A model generated the notes under the pieces. That model made no database searches and was not told the DNA's origin. It saw only the letters and a program-made list of their open reading frames with translations. From Arthrobacter globiformis (lineage in GTDB: Bacteria; Actinomycetota; Actinomycetes; Actinomycetales; Micrococcaceae), in NCBI RefSeq assembly GCF_030818015.1, contig NZ_JAUSZX010000001.1, positions 3,162,001 through 3,226,000 on the forward strand: a stretch of 64,000 nucleotides of DNA. Direction: 5' to 3'. Below are positions 1-64,000 of the stretch, piece by piece. Within the stretch, counting starts at the first letter, position 1, and every line of letters starts with the position of its first letter. The translations under genes were made by a program, and so were the position numbers.

Positions 1-97
1 CTTCGAAGCAAGCCCAGGACCTGCCCAAGACCGTTTTCTGTCACGTGTTGCCGCCGCCTCTTCCTTGCTTGTTGGGCGGAAACCCGCCTGTGCAAAT

Positions 98-1315
98 CTA
101 CCGTGGATCCGTTGCGGCTGCGGGGGCCGCCAGGAGTTTGAGGATTTCGGTCACCGCGGCCCGGCCGGCGCGGTTTGCGCCGATGGTGGACGACGACGGG
201 CCGTAGCCCACCAGATGCACCCGGGGTTCCGCCGCCACCTGCGTTCCTTCCATGGCTATCCCGCCGCCTGGTCCCCGCAGGTGCAGCGGCGCCAGATGCT
301 CCAGCTCGGCCCGGAAGCCGGTGGCCCACAGGATCACGTCCGCCGCGAGGAACCCGCCGTCCGCCAGCCGGACGCCGCCGGGTTCTATCGCGGTGAACAT
401 CGGCCGGCGTTCGAGCACGCCGCGCGCGGCTGCAGCCCGGAGGGCCGGAGTCCGGATGAGCCCGGTGGCGGCCACAACGCTTTGCGGCGGCAGTCCCTGC
501 CGTACCCGCTCTTCCACCAGGGCCACGGCATCGTGCCCGGCCTGCCGGTCGAACCCCTCCCGCCACACGGGCTCGCGGCGCGTGAACCAGCTCGTCGACG
601 TGACCTTGGAGATTTCGTCAAGCAGCCCGACGGCGGAAATCCCGCCGCCCACAACGATGACGTGCAGGCCCCGGAACTCCTCGGCGGACACATAGTCGGC
701 CACGTGCAGCTGACGGCCGCCGAACGTGAACTGGCCCGGATAGATCGGCCAGAACGGCCTGGTCCACGTTCCCGTAGCGTTGATGACTGCCCTCGCCGAC
801 CAACCGCCGTCGGACGTGGTGATCCTTAACCGCCCGGCCGGATCAGCGTCTTCGCGTTCGACGGCGAGCACCTTGACTGGCCGCTCGACGGCCAGGCCGA
901 TCTGCCGCTCGTAGGCGGCAAAATAGCGGCTGAGGAAGGCGGAACTCGGTTCCGCCGGGTCGACGTCCGGCTGCGGTATTCCGGGAAGGTCGCTGATGCC
1001 GTTGACCGTGGCCATAAGCAGGCTCTTCCAGCGGTGCCGCCAGGCTCCGCCCGGCCCGTCCTCGGCGTCGAGCACCGCGTAGGTCCCGCCTGGACCGGCT
1101 GCCGTAGCTGCCCCAACTGGCTGCCCTGCGGCCGGGGCGGGCGTGAACCCGCGGCGGGCCAGGTGGAAGGCGGCGGAGAGGCCGGCCTGACCTGCGCCGA
1201 TGACCACGACGTCGGCGTTCCGGGTCGCTCTGGCGCTCACAGTGTCGCCGTTGCCAGTTGCACCGTTCAGCGTGTCGCCGCTCAGAGTCTCACCGCTCGG
1301 AGTGTCACCGCTCAA
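98..1315 (-). CDS. FAD-dependent oxidoreductase, flavin-containing monooxygenase type
   Basis: The 405-residue product has an FAD-binding Rossmann motif GAGQAG at about residues 40-45 and a second dinucleotide-binding motif (VVGGGIS) near residue 220. Between them is FTFGGRQLHVADY, which resembles the FMO/Baeyer-Villiger fingerprint, and an ATGF segment lies near residue 330. It is therefore likely to bind FAD and NAD(P)H and to oxygenate a small molecule; the substrate cannot be read from sequence. The proposed start is a TTG preceded by a GGGAG ribosome site. The first 25 residues are a low-complexity run of SGDT/SGET units encoded by a 15-bp-like DNA repeat, so translation may instead begin at the GTG at 1240. 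It reads away from the secreted-protein genes to its right and ends close to the window edge. Confidence 0.8.
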   Translation of the reverse strand: MSGDTPSGETLSGDTLNGATGNGDTVSARATRNADVVVIGAGQAGLSAAFHLARRGFTPAPAAGQPVGAATAAGPGGTYAVLDAEDGPGGAWRHRWKSLLMATVNGISDLPGIPQPDVDPAEPSSAFLSRYFAAYERQIGLAVERPVKVLAVEREDADPAGRLRITTSDGGWSARAVINATGTWTRPFWPIYPGQFTFGGRQLHVADYVSAEEFRGLHVIVVGGGISAVGLLDEISKVTSTSWFTRREPVWREGFDRQAGHDAVALVEERVRQGLPPQSVVAATGLIRTPALRAAAARGVLERRPMFTAIEPGGVRLADGGFLAADVILWATGFRAELEHLAPLHLRGPGGGIAMEGTQVAAEPRVHLVGYGPSSSTIGANRAGRAAVTEILKLLAAPAAATDPR

Positions 1316-1466
1316 CAGTGCCGCTCCCCCCGCTCGTTCATCCGCTCCACGTCTTCATCCTAGGCGCCGTCCCAGCCTGGCTGCCGCCCGTCATCGCACG
1401 CGAAGGGTCCTCCTGCACACCAAGGTGCAGGAGGACCCGGGGGCTTTCGCTTGATTGTCCCTTGTC

Positions 1467-2063
1467 TCAGTCGTCGCTGCCGTGGCCGCCGCTGCCGCCG
1501 CTGTCGTCGCCGGGCTCAGTGGCCTTGTGGTCTCCGCCCTTGTCGTCGCCGGGCTCAGTGGCCTTGTGGTCTCCGCCGTGGTCGTCGCCGGGCTCCGCCA
1601 CCCGGGGGGCCTGGTCTGAGCGGAGACCGCCGTTGTCGTCGCCGGGCTCGGGCGTTGTCCGCCGCCCGCCCTTGTCGTCACCCGGTTCGACGGAGAAGGA
1701 GCCGCTGCCGACGAAATTCTCGGCCGGCGCTGCCACGGTTCCGCCGTTGTCGTCGCCCGGCTCACGGGTGGTCCGGAGGCCACCCTTGTCGTCGCCCGCT
1801 TCCGCGGGTTTGGACGCCTTCTTGGCGGCTGCTGCCTTCTTGTCGTTGGCTTGCTTGTCATCACTGGGCTTCGCGGTTGCCGTGGAGGAGCTGACTGCGG
1901 GAGCCGGGGTTCTGGTGGCAGAGTCGTCCGTTACGAGGACGCTCCTGGCGTCGTCACTGGTACCCGAGCCGTTGTTGCTCAGCGACTGGGTGGTGGCGAA
2001 GGCGGCACCTCCGGTGAGGAGAATGCCGGCGACGGATAGTGCGAGGGCTGCTCTTGTCTTCAT
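1467..2063 (-). CDS. Secreted protein with EPGDDxGG repeats (paralogue 1)
   Basis: I do not recognise a family. The 198-residue protein starts with a clear signal peptide (MKTRAALALSVAG, cleavage likely after AFA near residue 23), followed by a Ser/Thr/Ala/Lys-rich stalk. From about residue 93 it carries seven copies of an eight-residue unit, E(P/A)GDDxGG, with x being K, N, H or S, and it ends in a Gly/Asp-rich tail. Asp-Asp-Gly clusters in an exported protein make divalent cation binding possible, but that is inference. The start ATG is preceded by GTGGAG. The next gene upstream on the same strand (2304-2825) is a paralogue with the same signal peptide, the same repeat and the same upstream direct repeat, so the two are probably co-regulated. 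Confidence 0.75.
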   Translation of the reverse strand: MKTRAALALSVAGILLTGGAAFATTQSLSNNGSGTSDDARSVLVTDDSATRTPAPAVSSSTATAKPSDDKQANDKKAAAAKKASKPAEAGDDKGGLRTTREPGDDNGGTVAAPAENFVGSGSFSVEPGDDKGGRRTTPEPGDDNGGLRSDQAPRVAEPGDDHGGDHKATEPGDDKGGDHKATEPGDDSGGSGGHGSDD

Positions 2064-2108
2064 GGCTCCACACTAGGAATTCGCTGTCGAGGATAGGTGC
2101 AGGGGAAA

Positions 2109-2126
2109 TCCAAGACTTGTCCAAGA
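2109..2126 (-). promoter_or_regulatory. Direct-repeat site upstream of EPGDD gene 1
   Basis: On the minus strand two TCTTGGA half-sites are spaced 11 bp apart, start to start. The inner edge lies 46 bp upstream of the start codon of the gene at 1467-2063. A matching site at the same distance precedes the paralogue. Direct repeats one helical turn apart are typical of OmpR/PhoB-type response regulators; the identity of the regulator is inference. A TATCCT hexamer further downstream could be the -10 element. Confidence 0.5.
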
Positions 2127-2273
2127 TTGCCCTCGCAGTTCCCCTCGTCCCGAACCGCCTGTCGTGGATGCGCTCCTGGAGCCGCGCGCAGGCAGGCCGT
2201 GCGCAGGAGGACTTCGCGCAGGGAAGGGTGCGTCCGCAGGAACGGGGATCAGACGCCGATGTTTAAATGCCTG

Positions 2274-2314
2274 TGTTCAGTCGTCAGTGTTCAGCCGTCG
2301 GGTTCAGTCGTCGG
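2274..2314. repeat. Three 13-14 bp tandem units over a stop codon
   Basis: Three near-identical units of the form GTTCAGYCGTCRG lie head to tail. The last one contains the TGA stop codon of the gene at 2304-2825, so the repeat looks like duplication of that gene's 3' end. Confidence 0.6.
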
Positions 2315-2825
2315 CGCCGTGGCCGCCGCTGTCATCGCCCGGCTCCGGCGCCTTCCGCAGGCCGCCCTTGTCGTCCCCCGGCTCAACGGGGACCACTCCG
2401 CCCGGAACGGGGACGGGCTGAACGGTCACCACTCCGCCGCTCGTCCCGCCGCCGGGGCCGGAGGATGGCGCGGCCGCGGAACCGCCGGTTGTCCCGGGCA
2501 CGGCGACAGGGGCCGACTTTGCCGGATACGGTTTCGCTGCGGTTGATGCCGGCGCACCGGATTTCGCGGAGCCTGGCTTTGGGGGGCTGGATTTCGCCGG
2601 GGTGGCCGCCTTCTGCGCACCGGCCTGCGTGCCTGTCACCTGTGCCGTTGGCTTCGGACCTGCGGTGGGAACCGGTGGCACGGGGCCATTCGGCAGGAGG
2701 ACGACGTTGGCATTTCCGGTGCCGGTGGGCGAGACGCTGAGCACCTGTGTATTGACGGCAAGTGCCGCAGAGCCCGCTGCGAGTATTCCTGCAACGGACA
2801 GCACCAGTGCCGCTCCCGTTTTCAT
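2304..2825 (-). CDS. Secreted protein with EPGDDxGG motifs (paralogue 2)
   Basis: The 173-residue product begins MKTGAALVLSVAGILAAG, almost the same signal peptide as the gene at 1467-2063. The mature part is rich in Pro, Ala, Gly and Val and has no domain I recognise. It ends with two EPGDDxGG units and a GHGADD tail, against seven units in the neighbour, so the two look like a duplicated pair whose repeat number has diverged. GTGGAG precedes the ATG. The gene lies downstream of two tRNA-Ala genes but is separated from them by a terminator, and it has its own upstream direct-repeat site. Function unknown. Confidence 0.72.
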   Translation of the reverse strand: MKTGAALVLSVAGILAAGSAALAVNTQVLSVSPTGTGNANVVLLPNGPVPPVPTAGPKPTAQVTGTQAGAQKAATPAKSSPPKPGSAKSGAPASTAAKPYPAKSAPVAVPGTTGGSAAAPSSGPGGGTSGGVVTVQPVPVPGGVVPVEPGDDKGGLRKAPEPGDDSGGHGADD

Positions 2826-2870
2826 GGCTCCACTCTAGAGGCATAGCAGGATAGACGGGCCCAACGAATA

Positions 2871-2888
2871 TCCAAGATTTGTCAAAGA
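2871..2888 (-). promoter_or_regulatory. Direct-repeat site upstream of EPGDD gene 2
   Basis: The minus strand reads TCTTTGACAAATCTTGGA, two TCTTKGA half-sites 11 bp apart, ending 46 bp upstream of the start codon at 2825. The spacing and half-sites match those at 2109-2126. A TATCCT hexamer follows on the gene side. Confidence 0.5.
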
Positions 2889-2920
2889 TTGGCGGCACCA
2901 GAAGCCCGGGGCTTAACGGG

Positions 2921-2960
2921 AAAAGCCGCCGGATCATGGTCTATTCCATGACCCGGCGGC
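2921..2960 (-). terminator. Terminator of tRNA-Ala copy 1
   Basis: A 15-bp stem (GCCGCCGG core, one G-T wobble on the minus strand) starts directly after the 3' end of the tRNA and is followed on the minus strand by TTTTCCC. Confidence 0.75.
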
Positions 2961-2964
2961 TACT

Positions 2965-3040
2965 TGGTGGAGCTGAGGGGACTCGAACCCCTGACCCCCT
3001 GCATGCCATGCAGGTGCGCTACCAGCTGCGCCACAGCCCC
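2965..3040 (-). tRNA. tRNA-Ala(GGC), CCA encoded
   Basis: The minus strand folds as a tRNA with a 7-bp acceptor stem containing the G3-U70 pair that identifies alanine tRNAs. The anticodon loop is ATGGCAT, giving anticodon GGC. The discriminator is A and the CCA end is encoded. An identical tRNA body lies about 190 bp upstream. Confidence 0.95.
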
Positions 3041-3183
3041 AAGCTGTTCCCTCCGGAATCCTTGCGTTTTCCCGAAGCAACCCGACCAGCGTAGTCCAGA
3101 AATCGCCAAGATGCGAATCGACGGCATGTGGCTTCCGTCACGTTCATCGAGGGGTCAAAGCCAGGCCGGCGCAACTTTCCGGC

Positions 3184-3220
3184 AAACAAAAATCCGCCGG
3201 AATCTTTCGATTCCGGCGGA
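3184..3220 (-). terminator. Terminator of tRNA-Ala copy 2
   Basis: A perfect 12-bp inverted repeat (TCCGCCGGAATC and its complement, four-base loop) is followed on the minus strand by TTTTTGTTT, a standard intrinsic terminator. Confidence 0.88.
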
Positions 3221-3228
3221 TCATCCGG

Positions 3229-3301
3229 TGGAGCTGAGGGGACTCGAACCCCTGACCCCCTGCATGCCATGCAGGTGCGCTACCAGCTGCGCCACAGCCC
3301 C
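3229..3301 (-). tRNA. tRNA-Ala(GGC), CCA not encoded
   Basis: The 73-nt body is identical to the tRNA-Ala at 2965-3040, with anticodon GGC and the G3-U70 pair. After the discriminator A the genome reads CCG, so the CCA end must be completed by nucleotidyltransferase. Each copy has its own terminator. Confidence 0.95.
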
Positions 3302-3434
3302 ATATTCTTGCTGCTTCAGACCTCGGGCCTGACCCGCGGCATCCGTTCTTCTGTCCGGATCCCTCCGAAGCAACTCAAATATCTTAGAACAGCGTTTCCG
3401 AAAATTCCAAATCGGGCATATTCGGTCCGGCAGC

Positions 3435-3836
3435 CTACTCCTGCTCGGCGGCGGCAGCGGCCTTGGCCGAGGCGTCGTCTCCCAGCTGCAGGTCCACCAT
3501 CGGGCAGTCCTTCCAGAGGCGCTCCAGGGCATAGAAGACACGGTCTTCCTCATGCTGAACGTGGATGACGACGTCGGCGTAATCCAGCAGGACCCAACGG
3601 CCGGCCGAACGGCCTTCCCGGCGGACCGGACGGAGGTCCTGCTTGATGAGTTCCTCTTCAATGCCGTCGACGATGGCGTTGACCTGGCGTTCGCTGGGTG
3701 CTGAGGCAATGAGGAAAACATCCGCCAAGGCCAGCCGTTCGCTGACGTCAAGGGCAACGATGTTTTGGGCGATCTTGTCCGCCGCGGCCCTGGCTGCGTG
3801 CCGGGCTACGGTGACGGACGATTCGGATGCGGTCAC
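3435..3836 (-). CDS. rsfS: Ribosome silencing factor RsfS
   Basis: The 133-residue protein matches the RsfS (DUF143/Iojap) family across its length, including the segments DVFLIASAPSERQ, GRSAGRWVLLDYADVVIHV and the C-terminal RVFYALERLWKD. RsfS binds ribosomal protein L14 and blocks joining of the 50S and 30S subunits when nutrients are scarce. It follows nadD and a membrane-protein gene on the same strand, the usual actinobacterial order. The start gives a normal N terminus with a helix before the conserved core. It reads toward the tRNA-Ala pair, with 133 bp between. Confidence 0.92.
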   Translation of the reverse strand: MTASESSVTVARHAARAAADKIAQNIVALDVSERLALADVFLIASAPSERQVNAIVDGIEEELIKQDLRPVRREGRSAGRWVLLDYADVVIHVQHEEDRVFYALERLWKDCPMVDLQLGDDASAKAAAAAEQE

Positions 3837-3884
3837 GGGACTCCTTGTGGTGATGAAAAGCGTAGGTGGTGGTATTGGCTGAAG

Positions 3885-5249
3885 TCAGCGTGAAAGGCCG
3901 CTGATGATCATGATGACGCCGGCAATGAGGGCGATAGCACCGAGCGCCAGGACGCCAAGCTGAATCAGCCTCAACCGGTTGGCCCGGGCGAGTCCGGCGG
4001 TGGCTGCGTCCAGGGGTTCCAGCCCGTAGGCGGACTTGGCTGACACCGGCGGCAGCGCCGTAACGTCTTCGCCGGACTCGTCGGTCCAGGCATTTTGGCG
4101 GGCACTGGCTGGAGGCGCCGCTGCTGAGCGCGCCGCGGCTTCCGCCCGGGCTATGACCCGCGACCTCCCCGTGGATGGCGCGCTTGAGCGGGACGCCTTG
4201 GCTGCCCGGTTGCCACGAGCCGGAACCCGGGGACCGGGGTTTGTCACGACGGGAACATGCGAGGTGGCCGGCCGCTTCATGACGGGACGGTCGACACCGG
4301 GCACCTGTTCAAATTCCAGCGGTGTCACCATGGCGAGGTTGCTGGCGGTGGAGGGACCGTTTGGTCCGTTCTGCTGGGGCGTGTTCTGTTCAGCAAGCTT
4401 CTGCTTGGCCATGGCCCGCTTGTTGAGCACGGCGGCCCGTTCGGCCAAGGCAATCTGCTGGGCCAGGATCTCCGGATCCACGGCTTCAGGGTCCGTGGCC
4501 GCGATGTGTTCCATCTTGGCGATCTGGTTCTTGGCCTGTTCGGCGAGGAGGGCACGCGCCTCAAGGGCCTGCTCCACCGTCATGCCCTCAGGGAGCTCGT
4601 CCCCCGCCGGCGTCGCGGGCCGGGGACCCGGAGCGCCGGATGGTTGACCTGCCGGTTTGGATCCGGTGGTCGGATCGGCGTTGCCGGCCGTAGCGGACGA
4701 AGAGCCAGACGAAGAAGCGGGCGATTTCCCGGTGGCGGTACCGCCGTCGGCCGGCGGCACAATGGGCATTGCCGAAGTAATCGCCTGCTCCTTGAGCTGC
4801 ATCAGCCGCAGCTGGCGGCGCGTCGGCGGGCCGCCGCCGGAAAGCTGCTCTTCCTTTTCGGCCAGCTCCTTGATGGTTCGCAGGGCTGCCCTGTCACGGG
4901 CACGGATTTGGGACGAGCGTTCGGCGGCTGAACCGGCCGGCGGGGAGTCCACGGGGCCCGGCGCGACGCGGCGCACGCGTCCAGCGGCATTTTCCTGTCT
5001 GCTGTCTCCGGAGGCAGGCGAAGAGTCAGTCTTTTCCAGGCGGGCAGCTGCGGACCTGCCCGGGCCTGGGGCCGCCGGACGTTTCGAAGCAGGCAGGTTT
5101 GCGGCGGGACCTTTTGAGGCAGGTGGTTTCGAGGCAGGGGCTGGCTCGCCGGCACCCGGAGGGGCGGCGTTCCGGTTCTTGGCCAGGGCTTCATCCCGGG
5201 CCTTGCGCAGTTCTCGGCGGCTGCGGATCGGTTGCTGTTCCTGACTCAT
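3885..5249 (-). CDS. Ala/Pro-rich protein with one C-terminal membrane anchor
   Basis: No known domain is visible. I place the start at the ATG giving MSQEQQPIRSRRELR, 7 bp after the nadD stop. The open frame runs further upstream but only as a shadow of nadD. The roughly 454-residue product has a basic N terminus, a long disordered region rich in Ala, Pro, Ser and Gly with short charged helices (about residues 90-280), and one hydrophobic segment at the extreme C terminus (GVLALGAIALIAGVIMIISG). That fits a tail-anchored protein with its body in the cytoplasm. Its position between nadD and rsfS suggests co-transcription with them, but gives no function. Confidence 0.75.
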   Translation of the reverse strand: MSQEQQPIRSRRELRKARDEALAKNRNAAPPGAGEPAPASKPPASKGPAANLPASKRPAAPGPGRSAAARLEKTDSSPASGDSRQENAAGRVRRVAPGPVDSPPAGSAAERSSQIRARDRAALRTIKELAEKEEQLSGGGPPTRRQLRLMQLKEQAITSAMPIVPPADGGTATGKSPASSSGSSSATAGNADPTTGSKPAGQPSGAPGPRPATPAGDELPEGMTVEQALEARALLAEQAKNQIAKMEHIAATDPEAVDPEILAQQIALAERAAVLNKRAMAKQKLAEQNTPQQNGPNGPSTASNLAMVTPLEFEQVPGVDRPVMKRPATSHVPVVTNPGPRVPARGNRAAKASRSSAPSTGRSRVIARAEAAARSAAAPPASARQNAWTDESGEDVTALPPVSAKSAYGLEPLDAATAGLARANRLRLIQLGVLALGAIALIAGVIMIISGLSR

Positions 5250-5256
5250 CTCAAAC

Positions 5257-5988
5257 TCATTCAGTGCTGGCTGGATCGTTTGTCTCGGTAGTTTCGGAGC
5301 TGCTGTTCCCGGCCGGTGCGGCGTAGAGCCCGTATTTCGCGATGTACTGCACCACTCCGTCCGGCACCAGGTACCAGACAGGGTTATGGGCGGCAACGCG
5401 GGCGCGGCAGTCGGTTGACGAGATCGCCATCGCGGGGACCTCGAGCAGGCTGACGTCCTTTCGGCCCATGCCGTCGAGCTCATGGCCTGGCCGTGTAACT
5501 CCCACGAAGTGGGCCAGCGACCACAGCTCGTCGATGTCCTTCCACGACAGGATTTGCGCCAGGGCGTCAGCGCCGGTGATGAAGAACAGATCGGCGTCAG
5601 GCCGCTGCGTCCGCAGGTCGCGGAGGGTGTCGATGGTGTACGTGGGACCGGGACGGTCCACATCGACTCGGCTGACGGTAAACCGCGGGTTCGACGCCGT
5701 GGCGATCACCGTCATCAAATAACGGTGCTCGGGTTCGCTGACCTTCTTGCTGGACTTTTGCCACGGCTGGCCAGTAGGTACGAACACGACTTCATCGAGC
5801 CCGAACTTGGCGGCCACCTCGCTGGCGGCCACAAGGTGGCCGTGATGGATGGGATCGAAGGTCCCGCCCATCACGCCCAGCCGCAGCCGGCGCTGCGTAT
5901 CCTTGTGGTGCAGTGCGGCGGAAATCTTAGTGGCCCTGCCCGTGGTCGTGCTTGTTGGGGTGCTGGCGGTGCGGATCAGAGTGCTCAT
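5257..5988 (-). CDS. nadD: Nicotinate-nucleotide adenylyltransferase
   Basis: NadD joins nicotinate mononucleotide and ATP to give deamido-NAD in NAD synthesis. The nucleotidyltransferase signature [12 protein letters not shown] (with the catalytic HxGH) and the C-terminal ISSTDCR motif (ISSTxxR in the family) are both present. The start is uncertain. The ATG at 5988 gives a 40-residue extension overlapping the gene at 5927-6151 in another frame. A GTG at 5874, one codon before MGGTFDP, gives the family's usual N terminus and removes the overlap, but neither site has a strong ribosome-binding site. The gene is followed at 7 bp by the membrane-anchored protein gene and then rsfS. Confidence 0.9.
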
Positions 5989-6151
5989 CAACCGGAGTGT
6001 GGCGGTTGCCCAGGTTGGTGTAGGAGAGGGTGACGAACATCAGTACCACGAAGATGGCAAACATCGAGACGCCGAAAACCCACGGCTCGGCCCATAAGGG
6101 TGCCCTCTCTTCGTGTTCTGCAACTGACGCGGCAATCTGCTGGAGCAGCAT
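5927..6151 (-). CDS. Small membrane protein with His-rich tail
   Basis: The 74-residue product starts at an ATG with an excellent ribosome-binding site (AGGGGAG, 3 nt away). It has one hydrophobic segment (about residues 27-46, [19 protein letters not shown]) followed by a hydrophilic tail of about 25 residues with seven histidines, ending HDHGQGH. The tail could bind a transition metal; this is inference. It sits between proA and nadD, and its 3' end overlaps the long form of nadD. I do not know a named family. Confidence 0.72.
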
Positions 6152-6229
6152 TTTCTCCCCTAGGAATAAAAGGATGACGACGGCGGAAATTCCCGCCGGT
6201 CCGGACTTCTTTACTATGTTACCGCTATG

Positions 6230-7582
6230 TCAGGAGCGGACTTGGCCCTCGCCCTGGACAATCCACTTGGTGGTTGTCAGCTCCGTCAGGCCCATCGGGC
6301 CGCGGGCGTGAAGCTTCTGCGTGGAGATGCCGACCTCGGCCCCCAGGCCCAGCTCGCCGCCGTCGGTAAACCGCGTGGACGCGTTCACGATGACCGCAGC
6401 GGAATCGATTTCGGCGATGAAGCGCTCGGCGTTTCGCAGGTCATTGGTCAGGATGGCTTCGGTGTGTCCCGTCGACCAGGTCCGGATGTGCTTCACGGCG
6501 TCGTCCAGGCTGTCCACCATGGCCACGGCCAGGTCCAGGTCCATGTACTCGGTGGCCCAGTCGTCTTCCGTTGCCGGCAGGGACTCCACCGACGCCGGAA
6601 GCGCTGCCCGCACGCGGTCATCGGCATGCAGCCGGACACCCGCCTTGCTCAGGGCTGCGGCGACCGCCGGCAGAACCGTGGAGCCGGAGTGCACAAGGAG
6701 CGTCTCCACCGTGTTGCAGACGCTGGGGCGCTGCGTCTTGGCGTTGAGGAGGATCTCCACCGCCATGTCTTCACTGGCCGACTCGTCGATGAAGATGTGG
6801 ACATTGCCTTCACCGGTCTCGATGACCGGCACGGAGGAGTTGTTGACGACGGTCTGGATCAGTTCACGGCCGCCCCGGGGAATCAGCACGTCGACGCGAC
6901 CGCGGGCACGCATCAGCACATTGGCGCCCTCGCGGCCGTACTGGTCCACTGTCTGCACGGCATCTGCCGGCAAGCCTACGGACTCCAGAGCATCGCGGAG
7001 CACGCGGATGAGGGCCTCGTTGGTGAAGGCGGCCGCAGAACCGCCGCGTAGAATCACGGCGTTGCCGCTCTTGAGCGCCAGGCCGGCGATGTCCACCGTC
7101 ACGTTCGGACGCGCCTCGTAAATGGCTGCCACCACGCCCATGGGGACGTTGACCTGGCGCAGGCGCAGGCCGTTGGGCAGGGTCTGTCCGCGCACCACAT
7201 TGCCCACGGGATCGGGCAGTCCGGCCAGGTTCTCCAGGGCAGCGACAAGGGCGGCAATGCGGGTGTCGTTGAGGGTCAGCCGGTCCAGCAGGGCGGCGGA
7301 CGTGCCGTTGGCGCGGCCCACTTCCACGTCCTTGGCGTTGGCGGCCAGGATCTGCTCCTTGTTTGCGAGCAGCGCGCTCCCGATGGCACGCAGGGCCTTG
7401 TCCTTCCATGCCCGGTTGGCGCGGCCCATGCTGCGGGCGGCCTGGCGGGAACGGTCGGCGATGGCGTAGACGGCCGACTCGACGTCAGCCGCTGTGGGCT
7501 GGCTGTCTTCCGGCAGGGTGGGGACCGTCGTAGCGTCGTTGGATGTCTCAGCTGCTTGGTTCATCAGTGCCTCAGTCATCAT
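6230..7582 (-). CDS. proA: Gamma-glutamyl phosphate reductase
   Basis: ProA reduces gamma-glutamyl phosphate with NADPH to glutamate semialdehyde, the second step of proline synthesis. The 450-residue protein has the aldehyde-dehydrogenase-like fold, with VPMGVVAAIYEARPNVT and SGNAVILRGGSAA in the cofactor domain, the catalytic cysteine in RPSVCNTVET at about residue 285, and the C-terminal FTDGGELGLGAEVGIST. The first 40 residues are a weakly conserved extension, so the second ATG could also be used. The partner kinase gene proB lies 23 bp upstream on the same strand, as expected for enzymes that hand over a labile intermediate. Confidence 0.96.
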   Translation of the reverse strand: MMTEALMNQAAETSNDATTVPTLPEDSQPTAADVESAVYAIADRSRQAARSMGRANRAWKDKALRAIGSALLANKEQILAANAKDVEVGRANGTSAALLDRLTLNDTRIAALVAALENLAGLPDPVGNVVRGQTLPNGLRLRQVNVPMGVVAAIYEARPNVTVDIAGLALKSGNAVILRGGSAAAFTNEALIRVLRDALESVGLPADAVQTVDQYGREGANVLMRARGRVDVLIPRGGRELIQTVVNNSSVPVIETGEGNVHIFIDESASEDMAVEILLNAKTQRPSVCNTVETLLVHSGSTVLPAVAAALSKAGVRLHADDRVRAALPASVESLPATEDDWATEYMDLDLAVAMVDSLDDAVKHIRTWSTGHTEAILTNDLRNAERFIAEIDSAAVIVNASTRFTDGGELGLGAEVGISTQKLHARGPMGLTELTTTKWIVQGEGQVRS

Positions 7583-7605
7583 TCAAGTCTAGGCGAGTCC
7601 GGCGC

Positions 7606-8778
7606 CTAGACCAGAACCAGGTCGTCAACGTGAACAACTTCACGGTCAAACCCGCGGCCCAGGGCCTCGCCCAGCTCCACGGTGGACCGTCCGAGCATCT
7701 GCGGCAGTTCGGCCGCGGAGTAGTTCACCAGTCCGCGGGCGATGACGGTGCCCTCAGGCGAGACCATTTCGACGGCGTCGCCGCTTTCGAAGTTGCCTTC
7801 GACGGACGTGATGCCGGCGGGCAGCAGCGAGGTATGGTTGTCCCGCACAGCCCGGACGGCGCCGGCGTCAAGGAACAGCCGGCCCTGCACGTGGGCCAGA
7901 TGCGCGAGCCACATCATCCGGACAGATTTGCGCCCCCCGTTTACAGTGAACCAGGTTCCGACGTCCTCGCCGGCCAGCGCTGCGGCGGCGTTGGAGGTGG
8001 ATGTGACGAGGGCGGGGATTCCGGAGTCGGCAGCCATCGTGGCGGCCTCCACCTTGGTCTGCATGCCGCCGGTGCCGACGCCTGCCTTGCCGGTCTTGCC
8101 GATGGAGACGCCGTCGAGGTCCTCGGGGCCGTCCACCTGCGGAATCCGCTTGGCACCCTTGGCGGGCGGGCCGTCGTAGAGGGAGTCGACGTCGGACAGC
8201 AGAACCAGCGCATCGGCCCGCACCAGGTGCGCGACGAGGGCGGACAGTCGGTCGTTGTCGCCGAACCGGATCTTATGCGTGGCGACGGTGTCGTTCTCGT
8301 TCACGACGGGCACCACGCCGAGGTTCAGCAGCCGGTTGAGGGCACGGAACGCGTTGGTGTGGTGGCTGCGCCGCATGAGGTCATCTGCCGTGAGGAGCAC
8401 TTGGCTCACGGTCACGCCATGGGCGGCGAAGGCGTGCGTGTACCGTGCCATCAGCAGGCCCTGCCCCACGCTGGCCGCGGCCTGCTGCGTGGCGAGGTCG
8501 CGGGGACGCTTGGCCAGGCCCAGCGGTGCTAGACCGGCCGAAATGGCACCGGAGGAAACAAGGATGATCTCGGTTCCCGCGTTGCACTTGGCGGCCAGCA
8601 CATCCGAAAGCTCGGTGAGCGCCTCCTCCGATATTCCGCCCTTGATGCTGGTAAGGGACGACGATCCTACTTTGACCACAATGCGGCGTGCCCTGGCGAG
8701 CACGCTGCGGTCGTCGGTCCTGGGTTCCTCGATGACAATTGCGGAAGTATCGGTCACGTGTGCGGGTTCACTCCTCAT
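7606..8778 (-). CDS. proB: Glutamate 5-kinase with PUA domain
   Basis: ProB phosphorylates glutamate at the gamma carboxyl and is the feedback-controlled first step of proline synthesis. The 390-residue protein has an amino-acid kinase domain at about residues 30-280 ([42 protein letters not shown]) and a C-terminal PUA domain at about 300-380. The N terminus is about 25 residues longer than in short homologues. Its first 11 bp overlap the 3' end of obgE, which implies translational coupling and a shared obgE-proB-proA transcript. Confidence 0.96.
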
Positions 8779-10357
8779 GTTCGGTGTTCAGTCCGCTCTC
8801 CTTGAGAGGCCGGGCAACCCGGCGCGCGCTGACGGACTCGGTCCAGATGCCGGCTTTGCGCTCGGCCTCCAGCTCGGCCCGTGCCGCTGCCTTCGCCTCG
8901 CGGCGTTCGATCTGTTCTTCGCGCTTCTGGCCGCGGGTGGGGCGGTCGCCGATGTCTGCGAAGCGGACGTCCGTGCCGCGCGGCGAAGCCAGCAGCTCGG
9001 CGCCAGCCATCATGGTCGGCTCCCAGTCGAACACCACGCCGTCATCCTCACCGATCACCACGGTGTCGCCGGGCTTGGCGCCCTGCTTGAACAGCTCGGT
9101 TTCGACGCCGAGCTTGGCGAGGCGGTCGGCGAGGTAGCCAATGGCTTCCTCGTTGGTGAAGTCCGTCTGCTTGACCCAGCGCACGGGCTTCTCGCCCAAA
9201 ACGCGGAACAGCGGCTCCAGGTTTTTCTCCTCGCGGCGGATCCGGAAACCGGTCTCGTTGACGGCGCGGGGCCGGAGCACCGGTGCGTGCACCTTCGGCG
9301 GTGTGGCCTCCACGCTGTCGCGGGCGGCCTTGACGATCTCTGCCATGGCGAAGCCAAGCTGGCGGAGGCCTTCGTGGCTCGTGGCCGAAACCTCGAACAC
9401 GCGGTAGCCCCTCGACTCCAGCTCCGGGCGGACGAACTCGGCCATGTCCTTGCCGTCCGGCAGGTCGACCTTGTTCAAAGCCACCAACCGGGGCCTGTGA
9501 TTCAGCGGAACAACCTCGCCGTCGGTGCCGGCATAGCTCATATCAACGGCGTACTTCTCGAGTTCAGCTTCGATGATGGCGAGGTCGGAGAGTGGATCTC
9601 TGTCAGATTCCAGCGTACCGCAGTCCAAAACGTGAACCAAAGCGGCGCACCGCTCGACGTGCCGCAGGAAGTTGTGTCCCAGGCCCTTGCCTTCGCTTGC
9701 GCCTTCAATGAGCCCGGGGACGTCGGCGATAGTGAAGCGCACGTCGCCCGCCTGCACGACGCCGAGGTTGGGGATGAGGGTGGTGAAGGGATAATCGGCG
9801 ATCTTCGGCCTGGCGGCAGACATCGCCGCGATCAGGCTGGACTTGCCGGCGGAGGGGAAACCCACCAGGGCAATGTCTGCGATCGACTTCAGCTCCAGGA
9901 CGATATCCCTGGCATCACCCTCGATGCCCAGCAGTGCGAAACCTGGCGCCCGCCGCTTCTGCGAGGACAGCGCGGCGTTTCCAAGTCCGCCTTGCCCGCC
10001 GGAGGCTGCGACGAATTCCGTGCCCTCGCCCACGAGGTCGGCCAGGACCTTACCGTCCTTGGTCTTGACGACGGTGCCGTCGGGAACGGGCAGGACCAGG
10101 GTCTCGCCGTTCTTGCCGCCGCGCCAGTCACCCATGCCGGGGCCGCCGTTGGTGGCGTGCCGGTGGGGTGCGTGGTGGTAGTCGAGCAGCGTAGTCGTCT
10201 GCGAGTCGACGCGCAGGATGACGTCGCCCCCGTCGCCGCCGTTGCCGCCGTCGGGCCCGCCGAGCGGCTTGAACTTTTCACGGTGAACGGAGACACAACC
10301 GTGGCCGCCGGTACCGCCGGATACGTGCAGTACTACCCGGTCTACAAAGCTCGCCAC
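8768..10357 (-). CDS. obgE: GTPase ObgE (50S assembly)
   Basis: Obg is an essential GTPase in 50S ribosome assembly and stress signalling. The 529 residues show the glycine-rich Obg fold (about 1-158), a G domain with [10 protein letters not shown] (P-loop), [10 protein letters not shown] (G3) and NKVD (G4), and an OCT domain (about 350-430). They end in a charged tail rich in Arg, Glu and Ala of about 90 residues, longer than in E. coli and common in actinobacteria. It follows rpmA and rplU, the conserved rplU-rpmA-obg order, though a terminator-like stem lies between rpmA and obgE. Confidence 0.96.
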
Positions 10358-10417
10358 GTGAATCTCCTCTGTTGCTGAATCCGGCCGTCCTGGACGTCCA
10401 AATCGATTGTAATGCGG

Positions 10418-10457
10418 TTAAAAGAACAGTGGAGCGAGCCATCATGGCCCGCTCCAC
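10418..10457 (-). terminator. Terminator-like stem after rpmA
   Basis: A 12-bp stem (GTGGAGCG arms, one G-T wobble) downstream of rpmA is followed on the minus strand by TGTTCTTTT. It may limit read-through from rplU-rpmA into obgE. Confidence 0.7.
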
Positions 10458-10474
10458 CGGTTCAGAACTTGTTG

Positions 10475-10738
10475 TTACTCTGCAGCTGCAGCAGCAACGA
10501 TGTTGACGACCCGACGGCCGCGGCGCGTGCCGAATTCAACGGCACCTGCCTGCAGTGCGAACAGGGTGTCGTCGCCGCCACGGCCAACGCCCGCACCGGG
10601 GTGGAAGTGGGTGCCGCGCTGGCGGACGATGATCTCGCCAGCGGAAACTACCTGGCCGCCGAAGCGCTTTACGCCGAGGTACTGGGCGTTGGAGTCACGA
10701 CCGTTGCGAGTGGAGCTCGCGCCTTTTTTGTGTGCCAT
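10475..10738 (-). CDS. rpmA: 50S ribosomal protein L27
   Basis: The 87-residue protein starts [17 protein letters not shown] and contains [10 protein letters not shown], the conserved N-terminal arm of L27 that reaches the peptidyl-transferase centre. There is no N-terminal cleaved extension of the kind seen in Firmicutes. It lies 59 bp downstream of rplU and is presumably co-transcribed with it. Confidence 0.97.
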
Positions 10739-10797
10739 TTGGAATGCCTGCCTTTAATTCTGGAAAAACTGCGGGGAGCCTGTTCAGTAACCGGTGG

Positions 10798-11118
10798 TTA
10801 CTTGATACCGGTGATCTTGACCTTCGTCAGTTCCTGACGGTGACCCTGGCGCTTCTTGTAACCGGTCTTGTTCTTGAACTTCTGGATGACGATCTTCGGA
10901 CCACGGAGGTCCTGGAGGATCTCAGCCGTCACAGTTACCTTGGCCAGGTCCGCAGCTGCGGAGGTGACCTTGTCACCGTCTACCAGGAGCAGCGCGGGCA
11001 GCTCGATGGTGCTACCAGCTCCACCGGCGACGCGGTTCAGGGTAACGAAGTCTCCAACGGAAACCTTCTCTTGGCGGCCGCCTGCGCGGACAATCGCGTA
11101 CACCACTTGGGAACTCAC
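10798..11118 (-). CDS. rplU: 50S ribosomal protein L21
   Basis: The 106-residue protein has the L21 core ([17 protein letters not shown]) and the C-terminal 23S rRNA-binding region [14 protein letters not shown]. The chosen start adds a few residues (MSSQV) before the usual VYAIV. It is the first gene of the rplU-rpmA unit, with a 319-bp gene-free stretch upstream. Confidence 0.96.
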
Positions 11119-11437
11119 TTCTCTCGACGTCTATTACTAAATTTGCGTGCGGAACCCGGGTCCGGAAAATTGGCCTGGTTCGCGCTGTGCCTCAACGCCG
11201 TGGATTGCCCGGGGGGAACCCGTGAGCTATCCCAGGAAGAAGTCCGACTGGACGAATCCCGGGTCATAACCCAAGTGTTGGCGTAAGCACCGAAGATCTA
11301 GAATACGCTAATTCCGTCGTCGGCCGCAAATGAGGCTGGCACCGGCGGATTCTCCGTGATAGGCGCCACAAGGGCTGCTGTTCGGATCTGCCGTCACCGT
11401 GCGCGACTATCCTACCCGGCCGGGCGCGCGCATCTGT
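11119..11437. other. Gene-free stretch upstream of rplU
   Basis: This stretch lies between the stop of thiD-tenA and the start of rplU. It should carry the rplU promoter and leader on the minus strand. I see AT-rich sequence around 11296-11312 that could hold a -10 element, but no convincing pair of hexamers and no strong stem-loop. Confidence 0.4.
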
Positions 11438-13003
11438 TCAGCTGTGGCGGCTCGGCGCGTCGAAGAATTCCACCTCGTACCGGCAGGACTGCCGGAAGGC
11501 GGTGAGCATGGCCTTCCGCTCCCCCGCCGACGCGGCCCGGCCGGCGTCGTCGGCGATTTCGATGGCCCGCAGGGTCGCGGCAGCGAACTCCTCGTCGGCG
11601 TACGTCCGCAGCCACTCGGCGTACGGGTGCCCGGCCTGCGCCCCGGCGGCCACATATTCGGCGTGCAGGGTCTCCCCCACCTCGGCGTACAGCCAGAAGC
11701 AAGGCAGGACCGCGGCAACCAGCACCGCGTAGCTGCCACCCGCCGAAGCCGCCACCAGATGATCGACGTACGCCTTCGTGACCGGGCCAAGCTCCGTCTG
11801 CACGGTGCGCGTGCTGAGCCAGTTGCGGTGCAGTTCCGATTCAACCTCCAGGCATTGCTGGGCCGAGTGCGCCCAGAACAGCTGCTCGGACTCGGTTGGC
11901 GCGAGTGCGCTGGCCCGGGCCAGGACGCGGGAGTAGCCGTTGAGGTAGATGGCATCCTGTGCCAGGTAGTACGCGAATTCCTTCTCCGCCAGGGTGCCTT
12001 CGGCAAGTCCTCTGATGAAGCCCAGGCCATAGATGGCTTCCAGGTCGGCAACGGTCTCAGCGCGCAGCAGTTCCGCGAACCCGCCCTTCCGTTCGGGCTG
12101 GGACAGGTGGTGGAAGTGGTTGATCGGTCCGTTTCCTGCGCCGACCTCCAGCTGCCCGGAGGTACGGAGGGCGCCGGCCAGCCAGGGCTTGACCGCCCGC
12201 AATGACGCTTCCCAGTCGCCCAGCCGTGCCTGAGCCGTGGCCATGGCCGAGGAGAGCGAGCACCCGGTGCCGTGGCTGTTCCTCGTGGTGATCCGTTCGC
12301 CCGCAATCTCCACCACCTCCGCAGACAGCAGCCCGGCCGTGTTCACGAGGGCATCCGGGCAGGTTGAGCCGTCCAGGTGACCGCCTTTGACGAGGACCGT
12401 GGCACCGGTCTGGGCCGCGAGCCGCTTGCCCTGGTCAAGGGCGGCGGCCCAGTCCGCGGCCTCCGGTTCCCCGAGCAGCATGGCCAGTTCGGGGAGATTG
12501 GGGGTGATCAGGTCCGCCAGCGGCAGCAGTTCGACGAGTGCTGCCTCCGCGGACTCCTGAAGGAGGCGGTCACCGCTGGTGGCCACCATCACCGGATCGA
12601 GAACAACGACGCCGGGCCGCACCTTTTCGAGCCAGCGGCGGACTGCGGCAATCACCTGTGCATCGCCCAGCATGCCGATCTTGACGGCGTCCACGTGGAT
12701 ATCGTCGCTGATGGTGTCCAGCTGCGCTGACAGGAAGGATGCCGGCGGAACGTGCACGCCGCGCACGCCGGTGGTGTTCTGCGCGGTCAGGGCGGTTATT
12801 GCCGCCATCCCATAGCCGCCGTGGGCCGCAATACTTTTCAGGTCGGCCTGGATGCCTGCACCGCCGGACGGATCCGAGCCTGCGATGGCAAGGACCCGGG
12901 GAACGTCGCGGGAGGTCGGAGCGGCCGGCGCCACGGTTTCCAGAACGGAACCGGCGGCAGCCGCAGGTGCGGACAGGAGCGATGCTGATGACAAGGAAGA
13001 CAT
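11438..13003 (-). CDS. thiD: HMP/HMP-P kinase fused to TenA aminopyrimidine hydrolase
   Basis: The 521-residue protein is a fusion. Residues about 35-295 are ThiD, which phosphorylates hydroxymethylpyrimidine (GSDPSGGAGIQADLK, VLDPVM, and the anion-hole GTGCSLSSA). Residues about 305-520 are TenA, which hydrolyses degraded or intact thiamine pyrimidines. The TenA part has the segment FAYYLAQDAIYL, a cysteine in LPCFWLYAEVG at the place of the family nucleophile, and the C-terminal EVEFFDAP. The fusion fits pyrimidine salvage: TenA releases hydroxymethylpyrimidine and ThiD activates it. A TPP riboswitch directly upstream makes it thiamine-repressed. No other thiamine gene is nearby. Confidence 0.95.
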   Translation of the reverse strand: MSSLSSASLLSAPAAAAGSVLETVAPAAPTSRDVPRVLAIAGSDPSGGAGIQADLKSIAAHGGYGMAAITALTAQNTTGVRGVHVPPASFLSAQLDTISDDIHVDAVKIGMLGDAQVIAAVRRWLEKVRPGVVVLDPVMVATSGDRLLQESAEAALVELLPLADLITPNLPELAMLLGEPEAADWAAALDQGKRLAAQTGATVLVKGGHLDGSTCPDALVNTAGLLSAEVVEIAGERITTRNSHGTGCSLSSAMATAQARLGDWEASLRAVKPWLAGALRTSGQLEVGAGNGPINHFHHLSQPERKGGFAELLRAETVADLEAIYGLGFIRGLAEGTLAEKEFAYYLAQDAIYLNGYSRVLARASALAPTESEQLFWAHSAQQCLEVESELHRNWLSTRTVQTELGPVTKAYVDHLVAASAGGSYAVLVAAVLPCFWLYAEVGETLHAEYVAAGAQAGHPYAEWLRTYADEEFAAATLRAIEIADDAGRAASAGERKAMLTAFRQSCRYEVEFFDAPSRHS

Positions 13004-13005
13004 CC

Positions 13006-13085
13006 CTTCGCCGGTGCTAACCGGACAGGTTCAACGGGTTTGGATCTCAGCCGGCCCGTGCGCGGCACCCCGTGTCAGTCCCCCA
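13006..13085 (-). promoter_or_regulatory. TPP riboswitch (THI element)
   Basis: The minus strand carries the conserved THI-box segments in order: GGGGTGCC, CTGAGA, ACCCGTTGAACCTG and GGTTAGCACCGGCGAAGGGA. The aptamer ends at the start codon of thiD-tenA, and its last strand contains the likely ribosome-binding site (GAAGGG), so binding of thiamine pyrophosphate should block translation initiation. Confidence 0.95.
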
Positions 13086-13205
13086 GCCTAGCGGTTCGTC
13101 CGGCCTGGGACACCGAATTTGGCGTTTGCGACAGGCTTTTGCGGGCTGTGCGCCGCCTGGACTTTGATCGATGCACTGGCCCGTGCCACATCCCCCGGGA
13201 ACCAG

Positions 13206-13241
13206 AAAGGTCCGGCATCGCAGGCGCGGTGCCGGACCTTT
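13206..13241 (-). terminator. Stem-loop after rne
   Basis: A perfect 12-bp inverted repeat, AAAGGTCCGGCA and its complement, starts 28 bp downstream of the rne stop codon on the minus strand. The A/T ends of the stem give the short T tract of an intrinsic terminator. Confidence 0.75.
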
Positions 13242-13269
13242 CCATGAGTCAGCTCAGAGTTCGTTTGTC

Positions 13270-16200
13270 CTAGAGCTCTGAGGCGGGTACCCCGACTCCC
13301 AGGATGATCGGTTCGCTGGCTGGCTGCTGAGTGGCCTTGGGCGCTCCCTGCGCATTGCCCGTTTCCGGTGCCTTGGCCTCGTGCGAGTGCCCTGCGGCAG
13401 CAGCCGGCGCAACCTCGTGGTGTTCCACGGAAGTCTCGTTGGCTGCGCCCTGGGCGCGGCTGGCACTGCGGTTGCGGCGCGGACGGCGGCTGCGGGACGG
13501 CGCAGTGGGGCTTTCGGCGCGCTGGCCTTCCGGCTGCTGGCTTTCCGGCCGGGCCGTGGCAGGAGCCTGCTCCGTAGCCTCCTCCTCGGCGGCGGGGGCA
13601 ACCGGAGCACCGAGGTGCGCGAAGGCTTCCTCCAGGCGGTCCAGCGTCAGGGCCGGCGCTTCCTTGACCGGCTCCTCGCTGTGATCGACAAACGGAAGAA
13701 TCACTTTTTCGCCGCCGAAGGTGAGCACTGCGCCGGGCCGTCCGGAGATGCTCTCCGTTTCCGGAGCGCGGTGCACCACGGGACTTTCCGGCGCTGCGGC
13801 CGCGGGTGCGGCGGACCGGGCGGCCTCACCCGACGCTGCGGCGCTGTGCGCTGCTTCCTCATGCAGGTGGGCGGCGTGGGCCGCTGCAGCGATGTTGGCA
13901 AGGGCAGCGCGGGTCGCTTCAGCCTTGGCGTGGCGTTCTGCTTCCGACGGTTCCGGGTGGTGCACGGCAGCAGGGGCGACCGGGGCAGTCTCGGAAGACG
14001 GCTGTCCACCCTTGCCGCGGCGGCGCTTCCGCTCGGACCGGGCAGGGGGCTGCACCTCGGCGCGGTGCACGTGGTGCTCCGCGGCCACGGTGTTGGCGCG
14101 GCGGTGCTCCACCGGCTCGTCATGAGTGACGACGCCCCGGCCGGCGCATGCCTCGCACTGCTCGCCGAAGACTTCCAGGAGGCCGGTGCCCATGCGCTTG
14201 CGCGTCATCTGCACGAGTCCCAGGGAGGTCACTTCGGCCACCTGGTGCTTGGTCCGGTCGCGGCCCAGGCATTCCACCAGGCGGCGCAGGACCAGGTCGC
14301 GGTTGGATTCCAGCACCATGTCGATGAAGTCGATGACGATGATGCCGCCGATGTCGCGCAGCCGCAGCTGGCGGACAACTTCCTCGGCTGCTTCCAGGTT
14401 GTTCTTGGTGACCGTCTCTTCGAGGTTGCCGCCGCTGCCGGTGAATTTGCCGGTGTTGACGTCAACCACCGTCATGGCCTCGGTCCGGTCAATGACCAGC
14501 GAGCCGCCGGACGGCAGGAACACCTTGCGGTCCAGTGCCTTGTGGATCTGCTCGTCAATGCGCCAGGCGGAGAAGATGTCCTCGTCCTTGGTCCACTTTT
14601 CGAGCCGGCCCACCAGGTCCGGAGCAACGTAGGTGACGTAAGCCTCGATGGTGTCCCACGCTTCGTCGCCGGACACGATCAGCTTGGAGAAGTCCTCGTT
14701 GAAGACGTCCCGCACAACCTTGATGGTGAGGTCCGGTTCGCCGTAAAGCAGTTCGGGGGCGAGCACCTTGGTGGACTTCGCCTGGCTCTCAATCCCCTCC
14801 CACTGGGCACGGAGACGGTTGATGTCGTGGGTCAGTTCCTCCTCGGAGGCGCCTTCAGCGGCCGTCCGGACAATGACGCCCGCGTCCTCAGGGAGGCGGT
14901 CCTTGAGGATGCGCTTCAGGCGGTTGCGTTCGACGTCGGGCAGCTTGCGGGAGATGCCGGTCATGGACCCGCCGGGGACGTACACGAGGTACCGGCCGGG
15001 CAGGGAGATTTGGCTGGTGAGCCGCGCACCCTTATGGCCCACCGGATCCTTGGTGACCTGGACCAGGACGGAGTCGCCGGACTTCAGCGCGTTTTCGATC
15101 CGGCGCTGCTTGCCTTCGAGGGTTGCTGCGTCCCAGTTGACCTCGCCGGCGTACAGCACGGCGTTGCGGCCGCGTCCGATGTCGACGAAAGCGGCTTCCA
15201 TGGACGGCAGGACGTTCTGGACCTTGCCCAGGTAGACGTTGCCGATCAGGGAGTCCTGCTGCGTCTTGGAGACGAAATGCTCAGCCAGGACGCCGTCTTC
15301 CAGGACACCGATCTGGATTCTGTCGTCGCGCTGGCGGACGATCATCTGGCGGTCCACGGATTCCCGGCGGGCCAGGAACTCGGCCTCGGTGATCACGGTG
15401 CGGCGGCGGCCCGTGTCCCGCGATTCGCGGCGGCGCTGCTTCTTCGCCTCCAGGCGGGTGGATCCCTTGACGCTGGTCACCCGGTTGCTCGCCGGTGCCT
15501 CGCTGATGCTCCGCGGGGCGCGGACACGGGTGACCGTGTTGGGGGGATCGTCTTCTCCCCCGCCGGTCAGTTCCAGGTCCTGGTCACCGCGGCGGCGGCG
15601 GCGGCGACGGCGGGACGTCACGCCGTCTTCCAGCTGCGCACCCTCATCTTCGCCGGCTTCGTCAGAATCGTCTGTTCCCTCGTCGCCGTCGCCGATCTCG
15701 CGGTCGGTCCGGCTGCGGCCGCGGCGGCCACGGCTGCGCCGCCGACGGCGGCCGCCCTCGTCATCCAACTCCTCCTCGCCGTCCTCGGCTGGCACGTCCT
15801 CCTTAGCGGGAACGGCGGGGCGGATAACCGTGTTCAGGTCAGGGGCCTGGAAGATGATCGATGTAACTGAGGCAGGCTCCAGGAAGAGCGAACCCAGGGG
15901 CGACGGCCGGGTCTCTTCTTCGGCCTCTTCCTCCCCAACGGCTTCATGTGCAGCCGCCGGTTCGCCAGGGGCCGCCTCGGCCGGCGCTGCCTGGGCTTCA
16001 GGGGCGCCAGCAGCCGGGGCGGGCACTTCCGTCCGTCCGCTTGCCGCCGCCTCAGTGGCAGTCAAGGCAGCGGGTGACTCGGCAGCCTCCGCAGATTCAA
16101 CGGGGCTTTCGGCCGGCTCCGCGGCTTTCGGCTTTGTTGCCCGGCGGCGGCGCACAGGCTTTGACTCGGCAGAAGGTTCCTCGGCGGCCGGAACGGCCGC

Positions 16201-16551
16201 AGCCTCGACTGCCGGCTCGATAGCGGCTGCCTGTTCGCCAGCTTCCTGGACATCTACTTCGGCCCCGGCAGCTTCCGCAAACGCGGGCAACGGCTCTTCG
16301 GCAACCTTCTTCCGGGCGCGGGTCCGGCGCACCGGGGTCTTGGCCGGGGCGTCCGCGCTTTCCGCGACAGCCGACTCCGGCAGGGCGGCATCAGCCGCTG
16401 CAGTTTCCGACGCCGCGGACTCCGCGTCCGCTGCTGTGGCCTTGGGCGGCGCCTTGCGCCGGGTCCTGGTGGCTTTCTTGGGAGCCTCGGCGGCGGCTTC
16501 GCCGGCGGCAGCCGGTTCTTCATTAACGGCTATAACCTGGTCATTATCCAT
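13270..16551 (-). CDS. rne: Ribonuclease E/G
   Basis: This endoribonuclease starts mRNA decay and matures stable RNAs. I start it at the ATG giving MDNDQVIAV, which follows AGGAG at about 10 nt; the open frame upstream of this is not protein-like. The 1093-residue product has a long Ala/Glu/Pro-rich acidic N-terminal region (about 1-380, with Arg-rich clusters), then an S1 domain (GNVYLGKVQNVLPSMEAAFVD), the catalytic aspartates in VVDVNTGKFTGS and VIDFIDM, and the zinc-link CEAC motif. A disordered Arg/Ala/Glu tail of about 270 residues follows. Core flanked by disordered arms on both sides is the actinobacterial layout, unlike E. coli RNase E where the scaffold is only C-terminal. Confidence 0.95.
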   Translation of the reverse strand: MDNDQVIAVNEEPAAAGEAAAEAPKKATRTRRKAPPKATAADAESAASETAAADAALPESAVAESADAPAKTPVRRTRARKKVAEEPLPAFAEAAGAEVDVQEAGEQAAAIEPAVEAAAVPAAEEPSAESKPVRRRRATKPKAAEPAESPVESAEAAESPAALTATEAAASGRTEVPAPAAGAPEAQAAPAEAAPGEPAAAHEAVGEEEAEEETRPSPLGSLFLEPASVTSIIFQAPDLNTVIRPAVPAKEDVPAEDGEEELDDEGGRRRRRSRGRRGRSRTDREIGDGDEGTDDSDEAGEDEGAQLEDGVTSRRRRRRRRGDQDLELTGGGEDDPPNTVTRVRAPRSISEAPASNRVTSVKGSTRLEAKKQRRRESRDTGRRRTVITEAEFLARRESVDRQMIVRQRDDRIQIGVLEDGVLAEHFVSKTQQDSLIGNVYLGKVQNVLPSMEAAFVDIGRGRNAVLYAGEVNWDAATLEGKQRRIENALKSGDSVLVQVTKDPVGHKGARLTSQISLPGRYLVYVPGGSMTGISRKLPDVERNRLKRILKDRLPEDAGVIVRTAAEGASEEELTHDINRLRAQWEGIESQAKSTKVLAPELLYGEPDLTIKVVRDVFNEDFSKLIVSGDEAWDTIEAYVTYVAPDLVGRLEKWTKDEDIFSAWRIDEQIHKALDRKVFLPSGGSLVIDRTEAMTVVDVNTGKFTGSGGNLEETVTKNNLEAAEEVVRQLRLRDIGGIIVIDFIDMVLESNRDLVLRRLVECLGRDRTKHQVAEVTSLGLVQMTRKRMGTGLLEVFGEQCEACAGRGVVTHDEPVEHRRANTVAAEHHVHRAEVQPPARSERKRRRGKGGQPSSETAPVAPAAVHHPEPSEAERHAKAEATRAALANIAAAAHAAHLHEEAAHSAAASGEAARSAAPAAAAPESPVVHRAPETESISGRPGAVLTFGGEKVILPFVDHSEEPVKEAPALTLDRLEEAFAHLGAPVAPAAEEEATEQAPATARPESQQPEGQRAESPTAPSRSRRPRRNRSASRAQGAANETSVEHHEVAPAAAAGHSHEAKAPETGNAQGAPKATQQPASEPIILGVGVPASEL

Positions 16552-17008
16552 ATGTGGCAACACTCCTGCCCCCGACATGCCGCCACATTCGGCACCCATT
16601 GGGGCACATATTGTCAAAACCCGCAGGCATTGACAGAAGTCAATTGGATACCAGCAGGCTCGCACCGGCAGTGGGGTGCGGCAGGCCTGACAGGCCGGCG
16701 GGATTGTTACTGGAACCCGTTGTTTCTGACAACCACAACCAGGTGCCGTCCAATGAAAGCTGGGAGGCTGGATCTTCTTTCCAAAGCCTGCACCACTGCT
16801 CATTGGCGGTCTTGGGAACAAGCCACCGGACTGGAGTTCGAATGTGGTTCGCGCTCCAGCCACGTTTATTCTCTCATATTGCCGTTCAAATACGCTGTAA
16901 TTGTGTGACAAAGCCGGTCAATGCGGCCCATGGCGGTGAGTACAGACTGCCTCAAGCCGGCGGCGATACAATCTGGGCAGGAGCACCCCAGACAAAGGAC
17001 GCCATCCC
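16552..17008. other. Divergent gene-free region between rne and the VKOR gene
   Basis: This 457-bp region must hold the rne promoter and leader (minus strand) and the VKOR promoter (plus strand). On the minus strand two TTGAC-containing segments lie near 16610-16645, candidates for -35 elements of rne. On the plus strand TACAAT at 16977-16982 could be the VKOR -10. RNase E leaders are often targets of autoregulation in other bacteria; I see no clear large stem-loop to support that here. Confidence 0.4.
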
Positions 17009-17692
17009 ATGCCACGCATATCGCCTTCCACAGGCACGGACTACGAACAGGATCACCAGGACGGTGCCGGGCCCGCCGCGGCTTCGGCCGGTGCCGCCGT
17101 ACCGGCCATGACACGCGACCGCCCCTTCGGCTGGCTGCTGGTCATCACCGGCGTAGTGGGCTGGCTGGCATCCGGCATCCTGGTGCTGGAAAAGCTGGAG
17201 GTCCTCAAGGATCCCAACCACGCCACCGTCTGCGACGTGAACCCCTGGATTTCCTGCGGGCAGGTCATGCAGACGTGGCAGAGTTCAGTCTTTGGCTTCC
17301 CGAACATGTTCATCGGAATTGTCGCCTTCGCCGTCACGATCACCGCGGGAATGGCGCTGCTTGCCGGCGCCCGGTTCGCCCGCTGGTACTGGCTTGGGCT
17401 GCAGGCCGGCATCACGCTCGGCTTCATCTTCGTAGTGTGGCTGTGGTCCCAGGCGCTGTACTCCATCCGCATCCTGTGCCCGTTCTGCATGGTTGTCTGG
17501 GCCGCGATGATTCCGCTCTTTGTCTGGGTGACCGTGCGGAACGTAGTCCACGGCGTGATTCCGGCGCCGGCGGGCCTGGCCCGGATCCTGGGCGACTCGG
17601 GCTGGATCATCTCGGCGCTGCTCTACGTTGCCGTGATTGCGACGATCTTCTTCGCATTCATCCAGGTGTTCGCGGGCACCTCAGGGTTCTAG
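17009..17692 (+). CDS. Vitamin K epoxide reductase (VKOR) family membrane protein
   Basis: Bacterial VKOR reoxidises DsbA-type proteins and passes electrons to quinone, so it supports disulfide formation outside the cytoplasm. The 227-residue protein has four to five hydrophobic helices, the loop cysteines in CDVNPWISCG (about residues 72-81) and the redox centre CPFC near residue 158, the arrangement seen across the family. There is no fused thioredoxin domain, so a separate partner is needed. AAAGGA precedes the ATG. It stands alone on the plus strand, divergent from rne and convergent with ndk. Confidence 0.92.
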   Translation: MPRISPSTGTDYEQDHQDGAGPAAASAGAAVPAMTRDRPFGWLLVITGVVGWLASGILVLEKLEVLKDPNHATVCDVNPWISCGQVMQTWQSSVFGFPNMFIGIVAFAVTITAGMALLAGARFARWYWLGLQAGITLGFIFVVWLWSQALYSIRILCPFCMVVWAAMIPLFVWVTVRNVVHGVIPAPAGLARILGDSGWIISALLYVAVIATIFFAFIQVFAGTSGF

Positions 17693-17711
17693 CAGCTCAG
17701 GGTTCTAGCAG
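17680..17711. repeat. Perfect 16-bp tandem duplication across a stop codon
   Basis: The unit CTCAGGGTTCTAGCAG, which contains the last codons and TAG stop of the VKOR gene, occurs twice head to tail with no mismatch. It leads directly into the repeat element at 17711-17805. Confidence 0.85.
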
Positions 17712-17805
17712 CGCGAACGTACAGTTAAGCCCCGCGGATCAGCGCGAACGTACAGTTGTGGCCCCCCGCTCCGAGGAGTGAGGGGCCACAACTGTACGTT
17801 CGCGC
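17711..17805. repeat. Intergenic repeat element with a 24-bp perfect hairpin
   Basis: The 16-mer GCGCGAACGTACAGTT occurs three times: directly at 17711 and 17742, and inverted at 17790-17805. The second and third copies are the ends of a perfect 24-bp inverted repeat (17742-17765 and 17782-17805) with a 16-nt loop. It lies between the convergent VKOR and ndk genes and could act as a bidirectional terminator, but there is no T tract. The structure resembles REP/BIME-type intergenic repeats. Confidence 0.8.
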
Positions 17806-17839
17806 CTAACCTGCCAGCGCGGTTAACCTGCCACGAAGC

Positions 17840-18259
17840 TCAGGCCGGGAACCAGATCTTGATTTCGCGCTCGGCCGAGTCCACCGAGTCCGAGCCGTGG
17901 ACGAGGTTCTGCTGGACCTTCAGGCCCCAGTCGCGGCCGAAGTCGCCGCGGATGGTCCCGGGGGCCGCCGTCGTGGGGTCGGTGGTGCCGGCCAGCGACC
18001 GGAAGCCTTCGATGACGCGGTGGCCTTCGAAGATCGCTGCCACCACGGGGCCGCTGAGCATGAACTCCACGAGCGGCTCGTAGAACGGCTTGCCCACGTG
18101 CTCCTCGTAGTGCTGCTCGAGCAGCTCCCGGCTGGCGTCGGTCTTCTTGAGTTCGGCCAGGGTGTAGCCCTTGGCTTCGATCCTCTTGAGGATCTCGCCC
18201 GTCAGGTTGCGGGTGACGCCGTCCGGCTTGATCAGGACAAGGGTGCGCTCAATGCTCAC
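17840..18259 (-). CDS. ndk: Nucleoside-diphosphate kinase
   Basis: Ndk transfers the terminal phosphate from ATP to other nucleoside diphosphates through a phosphohistidine. The 139-residue protein has the family start [20 protein letters not shown]-like [13 protein letters not shown], and the active-site histidine in [15 protein letters not shown] at about residue 121. It follows folC and the DUF4233 gene on the same strand, a frequent actinobacterial order. Confidence 0.97.
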
Positions 18260-18300
18260 AGTCGCTCCAATGAGGTTGGTAGTGGGTTTCGACGGTAAGT

Positions 18301-18765
18301 CTACGGGGTCTGGCCGGTGCCTTCATTGCCGGTGGCCTCCGGGTGGGCGGCCTCCCACTCGGCCTGCTCGCGGTCCCGCTGGGCGGACTCGCGGTCAATC
18401 CGGATGCCGGCCCGGATGCCGTACCACCAGGCGAGGGCGAACAGCGCGCCCACGAGAAACATCATGGGTTCCGCGAAGCCGCTCAGGATGAGCACCAGCT
18501 GCAGGACCCAGCCCAGCCCCACGCCCCACGGCTTGGACAGCACGGCGCAGGCCAGGATCAGCACCACGCTCAGCCCGATGCCCACCGAGAGGATCAGCGC
18601 CGGGGAGATCTCGGCACGGCGCAGCCCGAACACCGCCAGCGTGGCGAAGAAGACCACAAAGGCCTCCAGCAGCAGGACCGTCGAGGCGAACATGACCTTG
18701 GTGGACCGGCGCTTCTTGGGCATCCCCGGGCGCCATTCACGCTGGGCCTTGGTTAGCCGCGCCAT
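18301..18765 (-). CDS. DUF4233 membrane protein
   Basis: The 154-residue product has four hydrophobic segments between about residues 25 and 120 and basic N-terminal and acidic C-terminal ends. Sequence and position between folC and ndk match the DUF4233 family, whose function is unknown. Its start overlaps the folC stop by 1 bp, so the two are translationally coupled. Confidence 0.85.
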
Positions 18766-20126
18766 CAGGTGGCTGCCTTGCCAAGCAGGATGCGGGCATC
18801 CGCTACCAGCGTGATGGACCCGGTCACCAGCACGCCGCCGGCGAGGTCGTCGTTGGCTTCGGCGCGCTCAACGGCCCACTCCAGTGCGTCGTCCAGCTTC
18901 TCGGCGATGTGCACGTTTTCCTCGCCAAAGCCGAGGTCGACGGCGAGTTCCGCCAGTTCCGCTGCAGGCACCGCCCGCGGCGAGTTGGACTGGGTGAAGC
19001 AGAATTCCTGTGCGAGGCCGCCCAGTGATTCCTTGAGCTGGCGCAGGATCTCCTCGGCATCCTTTTCCTTGAGCACGCCCACCACCACCACCAGCTTGCT
19101 GAAGCTGAAGGCCTCCTGGATTGCCTCGGCCGAGGCCCGGATGCCGTCCGGGTTGTGGGCAGCGTCCACGATGATGGTCGGAGCCGTGCGCACGACTTCC
19201 AGCCGGCCCGGGGACGAAACGGTGGCGAAGGCCTCCTGCAGGACCTCCAGGGACAGCTCCTTCTCGCCGCCGCCAAGGAATGCCTCCAGCGCGGCCACAG
19301 CCACGGCGGCATTCTCGGCCTGGTGGGCACCGTGCAGCGGGACCATGATGTCCGGGTAGCGTCCGGCGAGGCCCTGGACGGTCACCACTTGGCCGCCAAC
19401 GGCAACCTGCCGGGACTCGACGCCGAATTCCACGCCCTCGAAGCGGAACGGCACCTGTACCTCCTTGGCCTTCTCCAGCAGGACCTGCGCGGCATCCAGG
19501 GGCTGCGCGGCGCTGACGAGGAAGCCGCCGGGCTTGATGATGCCGGCCTTCTCGTAGGCGATGTCCTCGGTGGTGTCGCCCAGCAGGTCGGTGTGGTCAA
19601 GGGAGATGGGTGTCACCACGGACACTTGGCCGTCGCCAACGTTGGTGGCATCGGTGATGCCGCCGAGGCCCACCTCCATGATCGCCACATTGACCGGCTG
19701 ATCGGCGAACACGGCAAAGGCCAGGATGGTCAGGCACTCGAAGTAGGTCAGCCGGGGCTGGCCCTCTGCAGTGAGTTCGTCGTCCACGATCTGCAGGTAG
19801 GGCCGGATCTCGTCCCAGATGCGCACGAATGTCTCGTCGGACACGGGCGCGCCGTCAAGGCTGATCCGTTCCGTCACCTTGGACAGGTGGGGGCTGGTGT
19901 AGCGCCCGGTGCTGAGTCCGTGGGCGCGCAGGCCCGCCTCGATCATCCGGGCCGTGGACGTTTTGCCGTTGGTGCCGGTGATGTGGATGATCGGGTAGGC
20001 CTTGTTCGGCTCCCCCAGCACATCCATGGCGCGGAACAGCGGCGCGAGCCGGGGCTCCATCTTGTTTTCCGGCGCCCGGCCCAGCAGCTCGGCGTAGACG
20101 CTCTCCACGGAGAATTCGTCGGTCAT
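18765..20126 (-). CDS. folC: Bifunctional folylpolyglutamate / dihydrofolate synthase
   Basis: FolC adds glutamate to dihydropteroate and then to folates. The 453-residue protein has the Mur-ligase-type P-loop ITGTNGKTSTARM at about residue 49, the segment MEVGLGGITDATN, the central-domain histidine in DHTDLLG, and DAAHNPDGI in the C-terminal domain. It starts 3 bp after ileS ends and overlaps the DUF4233 gene by 1 bp, so ileS-folC-DUF4233-(ndk) is probably one transcript under the ileS leader. Confidence 0.96.
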   Translation of the reverse strand: MTDEFSVESVYAELLGRAPENKMEPRLAPLFRAMDVLGEPNKAYPIIHITGTNGKTSTARMIEAGLRAHGLSTGRYTSPHLSKVTERISLDGAPVSDETFVRIWDEIRPYLQIVDDELTAEGQPRLTYFECLTILAFAVFADQPVNVAIMEVGLGGITDATNVGDGQVSVVTPISLDHTDLLGDTTEDIAYEKAGIIKPGGFLVSAAQPLDAAQVLLEKAKEVQVPFRFEGVEFGVESRQVAVGGQVVTVQGLAGRYPDIMVPLHGAHQAENAAVAVAALEAFLGGGEKELSLEVLQEAFATVSSPGRLEVVRTAPTIIVDAAHNPDGIRASAEAIQEAFSFSKLVVVVGVLKEKDAEEILRQLKESLGGLAQEFCFTQSNSPRAVPAAELAELAVDLGFGEENVHIAEKLDDALEWAVERAEANDDLAGGVLVTGSITLVADARILLGKAAT

Positions 20127-20129
20127 GTC

Positions 20130-23100
20130 TCAGGCCCCCACTTTTTCGACGGTGATGCGCGGTTCCGCGGTGTCGGCCGGCACGGCCTCCAGCTCGAGCG
20201 TCAGCGTTTCGGTCTTCACCAGCTCGGCGTTCGCCAGCAGGGCGTCGATGACGTTCTGCGCGGCATTCACGGTGGTCCGGATCCGGTCGCTCACGTTCAG
20301 CGCCGCGTCCTTGCGCGCCTGCTGAATGGCACGGACCATGTCACGCGCCAGGCCTTCGGCCTCGAGCTCGGGGGTGACCTCGGTGTTCAGAACCACGAAG
20401 CCGCCGGTGGGAAGCACTGCGGCAGCAGAAGACGCAGCTGCTGAACCGCCGTCGGACTCTGCCACCACGGTCTCCAGCGTGTATTCCTGCGGTTCCAGCT
20501 CAAGGCCGCCCGCAGTGACGACACCGGCGTCGGAGACAGACCAGTCGCCGGACTTGGAACCCTTGATGGCCAGCTGCACGTTCTTGCCGAGGCGCGGGCC
20601 GGCGGCACGGGCGTTGACCACAAGTTTCTGCTCGATGCCGAACTCCTCCGGGGAGGCGCTGGCGGCGTCCAGCAGGCGGACCGAGCGCAGGTTCAGTTCG
20701 TCGGCGACGACGGCGGCAAAGCCTTCCAGCGTATCTGCGCCTGGTGCCACGACGGTAAGTTCCTGCAGCGGCAGGCGCACGCGCAGGTTGGCGGCCTTCC
20801 GCAGCGAGGAGCCGGTGGAGCAGATCTGCTGCACGCGGTCCATCGCCCCGACCAGGGCGGCATCGGACGGGAACAGCTCTGGGTCCGGCCAGTCGGCGAG
20901 GTGCACGGAGCGGCCCCCCGTGAGGCCGCGCCAGATCTCCTCGGAGACGAGCGGCAGCAGCGGTGCGGCCACGCGGCACACGGCCTCCAGGGCGGTGTAC
21001 AGGGCGTCGAAGGCATCGGCGTTCTCGTCGAAGAAGCGCTGCCGGCTGCGGCGGACGTACCAGTTGGTGAGCATGTCCAGGTAGCTGCGCAGTTCGTCGC
21101 AGGCCCCGGAGATGTCGTAGGTGTCCAGCTGGGCCGTCATGTTCCGGACGAGGTCCCCGGTGTTGGCCAGCAGGTACTGGTCCAGCGTGTCCGTGTAGCC
21201 GTCGTACCGCAGCTGGGCGTCGTAGCCGTTCCCGCCCTTAGCGGCATTCGTGTACAGCGTGAAGAAGCTGTACACATTCCACAGCGGCAGGATGACCTGG
21301 CGGACACCGTCGCGGATGCCCTGTTCGGTGACCACGAGGTTGCCGCCGCGCAGGATGGGGCTGGACATGAGGAACCACCGCATGGCGTCAGAGCCGTCGC
21401 GGTCCAGCACTTCGGAGACGTCCGGGTAGTTGCGCAGGCTCTTGGACATCTTCTGGCCGTCGGAGCCCAGCACGATGCCGTGGCTGATGACGTTCCGGAA
21501 GGCCGGGCGGTCAAACAGCGCGGTGGACAGGATATGCAGCATGTAGAACCAGCCGCGGGTCTGTCCGATGTACTCCACGATGAAGTCGGCCGGGTTGTGG
21601 GTGTCGAACCAGGCCTCGTTCTGGAACGGGTAGTGCACCTGGCCGTAGGGCATGGAGCCGGAGTCGAACCAAACGTCCAGCACGTCCTCCACGCGGCGCA
21701 TGACCGACTGGCCCTCTTCGGGGGTGCGGGGGTCGTCCGGGTTGGGCCGGGTCAGCTCGTCAATGAACGGCCGGTGCAGGTCCACCTGGCCATCCTTGTT
21801 CAGCGGCAGCCGGCCGAAGTCGGCCTCGATTTCCGCGAGGGAGCCGTACACGTCCGTGCGCGGGTACTCGGGGTCGCTGGACTGCCACACCGGGATGGGG
21901 CTGCCCCAGTAGCGGTTGCGGCTGATGGACCAATCGCGGGCGTTGGCGAGCCACTTGCCGAACTGGCCGTCCTTGACGTTGCCGGGGATCCAGTTGATCT
22001 CCTGGTTCAGCTCGGACATCCGGTCGCGGAACTTGGTGACCTCGACGTACCAGGAGGAGACGGCGCGGTAGATCAGGGGATTGCGGCAGCGCCAGCAGTG
22101 CGGGTAACTGTGCTCGTAGCTGGCCTGGCGGACCAGGCGGCCCTGGGCGCGGAGCACCTGGGTGATGGGCTTGTTGGCGTCGAAGACCTGCAGCCCGACG
22201 ATGTCGTGCAGGTCGCCGTGGGCGAACAGGTGCAGGAACTTGGCGCCCTCGTCCACGGAGAGGACCACGGGGATGCCGGCTTCCTCGCAGACCTTCTGGT
22301 CGTCCTCACCGTAGGCGGGTGCCTGGTGGACGATGCCGGTGCCGTCGGTGGTGGTGACATAGTCGGCCACCAGGAACTGCCAGGCGTTCTGGGTGCCGTA
22401 CTTTTCCGTGTCGGCGAAGTCGTGCCACAGCGGCTCGTAGGTGAGCCCTTCGAGCTCGGCGCCGGTGTGGGTTGACGTGACAGCGGCGGCAGCGGCAGCC
22501 GCGCCAGCGGCACCATCACCGTACCCCAGGTCCTTCGCGTAGGTGCCTACCAGGTCCTCGGCGAGCAGGAAGCTGCCGGTGACGGGCACCTCGGCCGAAG
22601 CGGCCTTGACGCCGTTCGGTCCGGCGGGCAGCACGGCGTAGCTGATGGAAGGCCCGACGGCGAGCGCCAGGTTGGTGGGCAGCGTCCAGGGCGTGGTGGT
22701 CCAGGCGAGCGCCTGCACACCGGCCAGCTGCTTGGACAGGTCCGACTCCCCCGCCTTAACGGGGAACGTCACCGTGACGGTCTGGTCCTGGCGGTTCTTG
22801 TAGACGTCGTCATCCATGCGGAGCTCATGGTTGGACAGCGGCGTCTCGTCCTTCCAGCAGTACGGCAGCACGCGGTAGCCGTTGTAGGTCAGGCCCTTCT
22901 CGTGCAGCTGCTTGAAAGCCCAGAGCACGGATTCCATGTACTCGACGTTGAGCGTCTTGTAGTCGTTGTCGAAGTCCACCCAGCGGGCCTGGCGGGTGAC
23001 GTACGCCTGCCACTCGTTGGCGTACTTCATCACGGAGGCGCGGCAGGCGTCGTTGAACTTGTCGATACCCATGGCCTCGATCTGGGTCTTGTCCGTCATG

Positions 23101-23471
23101 CCCAGCTGCTTCATGGCTTCCAGCTCGGCGGGAAGGCCGTGGGTGTCCCAGCCGAAGCGGCGTTCAACGCGTTTGCCGCGCTGGGTCTGGTAGCGGCCCA
23201 CCAGGTCCTTGGCGTAGCCGGTCAGCAGGTGGCCGTAGTGCGGCAGGCCGTTGGCGAAGGGCGGGCCGTCGTAGAAGACGAACTCGTTGCTGCCGGGGGC
23301 GCCGCCCGGAAGGTCGGCGCTGCGCTGGTCGATGCTTGCCTGGAAGGTGCCGTCCTCGTCCCAGTACTTGAGGATCCGCTCTTCGATCTCTGGGAACTTC
23401 ACGGAGGCGGACACTCCTGCAGAGGAGCCCGGACCGGACGGGGCTGCTGAGGCCTTGGGGTAATACGTCAT
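20130..23471 (-). CDS. ileS: Isoleucyl-tRNA synthetase, type 2
   Basis: IleRS charges tRNA-Ile. I start it at the ATG giving MTYYPKASA (preceded by CAGGA); an in-frame ATG at 23510 would add 13 residues. The roughly 1113-residue protein has the ATP-binding HYGH motif (HxGH) in [12 protein letters not shown], the KMSKS loop in [13 protein letters not shown], an editing CP1 domain between them, and a long C-terminal region. Length and sequence match the type-2 (eukaryote-like) form common in actinobacteria, a form known in other bacteria to tolerate mupirocin. It is preceded by a T-box leader. Confidence 0.96.
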
Positions 23472-23499
23472 CTCGACATCCTGGGTTGAGCTGGTGAAC

Positions 23500-23745
23500 A
23501 AGTGGATCATTCAGGATGCGAGGACGGCGCGTGCGCAGTCATGCGACTGCACCGGCACCGCGGTACCACCTCACTTACCGCCGCCCAACTCCGAGGGAGT
23601 TCGACGACGGCCGCTCATTGCTGCTGTGACGGGCTTACCCGTCCGGTTCTACTGGCCCTGGTCCGCAACGCGGGCCGGGTGTTCTTCCGGAAGCTCACCG
23701 GTGATGGCCGGGTCAAAGCTGTTGGCTCCAGTCTAACTGCTGTCA
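23500..23745 (-). promoter_or_regulatory. T-box leader of ileS
   Basis: The minus strand contains the T-box core GGTGGTACCGCGG (around 23558-23572), where UGGU can pair with the ACCA end of uncharged tRNA-Ile (discriminator A). Upstream is AGTAGAACCGG, matching a conserved element of Stem I to linker, and an ATC triplet at 23703-23705 in a stem-loop that could be the isoleucine specifier. Downstream are G/C-rich strands next to the start codon rather than a T-run hairpin, so control is likely at translation, as known for actinobacterial ileS leaders. Confidence 0.88.
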
Positions 23746-23790
23746 CCGCGGCGGCCATAACCATGAGCGCCCTCGGCCTAGACTCGATCC

Positions 23791-24843
23791 ATGACTGCTT
23801 CGGCCAGGGTGTTGGCGCTCTGTATCCTCCTGCCGGTCGCATCGCTTTCGGTGTTCCGTGCCATCCCGGCCGAGTGGCCCACACAGGTGGTCCAGCTGCT
23901 GTCCTTCACGCCGTGGTTGGTGGTTCCTGCCGGCCTTGCACTGGCCCTGGCACTGCTGGGCCGGCGGCTGGTGGTCACGGCCGCTGCCGTAGTGCTCCTC
24001 GGAGCCCAGCTTTTCTGGCTGTGGGCGCCGGATGCAGGCCGGGCGGGCGCCAGCGCGTCCGCTCCCGGCAGTACCGTTCCGTTGACGGTGATGAGCATCA
24101 ATTCCCGCTTCGGCAAGGCCGACGCCGCGGAAATCGTCCGGCTGGTACGGGACAACGCGGTGGAACTGCTCGCCGTCCAGGAGTACACCCAGACGCTGGA
24201 GGACCGGCTGGCCGCCGAGGGACTGGGAAGCCTCCTTCCCAACCGGATCAGCAGCCCCATGAAGAACGGCTCAGGCAGCGCCACGTACTCAAAACACCCC
24301 ATCCAAGCCATCGGGCTGATTCCCGACACGCCGTTCCAGATGCCAACCTTCCGGCTGACACTGCCCGTTGCCGGTGCCGGCAAGAATGTCCAAGGCAGTG
24401 CGGGTGCTGGCAGCACAAGCCCTGGCAGTGCAGCCGCCACGCTCGAGGTCACCAACGTTCACACCCTCCCGCCGGTGGACGTGCGCGTCGGGCAGTGGCG
24501 CAGCGACTTGGAATCGCTGGGCCGGCTGGTGGCGCGCAACGGGGCGGACGGCCTGGGCAACCAGCTCCTGCTCGGCGATTTCAACGCCACCTATGACCAC
24601 TCGGAGTTCCGCAGGCTGCTCGACGTCGGCCCGGGCGGCCGGAAGCTGGTGGACGTCGGCATGGCATCCGGGGCGCGGTTCACGCCCACATGGCCGATGG
24701 ACGGCCAGCCATTGCCCGGCATCACCATCGACCACCTGGTCACCAGTCCGCACATTCCGGCGTCGGGCTATGCCGTGCACCGCGTTGCCGGGACGGACCA
24801 CGCGGCGGTGCTGGCCACGCTGGACGTCCCCGTTGCGGGTTAG
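23791..24843 (+). CDS. Membrane-anchored endonuclease/exonuclease/phosphatase family protein
   Basis: The 350-residue protein has three hydrophobic segments in the first 85 residues, then an EEP-type domain: VMSINSRFGKA, LLAVQEYTQ (metal-binding Glu), VTNVHTLPP, LLGDFNATYDHSEF and a final GTDHAAVLATL. All the usual catalytic Asp, Asn and His positions are visible. It probably cleaves phosphodiesters outside the cytoplasm; the substrate is unknown. There is no ribosome-binding site, but TAGACT lies 6 nt before the ATG, which fits a leaderless transcript. It is divergent from the ileS leader. Confidence 0.85.
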   Translation: MTASARVLALCILLPVASLSVFRAIPAEWPTQVVQLLSFTPWLVVPAGLALALALLGRRLVVTAAAVVLLGAQLFWLWAPDAGRAGASASAPGSTVPLTVMSINSRFGKADAAEIVRLVRDNAVELLAVQEYTQTLEDRLAAEGLGSLLPNRISSPMKNGSGSATYSKHPIQAIGLIPDTPFQMPTFRLTLPVAGAGKNVQGSAGAGSTSPGSAAATLEVTNVHTLPPVDVRVGQWRSDLESLGRLVARNGADGLGNQLLLGDFNATYDHSEFRRLLDVGPGGRKLVDVGMASGARFTPTWPMDGQPLPGITIDHLVTSPHIPASGYAVHRVAGTDHAAVLATLDVPVAG

Positions 24844-24848
24844 CCGGC

Positions 24849-25628
24849 TCAGGCCTGCTTGCGGATCAGCTTGTAGTTCGATGCCTGAGCCACGGGGCGG
24901 ATGACGATCTGGTCGAGGTTCACGTGGTGCGGCGCGCTCACGGCGTAGCGCACCACATCGGCCACGTCCCCGGCGGTGAGCGGCTTCTCCACGCCCTGGT
25001 ACACCTTGCTGGCCGCCTGCGCGTCACCCAGCCGGTTGAGGGCGAACTCCTCGGTCTGGACCAGGCCGGGCGCGATCTCGATGACCCGGACGTTGTGCTC
25101 GGCCTCTTCCAGCCGCAGCGCCCCGGTCAGGGCGTGCTGGGCGAACTTGGCGGCGTTGTAGCCGCCGCCGCCTTCATAGGCATCCAGCCCGGCTGTGGAA
25201 GTCAGGTTCAGGACAGTGCCCTCGCCGTTCTCGCGCAGCATCGGCAGGAAGGCGCGGGTGAGCTTCATGGTGCCGAGGACGTTCACGCGGTACATCCACT
25301 CCCAGTCGTCGGTCACGGCCTGGCCCACACGGTCCGCACCGCGGGCACCGCCGGCGATATTGACCAGCGTGTCGATCCCGCCGGCGGAGGTCACCTCGGC
25401 CAGCAGGCGGGCCACGTCCGCGTCCTCGGCGATGTCCGCGGCCAGGGCGACGGCGCCTGTCTCGGATTCCAGCGCGGCCAGCCGTTCCTGGCGGCGGGCG
25501 ACGGCGTACACGGTCCAGCCGTCGGCACGGAGCGCGCGCACGGTGGCCTCGCCAATGCCCGAGCTGGCGCCCGTCACGAGGGCTGCTTTGTTGGTGGACA
25601 CGTCAGAGCTTGCGGAAACCTCAGTCAT
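24849..25628 (-). CDS. SDR-family oxidoreductase
   Basis: The 259-residue classical short-chain dehydrogenase has the cofactor motif TGASSGIG at about residue 20, NIAGGA at about residue 100, a serine in LTSTAGLDAY and the catalytic YNAAK. An Arg in VARRQERLA after the second strand favours NADP. The substrate cannot be assigned. It converges with the gene at 23791-24843, ending 5 bp away. Confidence 0.9.
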   Translation of the reverse strand: MTEVSASSDVSTNKAALVTGASSGIGEATVRALRADGWTVYAVARRQERLAALESETGAVALAADIAEDADVARLLAEVTSAGGIDTLVNIAGGARGADRVGQAVTDDWEWMYRVNVLGTMKLTRAFLPMLRENGEGTVLNLTSTAGLDAYEGGGGYNAAKFAQHALTGALRLEEAEHNVRVIEIAPGLVQTEEFALNRLGDAQAASKVYQGVEKPLTAGDVADVVRYAVSAPHHVNLDQIVIRPVAQASNYKLIRKQA

Positions 25629-25704
25629 GGCACCACCCTAGCGCCAACCGTTGGTGGGCCAGCCCAATGTTTACTTCCGCGCACCGCATACTTTCCCGGA
25701 CCGT

Positions 25705-26088
25705 TCACTTTGCCTGACCACGTGCTGCCAGGAACTCCAGCAGGACTCTGGCGTGGTTCACCTCCGGATCCCGGGCCGCGTACAGCAGTGTCACCTTCCG
25801 GTGCTTCGCCGCCAGTTCCAGGAGCTGATCCACCGCCGGATTGCCCGCAAGTTCGTCCTCATACCGGACACGGAAATCCTCGAACCGCTCCTGCATGTGG
25901 GCGAATTCCTGCCGCAGCGGCGGGGACGGCGCAACTTCCTTGAGCCACAGCTCCAGCTGGGCCCGTTCCTTACTGACCCCGCGCGGCCAGAGCCTGTCCA
26001 CCAGAACCCGGAAGCCGTCGTCGTCCGCTGGTTCCTCATAGATGCGTTTGATCGCAAAGGAAGCGTCTGCTTTGGTCATAGGCCGCAT
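25705..26088 (-). CDS. DUF488 family protein
   Basis: The small protein (about 127 residues) has the DUF488 hallmarks RIYEEP, VDRLWPRG, WLKEVAPSPPLR and VTLLYAARDPEVNHARVL. The function of the family is not established. I take the ATG at 26088, with GGGAG 4 nt upstream; an ATG 9 bp later is also possible. It is divergent from valS, with only 74 bp between the starts. Confidence 0.85.
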   Translation of the reverse strand: MRPMTKADASFAIKRIYEEPADDDGFRVLVDRLWPRGVSKERAQLELWLKEVAPSPPLRQEFAHMQERFEDFRVRYEDELAGNPAVDQLLELAAKHRKVTLLYAARDPEVNHARVLLEFLAARGQAK

Positions 26089-26162
26089 GCTACTCCCGGC
26101 GTCCGGCAGCGGGCACGCACTGCAGGGCGCGAAACAAATGCCCGGCATGAAACAATTGGGCC

Positions 26163-28841
26163 ATGGCTGAATCAACGCAGGGTACAGACACGCCCGCCAC
26201 CGCCCCCATCAACGTTCCCGACAAGCCGGCCCTGGAAGGCCTGGAGGCTGCCCTTACGCAGCGCTGGCTCGAGGAAGGAACCTACCGGTTCGACCCGGAC
26301 ACCACCCGGGAACAGGTCTATTCGATCGACACTCCCCCGCCCACCGCTTCCGGTTCCCTCCACGTGGGCCACATGTTCTCCTTCACGCAGACCGACGTGC
26401 AGGCCCGCTACATGCGCATGACCGGCAAGAACGTCTTCTACCCCATGGGCTGGGACGACAACGGCCTGCCCACCGAGCGCCGCGTCCAGAACTACTACGG
26501 TGTCCGCTGCGATCCCGCCATCCCGTACAACCCGGATTACCAGCCGCCGGCTCAGCCGGCGAAGAACCAGCGGGACTTTGACGTCGTCTCGCGGCAGAAC
26601 TTCATCGAACTGTGTGAAGAGCTGGCCGTCGAGGACGAAAAGGTCTTCGAGAACCTGTTCCAGACCCTCGGCCTGTCCGTCGACTGGAACCTCACCTACC
26701 GCACCATCGACGACACCTCCCGGGCCGTCTCCCAGCGCGCGTTCCTCGCCAACCTGGCCGCCGGCGACGCCTACATGGCCGAGGCCCCCACCCTCTGGGA
26801 CGTCACTTTCCGCACCGCCGTGGCGCAGGCCGAGCTCGAGGACCGCGAGGTGCCCGGCGCGTACTACCGCTACCCGTTCTTCACGGCCGACGGCGAGAAG
26901 ATCTTCATCGAGACGACCCGTCCCGAACTGCTCGCGGCCTGCGCCGCCCTGGTGGCCAACCCCGACGACGAGCGGTACCAGCCGCTGTTCGGCAAGACCG
27001 TGAAGTCCCCCCTGTTCGACGTCGAGCTGGAGGTCAAGGCGCACCCGCTGGCCAAGGCGGACAAGGGCTCGGGCATCGCGATGGTCTGCACCTTCGGTGA
27101 CCTGACCGACGTGACCTGGTGGCGCGAACTCCAGCTTCCCACCCGCGCGATCGTGGGCCGCGACGGCCGCATCCTCGCCGAGACTCCGGAGTGGATCACC
27201 ACGGATGCCGGCCGCGAGGCCTACGCCGCGATCGCCGGCAAGACGGTGTTCTCCGCCAAGGAGGCCGTGGTGGAGCTGCTCACGGCAGCCGACCTGCTCG
27301 ACGGCGAGCCGAAGAAAATCACCCACCCGGTGAACTTCTTCGAGAAGGGTGACAAGCCCCTCGAGGTCGTCACGTCCCGGCAGTGGTACATCCGCAACGG
27401 CGGCCGCGACGAGGACCGCCGCGAACGGCTGATCAGCCGCGGGCAGGACATCGACTTCCACCCGTCCTTCATGCGCTCCCGCTACGAGAACTGGATCGCC
27501 GGCCTCAACGGTGACTGGCTGGTCTCCCGCCAGCGCTTCTTCGGCGTGCCGATCCCGGTCTGGTACCCGCTGGACGCCCAGGGCAACCCGGATTACGACA
27601 ACCCAGTCCTGCCGTCCGACGACCTGCTGCCGGTAGACCCTGCGGCCGACGCCGCACCGGGCTACGACGAATCCCAGCGCGACCAGCCCAACGGCTTCAC
27701 CGGTGACGCCGACGTGCTGGACACCTGGGCCACCTCCTCCCTGACCCCGCAGATCGTGGGTGGCTGGAGCCGGGACGAGGACCTGTTCGCCAAGGTGTTC
27801 CCGTTCGACCTGCGCCCGCAGGGCCACGACATCATCCGCACCTGGCTGTTCTCCTCCGCCGTCCGCGCCGACGCCCTGCAGGACGTCGCACCCTGGAAGC
27901 ATGCGGCCATCTCCGGCTGGATCCTGGACCCGGACCGGAAGAAGATGTCCAAGTCCAAGGGCAACGTGGTGGTGCCGACGGACGTCCTGAACGAGTACGG
28001 CTCCGACGCCGTCCGCTACTGGGCTGCCTCCGCACGCCTGGGCGCCGACACGGCCTACGAGATCGCGCAGATGAAGATCGGCCGCCGCCTGGCCATCAAG
28101 CTGCTGAACGCCTCGAAGTTCGTCCTGAACCTCGGCGCCACGGAGAACTCAGTGGTCTCCACGGACCTGTCCGTTCTTACCAACCCCGGGATTGGTCTGC
28201 CCAACGCGGAAGAAGCACCCGCGTCGGGGCCCTTGACCAATCCCTTGGACCGTGCCCTGCTGGCCCAGCTCTCCGACGTCGTGGCCCAGGCCACCAAGGC
28301 GTTCGACAACTACGACTACGCCCGGGCCCTGCAGATTAGCGAATCGTTCTTCTGGCAGTTCACCGACGACTACGTCGAGCTGATCAAGGACCGCGCCTAC
28401 GGTGCCGCCGGCGAGACCGAGCAGGCCTCCGTGCTCGCTGCCCTGGCCACCACGCTGGATTCGCTGCTGCGCCTCTTCGCGCCGTTCCTGCCCTTCGCCA
28501 CCGAAGAGGTCTGGAGCTGGTGGCGGACTGGCTCCGTGCACCGTGCCGCCTGGCCGGCGCCGCTGGAGATCACCGACGGCGACACCGGCATGCTGGGCAC
28601 CGTGGGCATTGCGCTCAGCGGCATCCGGAAGGCCAAGTCCGAGGCCAAGGTCAAGCAGCGCACCGAGGTCCTGTCGGCGACGATTACGGCCCCGGAGCCG
28701 CTCGTGGCCCAGCTTCGGGCAGGGCTCGCGGACCTCAAGGCCGCGGCCAACGCGCAGGAGATCTCGCTCAACACGGGTGAGGGCGAGCTTACCGTGAGCG
28801 ACGTGGAGCTGGCCCCCGCCGAGGAACCGGCACAGGCCTGA
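26163..28841 (+). CDS. valS: Valyl-tRNA synthetase, type 2
   Basis: ValRS charges tRNA-Val. The 892-residue protein has HVGH in PTASGSLHVGHMFSF, the class-I KMSKS loop in DRKKMSKSKGNVVVP, a CP1 editing domain and a C-terminal coiled segment. The insertions after GWDDNGLPTERRVQNYYGVRCDP-like sequence match the type-2 (archaeal-like) ValRS found in several actinobacteria. No ribosome-binding site is visible; AACAAT lies 6 nt before the ATG and could be the -10 of a leaderless transcript. Two terminators follow. Confidence 0.95.
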   Translation: MAESTQGTDTPATAPINVPDKPALEGLEAALTQRWLEEGTYRFDPDTTREQVYSIDTPPPTASGSLHVGHMFSFTQTDVQARYMRMTGKNVFYPMGWDDNGLPTERRVQNYYGVRCDPAIPYNPDYQPPAQPAKNQRDFDVVSRQNFIELCEELAVEDEKVFENLFQTLGLSVDWNLTYRTIDDTSRAVSQRAFLANLAAGDAYMAEAPTLWDVTFRTAVAQAELEDREVPGAYYRYPFFTADGEKIFIETTRPELLAACAALVANPDDERYQPLFGKTVKSPLFDVELEVKAHPLAKADKGSGIAMVCTFGDLTDVTWWRELQLPTRAIVGRDGRILAETPEWITTDAGREAYAAIAGKTVFSAKEAVVELLTAADLLDGEPKKITHPVNFFEKGDKPLEVVTSRQWYIRNGGRDEDRRERLISRGQDIDFHPSFMRSRYENWIAGLNGDWLVSRQRFFGVPIPVWYPLDAQGNPDYDNPVLPSDDLLPVDPAADAAPGYDESQRDQPNGFTGDADVLDTWATSSLTPQIVGGWSRDEDLFAKVFPFDLRPQGHDIIRTWLFSSAVRADALQDVAPWKHAAISGWILDPDRKKMSKSKGNVVVPTDVLNEYGSDAVRYWAASARLGADTAYEIAQMKIGRRLAIKLLNASKFVLNLGATENSVVSTDLSVLTNPGIGLPNAEEAPASGPLTNPLDRALLAQLSDVVAQATKAFDNYDYARALQISESFFWQFTDDYVELIKDRAYGAAGETEQASVLAALATTLDSLLRLFAPFLPFATEEVWSWWRTGSVHRAAWPAPLEITDGDTGMLGTVGIALSGIRKAKSEAKVKQRTEVLSATITAPEPLVAQLRAGLADLKAAANAQEISLNTGEGELTVSDVELAPAEEPAQA

Positions 28842-28862
28842 CGAGCCCCGGCCGGACACTTC

Positions 28863-28898
28863 GAAGCCCCATCAGCGCCACGGCGCTGGTGGGGCTTC
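28863..28898 (+). terminator. First terminator after valS
   Basis: A near-perfect hairpin with arms GAAGCCCCATCAGCGCC and the complement lies 22 bp after the valS stop. It contains GGGGCTTC as the descending end but has only a weak T tract. Confidence 0.75.
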
Positions 28899-28930
28899 GG
28901 TATTTGGGCAGCTGTTTTTTGGGCAAAGGG

Positions 28931-28966
28931 GAAGCCCCATCAGCGTTTTGCCGTTGGTGGGGCTTC
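28931..28966 (+). terminator. Second terminator after valS, same arms
   Basis: A second hairpin reuses the GAAGCCCCATCAGCG arm with a different loop and ends in GGGGCTTC followed by GACTTTTC. It is a tandem duplicate of the one at 28863. Confidence 0.75.
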
Positions 28967-29254
28967 GACTTTTCGGCTGTCTGGTGACATCTTTGACAGT
29001 CTGGCAAGATCCTTGGAAATTTCAGGTCTTCCTACCTTGTCACTGGTAGCCTGCTTCTAACTTTGCCGAAGGCTGCGTTGGAAGCATGTCACTGAATCTT
29101 TGGTTCTTGCGTCCCGCTTCTTTCGAAGTGGGTAAGTTCTATCTTTGTCCTCCGGTTCCGGATGCGCAAGAGCCCCGGCAGAACTACTCTCATGTAGTTC
29201 TGCCGGGGCTCTTGAAACGCCCGACGGCGGCCCGTCGGTTTAGTCAAAAACAGC
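28967..29254. other. Gene-free stretch with a 21-bp perfect hairpin
   Basis: Most of this stretch shows nothing. At 29167-29214 there is a perfect 21-bp inverted repeat starting CAAGAGCCCCGGCAGAACTA with a 6-nt loop (TCTCAT). It lies downstream of the convergent gene at 29255-29869, so it may act as a terminator for that gene, but it lacks a T tract on either strand. Confidence 0.6.
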
Positions 29255-29869
29255 TCAGTCGAAGGCGGGGCTTTCGGTCCGGCTGCGCTTGATCTCAAAG
29301 AAGTGCGGGTAGGCAGCGAGGGTCACCGACGCGTCCCAGATCTTCCCGGCTTCCTCTCCCCGCGGAATACGGGTGAGGACAGGTCCGAAGAACGCGGTGC
29401 CGTTGAAGGCCACCACCGGTGTTCCGACGTCCTGGCCCACCAGGGAGATGCCCTTTTCGTGGCTGGCCCGAAGCTGGGCATCGTACTTGTCGGAGTCAGC
29501 GACGGTTGCCAGTTCGGCGGGAAGGCCGCAGTCGGCCAGGGCCTTGCTGATGACGATCGAGAAGTCCTTCTGGCCGCCGTCGTGGATTTGCGATCCCATG
29601 GCGTCGTACAGCGGCTTGACCACGTGGTCGCCATGCTGCTCCTGCGCGGCGATGATGACCCTGACCGGGCCCCAGGCCTTGTCCATGGCTTCACGGTACT
29701 TCGGGTCGAGGTCGCGGCCTTCGTTCAGCACGGACAGACTCATGACGTGCCACTCAGTCTTGATGTTACGGACGCCTTCCACCTCGCCGATCCAGCGGGA
29801 GGTGATCCAGGCGAACGGGCAGAGGGGGTCGAACCAGAAGTCGGCTTTGTTGGCAGCGTTCTCAGACAC
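29255..29869 (-). CDS. DsbA-like thioredoxin-fold protein, Rv2466c family
   Basis: The 204-residue protein begins with FWFDPLCPFAWITSRW and follows the mycobacterial Rv2466c family, a cytoplasmic mycothiol-dependent reductase with a thioredoxin fold and helical insert, throughout. The cis-proline loop appears as GTPVVAFNG. The active-site motif here is CPFA: the first cysteine is kept and the second is replaced by alanine, so it cannot form the usual intramotif disulfide and would work by a monothiol route. It has no signal peptide. It lies downstream of clpX on the same strand, 139 bp away. Confidence 0.88.
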   Translation of the reverse strand: MSENAANKADFWFDPLCPFAWITSRWIGEVEGVRNIKTEWHVMSLSVLNEGRDLDPKYREAMDKAWGPVRVIIAAQEQHGDHVVKPLYDAMGSQIHDGGQKDFSIVISKALADCGLPAELATVADSDKYDAQLRASHEKGISLVGQDVGTPVVAFNGTAFFGPVLTRIPRGEEAGKIWDASVTLAAYPHFFEIKRSRTESPAFD

Positions 29870-29958
29870 AGCAAATCTCCTCAGGGAAGTCTTGGGGTAT
29901 GGCGCGCCGCAGAGGAATATCCTCAGGCCACGCTTAAGCGACAGCGGCGGACTGGGTG

Positions 29959-30034
29959 GATTTATTCCGGCCAGGCCGATTTGTTCCGGCCAGACCGATT
30001 TGTTCCGGCTAGGCGGACTTGTTCCGCCGTTTGG
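29959..30034. repeat. 19-bp tandem repeat across the clpX stop codon
   Basis: About four units of the form GATTTGTTCCGGCCAGACC lie head to tail; the second and third match in 16 of 19 bases, and the fourth is partial. The clpX stop codon (30009-30011) lies inside the third unit. Since 19 is not a multiple of 3, changes in copy number inside the coding part would alter the ClpX C terminus. Confidence 0.75.
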
Positions 30035-31295
30035 CCACGACGTCGTGCGTGATCATGGTGGGCTGGGCCTTCTTGGCCACGACGTCCGCCGTGATGACCA
30101 CGCTGGCGATGTCGTCCCTGCTGGGCAGGTCGAACATGACCGGCAGGAGGACTTCCTCCATAATGGCGCGCAGTCCGCGGGCTCCGGTTCCCCGTTCCAG
30201 GGCCTGGTCGGCAATCAGGTCCAGGGCGGCGTCGTCGAACACCAGCTCCACGCCGTCCAGCTGGAACATCTTCTGGTACTGCTTGACCAGGGCGTTCTTG
30301 GGCGTGGACAGGATCTGGATCAGGGCCGGACGGTCAAGATTGGACACGGTGGTGATGACCGGCAGGCGGCCGATGAACTCCGGAATAAGCCCGAACTTCA
30401 GCAGGTCTTCCGGCATCACTTCGCCGTAGGAGTCGGTGTTCTTGACCTCGTTCAGCGGCGCGCCGAAACCGATGCCCTTGCGTCCGGAGCGTGAACCGAT
30501 GATGTCCTCCAGGCCGGCAAAGGCGCCGGCAACGATGAAGAGGACGTTGGTGGTGTCGATCTGGATGAATTCCTGGTGCGGATGCTTGCGGCCGCCCTGC
30601 GGTGGAACCGAGGCAACCGTTCCTTCGAGGATCTTCAGCAGCGCCTGCTGCACGCCCTCGCCCGAAACGTCTCGGGTGATCGAGGGGTTTTCGCTCTTGC
30701 GCGAGATCTTGTCGATCTCGTCGATGTAGATGATGCCCTGTTCGGCCTTCTTGACGTCATAGTCGGCGGCCTGGATGAGCTTGAGGAGGATGTTCTCCAC
30801 GTCTTCGCCCACATACCCGGCTTCTGTCAGGGCGGTGGCGTCGGCAACGGCAAAGGGCACGTTCAGCCGGCGCGCCAGGGTCTGCGCAAGGTAGGTCTTG
30901 CCGCAGCCGGTGGGGCCAATCAGGAGAATGTTGGACTTCGAGATTTCAACGTCGTCGTGGTGGACGCCGTCCGCCAATGTGCCGCTCTTGGGCGCATGAC
31001 CGGCCTGGATCCGCTTGTAATGGTTGTAAACCGCGACGGCGAGGGAACGCTTGGCGGGTTCCTGGCCAATGACGTATTCCTGCAGGAAGTCAAAGATCTC
31101 GCGGGGCTTGGGCAGTTCGAAGCTGCCCAGATCGGCGACCTCTGCGAGTTCTTCCTCGATGATCTCGTTACAGAGCTCAATGCACTCGTCGCAGATGTAG
31201 ACGCCGGGCCCGGCAATGAGCTTGCGCACCTGCTTCTGGCTCTTGCCACAGAAAGAGCACTTGAGCAGATCCGCGCTCTCGCCAATCCGAGCCAT
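30009..31295 (-). CDS. clpX: ClpX, ATP-dependent unfoldase of ClpXP
   Basis: ClpX unfolds tagged proteins and feeds them into ClpP. The start giving [16 protein letters not shown] has AAGGGG 7 nt upstream; frame upstream of it is not protein-like. The 428-residue protein has a C4 zinc-binding domain (CSFC and CDEC), Walker A GPTGCGKT, pore loop GYVGED, Walker B YIDEIDKI, the ClpP-binding IGF loop (KGIGFGAPL) and sensor-2 GTGARGLR. It lies 200 bp downstream of clpP2, with a stem-loop between, and follows tig-clpP1-clpP2. Confidence 0.97.
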
Positions 31296-31425
31296 ATGTG
31301 AACCCCTTAGTATCTTGCCGCAAGGGCAGCTTGCACCGGTTGCTGGAATCACGGCCGTACCTGGCGGATCCGGCAATGATTACATCCACTCTAGGTCACA
31401 TTCGGCCCGAGGGGTGGAAACCGGG

Positions 31426-31461
31426 CGCCGGTGCGGTTCAAAGATATAAACCGCACCGGCG
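31426..31461 (-). terminator. Stem-loop between clpP2 and clpX
   Basis: A perfect 13-bp inverted repeat (CGCCGGTGCGGTT, 10-nt AT-rich loop) starts about 35 bp after the clpP2 stop. No T tract follows, so it may be a partial terminator or an RNA stability element rather than a full stop before clpX. Confidence 0.55.
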
Positions 31462-31496
31462 TCCGTTACTGCCATTTACCCGGCATGCGCCCGTAT

Positions 31497-32156
31497 TTAG
31501 CGGGCAAGTGCCTGCGGCTTGATCTTGCGGGAATCGAGAACCTGGTCGATCAGGCCGTAATCCTGTGCCTCTGCGGCGGTGAGGATCTTGTCCCGCTCGA
31601 TGTCGTTGTTGACCTGTTCCGGCGTCCGGCCGGAGTGCTTGGCCAGGGTGTCCTCCAGCCAGGTCCGCATGCGCATGACTTCGGCCGCCTGGATCTCCAG
31701 GTCCGATGCCTGTCCGCCCTGGCCGCCGGACAGCGCCGGCTGGTGGATCAGGACGCGGGCGTTGGGCAGCGCCAGCCGCTTGCCCGGCGTTCCGGCGGCC
31801 AGCAGCACGGCAGCGGCACTTGCCGCCTGGCCCAGGCACACGGTCTGGATCTCAGGGCGGATGTACTGCATGGTGTCGTAGATCGCGGTCATGGCCGTGA
31901 AGGAGCCGCCTGGCGAGTTGATGTAGATGGTGATGTCGCGGTCCGGGTCCGTGGACTCCAGCACCAGCAACTGTGCCATGACGTCATCGGCAGAGGCGTC
32001 GTCCACCTGGACACCGAGGAAGATGATGCGGTCCTCGAAGAGCTTGGTGTAGGGGTCCTGTCGCTTGAAGCCGTACGGCGTGCGCTCCTCGAACTGCGGC
32101 AGAACGTAACGGCTTGTCGGCAGGTTACCGGCAGACGATCCGAAATTGTAGTTCAT
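31497..32156 (-). CDS. clpP2: ClpP protease subunit, second of a tandem pair
   Basis: The 219-residue serine protease has the ClpP catalytic triad: Ser in [14 protein letters not shown], His in [14 protein letters not shown] and Asp in [12 protein letters not shown] choose the ATG at 32156 because AGGAG then lies 8 nt upstream; the ATG two codons earlier is too close. It follows clpP1 by 38 bp. In actinobacteria the two ClpP rings form a mixed tetradecamer, and the numbering here follows gene order. Confidence 0.95.
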
Positions 32157-32194
32157 GTTCATTGCTCCTGGATTCAGTTCTGTCTTGATGCCGG

Positions 32195-32836
32195 TTAGCT
32201 CTGGCCGTTGGATGAAGCGTTCTGGGTTCCGCCGCCGCCGGCGACAGACCCTGCGTGCGCCGAGATCTTGTCGAAGAAGCCATACTCGAGCGCTTCGGTG
32301 GCGGTAAACCACTTGTCGCGGTCGTTGTCCTTGAGGATGGTTTCCACCGTCTGGCCGGTCTGGTCCGCGGTGAGCTCAGCCATGATCTTCTTCATGTGGA
32401 GGATCAGCTCGGCCTGGATCTTGATGTCCGAAGCCGTTCCGCCGATGCCGCCGGAAGGCTGGTGCATCAGGATACGGGCGTTCGGGGTGGCGTACCGCTT
32501 GCCCTTGGTGCCGGAGGACAGCAGGAACTGTCCCATGGACGCAGCCAGGCCGGTGGCGACGGTAACGACGTCATTGGGGATGAACTGCATGGTGTCGTAG
32601 ATGGCCATGCCGGCCGTCACCGAGCCGCCGGGAGAGTTGATGTAGAGGTAGATGTCCTTGTTGGGATCCTCGGCGGAAAGCAGCAGCAGCTGTGAGCAGA
32701 TGGCGTTCGCGTTCTCGTCGCGGACTTCGGAGCCAAGCCAGATGATGCGCTCTTTCAGCAGGCGGTTGTAGATGTAGTTATCCTGGGCTGCAGGATCGAC
32801 GGTTGCCATGCGGGGGGCCGCTGCTTGCTGTGACAT
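32195..32836 (-). CDS. clpP1: ClpP protease subunit, first of a tandem pair
   Basis: The 213-residue protein has the triad Ser in [17 protein letters not shown], His in [12 protein letters not shown] and Asp in [10 protein letters not shown], and a Gly/Asn/Ser-rich C-terminal tail. It differs from its neighbour clpP2 mainly in the active-site flanks (ASM against ASA), which fits two subunits with different peptide preference. Gene order tig-clpP1-clpP2-clpX is conserved in the group. Confidence 0.95.
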
Positions 32837-32998
32837 TTGTACTTACCTCTCGCTGGTGACGGTGACATCACTGAACGACATCACTGAACTTCACTACTTG
32901 GACACTAACCGCTTTCGGGGCGGATTTGTTCGCCGGAATCGCGCTGTTCGCTGACGGCGCACGATTGGCCGCGGGAGCTGTACACCGGCCGTTAACGC

Positions 32999-33032
32999 GC
33001 CAGCCCCCGGATCCGAGGACCCGGGGGCTGGC
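32999..33032 (-). terminator. Stem-loop after tig
   Basis: A perfect 12-bp GC-rich stem (GCCAGCCCCCGG, 10-nt loop) lies 20 bp after the tig stop codon on the minus strand. Confidence 0.7.
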
Positions 33033-33052
33033 GGCACTGATGCGTGCAGCTG

Positions 33053-34444
33053 CTAGAACTTCACGGCCGCGGGGTCGTCGTTCGCGACGGCCTCGCCGGC
33101 TGCCTCTTCAGCTTCGGTTTCTGCTTCGGCTTCGACGGCCGGAGCCTCTTCGCCGCCGGGGCGGACGAAGTCGCTCAGGTCGACCTTGTTGCCCTCGGAG
33201 TCGGTGACCTCGGCCTGGCCCAGGACGACGGCCAGCGCCTTGCGGCGGCGGACCTCGGAGACCATCATGGGAACCTGGCCGCTCTGGTCGATGATCTGGG
33301 CGAACTGGTTCGGGTCCATGCCGTACTGGCTGGCGGTGGTGACGATGTAGTCGATCAGCTCATTCTGGCTGACGCCCACTTCTTCCTTCTCGGCGATGGC
33401 GTCGAGGATGATCTCGTTCTGGAAGGCGCGCTCGGTGTTGGCCTTGACCTCGGCGCGGTGCTCTTCGGTGTCGTGCTCGCCTTCACCGTGGGAGTTCTCG
33501 GCCTTGAAGTGCTGCTCGAGCTGCTCTTCGACGACAGATTCCGGAACCGGAACCTCAACCAGCTCGACGAGCTTGTCCAGGACCTTGTCGCGGGCTTCGA
33601 CGCCCTGCTCGACGACCTTGGAGTCGGCGGCCTGCTTGGCGAGGTCCTCGCGCAGTTCGGCCAGGGTGTCGAACTCGGAAGCCAGCTGGGCGAAGTCATC
33701 GTTCGCCTCGGGCAGCTCGCGCTCCTTCACGGACTTGACAACAACCTTGACCTGGGCGGACTCGCCGGCGTGGTCGCCGCCCACGAGGGTGGTGTCGAAG
33801 ATGGCGTCCTCGTCAGCGCTCAGGCCGGTGACGGCCTCGTCCATGCCCTCGAGCATGGTGCCGGCGCCAACCTGGTAGGACAGTCCGGAAGCGGAGTCGA
33901 CCTCGGCGCCGTCGATGCTTGCGGTGATGTCGATGCTGAGGAAGTCGCCGTCAGCGGCGGGGCGCTCCACGGTCTTGAGCGTGCCGAAGCGGCCGCGCAG
34001 TTCATCGAGGGCCTTGTCGACATCGGCGTCGGAGGACTCGGCTGCGGCAACCTCAACCTTGATGCCGGCGTAGTCGGGCAGTTCGATCTCGGGGCGGACG
34101 TCAACCTCGGCCTGGAACTTAAGCTCGCCGTCGGTGGCGGAGGGGTCCGGAACCTCGGTGATCTCAACCTCGGGACGGCTCAGCGGGCGGATGCCGGATT
34201 CCTGGACGGCAGCCTGGTACCAGCCGTTGAGGCCCTCGTTGATGGCCGTCTCCAGGACGTAACCGCGGCCGACGCGCTGGTCGATCAGCTTGGCAGGAAC
34301 CTTGCCCTTACGGAAGCCAGGGACCTGGATCTGCGAAGCAACAGTCTTGTATGCCTCGTCGATGCTGGGCTTCAATTCCTCAAAGGGGACCTCAACATTG
34401 AGCTTGACCCGCGTGGGGGTGAGGTTCTCGACAGCGCTCTTCAC
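33053..34444 (-). CDS. tig: Trigger factor
   Basis: Trigger factor is the ribosome-bound chaperone and prolyl isomerase that meets new chains at the exit tunnel. The 463-residue protein has the ribosome-docking signature GFRKGKVP at about residue 44, a FKBP-type domain (about 155-245, from [13 protein letters not shown]) and the helical C-terminal arms. The end is an acidic Glu/Ala tail of about 30 residues. It lies upstream of the clpP genes and just downstream of tRNA-Pro. Confidence 0.96.
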
Positions 34445-34523
34445 GGTCTAAGTACTCCTGGTTTTGTTGGATGGGTTCTGCAAACGCGTTGTTGTGACCA
34501 GGCCTGGGGCCCGGGCCGCAGAG

Positions 34524-34598
34524 TCGGGGTGACAGGATTTGAACCTGCGACTTCCTGCTCCCAAAGCAGGCGCTCTAGCCAAGCTGAGCTACACCCCG
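34524..34598 (-). tRNA. tRNA-Pro(TGG)
   Basis: The minus strand folds as a complete cloverleaf with acceptor CGGGGTG/CACCCCG (C1-G72, typical of proline), anticodon loop TTTGGGA (anticodon TGG) and discriminator A. The CCA end is not encoded. Confidence 0.95.
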
Positions 34599-34643
34599 TA
34601 ATGCACAGGACAGTCTACGTTCATCCCTGCCGCGTTTGCACAT

Positions 34644-34673
34644 TTGACACGTGGGGCATGAATTAGGTTTAGT
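34644..34673 (+). promoter_or_regulatory. Promoter of tRNA-Gly
   Basis: TTGACA is followed after 18 bp by TTTAGT, a good housekeeping-sigma promoter, 65 bp upstream of the tRNA. Confidence 0.65.
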
Positions 34674-34737
34674 TATATCCGGCTTGAACAGCCGCCGAAG
34701 AAAAGCCCAAAGGCCAGTGCGCCGGAACGCTTTCCTC

Positions 34738-34811
34738 GGGGACGTAGCTTAATGGTAAAGCCTCAGTCTTCCAAACTGATTACGCGGGTTCGATTCCCGT
34801 CGTCCCCTCCA
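34738..34811 (+). tRNA. tRNA-Gly(TCC), CCA encoded
   Basis: The acceptor stem is GGGGACG/CGTCCCC with discriminator T, as in bacterial glycine tRNAs. The anticodon loop CTTCCAA gives TCC, and the CCA end is encoded. Confidence 0.95.
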
Positions 34812-34815
34812 CACC

Positions 34816-34844
34816 AAAGAGGCCCCTCGCTGAGGGGCCTCTTT
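34816..34844 (+). terminator. Terminator of tRNA-Gly
   Basis: A perfect 13-bp inverted repeat AAAGAGGCCCCTC with a 3-nt loop lies 4 bp after the tRNA; its descending arm supplies the TTT end. Confidence 0.85.
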
Positions 34845-34877
34845 CACGTTAAGGCTGCCCATGGTGATGCCGGGGGC

Positions 34878-36034
34878 TTAGGCGTGACCCCCGACATCCA
34901 CCGTGCCGAGGGTGAGGCGCGCTTCCGACTGGAGGAAGTTTCCCACCCGATCCGCCTGCTGGGCCAGCTCCTCCAGCTGAGATGCCCCCGCCGACTGGAA
35001 CAGCTCGGCAGTGATCTCCACTTTCTTTCCGGAACGGCGATGGTGCCACAGTCCGCGGACAACGCCGTCGATGAGTATGACGGGATAGTTACCAGCCTGC
35101 CCCCTGGCCAGGGCACGGGTACTTGCCACACCCGGGAACAGCAGATTCCGGGGCTGGCCGGCCACCACAAAGGAATCGAAGTAGGGAAGCAGCCTGATGC
35201 CCGAAGGTTCCGTGGTGATGGCCCCGGTGTCGCTCCGCAGCACCCAGGCCGGCATCCCTGCCACGGTGACCTGGGCCAGCTCTCCGCGGTGGTCATCAAA
35301 GAGGCCGGACGCCCACTGGCGCGGAACCGCCAGCCACCGGGCGAAATGCGCGGGGGTAGCGGGTCCGTAGGCCTGCAGGTAGGCCCGGACGAGCCAGCCC
35401 AGCGCCGGCGCAGCATCGGCCGGCCGGAACCCGGGAAGTAGCTGCCCAGGGCTGCGGTATGTCGTTGCCCGGCCCCTGCCGGCGCCAAAGCACAGCGCCC
35501 CGCGGAAGCCCGCGGTCCCCATCGCCGCGCGCCAGCGCGGCCACACGGTCTGGAATGCGGGCATCATCGGTTCAGCCGCCCAGGTACCGGTTCTGGCGAC
35601 AATAGCGTCAGTGAGTTCGTCGACGGTCAGCTCGGCGTCCCGCAGCGCGTCTGCAATTGCGGCCACGATCTCATCCGTCTGGCCGGATGTCAGGAATTGT
35701 CCCACCGCCGGTGCGGGCGGAATGGCACCCAGCGCCCCGGTCCACTGGGAGAGGTCGGCTGCGGGCAGCAGGTGCACGGTACCCCGTGGCCCGAAGGTCC
35801 TGACCAGGTTTCCGTCCTCCAGAGCGCTTTGCGGACGTCGCCCCTGGAAATTCCAGCGCCGCGAATCCCCACGGACAGCTCCGCGGCCTGCATTACCTGG
35901 GCGTGCGCGCCGCACATGGCCCGCACGATGTCGGCCGGGGTACCGGTTTGCGAAGGAGCCGCAAGCCACTGGCGCTCCAGGCGCCTGGCGGAGACCCGCG
36001 CCCAGGAATACTCCCGTACCGGCCCGTCAGTCAT
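34878..36034 (-). pseudogene. Winged-helix DNA-binding protein (HTH_42 type), frameshifted
   Basis: Two overlapping frames join into one protein of about 385 residues. The N-terminal part (from 36034) ends its sensible reading at GDVRKALW, and the C-terminal part resumes as EDGNLVRTFGPRGTVHLLPAADL in the next frame. Adding one G to the GG of CTCTGGAGG (near 35818-35820) restores DVRKALWEDGNLVRTFGPRG, the usual sequence of the winged-helix family PF06224. The rest runs intact to the stop. Some members of this family are DNA-repair glycosylases, which would fit the neighbour nei, but that is inference. A real mutation and a one-base sequencing error cannot be told apart here. Confidence 0.8.
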
Positions 36035-36067
36035 CGCCCGCCACTTCCTCGCCCGCAGCCGGTCAGC

Positions 36068-36970
36068 TCAGGCGGGCTGCTGGCAGGACGGGCACCAGTA
36101 CAGTTTGCGGGCGGCGTGTTCGGCCAGGGCAACCGGAGTGCCGCAGACGCGGCAGGGCTGGCCATGGCGGCGGTAGACAAAGTGCGCCTCCTCCCCCGGC
36201 GGAAGCTGATCACTCCGGGTCCAGAAGCCGGCGGTGGTGGTGATGATCCGCCCGTCGCGGACGCCGTCGGCCATCACCGCGGCGGTGTCGTCCCAGAGGA
36301 GGCCGGCGGCGTCCGCCGTGAGCGCGCGGCCGGGAAGCAGGGGGTCAATCCGGCCGCGGAACAGCACCTCGGCCCGGTAGACGTTCCCGACGCCGGCAAT
36401 CACCTTCTGGTCCATCAGCAACGTGGCGAGCGGCGTCCGCTTCGCCAGGATGCGCCGGATGAAGTCGTCCCGGCTGCCGCCGGTATTGTGGAGCGGATCC
36501 GGACCCAGACGCTCCAGCACGGCTGCCGCCTCGGCGTCGGTGATGGCCGCGCACGTGGTGGCGCCGCGCAGGTCGGCCCAGCCATGGTCACTCACCAGCC
36601 GGACCCGCACGGCTCCGACCGGCGCCGGCGGGCCGGCGTACTCGGCCGGAACAGTGTCGCCGGTGCGGTCGGCCACTTCCCGCTCCCCCACCCTGCGGGG
36701 CGCGCCAATGCTGGAGGCACCGCGGAACTGTCTGTCCCCGCCGAAATCCCAGGCCCCGTAGAGGCCCAGGTGGACGTGCAGCACCAGCCCGTGCTCGAAG
36801 TGCAGGAACAGGTGCTTGCCGTGCGCGGACGCGTGCATCATGGTGTGCCCGTCCAGCAGGGCGGCGCCGGCGGCAAAGCGGCCCTGGGGGCTGCTGACAG
36901 CCAGCCGCTCGCCGGCAAACACGTCAGCGAACTGGCGGGCCAGCCGGTGTATGGAGTGGCCTTCCGGCAC
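36068..36970 (-). CDS. nei: Fpg/Nei-family DNA glycosylase
   Basis: This base-excision repair enzyme removes oxidised bases and cuts the abasic site. The 300-residue protein has the catalytic N terminus MPEGHS (Pro2 nucleophile, Glu3), the helix-two-turn-helix QKVIAGVGNVYRAEVLF, and a C-terminal zinc finger with CRVCGTPV and WCPSCQ. PEGH rather than PELP marks an actinobacterial Nei-type enzyme. It starts with GTG overlapping the rpiB stop (TAGTG), so it is translationally coupled to rpiB. Confidence 0.93.
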   Translation of the reverse strand: MPEGHSIHRLARQFADVFAGERLAVSSPQGRFAAGAALLDGHTMMHASAHGKHLFLHFEHGLVLHVHLGLYGAWDFGGDRQFRGASSIGAPRRVGEREVADRTGDTVPAEYAGPPAPVGAVRVRLVSDHGWADLRGATTCAAITDAEAAAVLERLGPDPLHNTGGSRDDFIRRILAKRTPLATLLMDQKVIAGVGNVYRAEVLFRGRIDPLLPGRALTADAAGLLWDDTAAVMADGVRDGRIITTTAGFWTRSDQLPPGEEAHFVYRRHGQPCRVCGTPVALAEHAARKLYWCPSCQQPA

Positions 36971-37464
36971 TATTCGACGATCTCGCCGGTGGTTTCGTAG
37001 GTGGCGATCTTGCCGATGCGCCGGATGTGCCGCTCGTCGTTGCTGAAAGGCTCCTGCAGGAAGGCCTCGATCAGGGACGTCGCCTCCTCGACGCTGTGCT
37101 GGCGCCCGCCGACAGCCACGACGTTGGCATCGTTGTGCTCGCGGGCCAGCGTGGCGGTGGCGTGGTTCCAGGCGAGGGCGGCGCGGACGCCCTTGACCTT
37201 GTTGGCCGCGATCTGCTCGCCGTTTCCGGATCCGCCCAGCACGATGCCCAGTGCGTGGACGCCGGCTTCCTGGTCCGCAACCACTGCGAGCGCCGCGTTG
37301 ATGCAGAACGACGGGTAGTCGTCCAGGGCGTCGTATTCCTTGGGGCCGTGATCCACCACGTCGTAGCCGTTCGCCGTCAGGTGCTTGACCAGGTGAGCGC
37401 TCAGCTCCATGCCGGCGTGGTCGGTGGCGATGTGGACCCGCGGAAATGCAGGGTTTGTTGTCAC
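36970..37464 (-). CDS. rpiB: Ribose-5-phosphate isomerase B
   Basis: RpiB interconverts ribulose- and ribose-5-phosphate. The 164-residue protein has the phosphate-binding start HIATDHAGMEL, DYPSF, and GIVLGGSGNGEQIAANK. The active-site segment lacks the cysteine used in E. coli and carries Gly-Ser-Gly-Asn-Gly-Glu, as in mycobacterial enzymes where a glutamate is the base. A 1-bp overlap links it to nei. Confidence 0.95.
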   Translation of the reverse strand: MTTNPAFPRVHIATDHAGMELSAHLVKHLTANGYDVVDHGPKEYDALDDYPSFCINAALAVVADQEAGVHALGIVLGGSGNGEQIAANKVKGVRAALAWNHATATLAREHNDANVVAVGGRQHSVEEATSLIEAFLQEPFSNDERHIRRIGKIATYETTGEIVE

Positions 37465-37576
37465 GGTAGCTTCCGTTCAGTCATGAGCACCGGGGCGCAG
37501 CCGGGCTGGTACAGGTCAAATCAACAGATCCAAGAGTACTCGGTGTGCCTCGGCCAGTGAGGAGCCGCCCGGGCAG

Positions 37577-38593
37577 TTACGCTTCCGCGTCACCCTGGGC
37601 CGGCGGGCGGGCGTCGCGGCGTGCCCGTGCCGCAACGCGGGTCAGGACCTCCGCCAGAAGGGCAGCGGAGTCGGGGTTTCCGCCGCTTACGGCGAGCCGG
37701 TGGCCGTCGGTCTTGCGGACGACGACGGCGGGGCCGCTGCTGACGAGCACCGCTGCGGTTCCGTCGTGGTTGCGGTAGCCCCAGCCGCCGTAGTCGGCGG
37801 CGCGGACGTCCGCCGGATGGGCTGCAGAGATGGCGGTAGCGGGGACATCGATGACGCGCAGGATGCCGGCGAGGAAAACGCGCAGTCCGCTGCGGTCCGC
37901 GGTGACCCTGGCGAACAGGAACGCGGCCCCAACCAGGGCGGCCGCCACCAGCAGGGCCCCCAGCCACGGCACGGCGATGGCAATCAGCGAAGCGGGAAAC
38001 AGGCTGGCGATGGCGATCATGACAAAGACGGAGCTGCGCGCATGCACCCAGAACCGCACGGAATCCCCGGCAAGATCGGGATCGAGCTCCTGCTCCAGCG
38101 CGTGCTGCAGGGCGCGGTCGTCCTCCGGGGTCCACTGGTGGTCCGCCTTGAAGACGAATCCAATGATCACCCCCAAGGACAGCGCGGCACCGCTGCCCAT
38201 GGCCAGGACAATCACATCCACACTGGATTCCCGGGCGTCCGCCGCCCCGGCTTGGCCTACCAGGGCGGCCGCCAGCACGGCGGTGACAAAAAGGCTCACC
38301 GTCAGCCCTGCGCCCATCATGATCCGGCGCATCACGGTGGGCCGCGAAAGCGGCACAGCCTGCAACAGCACCAGCCAGCCGACGAGGACAATCAGGGCGG
38401 CCCCGCCGCCCACAAAGGCGGGGAATGGCGCGAAGGCGGTACCGCCGTTGGTATTCCACATGACCGCCAGCGGCTCCGGCAGATCCGGCCGCAACAGCAC
38501 GGCGCAGACCGCGAACCCGGTAGCAAGCAACACTGGGAAGCCGATCGCGAACCGCAGCGCCTTGGTGTCCACAGCATCGAGGATCTTTCCCAT
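37577..38593 (-). CDS. Membrane protein with DUF1648-like N terminus
   Basis: The 338-residue protein has about five to six hydrophobic segments: near residues 15-33, 60-80, 93-115, 128-148, and two around 190-230. The first loop LPEPLAVMWNTNGG resembles the DUF1648 pattern (LP..V..N..G). The C-terminal 100 residues are soluble and hydrophilic (VDVPATAISAAHPADVRAADYGGWGYR-like), with a PH-like flavour seen in related actinobacterial proteins. Function unknown. It is the first gene of no obvious operon and diverges from pepN. Confidence 0.75.
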   Translation of the reverse strand: MGKILDAVDTKALRFAIGFPVLLATGFAVCAVLLRPDLPEPLAVMWNTNGGTAFAPFPAFVGGGAALIVLVGWLVLLQAVPLSRPTVMRRIMMGAGLTVSLFVTAVLAAALVGQAGAADARESSVDVIVLAMGSGAALSLGVIIGFVFKADHQWTPEDDRALQHALEQELDPDLAGDSVRFWVHARSSVFVMIAIASLFPASLIAIAVPWLGALLVAAALVGAAFLFARVTADRSGLRVFLAGILRVIDVPATAISAAHPADVRAADYGGWGYRNHDGTAAVLVSSGPAVVVRKTDGHRLAVSGGNPDSAALLAEVLTRVAARARRDARPPAQGDAEA

Positions 38594-38793
38594 GCCTTAA
38601 CGCTACCCCTGCGCGGGGCCCGCTGGAGGGGACTGGCTACGGCAATGAACCAGCCAAGTGAGCCAGGTAACTTGCCAAGCGGCGCCGAAATGAAACAATG
38701 ACTTCACAGTGATGCAACAGCGCCCGTGAACACCGTGAGCTGCAGCCTGCGGGCCGGGCCCGTCCGGCCACCACAACCTCTGGAGGCATAACC

Positions 38794-41355
38794 TTGCCAG
38801 GCATGAACCTGACCCGCGCCGAAGCACGCGAGCGCGCCGCCCTGATCGCCGTCGACTCCTACGATGTCAGCCTGGACCTGACCAGGGGTGAGACAGTCTT
38901 CGGTTCCACCACCACCGTCAGGTTCACGGCGGCGCCGGGATCGTCGACGTTCATCGACGCCGTGACGGACGCTGTCCACAGCGTGACGCTGAACGGCCGG
39001 GAACTGGACCCGGCCGAGGTGTCCGACGGCGTCCGGATCCAGCTGCCGGACCTTGCTGCGGACAACGAGCTGACCGTGGTGGCGGACGCCCCTTACATGA
39101 ACACCGGCGAAGGCCTGCACCGCTTCGTGGACCCGGTGGACGGCGAGGTGTACCTGTACACGCAGTTCGAGGTGCCGGATTCGCGCCGGATGTTCGCCGT
39201 CTTTGAACAGCCCGACCTGAAGGCCACCTTCCGGTTCCGGGTCACCGCGCCCTCGCACTGGGATGTCATCTCCAATTCCCCGACGCCGGGGCCGGTGGCG
39301 GCTACCCCGGGGAACGACGGCGGCGCCCGCTCGGTCTGGGACTTCACGCCCACGCCCCGCCTGTCCTCGTACGTCACCGCCCTGATCGCCGGTCCGTACC
39401 AGTCGGTGCGCAGCGACGTCACCAGTTCGGATGGCCGCGTTGTGCCGCTGGGCGTCTTCGCCCGCAAGTCCCTCATGCAGTACCTGGACGCGGACAACAT
39501 CTTTGAGCTCACCCGGCAGGGATTCGAGTTCTTCGAGGCCGAGTTCGCCTGCCCGTACCCGTTTGAGAAGTACGACCAGCTCTTTGTGCCGGAGTTCAAC
39601 GCCGGCGCCATGGAAAACGCCGGCGCGGTCACCATCCTCGAGGGCTATGTCTTCCGCGGCAAGGTCCCGGAGGCGCAGGTGGAACGGCGCGCCATCACCG
39701 TGCTGCACGAACTGGCCCACATGTGGTTCGGCGACCTCGTGACCATGCGCTGGTGGAACGATCTGTGGCTCAACGAGTCCTTTGCCGAATACATGTCGCA
39801 CCTGGCCGCGGTGGAGAACACCAAGTTCCAGAACGCGTGGACCACGTTCGCCTCGGTGGAAAAGTCGTGGGCCTACCGCCAGGACCAGCTCCCCACGACC
39901 CACCCGATCTTCGCCGAAATCGACGACCTGCAGGACGTCGAGGTGAACTTCGACGGCATCACCTATGCCAAGGGCGCCTCCGTGCTGCGGCAGCTTGTGG
40001 CCTGGGTGGGGCCGGACAAGTTCATGGCCGGCGTGCGCGAGTACTTTGCCAAGCATTCCTGGCGGAACACCGAGCTCGGCGACCTGATGGTCGAACTGGA
40101 GAAGGCCAGCGGACGCGACCTGGACCAGTGGGGCCGCCTGTGGCTGGAAACGGCCGGCGTGAACTCGCTCAAGCCGGAGCTGGCAGTGGATGCGGACGGC
40201 TCGATCACGTCCTTTGCCATCCTGCAGTCCGCGGTTGCCGAGCAGCCCACCATCCGGCCGCACCGCCTGGCAGTGGGGTTCTATGACCTCACCGACGAGG
40301 GCACGCTGGAGCGCGTGCACCGCGAGGAGCTGGACGTCGACGGCGAACGCACCGAAGTGCCGGAACTGGCCGGACTCAAGCGCCCGGACCTGATCCTGCT
40401 CAACGACGATGACCTCGCCTACGCCAAGGTGCGCCTGGACGAGCAGTCCCTCGCCACGGCCACGGCGCACCTGAAGGATTTCCGCGAGAGCCTGCCGCGG
40501 ACCCTGGTGTGGGGCTCGGCTTGGGACGCCGCAAGGGACGGGGAAAGCCCCGCCCGCGGATACGTCGACCTGATCCTGGCCAACATCGCCTCCGAGTCTG
40601 ATTCCTCCGTGATTCTGGTGCAGCTGCGGCAGCTGGCCACGACACTCACCTTCTACGTGGCCGAGGAGCACCGCGAAGCCACCACCGTTGCCGCCGTCGA
40701 CCGGCTCTGGGAACTCGCCTCGGACGTGCCGGGCGGTTCGGACGCCCAGCTGCAGTTCATTAAGTCGTTCGCGCTCCTGGCCCGCAGCGGGCGGCAGCTG
40801 GACCAAATCGCCGGGCTGCTGGACGGCTCGGTCGCCCTGGCCGGGCTGACTGTGGACCAGGACCTCCGCTGGGAGCTCGTGGCCGCCCTCGTAGCCGGCG
40901 GCAGGCTGGGCCAGGCGGACATCGACGCGGAACTGGAACGGGACAACACCTCCAGCGGCCAGAACGCGGCAGCCCTGGCCAAGGCTGCCATCCCCACCGC
41001 GGAGGCCAAGGCCGAGGCCTGGGAGTCGATCGTGGTCAAGGGCGATCTCTCCAACGCGATCCAGGCCTCGGCAGTCGCCGGCTTCACGCGGGTGCTGGAC
41101 ACTGCGCTGCTGGAGCCGTACTCGGAGAAGTACTTCGAGGCCGTGCCCGGGATCGTCGCCGAACGGACGCATGCCCTCGCGCAGCAGATCGTCGTCGGAC
41201 TGTACCCCGCGCAGCTGACGAGCCAGGCCACCGTGGACCGGACCGACGAGTTCCTGGCGTCGCTGCCTGAGGAGAGCGCTGCGCTGCGCCGGATGATGCT
41301 GGAAAACCGCGACGGCGTGGCCCGGGCGCTGCGGGCCCGCGCGGCGGACGTCTAG
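38794..41355 (+). CDS. pepN: Aminopeptidase N
   Basis: This M1 zinc metallopeptidase removes N-terminal residues from peptides. The 853-residue protein has the exopeptidase motif GAMENAG at about residue 272, the zinc site HELAH with the third ligand in NESFAEY, and a C-terminal ERAP1-like helical domain from about residue 530. Translation most likely begins at the TTG at 38794, because GGAGG lies 7 nt upstream; the nearby ATG is three codons further. TTGCCA and AACAAT upstream (about 38670-38698) may be its promoter. The OsmC gene follows 9 bp after the stop. Confidence 0.96.
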   Translation: MPGMNLTRAEARERAALIAVDSYDVSLDLTRGETVFGSTTTVRFTAAPGSSTFIDAVTDAVHSVTLNGRELDPAEVSDGVRIQLPDLAADNELTVVADAPYMNTGEGLHRFVDPVDGEVYLYTQFEVPDSRRMFAVFEQPDLKATFRFRVTAPSHWDVISNSPTPGPVAATPGNDGGARSVWDFTPTPRLSSYVTALIAGPYQSVRSDVTSSDGRVVPLGVFARKSLMQYLDADNIFELTRQGFEFFEAEFACPYPFEKYDQLFVPEFNAGAMENAGAVTILEGYVFRGKVPEAQVERRAITVLHELAHMWFGDLVTMRWWNDLWLNESFAEYMSHLAAVENTKFQNAWTTFASVEKSWAYRQDQLPTTHPIFAEIDDLQDVEVNFDGITYAKGASVLRQLVAWVGPDKFMAGVREYFAKHSWRNTELGDLMVELEKASGRDLDQWGRLWLETAGVNSLKPELAVDADGSITSFAILQSAVAEQPTIRPHRLAVGFYDLTDEGTLERVHREELDVDGERTEVPELAGLKRPDLILLNDDDLAYAKVRLDEQSLATATAHLKDFRESLPRTLVWGSAWDAARDGESPARGYVDLILANIASESDSSVILVQLRQLATTLTFYVAEEHREATTVAAVDRLWELASDVPGGSDAQLQFIKSFALLARSGRQLDQIAGLLDGSVALAGLTVDQDLRWELVAALVAGGRLGQADIDAELERDNTSSGQNAAALAKAAIPTAEAKAEAWESIVVKGDLSNAIQASAVAGFTRVLDTALLEPYSEKYFEAVPGIVAERTHALAQQIVVGLYPAQLTSQATVDRTDEFLASLPEESAALRRMMLENRDGVARALRARAADV

Positions 41356-41364
41356 GACGGATCA

Positions 41365-41844
41365 GTGGCGCTCGACGAACACCACTATGCGCTGACGGTC
41401 CGCTGGACCGGCAACCTTGGAAGCGGCACGTCGTCCTACCGGGACTACTCCCGGGACCACGACATCGAGATTCCCGGGTTGCCGGTCCTGCGGGGCTCGG
41501 CTGACCCCACCTTCCACGGCGACCGCTCCCGGTACAACCCCGAGCAACTGCTGCTGGCGGCGCTGGCGCAGTGCCACATGCTCTCCTTCCTGCACGTCGC
41601 GGTGAGGCACGGCGTGGTGGTCCTGTCCTATGAGGACAACGCCACCGGCACGATGCGACTGAACCGCGACGGCAGTGGCCAGTTCGAAACCGTGACGCTC
41701 CGCCCTCACGTGACGGTTGCGGATCCTGGGCACATCGCCCGGGCGGAACAGATGCACGATGAGGCCAACCAGGTGTGTTTCATTGCCCGTAGCGTAAATT
41801 TCCCCGTACTGCACGCTCCCTTTACCACAGCCGGAAGTCCTTAA
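41365..41844 (+). CDS. OsmC family protein
   Basis: The 159-residue protein has the OsmC/Ohr fold pattern, with YNPEQLLLAALAQCHMLSFLH and the second cysteine in DEANQVCFIARSVNFPV. Two such cysteines serve as the peroxidatic pair in thiol peroxidases that reduce organic hydroperoxides. It starts with GTG directly after pepN and probably shares its transcript. Confidence 0.88.
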   Translation: MALDEHHYALTVRWTGNLGSGTSSYRDYSRDHDIEIPGLPVLRGSADPTFHGDRSRYNPEQLLLAALAQCHMLSFLHVAVRHGVVVLSYEDNATGTMRLNRDGSGQFETVTLRPHVTVADPGHIARAEQMHDEANQVCFIARSVNFPVLHAPFTTAGSP

Positions 41845-41951
41845 CCAGCGCCAGACCCAGCTAGGCTTAAAAGCGACCAAAGAGCGGCCGGCCTCCCCGG
41901 TAAGCGCGGAGACCGGCAGCCGCCGGACAGCAGCAAGGAGCCTTCCTGCAG

Positions 41952-42611
41952 ATGTACAGCATGTTCACAACGCCCTCGGCCTCACTGGAGCCCACCGGAC
42001 TTGACCTGGCCGGTGTGGCCATCAGCCTCGGCGCAGGCATCGTCCTGTGGCTGATCGCGAGTTTCCTGATCGCCAGAATCACCCGGCGCGTGGCGAACGG
42101 CACGTCACTGTTCAAGAAACCGCACTTCCGCTGGGTGGCACCGGCGCTGCGCGCCCTGGACCATGAGCGGCGCGTGCAGCGGGCCAACACGATCGGCTCG
42201 CTGCTGAAGAGCGGCATGGGCGTGGTCATCGCCGTTATCACCTGCATCTACATGCTGAAGAACCTCGACGTCGACGTGGCTCCGCTTCTCACCAGCGTGG
42301 GAATCCTCGGTATCGCCATCGGCTTTGGCGCCCAGCAGTTGATCAGGGACTTCCTCGCCGGCATCTTCATCACCATCGAGGACCAGTACGGCATCGGCGA
42401 CATCATTGAAACCAGCGAGGTGGTGGGCGTCGTGGAATCGATCGGGCTGAGGATCACGCGCGTCCGCGACGAGAACGGCGCCATCTGGTACCTCCGCAAC
42501 GGCGAGATCCTCCGCGTAGGCAACCGCTCGCAAGGAAACTACGTCCCGCCCGCCGAGCCGGACGAATCGGCCGATGCCGAACACGCACCCCAGCAGAAGG
42601 CCGGAGAGTAG
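41952..42611 (+). CDS. Small mechanosensitive ion channel (MscS family)
   Basis: The 219-residue protein has hydrophobic segments at about residues 20-41 and 78-96, then the pore helix TM3 LLTSVGILGIAIGFGAQQLIRDFLAG and the start of the beta domain (IEDQYGIGDIIE, LRNGEILRVGNRS). It lacks the large C-terminal cage of E. coli MscS, so it is a minimal MscS-like channel that would open under membrane tension. Its stop is 2 bp before the globin gene. Confidence 0.9.
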   Translation: MYSMFTTPSASLEPTGLDLAGVAISLGAGIVLWLIASFLIARITRRVANGTSLFKKPHFRWVAPALRALDHERRVQRANTIGSLLKSGMGVVIAVITCIYMLKNLDVDVAPLLTSVGILGIAIGFGAQQLIRDFLAGIFITIEDQYGIGDIIETSEVVGVVESIGLRITRVRDENGAIWYLRNGEILRVGNRSQGNYVPPAEPDESADAEHAPQQKAGE

Positions 42612-42613
42612 CC

Positions 42614-43087
42614 ATGACCATTCCATCCCTCCCCACCCCGCCGGAGCCGGGCGTCCGCAAGCCGCTGATGCGCAACGACCCCTTCAGCCAGCCGGGTTAC
42701 ACGGACAACTTCTACGACGCCGTCGGCGGCCACGAGACGTTCGTGAAGCTCATTGACGTCTTTTACGACGGCGTCGCCACCGATCCGCTGCTGCGCCCCA
42801 TGTATCCGGAAGAGGATCTGGGCCCTGCCAAGCGCCGCTTCCTGATGTTCCTGGAGCAGTACTGGGGCGGCCCCACCACCTATGGCGAGGAGCGCGGCCA
42901 TCCCCGGCTGCGGATGCGCCACATGCCGTTCCGGGTGACGCCCGAGGCCAAGGACCGGTGGCTGTACCACATGCGGACGGCTGTCGATTCCCTGGACCTG
43001 CCGCCGCTGCATGAGGGCACGCTGTGGGACTACATGGAACGCGCTGCACTCTCCATGGTGAACAGCCCGTCCGACGCGCAGGGCTAA
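42614..43087 (+). CDS. glbO: Truncated haemoglobin, group II (GlbO type)
   Basis: The 157-residue protein has the group II pattern FYDAVGGHETFVKLIDVFY (Tyr B10 region), FLEQYWGGP, the proximal histidine in RMRHMPFRV and the tryptophan of DRWLYHM (Trp G8). Such globins bind oxygen tightly and are linked to redox protection and peroxide chemistry. An N-terminal extension of about 25 residues precedes the globin fold. It is tightly coupled to the mechanosensitive channel gene. Confidence 0.93.
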   Translation: MTIPSLPTPPEPGVRKPLMRNDPFSQPGYTDNFYDAVGGHETFVKLIDVFYDGVATDPLLRPMYPEEDLGPAKRRFLMFLEQYWGGPTTYGEERGHPRLRMRHMPFRVTPEAKDRWLYHMRTAVDSLDLPPLHEGTLWDYMERAALSMVNSPSDAQG

Positions 43088-43140
43088 TACCGCGGCTCCT
43101 CTTTCGCGGCCGGGAACCGGCCGGCACCGACCAGCTTGGC

Positions 43141-43803
43141 TTAAAGCAGGCCGGCGCCCGTCCGGGCCAGCACGTGCCCGCGGCTGCCGCTGAGCCGGAA
43201 CCAGCGCCCGGAACGGTACAGCTTCTGTTCGTCCTCGCCCAGGAATCCCAGGGCTAGGGCGGCGAACGCCGCTCCCGCCGGCACGCCGTGCCGTTCCTCC
43301 AGGCCGCGTCCCCAGACGGCGGCCCGGGCATTGTTCACGATCATGGCTCCGGGCTTGTCCGGGACGATGCCGGCCACCTCGGCGATGCCGGCTTCGGCGG
43401 CCCGCCGCAGTTCGGCGTCGGGCACGGTGTCCACCAGTTCCCAGCCGCTGCGCGGCGCGCCCACGCCGGCCCATGATTCGGTGACTGTCGACGGCGGGAC
43501 CGGCAGGTCGGCGTCGTTCTCGCCTGCCCGGGCCAGCCGGTCCAGGACTGCTGCCAGCGGAACCGTGACGTCAACGGCGGACGGCTCCGCCAGTCCCATG
43601 GTGCGCAGGCCGAGAATCGTGGGGGTGGACTCCCCCAGGATCCGGGGGCGGAGCACGCAGACGTAGGCTGCCAGTACCGTGCCGGCCGCCTGCAGGCGGA
43701 TGGCGCCGTCATCGATGGCCTTGGCGCGGGTGGCGAAGGTCTTCAGATCGGCGAGGTCGCGGGGGTCGGCGAAGCGGAAAGACTGGGTAAGGAGATCAGA
43801 CAC
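43141..43803 (-). CDS. Conserved actinobacterial protein of unknown function
   Basis: I do not recognise a domain. The 220-residue product begins MSDLLTQSFRFADPRDLADL and is a soluble alpha/beta protein, rich in Ala and Leu, without a signal peptide. I start it at GTG 43803 because the frame upstream only mirrors tesB. No ribosome-binding site is present, but TAGTGT lies 7 nt upstream, fitting a leaderless transcript. It diverges from tesB, with about 60 bp between start codons. Confidence 0.72.
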   Translation of the reverse strand: MSDLLTQSFRFADPRDLADLKTFATRAKAIDDGAIRLQAAGTVLAAYVCVLRPRILGESTPTILGLRTMGLAEPSAVDVTVPLAAVLDRLARAGENDADLPVPPSTVTESWAGVGAPRSGWELVDTVPDAELRRAAEAGIAEVAGIVPDKPGAMIVNNARAAVWGRGLEERHGVPAGAAFAALALGFLGEDEQKLYRSGRWFRLSGSRGHVLARTGAGLL

Positions 43804-43831
43804 GTTAAGAACACTACCGGCTGGGGCCCGG

Positions 43832-43860
43832 TTGAGCGGTACCGGGGCGCCGTCTAGAGT
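43832..43860 (+). promoter_or_regulatory. Leaderless promoter of tesB
   Basis: TTGAGC and TAGAGT are separated by 17 bp, and the -10 lies 6 nt before the ATG. There is no ribosome-binding site, so transcription should start at or next to the start codon. Confidence 0.7.
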
Positions 43861-43866
43861 CAAACC

Positions 43867-44838
43867 ATGACTGAAGCGGACGCCGGATTGCAGGCCTTGC
43901 CCACGAATGACCCCACGAACTCCCTCCTGGAACTGCTTGACCTCGGCGAGCTGGAAGGCGCCCGCACCGACGAGGACATTTTCATGGGTCCGTCGCAGCG
44001 CCAGCCGCATCAGCGCGTCTTTGGTGGCCAGGTCCTGGCCCAGTCCCTGATCGCGGGAATGCGCACCATAGACGAGGACCGCACCGTCCATTCCATGCAC
44101 GGCTACTTCCTCCGGCCTGGCGACGCGAACAAGCCCATCACCTTCGGGGTCCAGCGCCTGCGGGACGGCCGCTCGTTCTCGGCCCGGCGCGTGCACGCCT
44201 ACCAGGACGGCACGCCGATTCTGTCCATGATCGCCTCATTCCAAGCCTTCGACGACGGCATTGAGCACCAGTCCGAGATGCCTGCCGGCATCCCCGACCC
44301 GGAGACGCTGCCCAGCACCGCTGACCTGCTGGGCAAGTTCGACCACCCCGTCGCCCGGCACTGGGCGTACGAACGGCCCTTCGACATCCGCCATGTGGAT
44401 CCTGCCCTGTATGTGGCGGCCACGGGGAAGAAGGAGGCACGCAACGCCGTGTGGATGAAGACCTTCAGCCCCATGCCGGACCACGCCAACACGCACCGCG
44501 CCGCGCTGGCCTACGCCAGCGACTACACGCTGCTCGAGTCGATCCTCCGCAAGCACGGGCTGAGCTGGATCACGCCGGGCATGAGCGTGGCGAGCCTCGA
44601 CCACGCCATGTGGTGGCACCGTCCCGTCCGTGTGGACGAGTGGCTCCTGTATGTGCAGGAATCACCCAGCGCCCAGGGAGCGCGCGGCCTCGCGACGGGC
44701 AAGATCTTCAACCGGGAGGGCCTGCACGTGGCGTCCGTGGCGCAGGAAGGCATGGTCCGGGTGCCGACGGACATCAAGAGCAAAGTGGCCGGGGCTGTCC
44801 AGACCAAGATCCTGCAGCATCAGATGCGCAAGGCCTGA
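43867..44838 (+). CDS. tesB: Acyl-CoA thioesterase II
   Basis: TesB hydrolyses acyl-CoA to free fatty acid and CoA. The 323-residue protein is a double hotdog: the first repeat holds RVFGGQVLAQSLIAG and SMHGYFLRPGD, the second holds ALAYASDYTLLES (catalytic Asp) and SLDHAMWWHRPVRVDEW. The length is typical. The extra ~20 residues at the N terminus end before LLELLDLGELEG. A strong bidirectional terminator follows. Confidence 0.94.
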   Translation: MTEADAGLQALPTNDPTNSLLELLDLGELEGARTDEDIFMGPSQRQPHQRVFGGQVLAQSLIAGMRTIDEDRTVHSMHGYFLRPGDANKPITFGVQRLRDGRSFSARRVHAYQDGTPILSMIASFQAFDDGIEHQSEMPAGIPDPETLPSTADLLGKFDHPVARHWAYERPFDIRHVDPALYVAATGKKEARNAVWMKTFSPMPDHANTHRAALAYASDYTLLESILRKHGLSWITPGMSVASLDHAMWWHRPVRVDEWLLYVQESPSAQGARGLATGKIFNREGLHVASVAQEGMVRVPTDIKSKVAGAVQTKILQHQMRKA

Positions 44839-44852
44839 CGGACTCCGGATAC

Positions 44853-44894
44853 GAAAAGGCCGGCCCCGGGTTTAATCCCGGGGCCGGCCTTTTC
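44853..44894. terminator. Bidirectional terminator between tesB and ettA
   Basis: A perfect 18-bp inverted repeat starting GAAAAGGCCGGCCCCGGG with a 6-nt loop lies between two converging genes. The A and T ends of the stem serve both directions. Confidence 0.9.
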
Positions 44895-44904
44895 GAGCTC
44901 ACGA

Positions 44905-46587
44905 TTAGTCGCGGGTCAGGCGGCGGTGCGTGACGCGGTGCGGCTTGGCGGCGTCGGGGCCGAGGCGCTGCACCTTGTTCTCCTCATAGGATTCGAAGTT
45001 GCCCTCAAACCAGTACCACTTCGACGGGTTCTCCTCGTCACCTTCGTAGGCGAGGATGTGGGTGGCCACCCGGTCCAGGAACCAGCGGTCGTGGGAGACC
45101 ACGACGGCGCAGCCCGGGAACTCCAGCAGCGCGTTTTCCAGGCTGCTGAGGGTTTCGACGTCGAGGTCGTTGGTCGGTTCGTCGAGCAGGAGCAGGTTTC
45201 CGCCCTGCTTGAGGGTCAGCGCCAGGTTCAGGCGGTTGCGCTCACCACCGGAGAGCACGCCTGCCTTCTTCTGCTGGTCCGGTCCCTTGAACCCGAACGC
45301 CGCAACGTAGGCGCGGGACGGCATTTCAACGTTGCCCACCTGGATGAAGTCCAGGCCGTCGGATACGACCTCCCAGAGGGTCTTGTTGGGGTCGATGCCG
45401 CCGCGGCTCTGGTCGGCGTAGGAGATCTTGACCGAGTCGCCGATCTTCAGCTCGCCGCCGTCGAGGGGCTCAAGGCCCACGATGGTCTTGAACAGCGTGG
45501 ACTTGCCCACACCGTTCGGGCCGATGACACCGACGATTCCGTTGCGTGGCAGGGAGAAGGACAGGCCATCGATCAGGGTGCGGTCGTCGAAGCCCTTCTG
45601 CAGGTTCTTGGCTTCGAGGACCAGGCCGCCAAGGCGCGGTCCCGGCGGGATCTGGATCTCTTCGAAGTCCAGCTTCCGGGTGCGGTCTGCCTCGGCCGCC
45701 ATTTCCTCGTAGCGTGCCAGACGCGCCTTGGACTTGGTCTGCCGGCCCTTGGCGTTGGAGCGGACCCACTCGAGTTCGTCGGCGAGGCGCTTGGCCTGCT
45801 TGGCGTCCTTCTTGCCCTGGATCTCCAGGCGAGCGCGCTTCTTCTCCAGGTAGGTGGAGTAGTTGCCCTCGTAGGGGTACAGGTGGCCGCGGTCCACCTC
45901 GGCGATCCATTCCGCGACGTGGTCCAGGAAGTACCGGTCGTGGGTGACGGCGAGAACGGCGCCCTCGTAGCTGGAGAGGTGCTGTTCCAGCCACAGCACG
46001 CTCTCGGCGTCGAGGTGGTTGGTGGGCTCGTCAAGGAGCAGGAGGTCCGGCTTCTGCAGGAGCAGCTTGCAGAGCGCCACACGGCGGCGCTCACCACCGG
46101 AGAGCAGGGTGACATCCGCGTCGGCCGGCGGGCAGCGGAGGGCGTCCATGGCCTGCTCGAGCTGGGAGTCCAGGTCCCAGGCGTCGGCGGAGTCGATGGC
46201 TTCCTGCAGGTGGCCCATCTCCTCGAGGAGTGAGTCGTAGTCTGCGTCCGGGCTGGCCATCTCCTCGGAGATGGCGTTGAAGCGCTGAATCTTGCCGAAG
46301 ATCTCGCCCACGCCTTCCTGGACGTTGCCCAGGACGGTCTTCTCCTCGTTCAGCGGCGGCTCCTGCAGCAGGATGCCCACGGTGTAGCCGGGGCTGAGCC
46401 GGGCCTCGCCGTTGGAGGGGGTGTCCAGGCCGGCCATGATTTTCAGAATGGTGGACTTACCGGCACCGTTGGGGCCAACAACACCGATCTTGGCACCCGG
46501 GAAGAAGGACATGCTTACGTCATCGAGAATAAGTTTTTCGCCAACAGCCTTTCGGGCCTTGGTCATTGTGTAGATAAATTCCGCCAT
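44905..46587 (-). CDS. ettA: Energy-dependent translational throttle protein EttA (ABC-F)
   Basis: EttA binds the ribosomal E site and gates the first peptide bond according to ATP level. The 560-residue ABC-F protein has two nucleotide-binding domains: GPNGAGKST, LSGGERRRVAL and LLLLDEPTNHLD in the first, GPNGVGKST, LSGGERNRLNL and LLLLDEPTNDLD in the second, joined by a charged linker. There are no membrane segments. The start giving MAEFIYTM is the family start; TAGATT 7 nt upstream suggests leaderless transcription. Confidence 0.95.
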   Translation of the reverse strand: MAEFIYTMTKARKAVGEKLILDDVSMSFFPGAKIGVVGPNGAGKSTILKIMAGLDTPSNGEARLSPGYTVGILLQEPPLNEEKTVLGNVQEGVGEIFGKIQRFNAISEEMASPDADYDSLLEEMGHLQEAIDSADAWDLDSQLEQAMDALRCPPADADVTLLSGGERRRVALCKLLLQKPDLLLLDEPTNHLDAESVLWLEQHLSSYEGAVLAVTHDRYFLDHVAEWIAEVDRGHLYPYEGNYSTYLEKKRARLEIQGKKDAKQAKRLADELEWVRSNAKGRQTKSKARLARYEEMAAEADRTRKLDFEEIQIPPGPRLGGLVLEAKNLQKGFDDRTLIDGLSFSLPRNGIVGVIGPNGVGKSTLFKTIVGLEPLDGGELKIGDSVKISYADQSRGGIDPNKTLWEVVSDGLDFIQVGNVEMPSRAYVAAFGFKGPDQQKKAGVLSGGERNRLNLALTLKQGGNLLLLDEPTNDLDVETLSSLENALLEFPGCAVVVSHDRWFLDRVATHILAYEGDEENPSKWYWFEGNFESYEENKVQRLGPDAAKPHRVTHRRLTRD

Positions 46588-46630
46588 GGTTCCAAATCTA
46601 GTGGGTTGGCGGGCATATCTCACATTCGCG

Positions 46631-47221
46631 TCAGGCCGGGGCTCCCACGAAGCACTTCCCGTTCGACAGCGCCGGCAGCACGGTCACCGTCACCTTTCCC
46701 TCACGGATCTGGCCGATCACACATTCCTTTGCCTGGACCGCCGCCGCTTCCATGGAATCCACCTCGAGTCCGGTGGGCGTGCGCCCCGCCGAGACCTCCA
46801 GGCTCCGCGCCGGAACGCCAGCCGCCGTGAGCGCCGCCGTGATGTCCGCCGTGGCCGGCTTGGGGTTGGCTGCGACAACGCTTCCCAGGACGTCAGTCAT
46901 GGTCCGCTGCAGCGCCGCCGTGGCCCCGGCGGCGGCAGGCGCTTTGGTGGCCGCCGCAGATGCCGACGGTTTTGCCGACGCTGAGGCTGAGGCTGCCGCC
47001 GCCGCTGCCGTGGCAGTCTGCGTGGCCGCCTTTTCTCCGGCGGCCTGTCCTTCCGCCGTCTGGTTCACGGTCGCCTGATCCCATGGAACGGTGCAGGCGG
47101 CGGGCGCCGAGAGCAATACAGCCGCCAAAGCGAGCCGGCCTGTAACCCTCTTGGCATTTCGCCGGGCACTAGTTGCCTTGCCGCGGATTGCCTTGTTCCG
47201 CTGGGGTGTCATCGCTCGCAT
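46631..47221 (-). CDS. Putative lipoprotein with C-terminal cysteine pair
   Basis: The roughly 196-residue product has a basic N terminus, a hydrophobic signal (LALAAVLLSAPAAC) with a lipobox-like end at Cys about residue 44, an Ala/Ser/Lys-rich linker and a C-terminal domain of about 95 residues. That domain contains two cysteines (KECVIGQ and GKCFVG) that could form a disulfide. It is likely anchored outside the cytoplasm. I cannot assign a function. The ATG at 47221 fits better than the longer frame, which adds a non-signal-like leader. Confidence 0.72.
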   Translation of the reverse strand: MRAMTPQRNKAIRGKATSARRNAKRVTGRLALAAVLLSAPAACTVPWDQATVNQTAEGQAAGEKAATQTATAAAAAASASASAKPSASAAATKAPAAAGATAALQRTMTDVLGSVVAANPKPATADITAALTAAGVPARSLEVSAGRTPTGLEVDSMEAAAVQAKECVIGQIREGKVTVTVLPALSNGKCFVGAPA

Positions 47222-47281
47222 CACGCTGCCATTCTGCCATGCGGCACCGCCAGGGGGTGCGGTGCCGCACGCCACCGGCGT

Positions 47282-47851
47282 TCAGGCAGCCGCTCCGGTG
47301 AGTTCGCCCGTTTCCGCATCGAGCTGCGACTCGTCGCCGGTGTCGTCCACGAAGATGCCTGCTGCGGCCGGGTCTTCATCGGATTCGTCATCTTCCTCCC
47401 GGTCCTCGTCGGCTCCGTCTTCGCCCACAGCCGAGGACCCGGAGGCGCTGCGGTCGCCGTTTGCGGGACCAAATGCGTCAGCGGCCTGTGGGCTACCGGA
47501 ATTGCGGATGAAGTTGGCGGTGCCATACTTGAGGTCGTGGCCCACGGCATCCGCGTCGATCTCGGCCTCATGGTGGATGCGCCCGTCCTTCTCCCAGCTG
47601 CGCAATTTCAGCTTGCCCACGACGACGATGCGCTGACCTTTCTTGATGCTGCATCCCATGTTCCCGGCCAGCTGGCGGTACCCCTGGACGGTGAACCAGT
47701 TGATGTTGCCGTCTACCCAGGCGTTCGCGGTGCGGTCGTACCGCCGCTCGGTGGAACCGATGCGGAATGAGGCGGTGGGAACGCCCCCGGGAGTTGTTGA
47801 ACTGCGGATCTCCGTGGCAACGAAGCCGCGGATCGTAACGGTGTCGGTCAT
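47282..47851 (-). CDS. ssb: Single-stranded DNA-binding protein
   Basis: The 189-residue protein has the OB-fold core (VTIRGFVATEIRSS, FRIGSTERRYDR, WFTVQGYRQLAGNM, KKGQRIVVVGKLKLRSWEKDGR) and a long acidic C-terminal region. The last residues do not form the canonical DDDIPF tip, so this is probably a second, non-essential SSB rather than the replication SSB. AGGAC precedes the ATG. It lies 210 bp left of the tRNA-Arg that carries the integrated element. Confidence 0.9.
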   Translation of the reverse strand: MTDTVTIRGFVATEIRSSTTPGGVPTASFRIGSTERRYDRTANAWVDGNINWFTVQGYRQLAGNMGCSIKKGQRIVVVGKLKLRSWEKDGRIHHEAEIDADAVGHDLKYGTANFIRNSGSPQAADAFGPANGDRSASGSSAVGEDGADEDREEDDESDEDPAAAGIFVDDTGDESQLDAETGELTGAAA

Positions 47852-48060
47852 GTTGGTGTCCTGTCTCGAATTGTCGTGCCCCTTGCAGGCATTCCAAGCA
47901 TCAACCGGCAGCAGGGGGACCGCGAGAGTCGAAGTTCCGTATGTGGAAAACAAGCTTGGGAGGCGGGTAACGGAAGGATGAAACAGCCACGCGCCTGACG
48001 CTGACAGCACGCAAGTCAATGTAGACTTTTTAGGCGCCAGCAATGTGCCGGAAAGCCATT

Positions 48061-48133
48061 GCCCCAGTAGCTCAGGGGATAGAGCAGCGGCCTTCTAATC
48101 CGCCGGTCGGGGGTTCGATTCCCTCCTGGGGCA
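48061..48133 (+). tRNA. tRNA-Arg(TCT), integration target
   Basis: The cloverleaf has acceptor GCCCCAG/CTGGGGC, anticodon loop CTTCTAA (anticodon TCT) and discriminator A. Its 3' part from the anticodon loop to just past the end is repeated perfectly at 52526-52566, which marks it as the attachment site of the element to its right. Confidence 0.95.
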
Positions 48134-48135
48134 CA
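48095..48135. repeat. attL: left 41-bp attachment repeat
   Basis: This direct repeat spans the 3' half of tRNA-Arg. It is identical over 41 bp to 52526-52566 and differs on both flanks, so these are the exact edges of the shared core. Confidence 0.92.
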
Positions 48136-48138
48136 CGA

Positions 48139-48190
48139 AAAGCGGCTCTGACCTGCGGAAACGCCGATCAGGGCCGCTTTATTTTTTTAG
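48139..48190 (+). terminator. Terminator now serving tRNA-Arg, brought by the element
   Basis: The stem AAAGCGGC/GCCGCTTT with an inner CTGA/TCAG pairing is followed by TTTATTTTTTT. It lies just inside attL, so it belongs to the element; the host's own terminator was pushed beyond attR. Confidence 0.8.
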
Positions 48191-48418
48191 CTGAGAACTG
48201 GGCAATCCACCGATTACCCACCGGAATCGACTTGCCCAACGCCGACATCCGATACAGGCGGAGAATGGCTATCTGCCGATCTGAGTCATCGGTCTCCACT
48301 ACCTTGCCAACCCACTTGAGCCGCAGGTAGTACATCAGCACGTTGAACTTGGACGTCCACCCGTGACCGTCCAGAAATCCCAAGTGGATGCTGCTGCGCT
48401 GGCAGCCTCGGCAACCAT
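48168..48418 (-). pseudogene. Small unknown gene after the integrase, probably frameshifted
   Basis: The integrase stop TGA overlaps an ATG (TGATG) that has GGGGAGGGG 7 nt upstream. From this ATG the frame reads MVAEAASAAASTWDFWTVTG and then stops. Adding one G at the GGG run near 48360-48362 (minus strand) moves it into the frame GWTSKFNVLMYYLRLKWVGK, which continues to 48168. The repaired product would have about 83 residues. It has no domain I know; translational coupling to the integrase suggests an accessory role. The repair is my inference. Confidence 0.45.
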
Positions 48419-49515
48419 CAAAGAGCCCCTCCCCCAAAGGCCTGCAGCAGCGCAGTCATGTCCGTGGCCTGGTGCGTCTTCTGGACGTAATGCCGGCTTG
48501 TGATCTGCTCATTCGAGTGGCCTAGTTGCGCCGATGCCGAGGCCATTCCCTCGGCATTGGCCAGGAGCGTGCCGACTGATTTGCGGAACGTGTGCGGAGT
48601 GACCCACTGGAACCCGATGTCATCTCGGGCGGACCGCCACTGCTTGCGGAAGTTGCCAGGCTCACGCAAGGTGCCCGTAGACGAGAGGAAGACCACGTCC
48701 CATGGATTCGCTTCAAGCTGCTGGACTTGGCGGCGCATGAGCATCTCCACCGCGAAAGGCGGCAGGAAGTACCTTTGCCGGGAGTTGGTGGAGTTGGGGT
48801 GCTCCTGGATATCATCCCCTCTCCCGGCACATAGATGACCGTTCCCGTGACGGTGAGCGTGGCCCGCTCGGCCTTTAGGTCAACATCCTTCCACCTGAGC
48901 GCCAAAGCCTCCCCAATCCGGGCGCCGGTGGCAAGCATGACATCGACGACATGAAGCAGGTCGCTCGGGCGCTTTCGGCCGCGGGGGACTAGAGTCGAGT
49001 TGCCATTGGTACAGGCCGGCCCGCAGCGCGGCCGCCTCTTCAACGGTCAGCGCCCGCACCTCGTTCCGGTTCACAGGGACTTTGGTGACGTCGCGAAGTG
49101 GATTGGATTCGATGGCCCCATGGCGTGCCGCCAGGCCCAACATGGCCGACAGGACGGTCTTGGCCAGCTTCGCAGATCCGTTTCCGTGCTGGGTCCTCGT
49201 CGCCTTGAGGAACCGATCCAGGCGCGACACCGTCGCCTCCCTGATCGCGAGGCCACCGACCCCTGGACAAACGTACGAATCCAGGACTTCCCGATAGCGT
49301 CGCTGCGTGTTGATGGGGCGATCCTGGTCCTTAAACTCAACCCACCAGACCTCCGCCAACCTATTCATTCGTGTGTCCGCCGTGATGTCCTCACCGGCCG
49401 GCATCGCCCGCTCCTTCAACGCTGAAATCAAAGCCTGCTCCGCCTTGGAGCCCCGGTCATTCTTCGACTTGGCGATCGCCCGCGCCTCGACCTTGCGAGT
49501 CACTCCATCAAAATC
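48418..49515 (-). pseudogene. Tyrosine-family integrase with frameshifts, lacking its own N terminus
   Basis: Three frames join into one integrase. The core-binding part reads from DGVTRKVEARA through NTQRRYREVLDSYVCPGVGG to EVRALTVEEAAALR. The catalytic part continues as PSDLLHVVDVMLATGARIGEALALRW (first Arg in GARIGE) and EMLMRRQVQQLEANPWDVV, then VTPHTFRKSVGTLL (HxxR box), LGHSNEQITSRHYV (His and Tyr nucleophile) and GGGAL. Frame breaks are one extra C at the minus-strand C5 run 48983-48987 and one missing G at the G4 run 48816-48819. All five catalytic residues survive. There is no start codon; at the left of DGVT it is fused to another integrase fragment. Confidence 0.85.
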
Positions 49516-49955
49516 CCTGGATGTTCGCCTTGGTTTTGCGCGAGAGCGGCTGCCCGGTGGGCTGGTTGGCGCGGGACTGGGCCACGGGCCCATCCATCCA
49601 CAGGATTGCAGCTTCCCGGTCCACGCGGTCCACCGGTGTCTTGCCGAGGTCACTGGGGGCGATGTGGTTGGCCAGCTGCCGCCGGTATTTGCTGACGGTG
49701 CCTGGCTGGGGGCTTGCGGAGCTGGTTGATGTGGTCCTCGACGACCTCTGCCACGGTCGGCGCGGTGGAGTCCTTGCGGACCTTCGCTTTGGCTGCGAGC
49801 TTGAAGCTGTTGCCGTTCGAGTCGAGGAAGTCCTCGAGCTCCTGCGCCTTCTGCTTGTCATCGAACGTGCGGGATTTCAGGCCGGCCTCAGGATCACGCC
49901 AGGTCACTGTGTGGGACGCGCCCTTCTTCGTCTCCCGGGTCCGGATGCTAGCCAC
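49508..49955 (-). pseudogene. N-terminal half of a second tyrosine integrase, frameshifted
   Basis: The GTG start gives MASIRTRETKKGASHTVTW, an AP2-like arm domain, then a SAM-like core-binding domain (VAEVVEDHINQLRKP, and in the next frame QPGTVSKYRRQLANHIAP and KTPVDRVDREAAILWM). One extra C at the C5 run 49708-49712 breaks the frame. Coding sense stops at NIQGF, where the sequence runs directly into the middle of the other integrase (from DGVTRK). The catalytic half is missing. Confidence 0.8.
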
Positions 49956-50241
49956 GGGTCCACTCCTGCTGGTAGTCCGGGTGGCTGGCGTAGACGGCGG
50001 CCAGGGCCTTGAGGATCGCGTCCGCTGTTCCTAGGTCCTCACCGCCCGACTCGGCGCTAAGCTGGGCGTCCATCTGTTCCACGTCGTCCGCTAGGGCGAT
50101 GATTTTTCGCTTGGCCTCACACTCAGCGAAAACACGTAGGTCAGCCTTTGCTTCGGTCATGGCGAGCCCTTCAAGGTCACGCCGCGCTTCTGCCTCATCC
50201 TCGGCGATGCGTGCTTCGAGGAACTCGACGATGCTAGCCAC
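49948..50241 (-). CDS. DUF6221-type small protein, copy 1
   Basis: The 97-residue product begins MASIVEFLEARIAEDEAEAR and ends with YASHPDYQQEW, features of the DUF6221 family common in actinobacteria and their phages; its function is unknown. It is acidic and helical, with AECEAKRKI in the middle. GGAGG lies 6 nt before the GTG start. It overlaps the integrase start by 8 bp and the gene upstream by 8 bp, so the three form one coupled operon. It is the best-preserved gene on this strand of the element. Confidence 0.75.
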   Translation of the reverse strand: MASIVEFLEARIAEDEAEARRDLEGLAMTEAKADLRVFAECEAKRKIIALADDVEQMDAQLSAESGGEDLGTADAILKALAAVYASHPDYQQEWTRG

Positions 50242-50575
50242 GGGGATCCTCCAACTCCGAAATGACAGCAGCGATGGTCGGGCACGGAGCCGCCTTGTTG
50301 CAGTGCGTGCAGTAGCGCTCCTGACGGTCGGCGCGGGGAAACCCGACCCATCTCTGCCCATCTGAATTGTGTAGCTCCAGTACGGCGTCAAGCGCGGCGA
50401 CGAGACACAGCGTGTCCTCGGCCATCTCAATCACAATGGACTCTGTCGCATCCATCGCGCCGTACTGGTCTGCAACGAGCGTCGCATCAGACCGGATCTG
50501 ATTCAGCTTGCTCATGCTCGCGTCACGCTCACCAGCGTGCTCGCCTTGTCCCGTTCTGTCCTGTGGCTGTTCCAT
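50234..50575 (-). CDS. Small unknown protein with a Cys/His cluster
   Basis: No family recognised. The 113-residue product starts at an ATG with AGGGGA 5 nt upstream. A helical middle (MDATESIVIEMAEDTLCLVAALDAVLELH) is followed by RYCTHCNKAAPCP, where three cysteines and one histidine could hold a zinc ion. Its stop overlaps the DUF6221 start. It belongs to the element. Confidence 0.6.
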   Translation of the reverse strand: MEQPQDRTGQGEHAGERDASMSKLNQIRSDATLVADQYGAMDATESIVIEMAEDTLCLVAALDAVLELHNSDGQRWVGFPRADRQERYCTHCNKAAPCPTIAAVISELEDPRG

Positions 50576-50687
50576 GCTTGTCCCCTAGCTGTGCCGTTTT
50601 TCGCCAACAAAATAGCCGTTCTCGCCAACAGGCAAAAAGAAAAGCCCTAGATCACTGGGATCCAGGAAATTCCGGCGGCGGTCGTGG

Positions 50688-50997
50688 TCATAAATGGCCA
50701 CGATCGCACCGGAGCGGGACGTTAGCAAGCATCTGCCGTTTGGCCACCCATTCAGCAAGGATCCTGCCCCCGGTTGAACTGGGCGATGTAAAGCCGGTCT
50801 TCGGGCTTGCAGGCGAGGTACCCGGGTGCGTGGTCTGCGTATGCGTATGCGTCAAGTACAGCCTGTTCGTTCGCGGAGTAGAGCGCTGACGCGGGCGTTC
50901 CTGCTTCCCCGAACCATTCCCAGGGCGCAGGGGACGCTGCTTGGGCGACGGCTTCGTCTTCGCTGATTCGGGCTTCCAGGAAACCAATTATGTCCAC
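50688..50997 (-). pseudogene. DUF6221-type protein, copy 2, frameshifted
   Basis: The frame from GTG 50997 reads MDIIGFLEARISEDEAVAQ and YIAQFNRG, then a stop. Removing one C from the plus-strand C5 run 50767-50771 joins it to GRILAEWVAKRQMLANV, which matches the continuation expected for DUF6221 proteins. It shares FLEARI(A/S)EDEA with copy 1. As written, the product is cut at 81 residues. Confidence 0.7.
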
Positions 50998-51362
50998 GCT
51001 TCATCCTGCCACCCAGTTGCGGGGACCAGAAAGGACAAAGCGACGTGGGCCGAGCCAGAGGGCGACCCGTTCCGTTGGTAGTCAATGAATAGGGTAGCGG
51101 TGGCCCGCTCATTCCCCCAGACAGGAGCGGGCCACCTACCGAGGCCGTAGATTACATCGAGACCCCCTTACGGCAGCGGTAAACGGATGATACGACGGTC
51201 AAATGAAAAACGGATGGCGAATGGCTGCAGGCTTATAAAGTTGTGTGAATAATAGGAGGTTGTTAGCGTTATCAGTGGCAGCCTCCGCATTCCCCCCATG
51301 TGTGGAGGCTGCTTCTTTGGTTTTCAATCGGGGGCCCTGTCACAAACGCTGCGATCTAGCCC
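50998..51362. other. Control region of the element
   Basis: This gene-free stretch separates the minus-strand integrase operon from the plus-strand regulator genes, so it should hold both promoters. A 12-bp hairpin (GGTGGCCCGCTC arms) lies at 51099-51136. ACGGATG occurs twice near 51183-51222. At 51278-51312 a 9-bp stem GCAGCCTCC/GGAGGCTGC followed by TTCTTTGGTTTTC forms a terminator on the plus strand, with no gene in front of it. Before that stem AGGAGG appears without a convincing coding frame. Confidence 0.5.
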
Positions 51363-51650
51363 ATGGAAGACGAGGTCTTCACCGTCAAGGAAGTGGCGGA
51401 GATGCTCAAGGTGTCGACGAGCACCATCTATGCTCGCGTCTCGGACTGGCCGCACATCAGGATCACACCGACCGACATCCGGTTCAGCCGTGAAGACATT
51501 GAAGAGATCAAGGCGATGCCGCGCAAGACGCCCGTAGGTCCGCCTGCTATGCGGGCAAGGAGCACACGGATCGGGACGGAGAGGCAGAAGGCCAGGAACC
51601 GGGCGTACAACCTCAGGAACGGCCTCAAAGAGCCACCGGCACCCCGCTAA
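51363..51650 (+). CDS. Excisionase-like helix-turn-helix protein 1
   Basis: The 95-residue protein starts MEDEVFTVKEVAEMLKVST, an HTH_17/MerR-like helix-turn-helix as in Xis proteins and small regulators, followed by the wing (ITPTDIRFSREDIEEIKAM) and a basic tail (RIGTERQKARNRAYNLR). It probably binds att or promoter DNA of the element. A plus-strand stem-loop terminator lies just upstream and could attenuate it. Confidence 0.78.
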   Translation: MEDEVFTVKEVAEMLKVSTSTIYARVSDWPHIRITPTDIRFSREDIEEIKAMPRKTPVGPPAMRARSTRIGTERQKARNRAYNLRNGLKEPPAPR

Positions 51651-52080
51651 GAAGTGGTGGCCCGCCCCGATTGGGGACAGGGCGGGCCACCACCGGAGCC
51701 GCAGAAGGCGTGTAGCGGCGCCGGCTCACAGGACTATACGCCGCTCAAATCAAGGAAACCTCAAGTTTTCCGCAGCAAGAAGCGCCCGCCAGTCGTAAGC
51801 CCAGAGGGGGCTTCTCAGTTCTCAGCGGAGGCTTAGGCTTTCCGGCCGGCAAAGTCCGCAGGAGGTCCACAAACGGCCATCCTGACCAACTGCGCTCAAC
51901 GACAAAAACCCCCGGAATGTCGCGGGATTCAGCCGCACATCCGATCCGGCACATTCCGTAAACCATCGCGGTAGACACGTTGAGCCTTTACGGCAACATC
52001 TGCTGCAGTGACCATAGGGGCATCATCCATCCGTTGAGCATACGTACCAAGCGTCGACTTCGTGGCCTAGCATCGGCGGC
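51651..52080. other. Gene-free stretch between the two HTH genes
   Basis: A perfect 13-bp inverted repeat (TGGTGGCCCGCCC, 12-nt loop) at 51655-51692 follows the first HTH gene and may terminate it; its stem shares GGTGGCCCGC with the hairpin at 51099. The remainder shows no reliable gene. TAGCAT at 52068-52073, 7 nt before the next start, may be the -10 of a leaderless transcript. Confidence 0.5.
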
Positions 52081-52440
52081 ATGAACGTGGATCCGGCGCC
52101 CATTGAAAAGTCCAAGCTCGCTTACAACCTAGAAGAGGCAGCCACAGCCACCGGCTATACGGTGAGCACGCTTCGCATCGCCATACGTCGCCACGACCTC
52201 TTAGCCCGATACGCGAACACCAAGCCAATCATTCTGGCCGATGAACTCCAGGACTGGCTTAGATCTCTTCCTACCGAGCCTAAAGGCGGACACCGGCCTC
52301 TCAGCAAGTGTGCGGAAGAGGTGGAAGGATGGCCAGGGCAACCAGAAGAACGTCAGCGCACGTCTCTAGCGCCGGCGAAAGCACTGTTCCGGACACCCGA
52401 AGAAGTCGCCCCCGAACTCGGCATCAATGACAAATCTTGA
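52081..52440 (+). CDS. Excisionase-like helix-turn-helix protein 2
   Basis: The 119-residue protein has an N-terminal helix-turn-helix (LAYNLEEAATATGYTVSTLR, then PIILADELQDWLRSLP), the arrangement of HTH_17 excisionase-type domains, and a hydrophilic C terminus without a known domain. It has no ribosome-binding site and may be leaderless. It is the last gene before attR, a common place for xis-like genes. Confidence 0.7.
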   Translation: MNVDPAPIEKSKLAYNLEEAATATGYTVSTLRIAIRRHDLLARYANTKPIILADELQDWLRSLPTEPKGGHRPLSKCAEEVEGWPGQPEERQRTSLAPAKALFRTPEEVAPELGINDKS

Positions 52441-52525
52441 AATGCAACGATCGCGCACACCGGCTTGTTTCGCGGAATCTCGAGACTGTTGGGCGAGGAT
52501 GAATGATGACGAAAAGCAGCATCCC

Positions 52526-52566
52526 CTAATCCGCCGGTCGGGGGTTCGATTCCCTCCTGGGGCACA
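52526..52566. repeat. attR: right 41-bp attachment repeat
   Basis: Perfect copy of the tRNA-Arg 3' segment at 48095-48135. It lacks the 5' half of the tRNA, so it is not a functional tRNA gene. Confidence 0.92.
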
Positions 52567-52573
52567 GTGTGGT

Positions 52574-52648
52574 GAGTCGAGACATCCTTTCCGGATGAGT
52601 CGGGTCATCAGTTACACCCCGGTCTTCGGACCGGGGTGTTTTTCTTTG
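52574..52648 (+). terminator. Displaced host terminator with UUCG loop (copy A)
   Basis: An 11-bp stem ACACCCCGGTC closed by a cUUCGg tetraloop (52613-52639) is followed by TTTTTCTTT. It lies 48 bp right of attR, so it is the likely original terminator of tRNA-Arg. A diverged copy occurs at 54247-54318. Confidence 0.8.
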
Positions 52649-52999
52649 TCTGGGCTGGTAGTCCGTGCAGGGAGGCCCTCGGGCGTCTCTTCGGTTCGGG
52701 ACGGATAAGGTCTGCGGTTGCAGGGTCCGGCGGATCGTGGACGTCGAGGGCGAGGGCGGCGTCGTCAGTGCGGTGGGGATTGCTGAGAGGCCGTTTCAAT
52801 CGCGGTTCCACGGCGGCGAGGCCTCCCGTTCGCAGGACAGTGTGGGTATACGAGGTCGCCTGGCTGCAGGGCGTCAGCCCAGAGGAGCTTGGCGTAGATC
52901 CTGACGATGTCGTTGGGGTCCTTGCCGATGATGCCTTCGGCGACCTCCTTGGCTTAACGTTGATGGTGCTCGTGGGTCGGGGATGCTTGGCGGTGGCAT
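52649..52999. other. Stretch without a supported gene
   Basis: No convincing gene. On the minus strand a frame with no start codon (about 52955 to 52765) reads KEVAEGIIGKDPNDIVRIYA and then WADALQPGDLVYP, which is protein-like and could be a remnant, but I recognise no family. Confidence 0.35.
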
Positions 53000-54058
53000 T
53001 TACTTTGGTGCGGGACGCGTACCTGAGTCTTTGCTCGATCCCGACGTTGGAACGAAGTTCCAGTCGAAAGACCCATTGTCTCGGAGTGTCATCCGAAGGA
53101 AGCCGTGAGTGTCGTTGAACCGCTTCACGATGTATGACGGATTGCTGATGAAGGAGCGGAGGCCGATACCTCCCGTGGAAACCTGGAACGCTGTGATCCC
53201 GTCACTGACGCACTGGTCAGCGTTGTTCACGGGACATGAGCGTTCGTAGTTGTGTTGTGACCCTGAGAGGGTGAACCGCACCCGGTGCTTCCACATCACG
53301 TCGATCCACGGTTTGAGTTCAGCGGACCGCCCGTGTTCGTCGGTGTCTGACGTGAAGTACGGGTCGTGGTGCACCACCGCCAGATGCTTACCTGCCGCCT
53401 GCGCGGCAGCGAGGTCCTTGTCCAGCCACGTCGTCAGCTTCTTGGCCTGTGCCGGGTTGTACCGCCAGTGCGCGGACGACAGGAAGGCGAAGTGCCATTT
53501 CCCGAAGTCCTTCGAGTACGGGGCCCCGTTCCCGATGAATCCGCGCTGCTGGTTGATCGCAGCCTTCGCGGGGGCACCGGGGCATTGGCCGTTCATGAAG
53601 TTGTCGAGGTCTTCGTTCCGTCCGGGTTGCCAGTCATGGTTGGGTGCGGACACCCAGTACAACTTGGGTTTCGTGCCACCCCAAAGCTTCGTCCAGTAGT
53701 TTACGTAGTCGGCGCAGTACCCGGTGTCGTACTGGAAGTCCCCGAGCCCCAAGAACGCGTCAATCTGGTTGGTCCGCACGAGCCTGGTGATCGCCGCACC
53801 GTTGCGCCCGGACGCGCTATTCGGTGACGATGTCTTCTCGCCGTTCATGTCTCCCACAGCAGCGATCCTCACCTCACCCGCACGTGCCGGGGTCTCGCCG
53901 GGTGACTCTGGGGATGGCGATGGCGCCGCGGCAGTCGTGGTTGGTTCCGGCGCCTGCTCTGCGGTGTTCCCACCGCCGGCGGCGAGGGACGCGGCCACGA
54001 GACCAGCGACGCCGAGGAGAACAACGGACGTTCCAGCGATAACACGATTGCGGCGCAT
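53000..54058 (-). CDS. Secreted metallophosphoesterase with atypical metal site
   Basis: The start giving MRRNRVIAGTSVVLLG has GGGAGG about 10 nt upstream. The roughly 352-residue protein has a signal peptide or N-terminal anchor (about 1-27), a Pro/Thr/Ser linker and a calcineurin-like domain: AAVGDMNG, LGLGDFQYDTG, SAPNHDW, LAVVHHDPYF and SGSQHNYERSC. In most relatives the last motif is G-H-x-H; here it is G-S-Q-H, so one metal-ligand histidine is lost, and the GNH(D/E) motif reads PNHD. Activity may be changed. It lies between two copies of a terminator-like repeat right of attR, so it may be acquired cargo. Confidence 0.82.
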   Translation of the reverse strand: MRRNRVIAGTSVVLLGVAGLVAASLAAGGGNTAEQAPEPTTTAAAPSPSPESPGETPARAGEVRIAAVGDMNGEKTSSPNSASGRNGAAITRLVRTNQIDAFLGLGDFQYDTGYCADYVNYWTKLWGGTKPKLYWVSAPNHDWQPGRNEDLDNFMNGQCPGAPAKAAINQQRGFIGNGAPYSKDFGKWHFAFLSSAHWRYNPAQAKKLTTWLDKDLAAAQAAGKHLAVVHHDPYFTSDTDEHGRSAELKPWIDVMWKHRVRFTLSGSQHNYERSCPVNNADQCVSDGITAFQVSTGGIGLRSFISNPSYIVKRFNDTHGFLRMTLRDNGSFDWNFVPTSGSSKDSGTRPAPK

Positions 54059-54450
54059 TGGGGTGCGCCCTCCCTTCGTGAGGGTGTGTACTACTTGGGC
54101 AAATTGGGGGTACGCCCGGTATGCGTACTGTCGAGTGTAGAACAAAGCCCGCACAGGCTGTCGCATTGTTTTTCTACCAAGCAGTTATGCGACTTGCGGA
54201 AGAGACCCACGAAGCAGTGGGGGCCCTTCATAGGGTGCGTTGTGATGGGTCGGACATCCTATCGATGCACAGGGCCATCATGGACACCCCGGTCTTCGGA
54301 GCGGGGCGTTTTTCTTTGCCCGGCGGAAATTGCAAAGCATGCTTACTATTGCGGGCAGACTGTGCCTATGATCGGATTGGGCGCCGGTTATTTGCGGCGA
54401 TTCGCACAGGCTGGCCCAACTTGGACCGCCGTCGAGGAAGGAACACCCGC
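54059..54450. other. Gene-free stretch left of the LapA gene, with terminator copy B
   Basis: At 54247-54318 lies a diverged copy of the segment 52574-52648: GTCGGACATCC, then CACCCCGGTCTTCGG and GTTTTTCTTTG. The stem is less perfect but keeps the UUCG loop and T tract. The rest may hold the promoters of the two divergent genes. An open frame crosses this stretch into the LapA gene but is not protein-like here. Confidence 0.6.
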
Positions 54451-54927
54451 ATGCAACACAGCCAGTCCGGCGGAAACCCCACCGATCCGGAGACGCCACG
54501 GCCTCCGAGCCCGGCGGCAGGTCAGCCAGGCGCCGCAGCGCCCCTTGACCCGACTCCGTCGGACGCGGCTGCAGGTACCGGCGCCGCGGGCCGCCATCCC
54601 GGCGCAGCCGCCATTCCGGGCTACGACGGAACTGCGTCACCGCAGCCAGGTGCGGTGGAGCCCGAGCGGCGCGTGACCCGTGCCGGGATGATCTGGGCGG
54701 CAGTGGCCTCGGCGCTGGTGGTTCTGGTGCTTCTGATCGCCTTTATCCTGCAGAACCAGGAACTCGTCCAGGTGAAGTTCTTCGGCCTGGAAGGGGCGGT
54801 GTCGCTGGGGATGTCGCTCTTCATCGCGGCAGTCGGCGGAGGTGTCCTCGTGGCCATGGCCGGCGCAGCGCGGATCATCCAGCTGCGCGCCGCTGCGCAC
54901 CGGCGCAGGGTGCAGGCCGGCCGATAG
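54451..54927 (+). CDS. LapA-domain (DUF1049) membrane protein
   Basis: The 158-residue product has a disordered Pro/Ala/Gly N terminus (about 1-75), then two hydrophobic segments (GMIWAAVASALVVLVLLIAF and SLFIAAVGGGVLVAMAGA) flanking QNQELVQVKFFGLEG, the hallmark loop of LapA-type proteins. In E. coli LapA works in envelope lipopolysaccharide assembly; in Gram-positive actinobacteria the role is unknown. The ATG follows GAAGGAA at 7 nt. Confidence 0.85.
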   Translation: MQHSQSGGNPTDPETPRPPSPAAGQPGAAAPLDPTPSDAAAGTGAAGRHPGAAAIPGYDGTASPQPGAVEPERRVTRAGMIWAAVASALVVLVLLIAFILQNQELVQVKFFGLEGAVSLGMSLFIAAVGGGVLVAMAGAARIIQLRAAAHRRRVQAGR

Positions 54928-54953
54928 CGGTAGGGCCGCAAGCCCCATGCAGG

Positions 54954-55385
54954 TCAGTCCTCCAGATACTCCTTGAGGTTGCCAAGCACCATGCCCCAAA
55001 GTTTTTCCGACTCCGCCGCCTCGCCATCACTCTTGTTGTTGCCCTGGGTGATGCTGACCCGGGTGCCCTCCGCGACGGGCTCCAGACCGTACTCCACGGT
55101 GTGGTAGTTCTCCGGCTCGTCGGGAAGTCCCGATAAAGGGCTGTAGTGGGTGATGCGCAAAAGTTCGTTGGGGCGGGCTTCCAGCACGGTCCCTTTGTCC
55201 CGATAAGACTTGCCCTGCCACTCCCCCTCAAACGTCACAGATTCACCTTCCCGCCAGGTGGATGTGACGTGCGTGCCGAGGAAGTATTCCTTGACGTCGG
55301 CGGGATCCGTCAGTGCCTTCCAAACCCGCTCCGGCTGTGCGGCGACAACAATGTTCGCCTCGGCATCCCTGAATTGGCTGACCAT
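54954..55385 (-). CDS. SRPBCC/AHSA1-like protein
   Basis: The 143-residue protein has the START-like fold pattern of the AHSA1 group: NIVVAAQPERVWKALTDPA, YFLGTHVTSTWREGESV, FEGEWQGKSY, LLRITHYSPL and the last helix LWGMVLGNLKEYLE. Such proteins bind small hydrophobic ligands; no ligand can be named. AGGAGGGG lies 5 nt before the ATG, which decides this start over the longer frame. Confidence 0.9.
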   Translation of the reverse strand: MVSQFRDAEANIVVAAQPERVWKALTDPADVKEYFLGTHVTSTWREGESVTFEGEWQGKSYRDKGTVLEARPNELLRITHYSPLSGLPDEPENYHTVEYGLEPVAEGTRVSITQGNNKSDGEAAESEKLWGMVLGNLKEYLED

Positions 55386-55464
55386 GGTTTCCCCTCCTGG
55401 CGCCACCCTACCCGCGGAAAGGCACCGAGGTAAGGGCAAATGGCGAAGGGTGTCGGACAGAGCA

Positions 55465-55494
55465 AGGTCCGGTCCCGTGTCGGGGACCGGACCT
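55465..55494 (-). terminator. Stem-loop after the sugar operon
   Basis: A perfect 12-bp stem AGGTCCGGTCCC with a 6-nt loop lies about 30 bp after the last gene of the minus-strand operon. No clear T tract follows. Confidence 0.6.
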
Positions 55495-55522
55495 CTGCTT
55501 ACGCCGGGTCCTTGCTGCGGGC

Positions 55523-56380
55523 TCAGGCGAAGGGCTGCACGAGCTCCGCGTAGCGGTCCTTCATCCTCGCCAGGACGTCGTTGCCGTCGGCGTCCCAGAT
55601 CTCCTGGTTGAAGATCTCCACTTCGATGTCGCCGGTGTAGCCCGCATCCCGGACCCAGGTGCTGATCGTGGCGAAGTCAATCACGCCGTCGCCCATCATG
55701 CCGCGGGAGAGCAGTGCGTCCGCCGCGATCGGCAGGTTGAAGTCGCACACCTGGTAGGAGGCGATCCGGTTCTCCCTGCCGGCGCGTTCAATCTGGGCTT
55801 TCAGCTCCGGGTCCCACCAGACGTGGAAGGTGTCGACGGCAACCCCCACCGCCCGGGCGTCGTACGGCGCCGCCAGCTCCAGTGCCTGCCCCAGGGTGGA
55901 GATGAGCGCGCGGTCGGCAGCGTACATCGGGTGCAGGGGTTCCAGCACCAGCCGGACGCCGTGCTCGACGGCAAACGGGACAAGGTCTTCGAGACGGTCA
56001 GCCACGCGCTCGCGGGCAGCCACGACGTCCTTCTCCCCCGGCGCCAGGCCCCCGACCACGAGGAACAATTCCTGTGTATCCAGCGCAACGGCCTCGAGGA
56101 TCGCGGCCCGGTTGTCGGCGAGCGCTGCCGCCTGCCCGTCGGCGTCCGGAGCCGTGAGGAACCCGCCGCGGCACAGCGAGGAAACCCGAAGTCCGGCGTC
56201 CTTGATCAGCTTGGCTGCCCTGTCGAGCCCGGCCTCGGCCACGATGTCCCGCCACGGCCCGATGGCGGGGATGCCTGCACGGGCGCAGCCGTCAACGGCC
56301 TCGGCTAGGGTCCACTTCTTGGTGGTAGCGCTGTTGAGGGAAAGCCGTGAAAAAGGGGACCGTTCTGAATTGAAGGTCAT
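55523..56380 (-). CDS. Sugar phosphate isomerase/epimerase family (TIM barrel)
   Basis: The 285-residue protein is a xylose-isomerase-like barrel. Expected metal ligands appear as Glu in LVLEPLHPMYA, Asp/His in VAVDTFHVWWD and Glu in IEVEIFNQEIW. It is the third gene of a LacI-controlled operon, overlapping the DUF993 gene by 4 bp (ATGA). It probably isomerises or epimerises a sugar or inositol derivative made by the upstream oxidoreductase; the substrate is unknown. Confidence 0.87.
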   Translation of the reverse strand: MTFNSERSPFSRLSLNSATTKKWTLAEAVDGCARAGIPAIGPWRDIVAEAGLDRAAKLIKDAGLRVSSLCRGGFLTAPDADGQAAALADNRAAILEAVALDTQELFLVVGGLAPGEKDVVAARERVADRLEDLVPFAVEHGVRLVLEPLHPMYAADRALISTLGQALELAAPYDARAVGVAVDTFHVWWDPELKAQIERAGRENRIASYQVCDFNLPIAADALLSRGMMGDGVIDFATISTWVRDAGYTGDIEVEIFNQEIWDADGNDVLARMKDRYAELVQPFA

Positions 56381-57591
56381 ACTCCCACTCCATTGATGCG
56401 AAGGAAATCGGACATCCGGAACGCTGCGAGGGCGGGGTCCTTCAGCAACCCGGCTTCGTCGGCCAGTTCGAAGGTCTTCGCAAGGTGCACCACGGAACGG
56501 CCCGAGTGCAGCCCGCCAACCATCTGGAATCCCGGCTGCTTGCCGTTGAGCCAGGACAGGAAGGCGATCCCTGTCTTGTAGTAGAACGTGGGGGCGCTGA
56601 AGATGTGCTTGCCCAGTTCCCGGGTGGCGTCCAGGATGGCACGCGCTTTGGCGGCATCGCCGGCGTCGTAGCTCTGCAGCGCCGCGGACGCGGCCGGATA
56701 GATTGCCGCGAAGATTCCCAGCAGGGCGTCCGAGTGGAGGGTGCCGTCGCCGTCGATCAGTTCCGGGTAGTTGAAGTCGTCGCCGGTGTAGAGGCGGACG
56801 CCCAGGGGAAGCGCTGCCCGCAGCGCGATTTCATGCGAGGCGTCCAGGAGGGAGACCTTGACTCCGTCCACCTTGTCCGCGTTCTCGCGGATGAGGGACA
56901 GGAACGTCTCGGTGGCGACGGAGACGCTGTCCGAGCCCCAGTAGCCGGCCAGTGCGGGATCGAACATGGTGCCGAGCCAGTGCAGAATGACCGGCTGGTC
57001 GGCCTCCTGGAGCAGCGTGGAGTAGACCTTCAGGTAGTCCTCGGGACCGGCCGCCACCTGGGCCAGTGCCCTGGAGGCCATGAGGATCACCTTGGGTCCG
57101 GCTTCGCTGACGACGGCGACCTGCTCGCGGTAGGCGGCGAGGACAGCCTGCAGGCCGGCTTCGCCGGACGGCAGTGTGGCGAGGTCCAGCTGGTCGGTGC
57201 CGGCGCCGCAGGACACGAGGTCCCGGACTGTCATGCCGGCCGTGGCCGTTCCGCCGGCGGAGACCACGGAGGCCGCCTCCGCGCCGGTGCGCTTGATCAG
57301 CTGCTGGGTAGCAGCCCAGTCCAGGCCCATGCCGCGCTGGGCGGTGTCCATCGCGTCGGCGACGCCCAGCCCGTAGGACCACAGCTCGTGCCGGTAGGCC
57401 AGGGTGGCCTCCCAGTCGAGCCGGGCCGGGGCGCCGGGGGTGTTGTCCGCGGTGACCTCGGGGATGACGTGGGCGGCCGCGTATGCCCGGCGGGATGTCA
57501 GCGGCGCCGTCGGTTTGGCCCAGGCGGTGGCGGAACGGAGGCGGTACTCCCGGGTTCCGCCGTCGGATGTGGGAAGGATCAGTGAAGTCAT
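56377..57591 (-). CDS. DUF993 / dihydrodipicolinate-synthase-like protein
   Basis: The 404-residue protein matches the DUF993 family, thought to have a TIM barrel like dihydrodipicolinate synthase: DWEATLAYRHELWSYGLGVA, MASRALAQVA, ILHWLGTMFDPAL, KVSLLDASHEIALR (a lysine in the Schiff-base region) and YTGDDFNYPELI. It may be an aldolase acting on a keto sugar acid, which would follow the oxidation done by the partner dehydrogenase; this is inference. It overlaps the oxidoreductase gene by 1 bp (TGATG). Confidence 0.85.
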   Translation of the reverse strand: MTSLILPTSDGGTREYRLRSATAWAKPTAPLTSRRAYAAAHVIPEVTADNTPGAPARLDWEATLAYRHELWSYGLGVADAMDTAQRGMGLDWAATQQLIKRTGAEAASVVSAGGTATAGMTVRDLVSCGAGTDQLDLATLPSGEAGLQAVLAAYREQVAVVSEAGPKVILMASRALAQVAAGPEDYLKVYSTLLQEADQPVILHWLGTMFDPALAGYWGSDSVSVATETFLSLIRENADKVDGVKVSLLDASHEIALRAALPLGVRLYTGDDFNYPELIDGDGTLHSDALLGIFAAIYPAASAALQSYDAGDAAKARAILDATRELGKHIFSAPTFYYKTGIAFLSWLNGKQPGFQMVGGLHSGRSVVHLAKTFELADEAGLLKDPALAAFRMSDFLRINGVGV

Positions 57592-58760
57592 CAGAGCGTG
57601 ATCTCCGGGATGTCGATGGTGCGGCGTTCATCGCTGGACTGCAGGCCGAGTTCGGCGAGCTGCACGCCGCGGGCGGCCGAGAGCAGCCCGAAGCGGTGTT
57701 CGCGGCCGGCGACGACGTCGCGCAGGAACTCTTCCCACTGAAGCTTGAAGCCGTTGTCCAGCTCGGCGTTGGCCGGGACTTCCTGCCACTGGCTGCGGAA
57801 CGATTCGGTGACCGGAAGATCGGGGTTCCAGACAGGCTTGGGGGTGTGGGCCCGCTGCTGGGCGACGCACTTGTTCAGGCCTGCAACTGCGGATCCGTGC
57901 GTGCCGTCAACCTGGAACTCGACCAGCTCGTCACGGTAGACGCGGACGGCCCAGGAGGAGTTGATCTGGCCGATGACCTCGTCTCCGCCAGGCGTTTCTA
58001 GCTCGAAGATGCCGTAGGAGGCGTCGTCTGCCGTTGCCTTGTATTCGGTTCCGGCCTCGTCCCACCGGGTGGGGATGTGGGTGGCGGTCTTGGCATTGAC
58101 GCTCTTGACCTTGCCGATGATGCCTTCCAGGACATAGTTCCAGTGGCAGAACATGTCCGTGGTCATTCCGCCGCCGTCTTCCTTGCGGTAGTTCCAGGAC
58201 GGGCGCTGGGCCGCCTGCACGTCGCCCTCGAAAACCCAGTAGCCGAATTCGCCGCGGATGGACAGGATCCGGCCGAAGAACCCTTCATCCACAAGGCGGC
58301 GCAGCTTGACCAGGCCGGGGAGGTACAGCTTGTCGTGCACGACTCCGGCGGTGACCCCGGCTTCCTTGCCGATGCGGGCCAGCTCGATGGCCTCCTCGAG
58401 GGTTTCCGCCGTCGGCTTCTCGGTGAAGATGTGCTTGCCGGCGCGCATGGCCTTCTTCAGGGTTGCGGCCCGCAGGCTGGTCATGGAGGCGTCGAAGACG
58501 ACGTCGACAGTGGGGTCGTTGATCACAGCGTCGAGGTCGGTGGTCCATTCCGATACTTTGTGAAGTTCAGCCAGCTCGCGGATCTTCGCTTCATTGCGAC
58601 CGACGAGGATCGGCTCGACCTGGACCTTGGTGCCGCCCTGCAGGGTGAAGCCGCCGGCGTCGCGGATCGGGAGGATGGAGCGCAGCAGGTGCTGGCGGTA
58701 GCCCATCCGGCCGGTAATGCCGTTCATGGCGATACGGATCGTCTTTGTTTCGAAGCCCAT
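57591..58760 (-). CDS. Gfo/Idh/MocA family oxidoreductase
   Basis: The 389-residue protein has an N-terminal NAD(P)-binding region (MNGITGRMGY), the family EKP motif in HIFTEKPTAETLEEA, and a C-terminal domain with GYWVFEGDVQAAQRPSWNYR and GGGMTTDMFCHWNY, which holds the catalytic Asp and His. It likely oxidises a sugar or polyol with NAD. It is the first gene of the operon; GAGGAC precedes the ATG. LacI-type operators lie upstream. Confidence 0.92.
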   Translation of the reverse strand: MGFETKTIRIAMNGITGRMGYRQHLLRSILPIRDAGGFTLQGGTKVQVEPILVGRNEAKIRELAELHKVSEWTTDLDAVINDPTVDVVFDASMTSLRAATLKKAMRAGKHIFTEKPTAETLEEAIELARIGKEAGVTAGVVHDKLYLPGLVKLRRLVDEGFFGRILSIRGEFGYWVFEGDVQAAQRPSWNYRKEDGGGMTTDMFCHWNYVLEGIIGKVKSVNAKTATHIPTRWDEAGTEYKATADDASYGIFELETPGGDEVIGQINSSWAVRVYRDELVEFQVDGTHGSAVAGLNKCVAQQRAHTPKPVWNPDLPVTESFRSQWQEVPANAELDNGFKLQWEEFLRDVVAGREHRFGLLSAARGVQLAELGLQSSDERRTIDIPEITL

Positions 58761-58767
58761 GAGTCCT

Positions 58768-58805
58768 CATTCAGTCGTGGTGGAAACATTCAGTCGTGGT
58801 GGAAA
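58768..58805. repeat. Perfect 19-bp tandem repeat in the operon leader
   Basis: CATTCAGTCGTGGTGGAAA occurs twice head to tail, just upstream of the ribosome-binding site of the oxidoreductase gene. It lies in the likely 5' untranslated region. Confidence 0.85.
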
Positions 58806-58807
58806 CC

Positions 58808-58823
58808 GGGAAAGCGCATTCCC
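58808..58823. promoter_or_regulatory. LacI-type operator 1
   Basis: GGGAAAGCGCATTCCC is nearly palindromic around a central GC step, the pattern of LacI/GalR-family operators. It lies just downstream of a possible minus-strand -10 (TATAGA, 58835-58830), where it would block the operon promoter. Confidence 0.75.
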
Positions 58824-58855
58824 ACTACTTCTATAGTGCAGAAGCGCGACCAATC

Positions 58856-58871
58856 TGGCAAGCGCTTTCCT
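58856..58871. promoter_or_regulatory. LacI-type operator 2
   Basis: GGCAAGCGCTTTCC is a palindrome around AAGCGCTT, 48 bp centre to centre from operator 1. It overlaps the region where the -35 of the regulator gene would lie if TAATGT at 58891 is its -10, suggesting autoregulation. A partial site (GAAGCGCG) sits between the two. Confidence 0.78.
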
Positions 58872-58949
58872 AACTTTTCTCCAACTGCGATAATGTGAGC
58901 ATCAGCCGAGTTTCCCGAGGCTGGGGCCTGTTGAAGAGGAGTTGCGCCT

Positions 58950-60041
58950 GTGGCTGCAAGCACGCTGACCGAAGTAGCCCGCCTGGCCGGAGTCTCCCCT
59001 GCCACCGCCAGCCGTGTCCTGAACGGTTCGGCCAGGACCCCCGGACCCGACATTACAGAGCGTGTCCGGAAGGCGGCGGACTCCCTGGGCTACATCCCCA
59101 ACGCCCAGGCTCAGGGCCTCGCCAAGTCGAGCTCCGGCCTCATCGGACTCATCGTGCACGACATTGCCGACCCCTACTTCTCGGCCATCGCCCGCGGCGT
59201 CCAGACCGCCGCCCGGCACCAGAACAAGATGGTGCTGCTGGCCACCACGGCGGGCAGCCCCGCCGACGAGCGCGCGGCCGTGGCAGCCTTTGCCGCGCGC
59301 CGGGCGGACTCGATAGTGATCGCAGGGTCGCGGTCTGCGCGGACGGCCGACAGGCAGGGCAACGCCGAACTGGCCGCCGAGCTTGACCGCTACTGCCGCA
59401 ACGGCGGCCGGGTGGGCGTGGTGGGTCACGCCGTGGTGGGCGCAGAATCCGACGCGGGCTACCACGTGGTTGAGGTTCCCAACGAGGATCTCGCTGCCGC
59501 ACTCGCCCGGGAACTGGCCGCCTCACATGCCGGGGAGTTCGTGATCATTGCCGGGCCGGAGGGGCTCCTGACCTCCGACGACCGGGTTCGCGGCTTCCAG
59601 CGAGGCCTGGCGGACGTCGGGCTGCCGCCGGCGGACGTCCTGCACACCGGATTCGACCGCACGGGCGGTTACGAGGCGGGCCTGGAGCTCGCAGCCCGCA
59701 TCGGCGCGCACGGCGGCAGCGGCGGTGCCGGTCCTGACGCCGGACGGCCCCGGCTCTGTATCTTCGCCGTCAACGACGTCATGGCGATCGGGGCCACCGC
59801 CGCGCTGCGTTCCAGGGGGCTGCGGATCCCCCGGGACGCCGCCATCGCCGGGTTTGACGACATCGAAACCCTGCGCGACTTCCGGCCGGCCCTGTCCACT
59901 GTCCGCCTGCCCCTGGAGGAGATCGGCAGGCTGGCAGTGCCCGGCACGGGTTCCGGCCAAGCGGTCGCCGCCACCGTCGCGGTTGCAGGCGAAGTAACGC
60001 TCCGCCGGAGCACCGAGCTGGCCGGCAAACCGGCTTCATAG
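58950..60041 (+). CDS. LacI-family transcriptional regulator
   Basis: The 363-residue repressor has an N-terminal helix-turn-helix (TLTEVARLAGVSPATASRVL) with hinge helix (AQAQGLAKSS) and a periplasmic-binding-protein-like ligand domain (GLIVHDIADPYFSAIARG to FDDIETLRDFRPALSTV). It starts with GTG, with GAGGAG 8 nt upstream. It diverges from the three-gene sugar operon and two operators lie between, so it almost certainly controls that operon in response to a sugar. Confidence 0.95.
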   Translation: MAASTLTEVARLAGVSPATASRVLNGSARTPGPDITERVRKAADSLGYIPNAQAQGLAKSSSGLIGLIVHDIADPYFSAIARGVQTAARHQNKMVLLATTAGSPADERAAVAAFAARRADSIVIAGSRSARTADRQGNAELAAELDRYCRNGGRVGVVGHAVVGAESDAGYHVVEVPNEDLAAALARELAASHAGEFVIIAGPEGLLTSDDRVRGFQRGLADVGLPPADVLHTGFDRTGGYEAGLELAARIGAHGGSGGAGPDAGRPRLCIFAVNDVMAIGATAALRSRGLRIPRDAAIAGFDDIETLRDFRPALSTVRLPLEEIGRLAVPGTGSGQAVAATVAVAGEVTLRRSTELAGKPAS

Positions 60042-60096
60042 CTTCAGGAAGACAGTCTCGCAGCTAGACAGTCCCCGGCAGCAAGGGAAGGCGGCC

Positions 60097-60711
60097 ATGA
60101 CAGACCCTGCACAGGAGGCAAGAGGCGGCATCACCACAGCGGCCGCTAAGTGGCCCGCCGTCGAGCAACTGTTCGGCGTCCGCGGTGAGCCCTCACGCTG
60201 CTGGTGCCGGTTCTTTGCCCTGCCGGGTGCCAGCTTTGCTGCCACCCCGCCCGCTGACCGCAAGGCACAGCTGAAAGACAAGTTCGACGGCGGCGGGCCG
60301 GCACCGGGTGTCCTGGCATACCGCGGCGGTTCCGCCGTCGGCTGGTGTGCAGTGGAGCCGCGGCAGTGCTACCCGCGCATCCTCCGTTCCCAGGTGTTCA
60401 AGGCGGCCGGCGCGGCAGTCACCGACGACGGCAGCGGCGCTGGGAGCGTGTGGTCGGTGAGCTGTTTCGTCGTTGCTCCCGGCCACCGGCGCAGCGGTGT
60501 GGCCGCAGCCCTGCTCGCTGCCGCCGTCGACCACGCGCGCGCCAATGGTGCCGCCGCTGTGGAGGGGTATCCGGTGGATCCCGGGCAACGGCCGAAGGCC
60601 GGGCCACCGGATCTCTACCAGGGCACGCTCGGGCTGTTCCTGGCCGCCGGGTTTGAGGTGGTCAGTGCCGCTGTTCCCGGCCGCGCCGTTGTACGGCTGC
60701 AGGTGGGATGA
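60097..60711 (+). CDS. GNAT-family N-acetyltransferase
   Basis: The 204-residue protein has the acetyl-CoA-binding motif A region SCFVVAPGHRRSGVAAALLAAAV and the C-terminal GLFLAAGFEVV. The N terminus contains SRCWCRFFALPG, a Cys-rich stretch seen in one actinobacterial GNAT subgroup. The acceptor is unknown. It ends 9 bp before the AlkD-like gene, so the two are probably co-transcribed. Confidence 0.87.
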   Translation: MTDPAQEARGGITTAAAKWPAVEQLFGVRGEPSRCWCRFFALPGASFAATPPADRKAQLKDKFDGGGPAPGVLAYRGGSAVGWCAVEPRQCYPRILRSQVFKAAGAAVTDDGSGAGSVWSVSCFVVAPGHRRSGVAAALLAAAVDHARANGAAAVEGYPVDPGQRPKAGPPDLYQGTLGLFLAAGFEVVSAAVPGRAVVRLQVG

Positions 60712-60720
60712 CGCGGCAGC

Positions 60721-61398
60721 ATGGCAAATGAAGCGGTGCTGGCGTTGATTCGCTCAGAACTGCGGGCGGCGGCAGACCCTATCCGCGGCGCCGCCGCGCA
60801 GGCCTACATGAAGTCCGCAACGCCATCCCTGGGCGTCCCCGTGCCGGAGGTGCGCAGGATAGCCAAGGCCGTGGCCGCTGCGCAGCCCTTTGTAACCGCC
60901 GACGATTTGCGGTCAACGGTGCTTGTCCTGTGGCGTGAAGCCCGCTACCGCGAGGAACGCTACGCGGCGATTGACCTGACCGGGCTGCGGAGCGTGGCCG
61001 GAGACCCGCGGATGCTTCCGGTGTATGAGGAGATCATCCGAACGGGCTCATCCTGGGACTATGTGGACGGGGTGGCCCATCGGATCGGCGCACTGCTCAA
61101 GGCCCACCGGGAGGAACTAACCCGCGTACTGCTCCAGTGGAGCGTCGATCCCGACCTCTGGATCCGGCGGGCGTCGATTACGGCCCAGCTGGGAGCCAAA
61201 ATCCAGACGGACACCGGCCTGCTCACTGCCGTCATCGAGGCGAACATGGCCGACAAGGAATTCTTTATCCGCAAGGCCATCGGGTGGGCGTTGCGTGAGT
61301 ACGCCAAAACCGATCCCGAATGGGTCCTGGAGTTCGTGACACGGAACGGCCCGTCGCTCAGCCCGCTCTCGCGCAGGGAAGCCCTGAAAAACCTTTAG
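60721..61398 (+). CDS. DNA alkylation repair protein (AlkD type)
   Basis: The 225-residue protein is built of helical repeats as in AlkD glycosylases, which remove N3- and N7-alkylated purines. Recognisable segments are YMKSATPSLGVPVPEVRRIAK, LWREARYREERYAAIDL, SSWDYVDGVAHRIG, LWIRRASITAQLG and KEFFIRKAIGWALREYAKTDP. The Asp in WDYVD fits the catalytic aspartate of AlkD. It converges with mptB. Confidence 0.92.
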   Translation: MANEAVLALIRSELRAAADPIRGAAAQAYMKSATPSLGVPVPEVRRIAKAVAAAQPFVTADDLRSTVLVLWREARYREERYAAIDLTGLRSVAGDPRMLPVYEEIIRTGSSWDYVDGVAHRIGALLKAHREELTRVLLQWSVDPDLWIRRASITAQLGAKIQTDTGLLTAVIEANMADKEFFIRKAIGWALREYAKTDPEWVLEFVTRNGPSLSPLSRREALKNL

Positions 61399-61399
61399 G

Positions 61400-62956
61400 T
61401 CAGATGATTGGGCGTACCGTCACGGGCTGGTCCGCCTTGCTGAAAAGCAGCTTGGTGCTGCGGTCCAGGAAGATCAGGTACAGCGCAAACAGCAGGGCGA
61501 TGATGGCGGCTGCATTGCGGGCCAGCGCGAGGGCAAGACCCAGATCGTCGGTCTGCAGGTAGGGGAAGACCTCCAGCTGGTCCGAGATGGCATAGACCAT
61601 GAAGAAGGAAACGATGAAGTACAGGGCCTTGACCTGCCAGTCGTCACGGATGCCCGTGACGGCGAACAGCGGGATCAGCCACACCACATACCAGGACTGG
61701 ATCATGGGCGACAGCACCACAACAGCCGCGAAGGCGAGCGTCAGGCGGCGCATGAGGCGGTCGTGTTCGCCCCGGAAAATCTGCCAGGCGACGATGCCCA
61801 CGGCGAGGAGCTTGCCGGCGTCGTAAACCCATTTGGCCAGCCCCCAGCCGTCCAGGCTGAACGCGTTGGCGATGGACGCGACCACCAGGCCGAGCAGCCC
61901 CACGGGGGCGTACCAGATCCAGACGCTGCCGGGCGCCGATAGGCCGTTGATCCACCCAAACCCAAAGCCGTTCACCAAGCTCATCAGGTAGAGCAGGGCA
62001 AGGCTGATTCCGGCCGTCAGGCCCCAGAACACAAACTTCCGGGGCCAGCTGGCCCCCTTGCCGGCCCAAAGCAGGCCGATGAACGGAAGGAACACCACGG
62101 TGATCGGTTTCACCGCGATGGAGGCCGTGACGAGGACAATGCCGAAAATGACCCGCCGCGTGGCACAGTAGTACAGGCCGGCGAGGGCGAGCCCGATCAT
62201 GAGCGAATCGTTGTGGACGCTGGCGATGAAATTGGTCAGGAAGAGCGGATTCGCCGCCGTCAGCCAAAGGGCACGGTGCGGATTGACCCCGTGCAGCTCG
62301 GCAAGCCTGGGGACGTAGACGATGCAGAGCACCACACCCGCCACAGCGGCCAGGCGGAACAGCATGATGCTGGCTTCCGGGTGGACATTGGTGGACCAGA
62401 CCACGAACTGCTCGATCCACAAAAACACCTGGCCGTAGGGAACCGGGGCCTCGGTCCACATCTTGTCCGCGCCCAGCTGGAAGTAGTTGGACAGGGCCGA
62501 AATGCCGTTCTCGTACGGGTTGAAGCCCTCCACCATCAGCCGGCCCTGACCGATGTACGCGTAGACGTCCCGGCTGAACAGCGGGACGGTGAACATCATG
62601 GGAAGGCCCCACGCGACGATGGCCTGCAGGGTGGCCTTGCGGGCCTCCCGGCCCCACACGTGGATGTGCTGGCCAAGCCTGAGCCACGCCCGGACCAGCA
62701 GCATGCCGCCCACCGCAAGCAGCACAATGGAGAGCCCGACGCCGAACGCCTCGGTGCGCATCCAGATGAACAGCGGCATCCGCCGCAGCTCCGAGACGGG
62801 CGCCAGCCAGCCGACGCCGAAAGAACCGACGAGCAGGAACATGGAACCGATGAAGCCGGAGAGGATCGGCGAGCGTGGGTTGTCCACTTCCGGCCGGGCC
62901 GGGTCCGTGGAAGTGCCGGTGGACGTTTCCCCTATCGCAGGCACAGGCGCCGTCAT
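61400..62956 (-). CDS. mptB: Polyprenol-phosphomannose alpha-1,6-mannosyltransferase, MptB type
   Basis: This GT-C glycosyltransferase has about 12-13 membrane helices. The first extracellular loop holds FSRDVYAYIGQGRLMVEGFNPYE, with the Asp of the family. MptB enzymes extend the alpha-1,6-mannan core of lipomannan in corynebacteria and mycobacteria; in Micrococcaceae a lipomannan or related wall polymer is the likely product. I start at the ATG at 62956 (518 residues); a TTG five codons upstream has a badly placed ribosome site. It diverges from orn. Confidence 0.85.
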   Translation of the reverse strand: MTAPVPAIGETSTGTSTDPARPEVDNPRSPILSGFIGSMFLLVGSFGVGWLAPVSELRRMPLFIWMRTEAFGVGLSIVLLAVGGMLLVRAWLRLGQHIHVWGREARKATLQAIVAWGLPMMFTVPLFSRDVYAYIGQGRLMVEGFNPYENGISALSNYFQLGADKMWTEAPVPYGQVFLWIEQFVVWSTNVHPEASIMLFRLAAVAGVVLCIVYVPRLAELHGVNPHRALWLTAANPLFLTNFIASVHNDSLMIGLALAGLYYCATRRVIFGIVLVTASIAVKPITVVFLPFIGLLWAGKGASWPRKFVFWGLTAGISLALLYLMSLVNGFGFGWINGLSAPGSVWIWYAPVGLLGLVVASIANAFSLDGWGLAKWVYDAGKLLAVGIVAWQIFRGEHDRLMRRLTLAFAAVVVLSPMIQSWYVVWLIPLFAVTGIRDDWQVKALYFIVSFFMVYAISDQLEVFPYLQTDDLGLALALARNAAAIIALLFALYLIFLDRSTKLLFSKADQPVTVRPII

Positions 62957-63164
62957 CTCAGGATCGTCCAATCTCTTCTGCGCCTATCTCTTTAGGCATA
63001 TCTCTTTTGGGCGTGCTGCCCCATCTGCAGCCAAGCTGAGCGGCCAGCCAATTGGGCGGCGCCGGGGACGCGTCCGCCGCAATAAGGCGTTGCCACGTAC
63101 CCGAAATATTAGCACCGGAGCGCCTCTCCAAGGCTTGCACGCGGCTAAACGGTAGGCTGAACGG

Positions 63165-63836
63165 GTGCCTATTACTAACGAACGCATCGTCTGGATCGAC
63201 TGCGAAATGACCGGCCTCGACAGCGTCAATGACGCCCTGATCGAGGTCGCGGCCCTGGTGACCGACTCCGAACTGAACATCCTCGGCGATGGGGTGGACG
63301 TGGTGATCAAGCCGGACGACGCCGCGCTCGCGCAGATGAACGACTTCGTCCGGGACATGCACACCCGGTCAGGTCTGCTGAACGAGCTTCCGGCCGGCAA
63401 AACAATGGCCGAGGCAGAGGCCCTGGTGTTGGACTACATCCGCAAGTGGGTTCCCGACCCCCGCAAGGCGCCCCTCGCCGGCAACTCGGTGGGAACGGAC
63501 CGGGTCTTCCTCGCCAGGGACATGCCCTCGGTGGTGGAGCACCTGCACTACCGCATCATCGATGTCAGCACCATCAAGGAACTGGCCCGGCGCTGGTATG
63601 CACGCGCCTACTTCCAGGCGCCGGCGAAGCTCGGCGGCCACCGCGCACTCGGGGACATCAAGGATTCCATCGACGAACTGCGGTACTACCGGGAAGCCGT
63701 CTTTGTGCCGGCGCCCGGACCGGACAGCGCCACGTCCCAGAAGATCTCCCAGCGCATCTCGTCGTCGCCCTCCGCCGTCGACCAGCAGGCCTCGGAAAGC
63801 GTTCTGCCGCCCGCAGCGCAGCAGCCGGGAAAGTAA
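63165..63836 (+). CDS. orn: Oligoribonuclease
   Basis: Orn degrades RNA fragments of two to five residues at the end of mRNA decay. The 223-residue DEDDh exonuclease has [10 protein letters not shown] (Asp, Glu), the second Asp in [16 protein letters not shown] and His/Asp in [12 protein letters not shown] Ser/Ala/Gln-rich tail of about 35 residues follows the conserved core. It starts with GTG; TAGGCT lies 6 nt upstream with no ribosome site, fitting a leaderless transcript. tRNA-His follows. Confidence 0.94.
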
Positions 63837-63966
63837 TCTGCGCCACGTTTGAGGAAAATTTTGCGGAAAGAGCCAAAAGTGGCAAAAGCACCCCCCAACA
63901 GCAGGTAAACTATTTGTCGTTGCCTTTTCGGAAGGCCGGGAAACCGGACCGTCTGCAGGGCACATG

Positions 63967-64000
63967 GTGGGCGTAGCTCAGTTGGCAGAGCGCCTGGTTG
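63967..64000 (+). tRNA. tRNA-His, cut by the window end
   Basis: The visible 34 nt (GTGGGCGTAGCTCAGTTGGC, then AGAGCGCCTGGTTG) match the 5' half of bacterial tRNA-His up to the first anticodon base G. The full anticodon (GTG expected) lies beyond the window. TAAACT at 63906-63911 could be the -10 of its promoter. Confidence 0.8.

What the first reader, a model, noticed from the sequence alone, without database searches (positions are those of the whole stretch)
48095..52566. Mini-element in tRNA-Arg looks like two related elements merged into one
Each functional part occurs twice: two integrase N-terminal regions, two DUF6221 genes that share FLEARI(A/S)EDEA, and two excisionase-like HTH genes. 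The two integrases are joined mid-gene. The simplest reading is that two related elements used the same tRNA-Arg site and then collapsed by deletion between them. With no replication, capsid or transfer genes, the parent may be a small satellite-like actinobacterial element, a class that is poorly described.
Basis: partly seen in the sequence, partly recalled or inferred. Interest (0 to 1): 0.75.

Follow-up and report, generated by a model that had tools for sequence, protein, structure and literature searches.

The report
Wrecked prophage patched with foreign phage DNA
This 4.4-kb stretch looks like the dead remains of one ordinary bacterial virus that had inserted into an arginine tRNA gene, with a 1.1-kb piece of a different bacterial virus stuck into the break where the middle was lost; it is a tidy example of genome decay rather than a new kind of element.

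Summary
In detail: a 41-bp direct repeat at tRNA-Arg(TCT), two integrase pieces joined mid-gene, two DUF6221 genes, two HTH ORFs. Both ends, DUF6221#2 and both HTH ORFs fit one parent, a tRNA-Arg prophage; its nearest relative found is a 37.3-kb prophage in Arthrobacter ipis IA7 with head, packaging and tail genes at the same tRNA and att. Window 49518-50666 is foreign: the 5' part of a second integrase, DUF6221#1 and a small ORF, ending 11 bp before the att core of a phage group that integrates in ssrA (tmRNA), not tRNA-Arg. So two unrelated phages contributed, but the segment order does not fit two tandem elements at one site, and a satellite parent is not supported: none of five window proteins matched five satellite-like elements. 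By the A. ipis yardstick about 32.7 kb gave way to 1.2 kb; the joins share 0-3 bp, the integrase fusion is out of frame, and join 1 was found in 1 of 206 genus genomes, this one. Side lead: satellite-like elements with their own tape measure at the same tRNA-Arg.

The parts
48061..48134 (+). tRNA-Arg (TCT), intact; integration target, restored by the element's left end
   Evidence: ARAGORN; the tRNA-plus-flank query 47950-48140 matched 146 of 150 genus genomes
48095..48135 (+). left att copy (41 bp, exact)
   Evidence: the 40/41-mer occurs twice at each of 4 related elements
48433..49517 (-). remains of the tRNA-Arg-type tyrosine integrase (int2), residues 31-392 of 394; two compensating indels and a stop inside
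   Evidence: 91% to G002 (A. ipis) over 186 residues
49517..49518 (.). join 1: int2 residue 31 to int1 residue 148, out of frame; at most about 2 shared bases (read by eye)
   Evidence: found in 1 of 206 genus genomes (own)
49518..49955 (-). 5' part (residues 1-148) of the ssrA-type phage integrase (int1), one frameshift
49951..50241 (-). DUF6221 gene no. 1, from the ssrA-type phage side
   Evidence: PF19730 3.5e-18; related gene next to the integrase in ChuckDuck and Judy
50234..50575 (-). 113-aa ORF, start region related to ArV2 gp30
50620..50666 (.). hairpin-like att-side flank that in phages and prophages leads to the ssrA att core 11 bp further on; the core is missing here
50664..50711 (.). 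tiny filler of about 46 bp: in G141, and partly in G138, this DNA lies just past the end of DUF6221 in the other orientation; no ORF of 60 aa or more with this start was listed there (joins 2 and 3)
50712..50997 (-). DUF6221 gene no. 2, C-terminal end lost at join 3, one frameshift; tRNA-Arg prophage side
   Evidence: intact 130-aa relative in G129
51363..51650 (+). HTH gene no. 1 (HTH_17), as at the right end of the A. ipis prophage
   Evidence: (85% to A. ipis)
52081..52440 (+). HTH gene no. 2, truncated copy of a longer gene; position as in A. ipis, nearest DNA relative in G098
   Evidence: (51% to A. ipis)
52423..52525 (.). right-end DNA, 79% to A. ipis over 52423-52565
52526..52566 (+). 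right att copy (41 bp, exact)

Best explanation
A temperate phage of the A. ipis IA7 type entered by site-specific recombination at tRNA-Arg(TCT), its attP restoring the tRNA. It then lost its interior (about 32.7 kb by the A. ipis yardstick: repressor, replication, packaging, head, tail and lysis genes). The break was closed not cleanly but with a 1149-bp piece of a different temperate phage, of the ssrA-integrating group, and with about 46 bp of inverted prophage DNA. The joins share 0-3 bp and join 1 lies at non-corresponding places of the two integrases, which fits end joining or template switching better than homologous or site-specific recombination. The product should be an immobile relic: the integrase fusion is out of frame, though both att copies are intact. 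Shown: relatives of each segment, the joins, the lost content. Inferred: the order of events and the joining mechanism.
For: Integrase 2 has relatives at 74-91% in G002, G100, G130 and G096, 4 of 4 beside tRNA-Arg(TCT) with a second copy of the 40/41-bp att. Its right end carries DUF6221, HTH#1 (85%), HTH#2 (51%) and the att end in the window's order. Window 49518-50666 matches phages Zucker, ChuckDuck and ArV2, with a left edge at 49518 in 18 of the 20 rows listed (40 records in all) and a right edge at 50666 in 9 of the 11 loci that match the flank. The phages continue into a core that equals this genome's own tmRNA 3' end at 21 of 21 (Zucker), 24 of 25 (ChuckDuck) and 22 of 22 bases (ArV2). 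Nine of nine genomic places with the flank, other than the window, have the ssrA core or tmRNA next to it. The own ssrA site shows no such prophage: homology to the distal flank of G041 (70%) resumes about 265 bp from the tmRNA. Join 1 is unique among 206 genus genomes.
Against: The A. ipis prophage is a relative, not the direct parent (83% nt in int2, 77-85% at the right end), and its own DUF6221 is damaged. Parts of the right end have nearer DNA relatives elsewhere: DUF6221#2 is 89% to a tRNA-Lys locus in G129 and the HTH#2 region 75% to G098, where no tRNA was found in the 14 kb fetched. Window 51653-51765 matches EvePickles and G129 but not A. ipis, and 51851-51892 matches A. ipis inverted. 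So the right end is itself mosaic, and A. ipis is the only one of the fetched loci with these parts in this order at the tRNA-Arg att. Only one genome carries the join, so the order of deletion and insertion cannot be dated. Joins sharing 0-3 bp are at chance level and prove no mechanism.
Confidence: 0.7

Rival explanations
1. The phage that integrated at tRNA-Arg already was a mosaic with two integrases (its own and an ssrA-type cassette with DUF6221#1). Later internal deletions, one between the two integrase genes, gave the present relic.
For: Two-integrase Arthrobacter phages exist: Zucker, ChuckDuck and Nandita records, and the QuinnAvery paper says that all but one of eight annotated cluster FF phages have two (PMC13097055, passages). 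In ChuckDuck both lie on the same strand, as in the window.
Against: In Zucker and Nandita the two integrases are on opposite strands; in ChuckDuck three genes lie between them, on the 5' side of the ssrA-type one, whereas the window has int2 on its 3' side. None of the four tRNA-Arg relatives has a long DNA match to the ssrA-type segment: G002 and G100 show 49 and 28 bp, G130 and G096 none.
Confidence: 0.2
2. One reading: two related elements in tandem at the same tRNA-Arg, collapsed by deletion between them.
For: Several parts occur twice; tandem occupation of a tRNA site is known in general (recalled).
Against: Both ends fit one parent type; the inserted piece carries an ssrA-type flank, not a tRNA-Arg att; no third att copy was found in 47000-54000.
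Confidence: 0.04
3. The relic derives from one of the 12-16-kb satellite-like elements that use the same integrase lineage and site.
For: The integrases of the three at tRNA-Arg are 87-92% identical to each other and to A. ipis, and 14-21 bp just inside the right att match the window.
Against: None of five window proteins matches any ORF of five such elements at E 1e-4, while HTH#1 and HTH#2 match A. ipis. The window's integrase is nearer to A. ipis (91%) than to G130 (79%), G100 (78%) or G096 (74%).
Confidence: 0.03
4. The chimera is an assembly artefact.
For: Two of the integrase frameshifts lie at homopolymer runs.
Against: The own genome holds no other long copy of the ssrA-type segment to mis-join (itself and one 48-bp match); of the right part there is one other match, 77% over about 300 bases. 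The genome is 3 contigs, 99.9% complete. The ends lie in their expected chromosomal context.
Confidence: 0.03

Closest known systems
tRNA-Arg(TCT) prophage of Arthrobacter ipis IA7 (G002)
   Same: Same tRNA, same 40-bp att, integrase 91% in the piece compared, same right-end order DUF6221, HTH#1, HTH#2, att
   Different: 37.25 kb with head, packaging, tail, lysis and replication genes; integrase ORF open; no long ssrA-type match
ssrA-integrating Arthrobacter phages (Zucker, ChuckDuck, ArV2)
   Same: Integrase 5' part and att-side flank, 78-87% DNA identity over the integrase part; related small upstream genes
   Different: Complete phages with an att core equal or nearly equal to the tmRNA end; the window keeps 1149 bp and no core
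Cluster FF Arthrobacter phages (QuinnAvery, Nandita)
   Same: Carry tRNA-Arg(TCT) at the lysogeny module and two tyrosine integrases
   Different: Whole tRNA copy at 93% identity; in Nandita only the tRNA matches the window at DNA level

Membership tests
Cryptic (defective) prophage | Bounded by direct att repeats at an integration site | tested here: met
   Exact 41-bp repeat at tRNA-Arg
Cryptic (defective) prophage | Derived from a complete prophage by gene order and homology | tested here: met
   Both ends colinear with the A. ipis prophage; parts of the right end have nearer relatives elsewhere
Cryptic (defective) prophage | Genes for virion and lysis lost | tested here: met
   Between the att copies only integrase pieces, DUF6221, HTH and a small ORF were recognised; the A. 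ipis interval holds the rest
Phage satellite (PICI or similar) | Shares a gene set with satellite-like relatives | tested here: not met
   None of five window proteins matches five satellite-like elements, (integrase aside)
Phage satellite (PICI or similar) | Mobilised by a helper | not testable with these tools
   needs an induction experiment
Tandem elements at one tRNA | Left end from one element, right end from another | tested here: not met
   Both ends fit one type
ssrA-integrating phage (for segment 49518-50666) | Integrase with att-side flank leading to a tmRNA core | tested here: inconclusive
   Flank met; the core and catalytic domain are lost, so site use cannot be read from this copy

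The most novel reading that the evidence does not exclude
The tRNA-Arg(TCT) site of Arthrobacter is an arena in which complete temperate phages and a family of 12-16-kb satellites, not seen in print in my searches, compete with nearly the same integrase and att. The satellites carry only one or two virion genes (a tape measure in four, one of them with a tail-completion gene besides; a minor-head-like gene in a fifth) and may redirect helper particles with them. The window is what is left of a prophage from that arena, caught recombining with a third phage.
Probability: 0.3. Interest if true: 0.6.

Novelty: new member of a known kind. Interest (0 to 1): 0.27.

Why it matters
It gives a base-resolved example of how a prophage decays: both ends are held (the left one restores the tRNA), the middle is lost, and the gap is filled with DNA of an unrelated phage. 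It also warns against reading duplicated parts as merged elements, since several of the duplicates here fit the normal content of one phage. The more interesting outcome is the comparison set, in which a full prophage and satellite-like elements share one integrase lineage and one att site.

Tried and rejected
Plasmids: 166 records; the 20 rows listed all match about 60-85 bases over the tRNA (query 157-243), not the element. DNA search of the second integrase region against phages: 24 records, the 20 listed at 65-74% over at most 25% of the query. With the A. ipis integrase as a protein, 562 records matched, all below 60%; the 12 listed are at 49-51%, so close relatives were seen only in genomes. 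A scan of viral contigs with a degenerate 21-mer across join 1 gave two hits that share only 23 bp with the window: chance. Homologous recombination between the two integrases was set aside because the join lies at residue 31 of one and 148 of the other. Site-specific joining at the ssrA core was considered because join 2 lies so near it, and set aside because the core is absent and the other side matches prophage DNA. A reading of the 46-bp filler as the start of a gene was dropped: no ORF of 60 aa or more with that start is listed in G141. A reading of HTH#2 as two fused genes was dropped: G098 has one ORF of 207 aa. Papers: listings; passages only of PMC13097055 and PMC10690885. No paper on tape-measure-carrying satellites of this kind or on this relic was seen in those listings of an open-access library; that is no proof of absence.
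Full report
WHAT IS THERE. The 41-bp repeat is exact, at 48095-48135 and 52526-52566. The first copy is the 3' part of an intact tRNA-Arg(TCT) at 48061-48134. A search of the own genome found these two places only. Between them lie, on the minus strand, two integrase pieces, DUF6221#1, a 113-aa ORF and DUF6221#2, and on the plus strand two HTH ORFs. So the parts list is right. Two corrections: the second integrase piece is nearly the whole protein without its first 30 residues (31-392 of 394), and HTH#2 is a truncated copy of a longer gene.

PARENT A: A tRNA-Arg PROPHAGE. A 257-aa ORF over integrase 2 was searched in 150 genus genomes; 18, the own one included, had a match at 1e-30. The four nearest others (G002 91%, G130 79%, G100 78%, G096 74%) lie beside tRNA-Arg(TCT), 4 of 4, each with a second copy of the 40/41-bp att. 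The next seven (66-70%) lie beside tRNA-Met, 7 of 7. In G002, which is Arthrobacter ipis IA7, the att copies are 37.25 kb apart. PHROGs matches among ten proteins scanned there include major head, portal, large terminase, head protease, DnaB helicase, tape measure and lysin. Its right end matches the window from DUF6221#2 to the att: 50712-50934 at 85%, 51031-51638 at 80%, 52423-52565 at 79%. HTH#1 is 85% and HTH#2 51% identical. Both ends of the window element, DUF6221#2 and both HTH ORFs thus fit one prophage type.

AGAINST A SIMPLE READING. Parts of the right end have nearer DNA relatives elsewhere: DUF6221#2 in G129 (89%, near tRNA-Lys) and the HTH#2 region in G098 (75% over 487 bp), where no tRNA was found in the 14 kb fetched. 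Window 51653-51765 matches EvePickles and G129, not A. ipis. The A. ipis DUF6221 is itself damaged. So the right end is mosaic; A. ipis is the only fetched locus with these parts in this order at this att.

PARENT B: AN ssrA PHAGE. Against 50,697 phage records the element had 40 matching records. Of the 20 rows listed, 18 begin at the same base, 49518. Zucker matches at 87%, ChuckDuck at 80% and ArV2 at 78% over the integrase part; of 11 loci that match the flank, 9 end at 50666, Zucker at 50647 and L035 at 50661. In phages and prophages this flank is hairpin-like and followed 11 bp later by a core that equals the 3' end of this genome's own tmRNA at 21 of 21, 24 of 25 and 22 of 22 bases in Zucker, ChuckDuck and ArV2. 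Nine genomic places other than the window match the flank: eight have the tmRNA gene next to it, and the ninth, in G088 about 50 kb from its tmRNA, has two ssrA cores and no tmRNA gene. The own tmRNA locus carries no such prophage: flank homology resumes about 265 bp away. The own genome has no other long copy of the segment.

THE JOINS. Shared bases were read by eye. Join 1 (49517/49518) links residue 31 of integrase 2 to residue 148 of integrase 1 in different frames, with at most about 2 shared bases. Join 2 (50666) links the flank to about 46 bp that in G141, and partly in G138, lie just past the end of DUF6221 in the other orientation; about 3 bases are shared. Join 3 (about 50710) leads into DUF6221#2, which loses its C-terminal end; about none is shared. 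On A. ipis coordinates the interval from the integrase break to the DUF6221 break is about 32.7 kb, and 1.2 kb stands in its place (worked out). Join 1 was found in 1 of 206 genus genomes with up to 3 mismatches, the own one.

WHY NOT TWO ELEMENTS IN TANDEM. A collapse between two tandem elements leaves one end of each. Here both ends are of type A and type B is internal. No third att copy was found, and the B piece brings the flank of an ssrA site. Repeated parts are weak evidence: the A. ipis right end has four ORFs with HTH_17 hits (E 2.3e-4 or better; two above the cut-off), and G129 has, near a tRNA-Lys, an integrase fragment and two DUF6221 genes, one intact and one broken, though that locus is itself damaged.

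WHY NOT A SATELLITE. But none of the five window proteins tested matches any ORF of these three or of two tRNA-Met elements, while the two HTH ORFs match A. ipis.

DECAY. Integrase 1 has one frameshift, integrase 2 two compensating ones with a stop between, DUF6221#2 one. Some lie at runs of five C or G and could be sequencing errors; the joins and truncations stand without them. The relic should be immobile by itself. Both att copies are intact, so excision by a related integrase from elsewhere is possible in principle (inference).

HOW IT MOST LIKELY AROSE. Integration of phage A; phage B DNA in the cell; a large deletion in A closed with fragments of B and of prophage DNA. Relatives of the segments and the joins are shown. 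The order and the end-joining or template-switching step are inferred. The main rival is that A already carried a B-type cassette; two-integrase Arthrobacter phages exist (PMC13097055, passages), and in ChuckDuck both integrases are on one strand.

FLANKS. The left flank continues at 90% into G141, and the right flank resumes at 54279 at 86%; G141 lacks the element and also the 388-aa ORF that follows it here and in A. ipis. So the site is empty in this near relative.

SIDE LEAD. Five att-bounded elements of the integrase-2 family (G100 15.9, G130 12.2, G096 13.1 kb at tRNA-Arg; G043 14.7, G124 14.4 kb at tRNA-Met) share parts of a core: integrase, repressor, HTH_17, replication initiator, a phrog_3678 protein, two unknown proteins; G130 shares least. 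Near the right end lies a tape measure of 1027-1110 aa in four and a minor-head-like protein in G124. G096 also has a tail-completion or connector gene. One G130 protein matches Terminase_7 in Pfam but a minor tail family in PHROGs. No large terminase, portal or major head match appeared among the proteins scanned (10 each of G100, G130 and G096, 8 of G043, 2 of G124 against PHROGs); other ORFs were not scanned against it. One core protein is in 6 of 204 genus genomes, not in G130, and in none of 50,697 phage records. The tape measure of G043 is 48-55% identical to those of Kukla, Faja, TripleJ, EvePickles and Hestia, the best of 973 matching records. The Streptomyces satellites of PMC10690885 (passages) differ: they encode capsid and packaging genes. 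Searches for satellites with tape measures showed no such family in their listings.

VERDICT. A cryptic prophage with captured foreign phage DNA: a new member of a known kind, well resolved, of modest interest.

Noticed in passing
L058 1960-17851, L059 2267-14468, L060 2471-15538, L126 544-15260, L128 218-14575: Five att-bounded 12-16-kb elements of the integrase-2 family share parts of a core and carry one or two virion-type genes (tape measure in four, minor-head-like in one, plus a tail-completion gene in L060), with no large terminase, portal or major head among the proteins scanned: candidate satellites.
   Followed up: partly
window 53000-54166: A 388-aa ORF just beyond the right att (no Pfam match; like a phosphoesterase by recall only) is present here and in A. 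ipis but has no match at this place in G141, G103, G106 and G110.
   Followed up: partly
window 52567-52660 and 54241-54318: A terminator-like sequence of about 80 bp occurs twice around that ORF (80% alike); two further matches of about 40 bp exist in the own genome, one abutting a tRNA-like stretch.
   Followed up: partly
L095 8490-11836: G129 has, near tRNA-Lys, an integrase fragment and two DUF6221 genes, one intact at 130 aa and one broken: perhaps another relic.
   Followed up: partly
L098 3321-8418: G041 has a small element of about 5 kb at ssrA with integrase-1 DNA and a second, 28-bp copy of the att core.
   Followed up: no
L139 3852-4056: G088 has two ssrA att cores about 180 bp apart, some 50 kb from its tmRNA, one of them with the att-side flank: perhaps the far end of its ssrA prophage or of two.
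   Followed up: no
G125:C5:333684-337518 and G127:C1:1716806-1727668: Two more genomes show att-end-like DNA about 3.8 and 10.8 kb from tRNA-Arg DNA; in G127 the satellite core protein lies between.
   Followed up: no
L060 3252-4181: The G096 integrase ORF is only 309 aa, against 395-427 in the other elements compared, so it may be broken.
   Followed up: no
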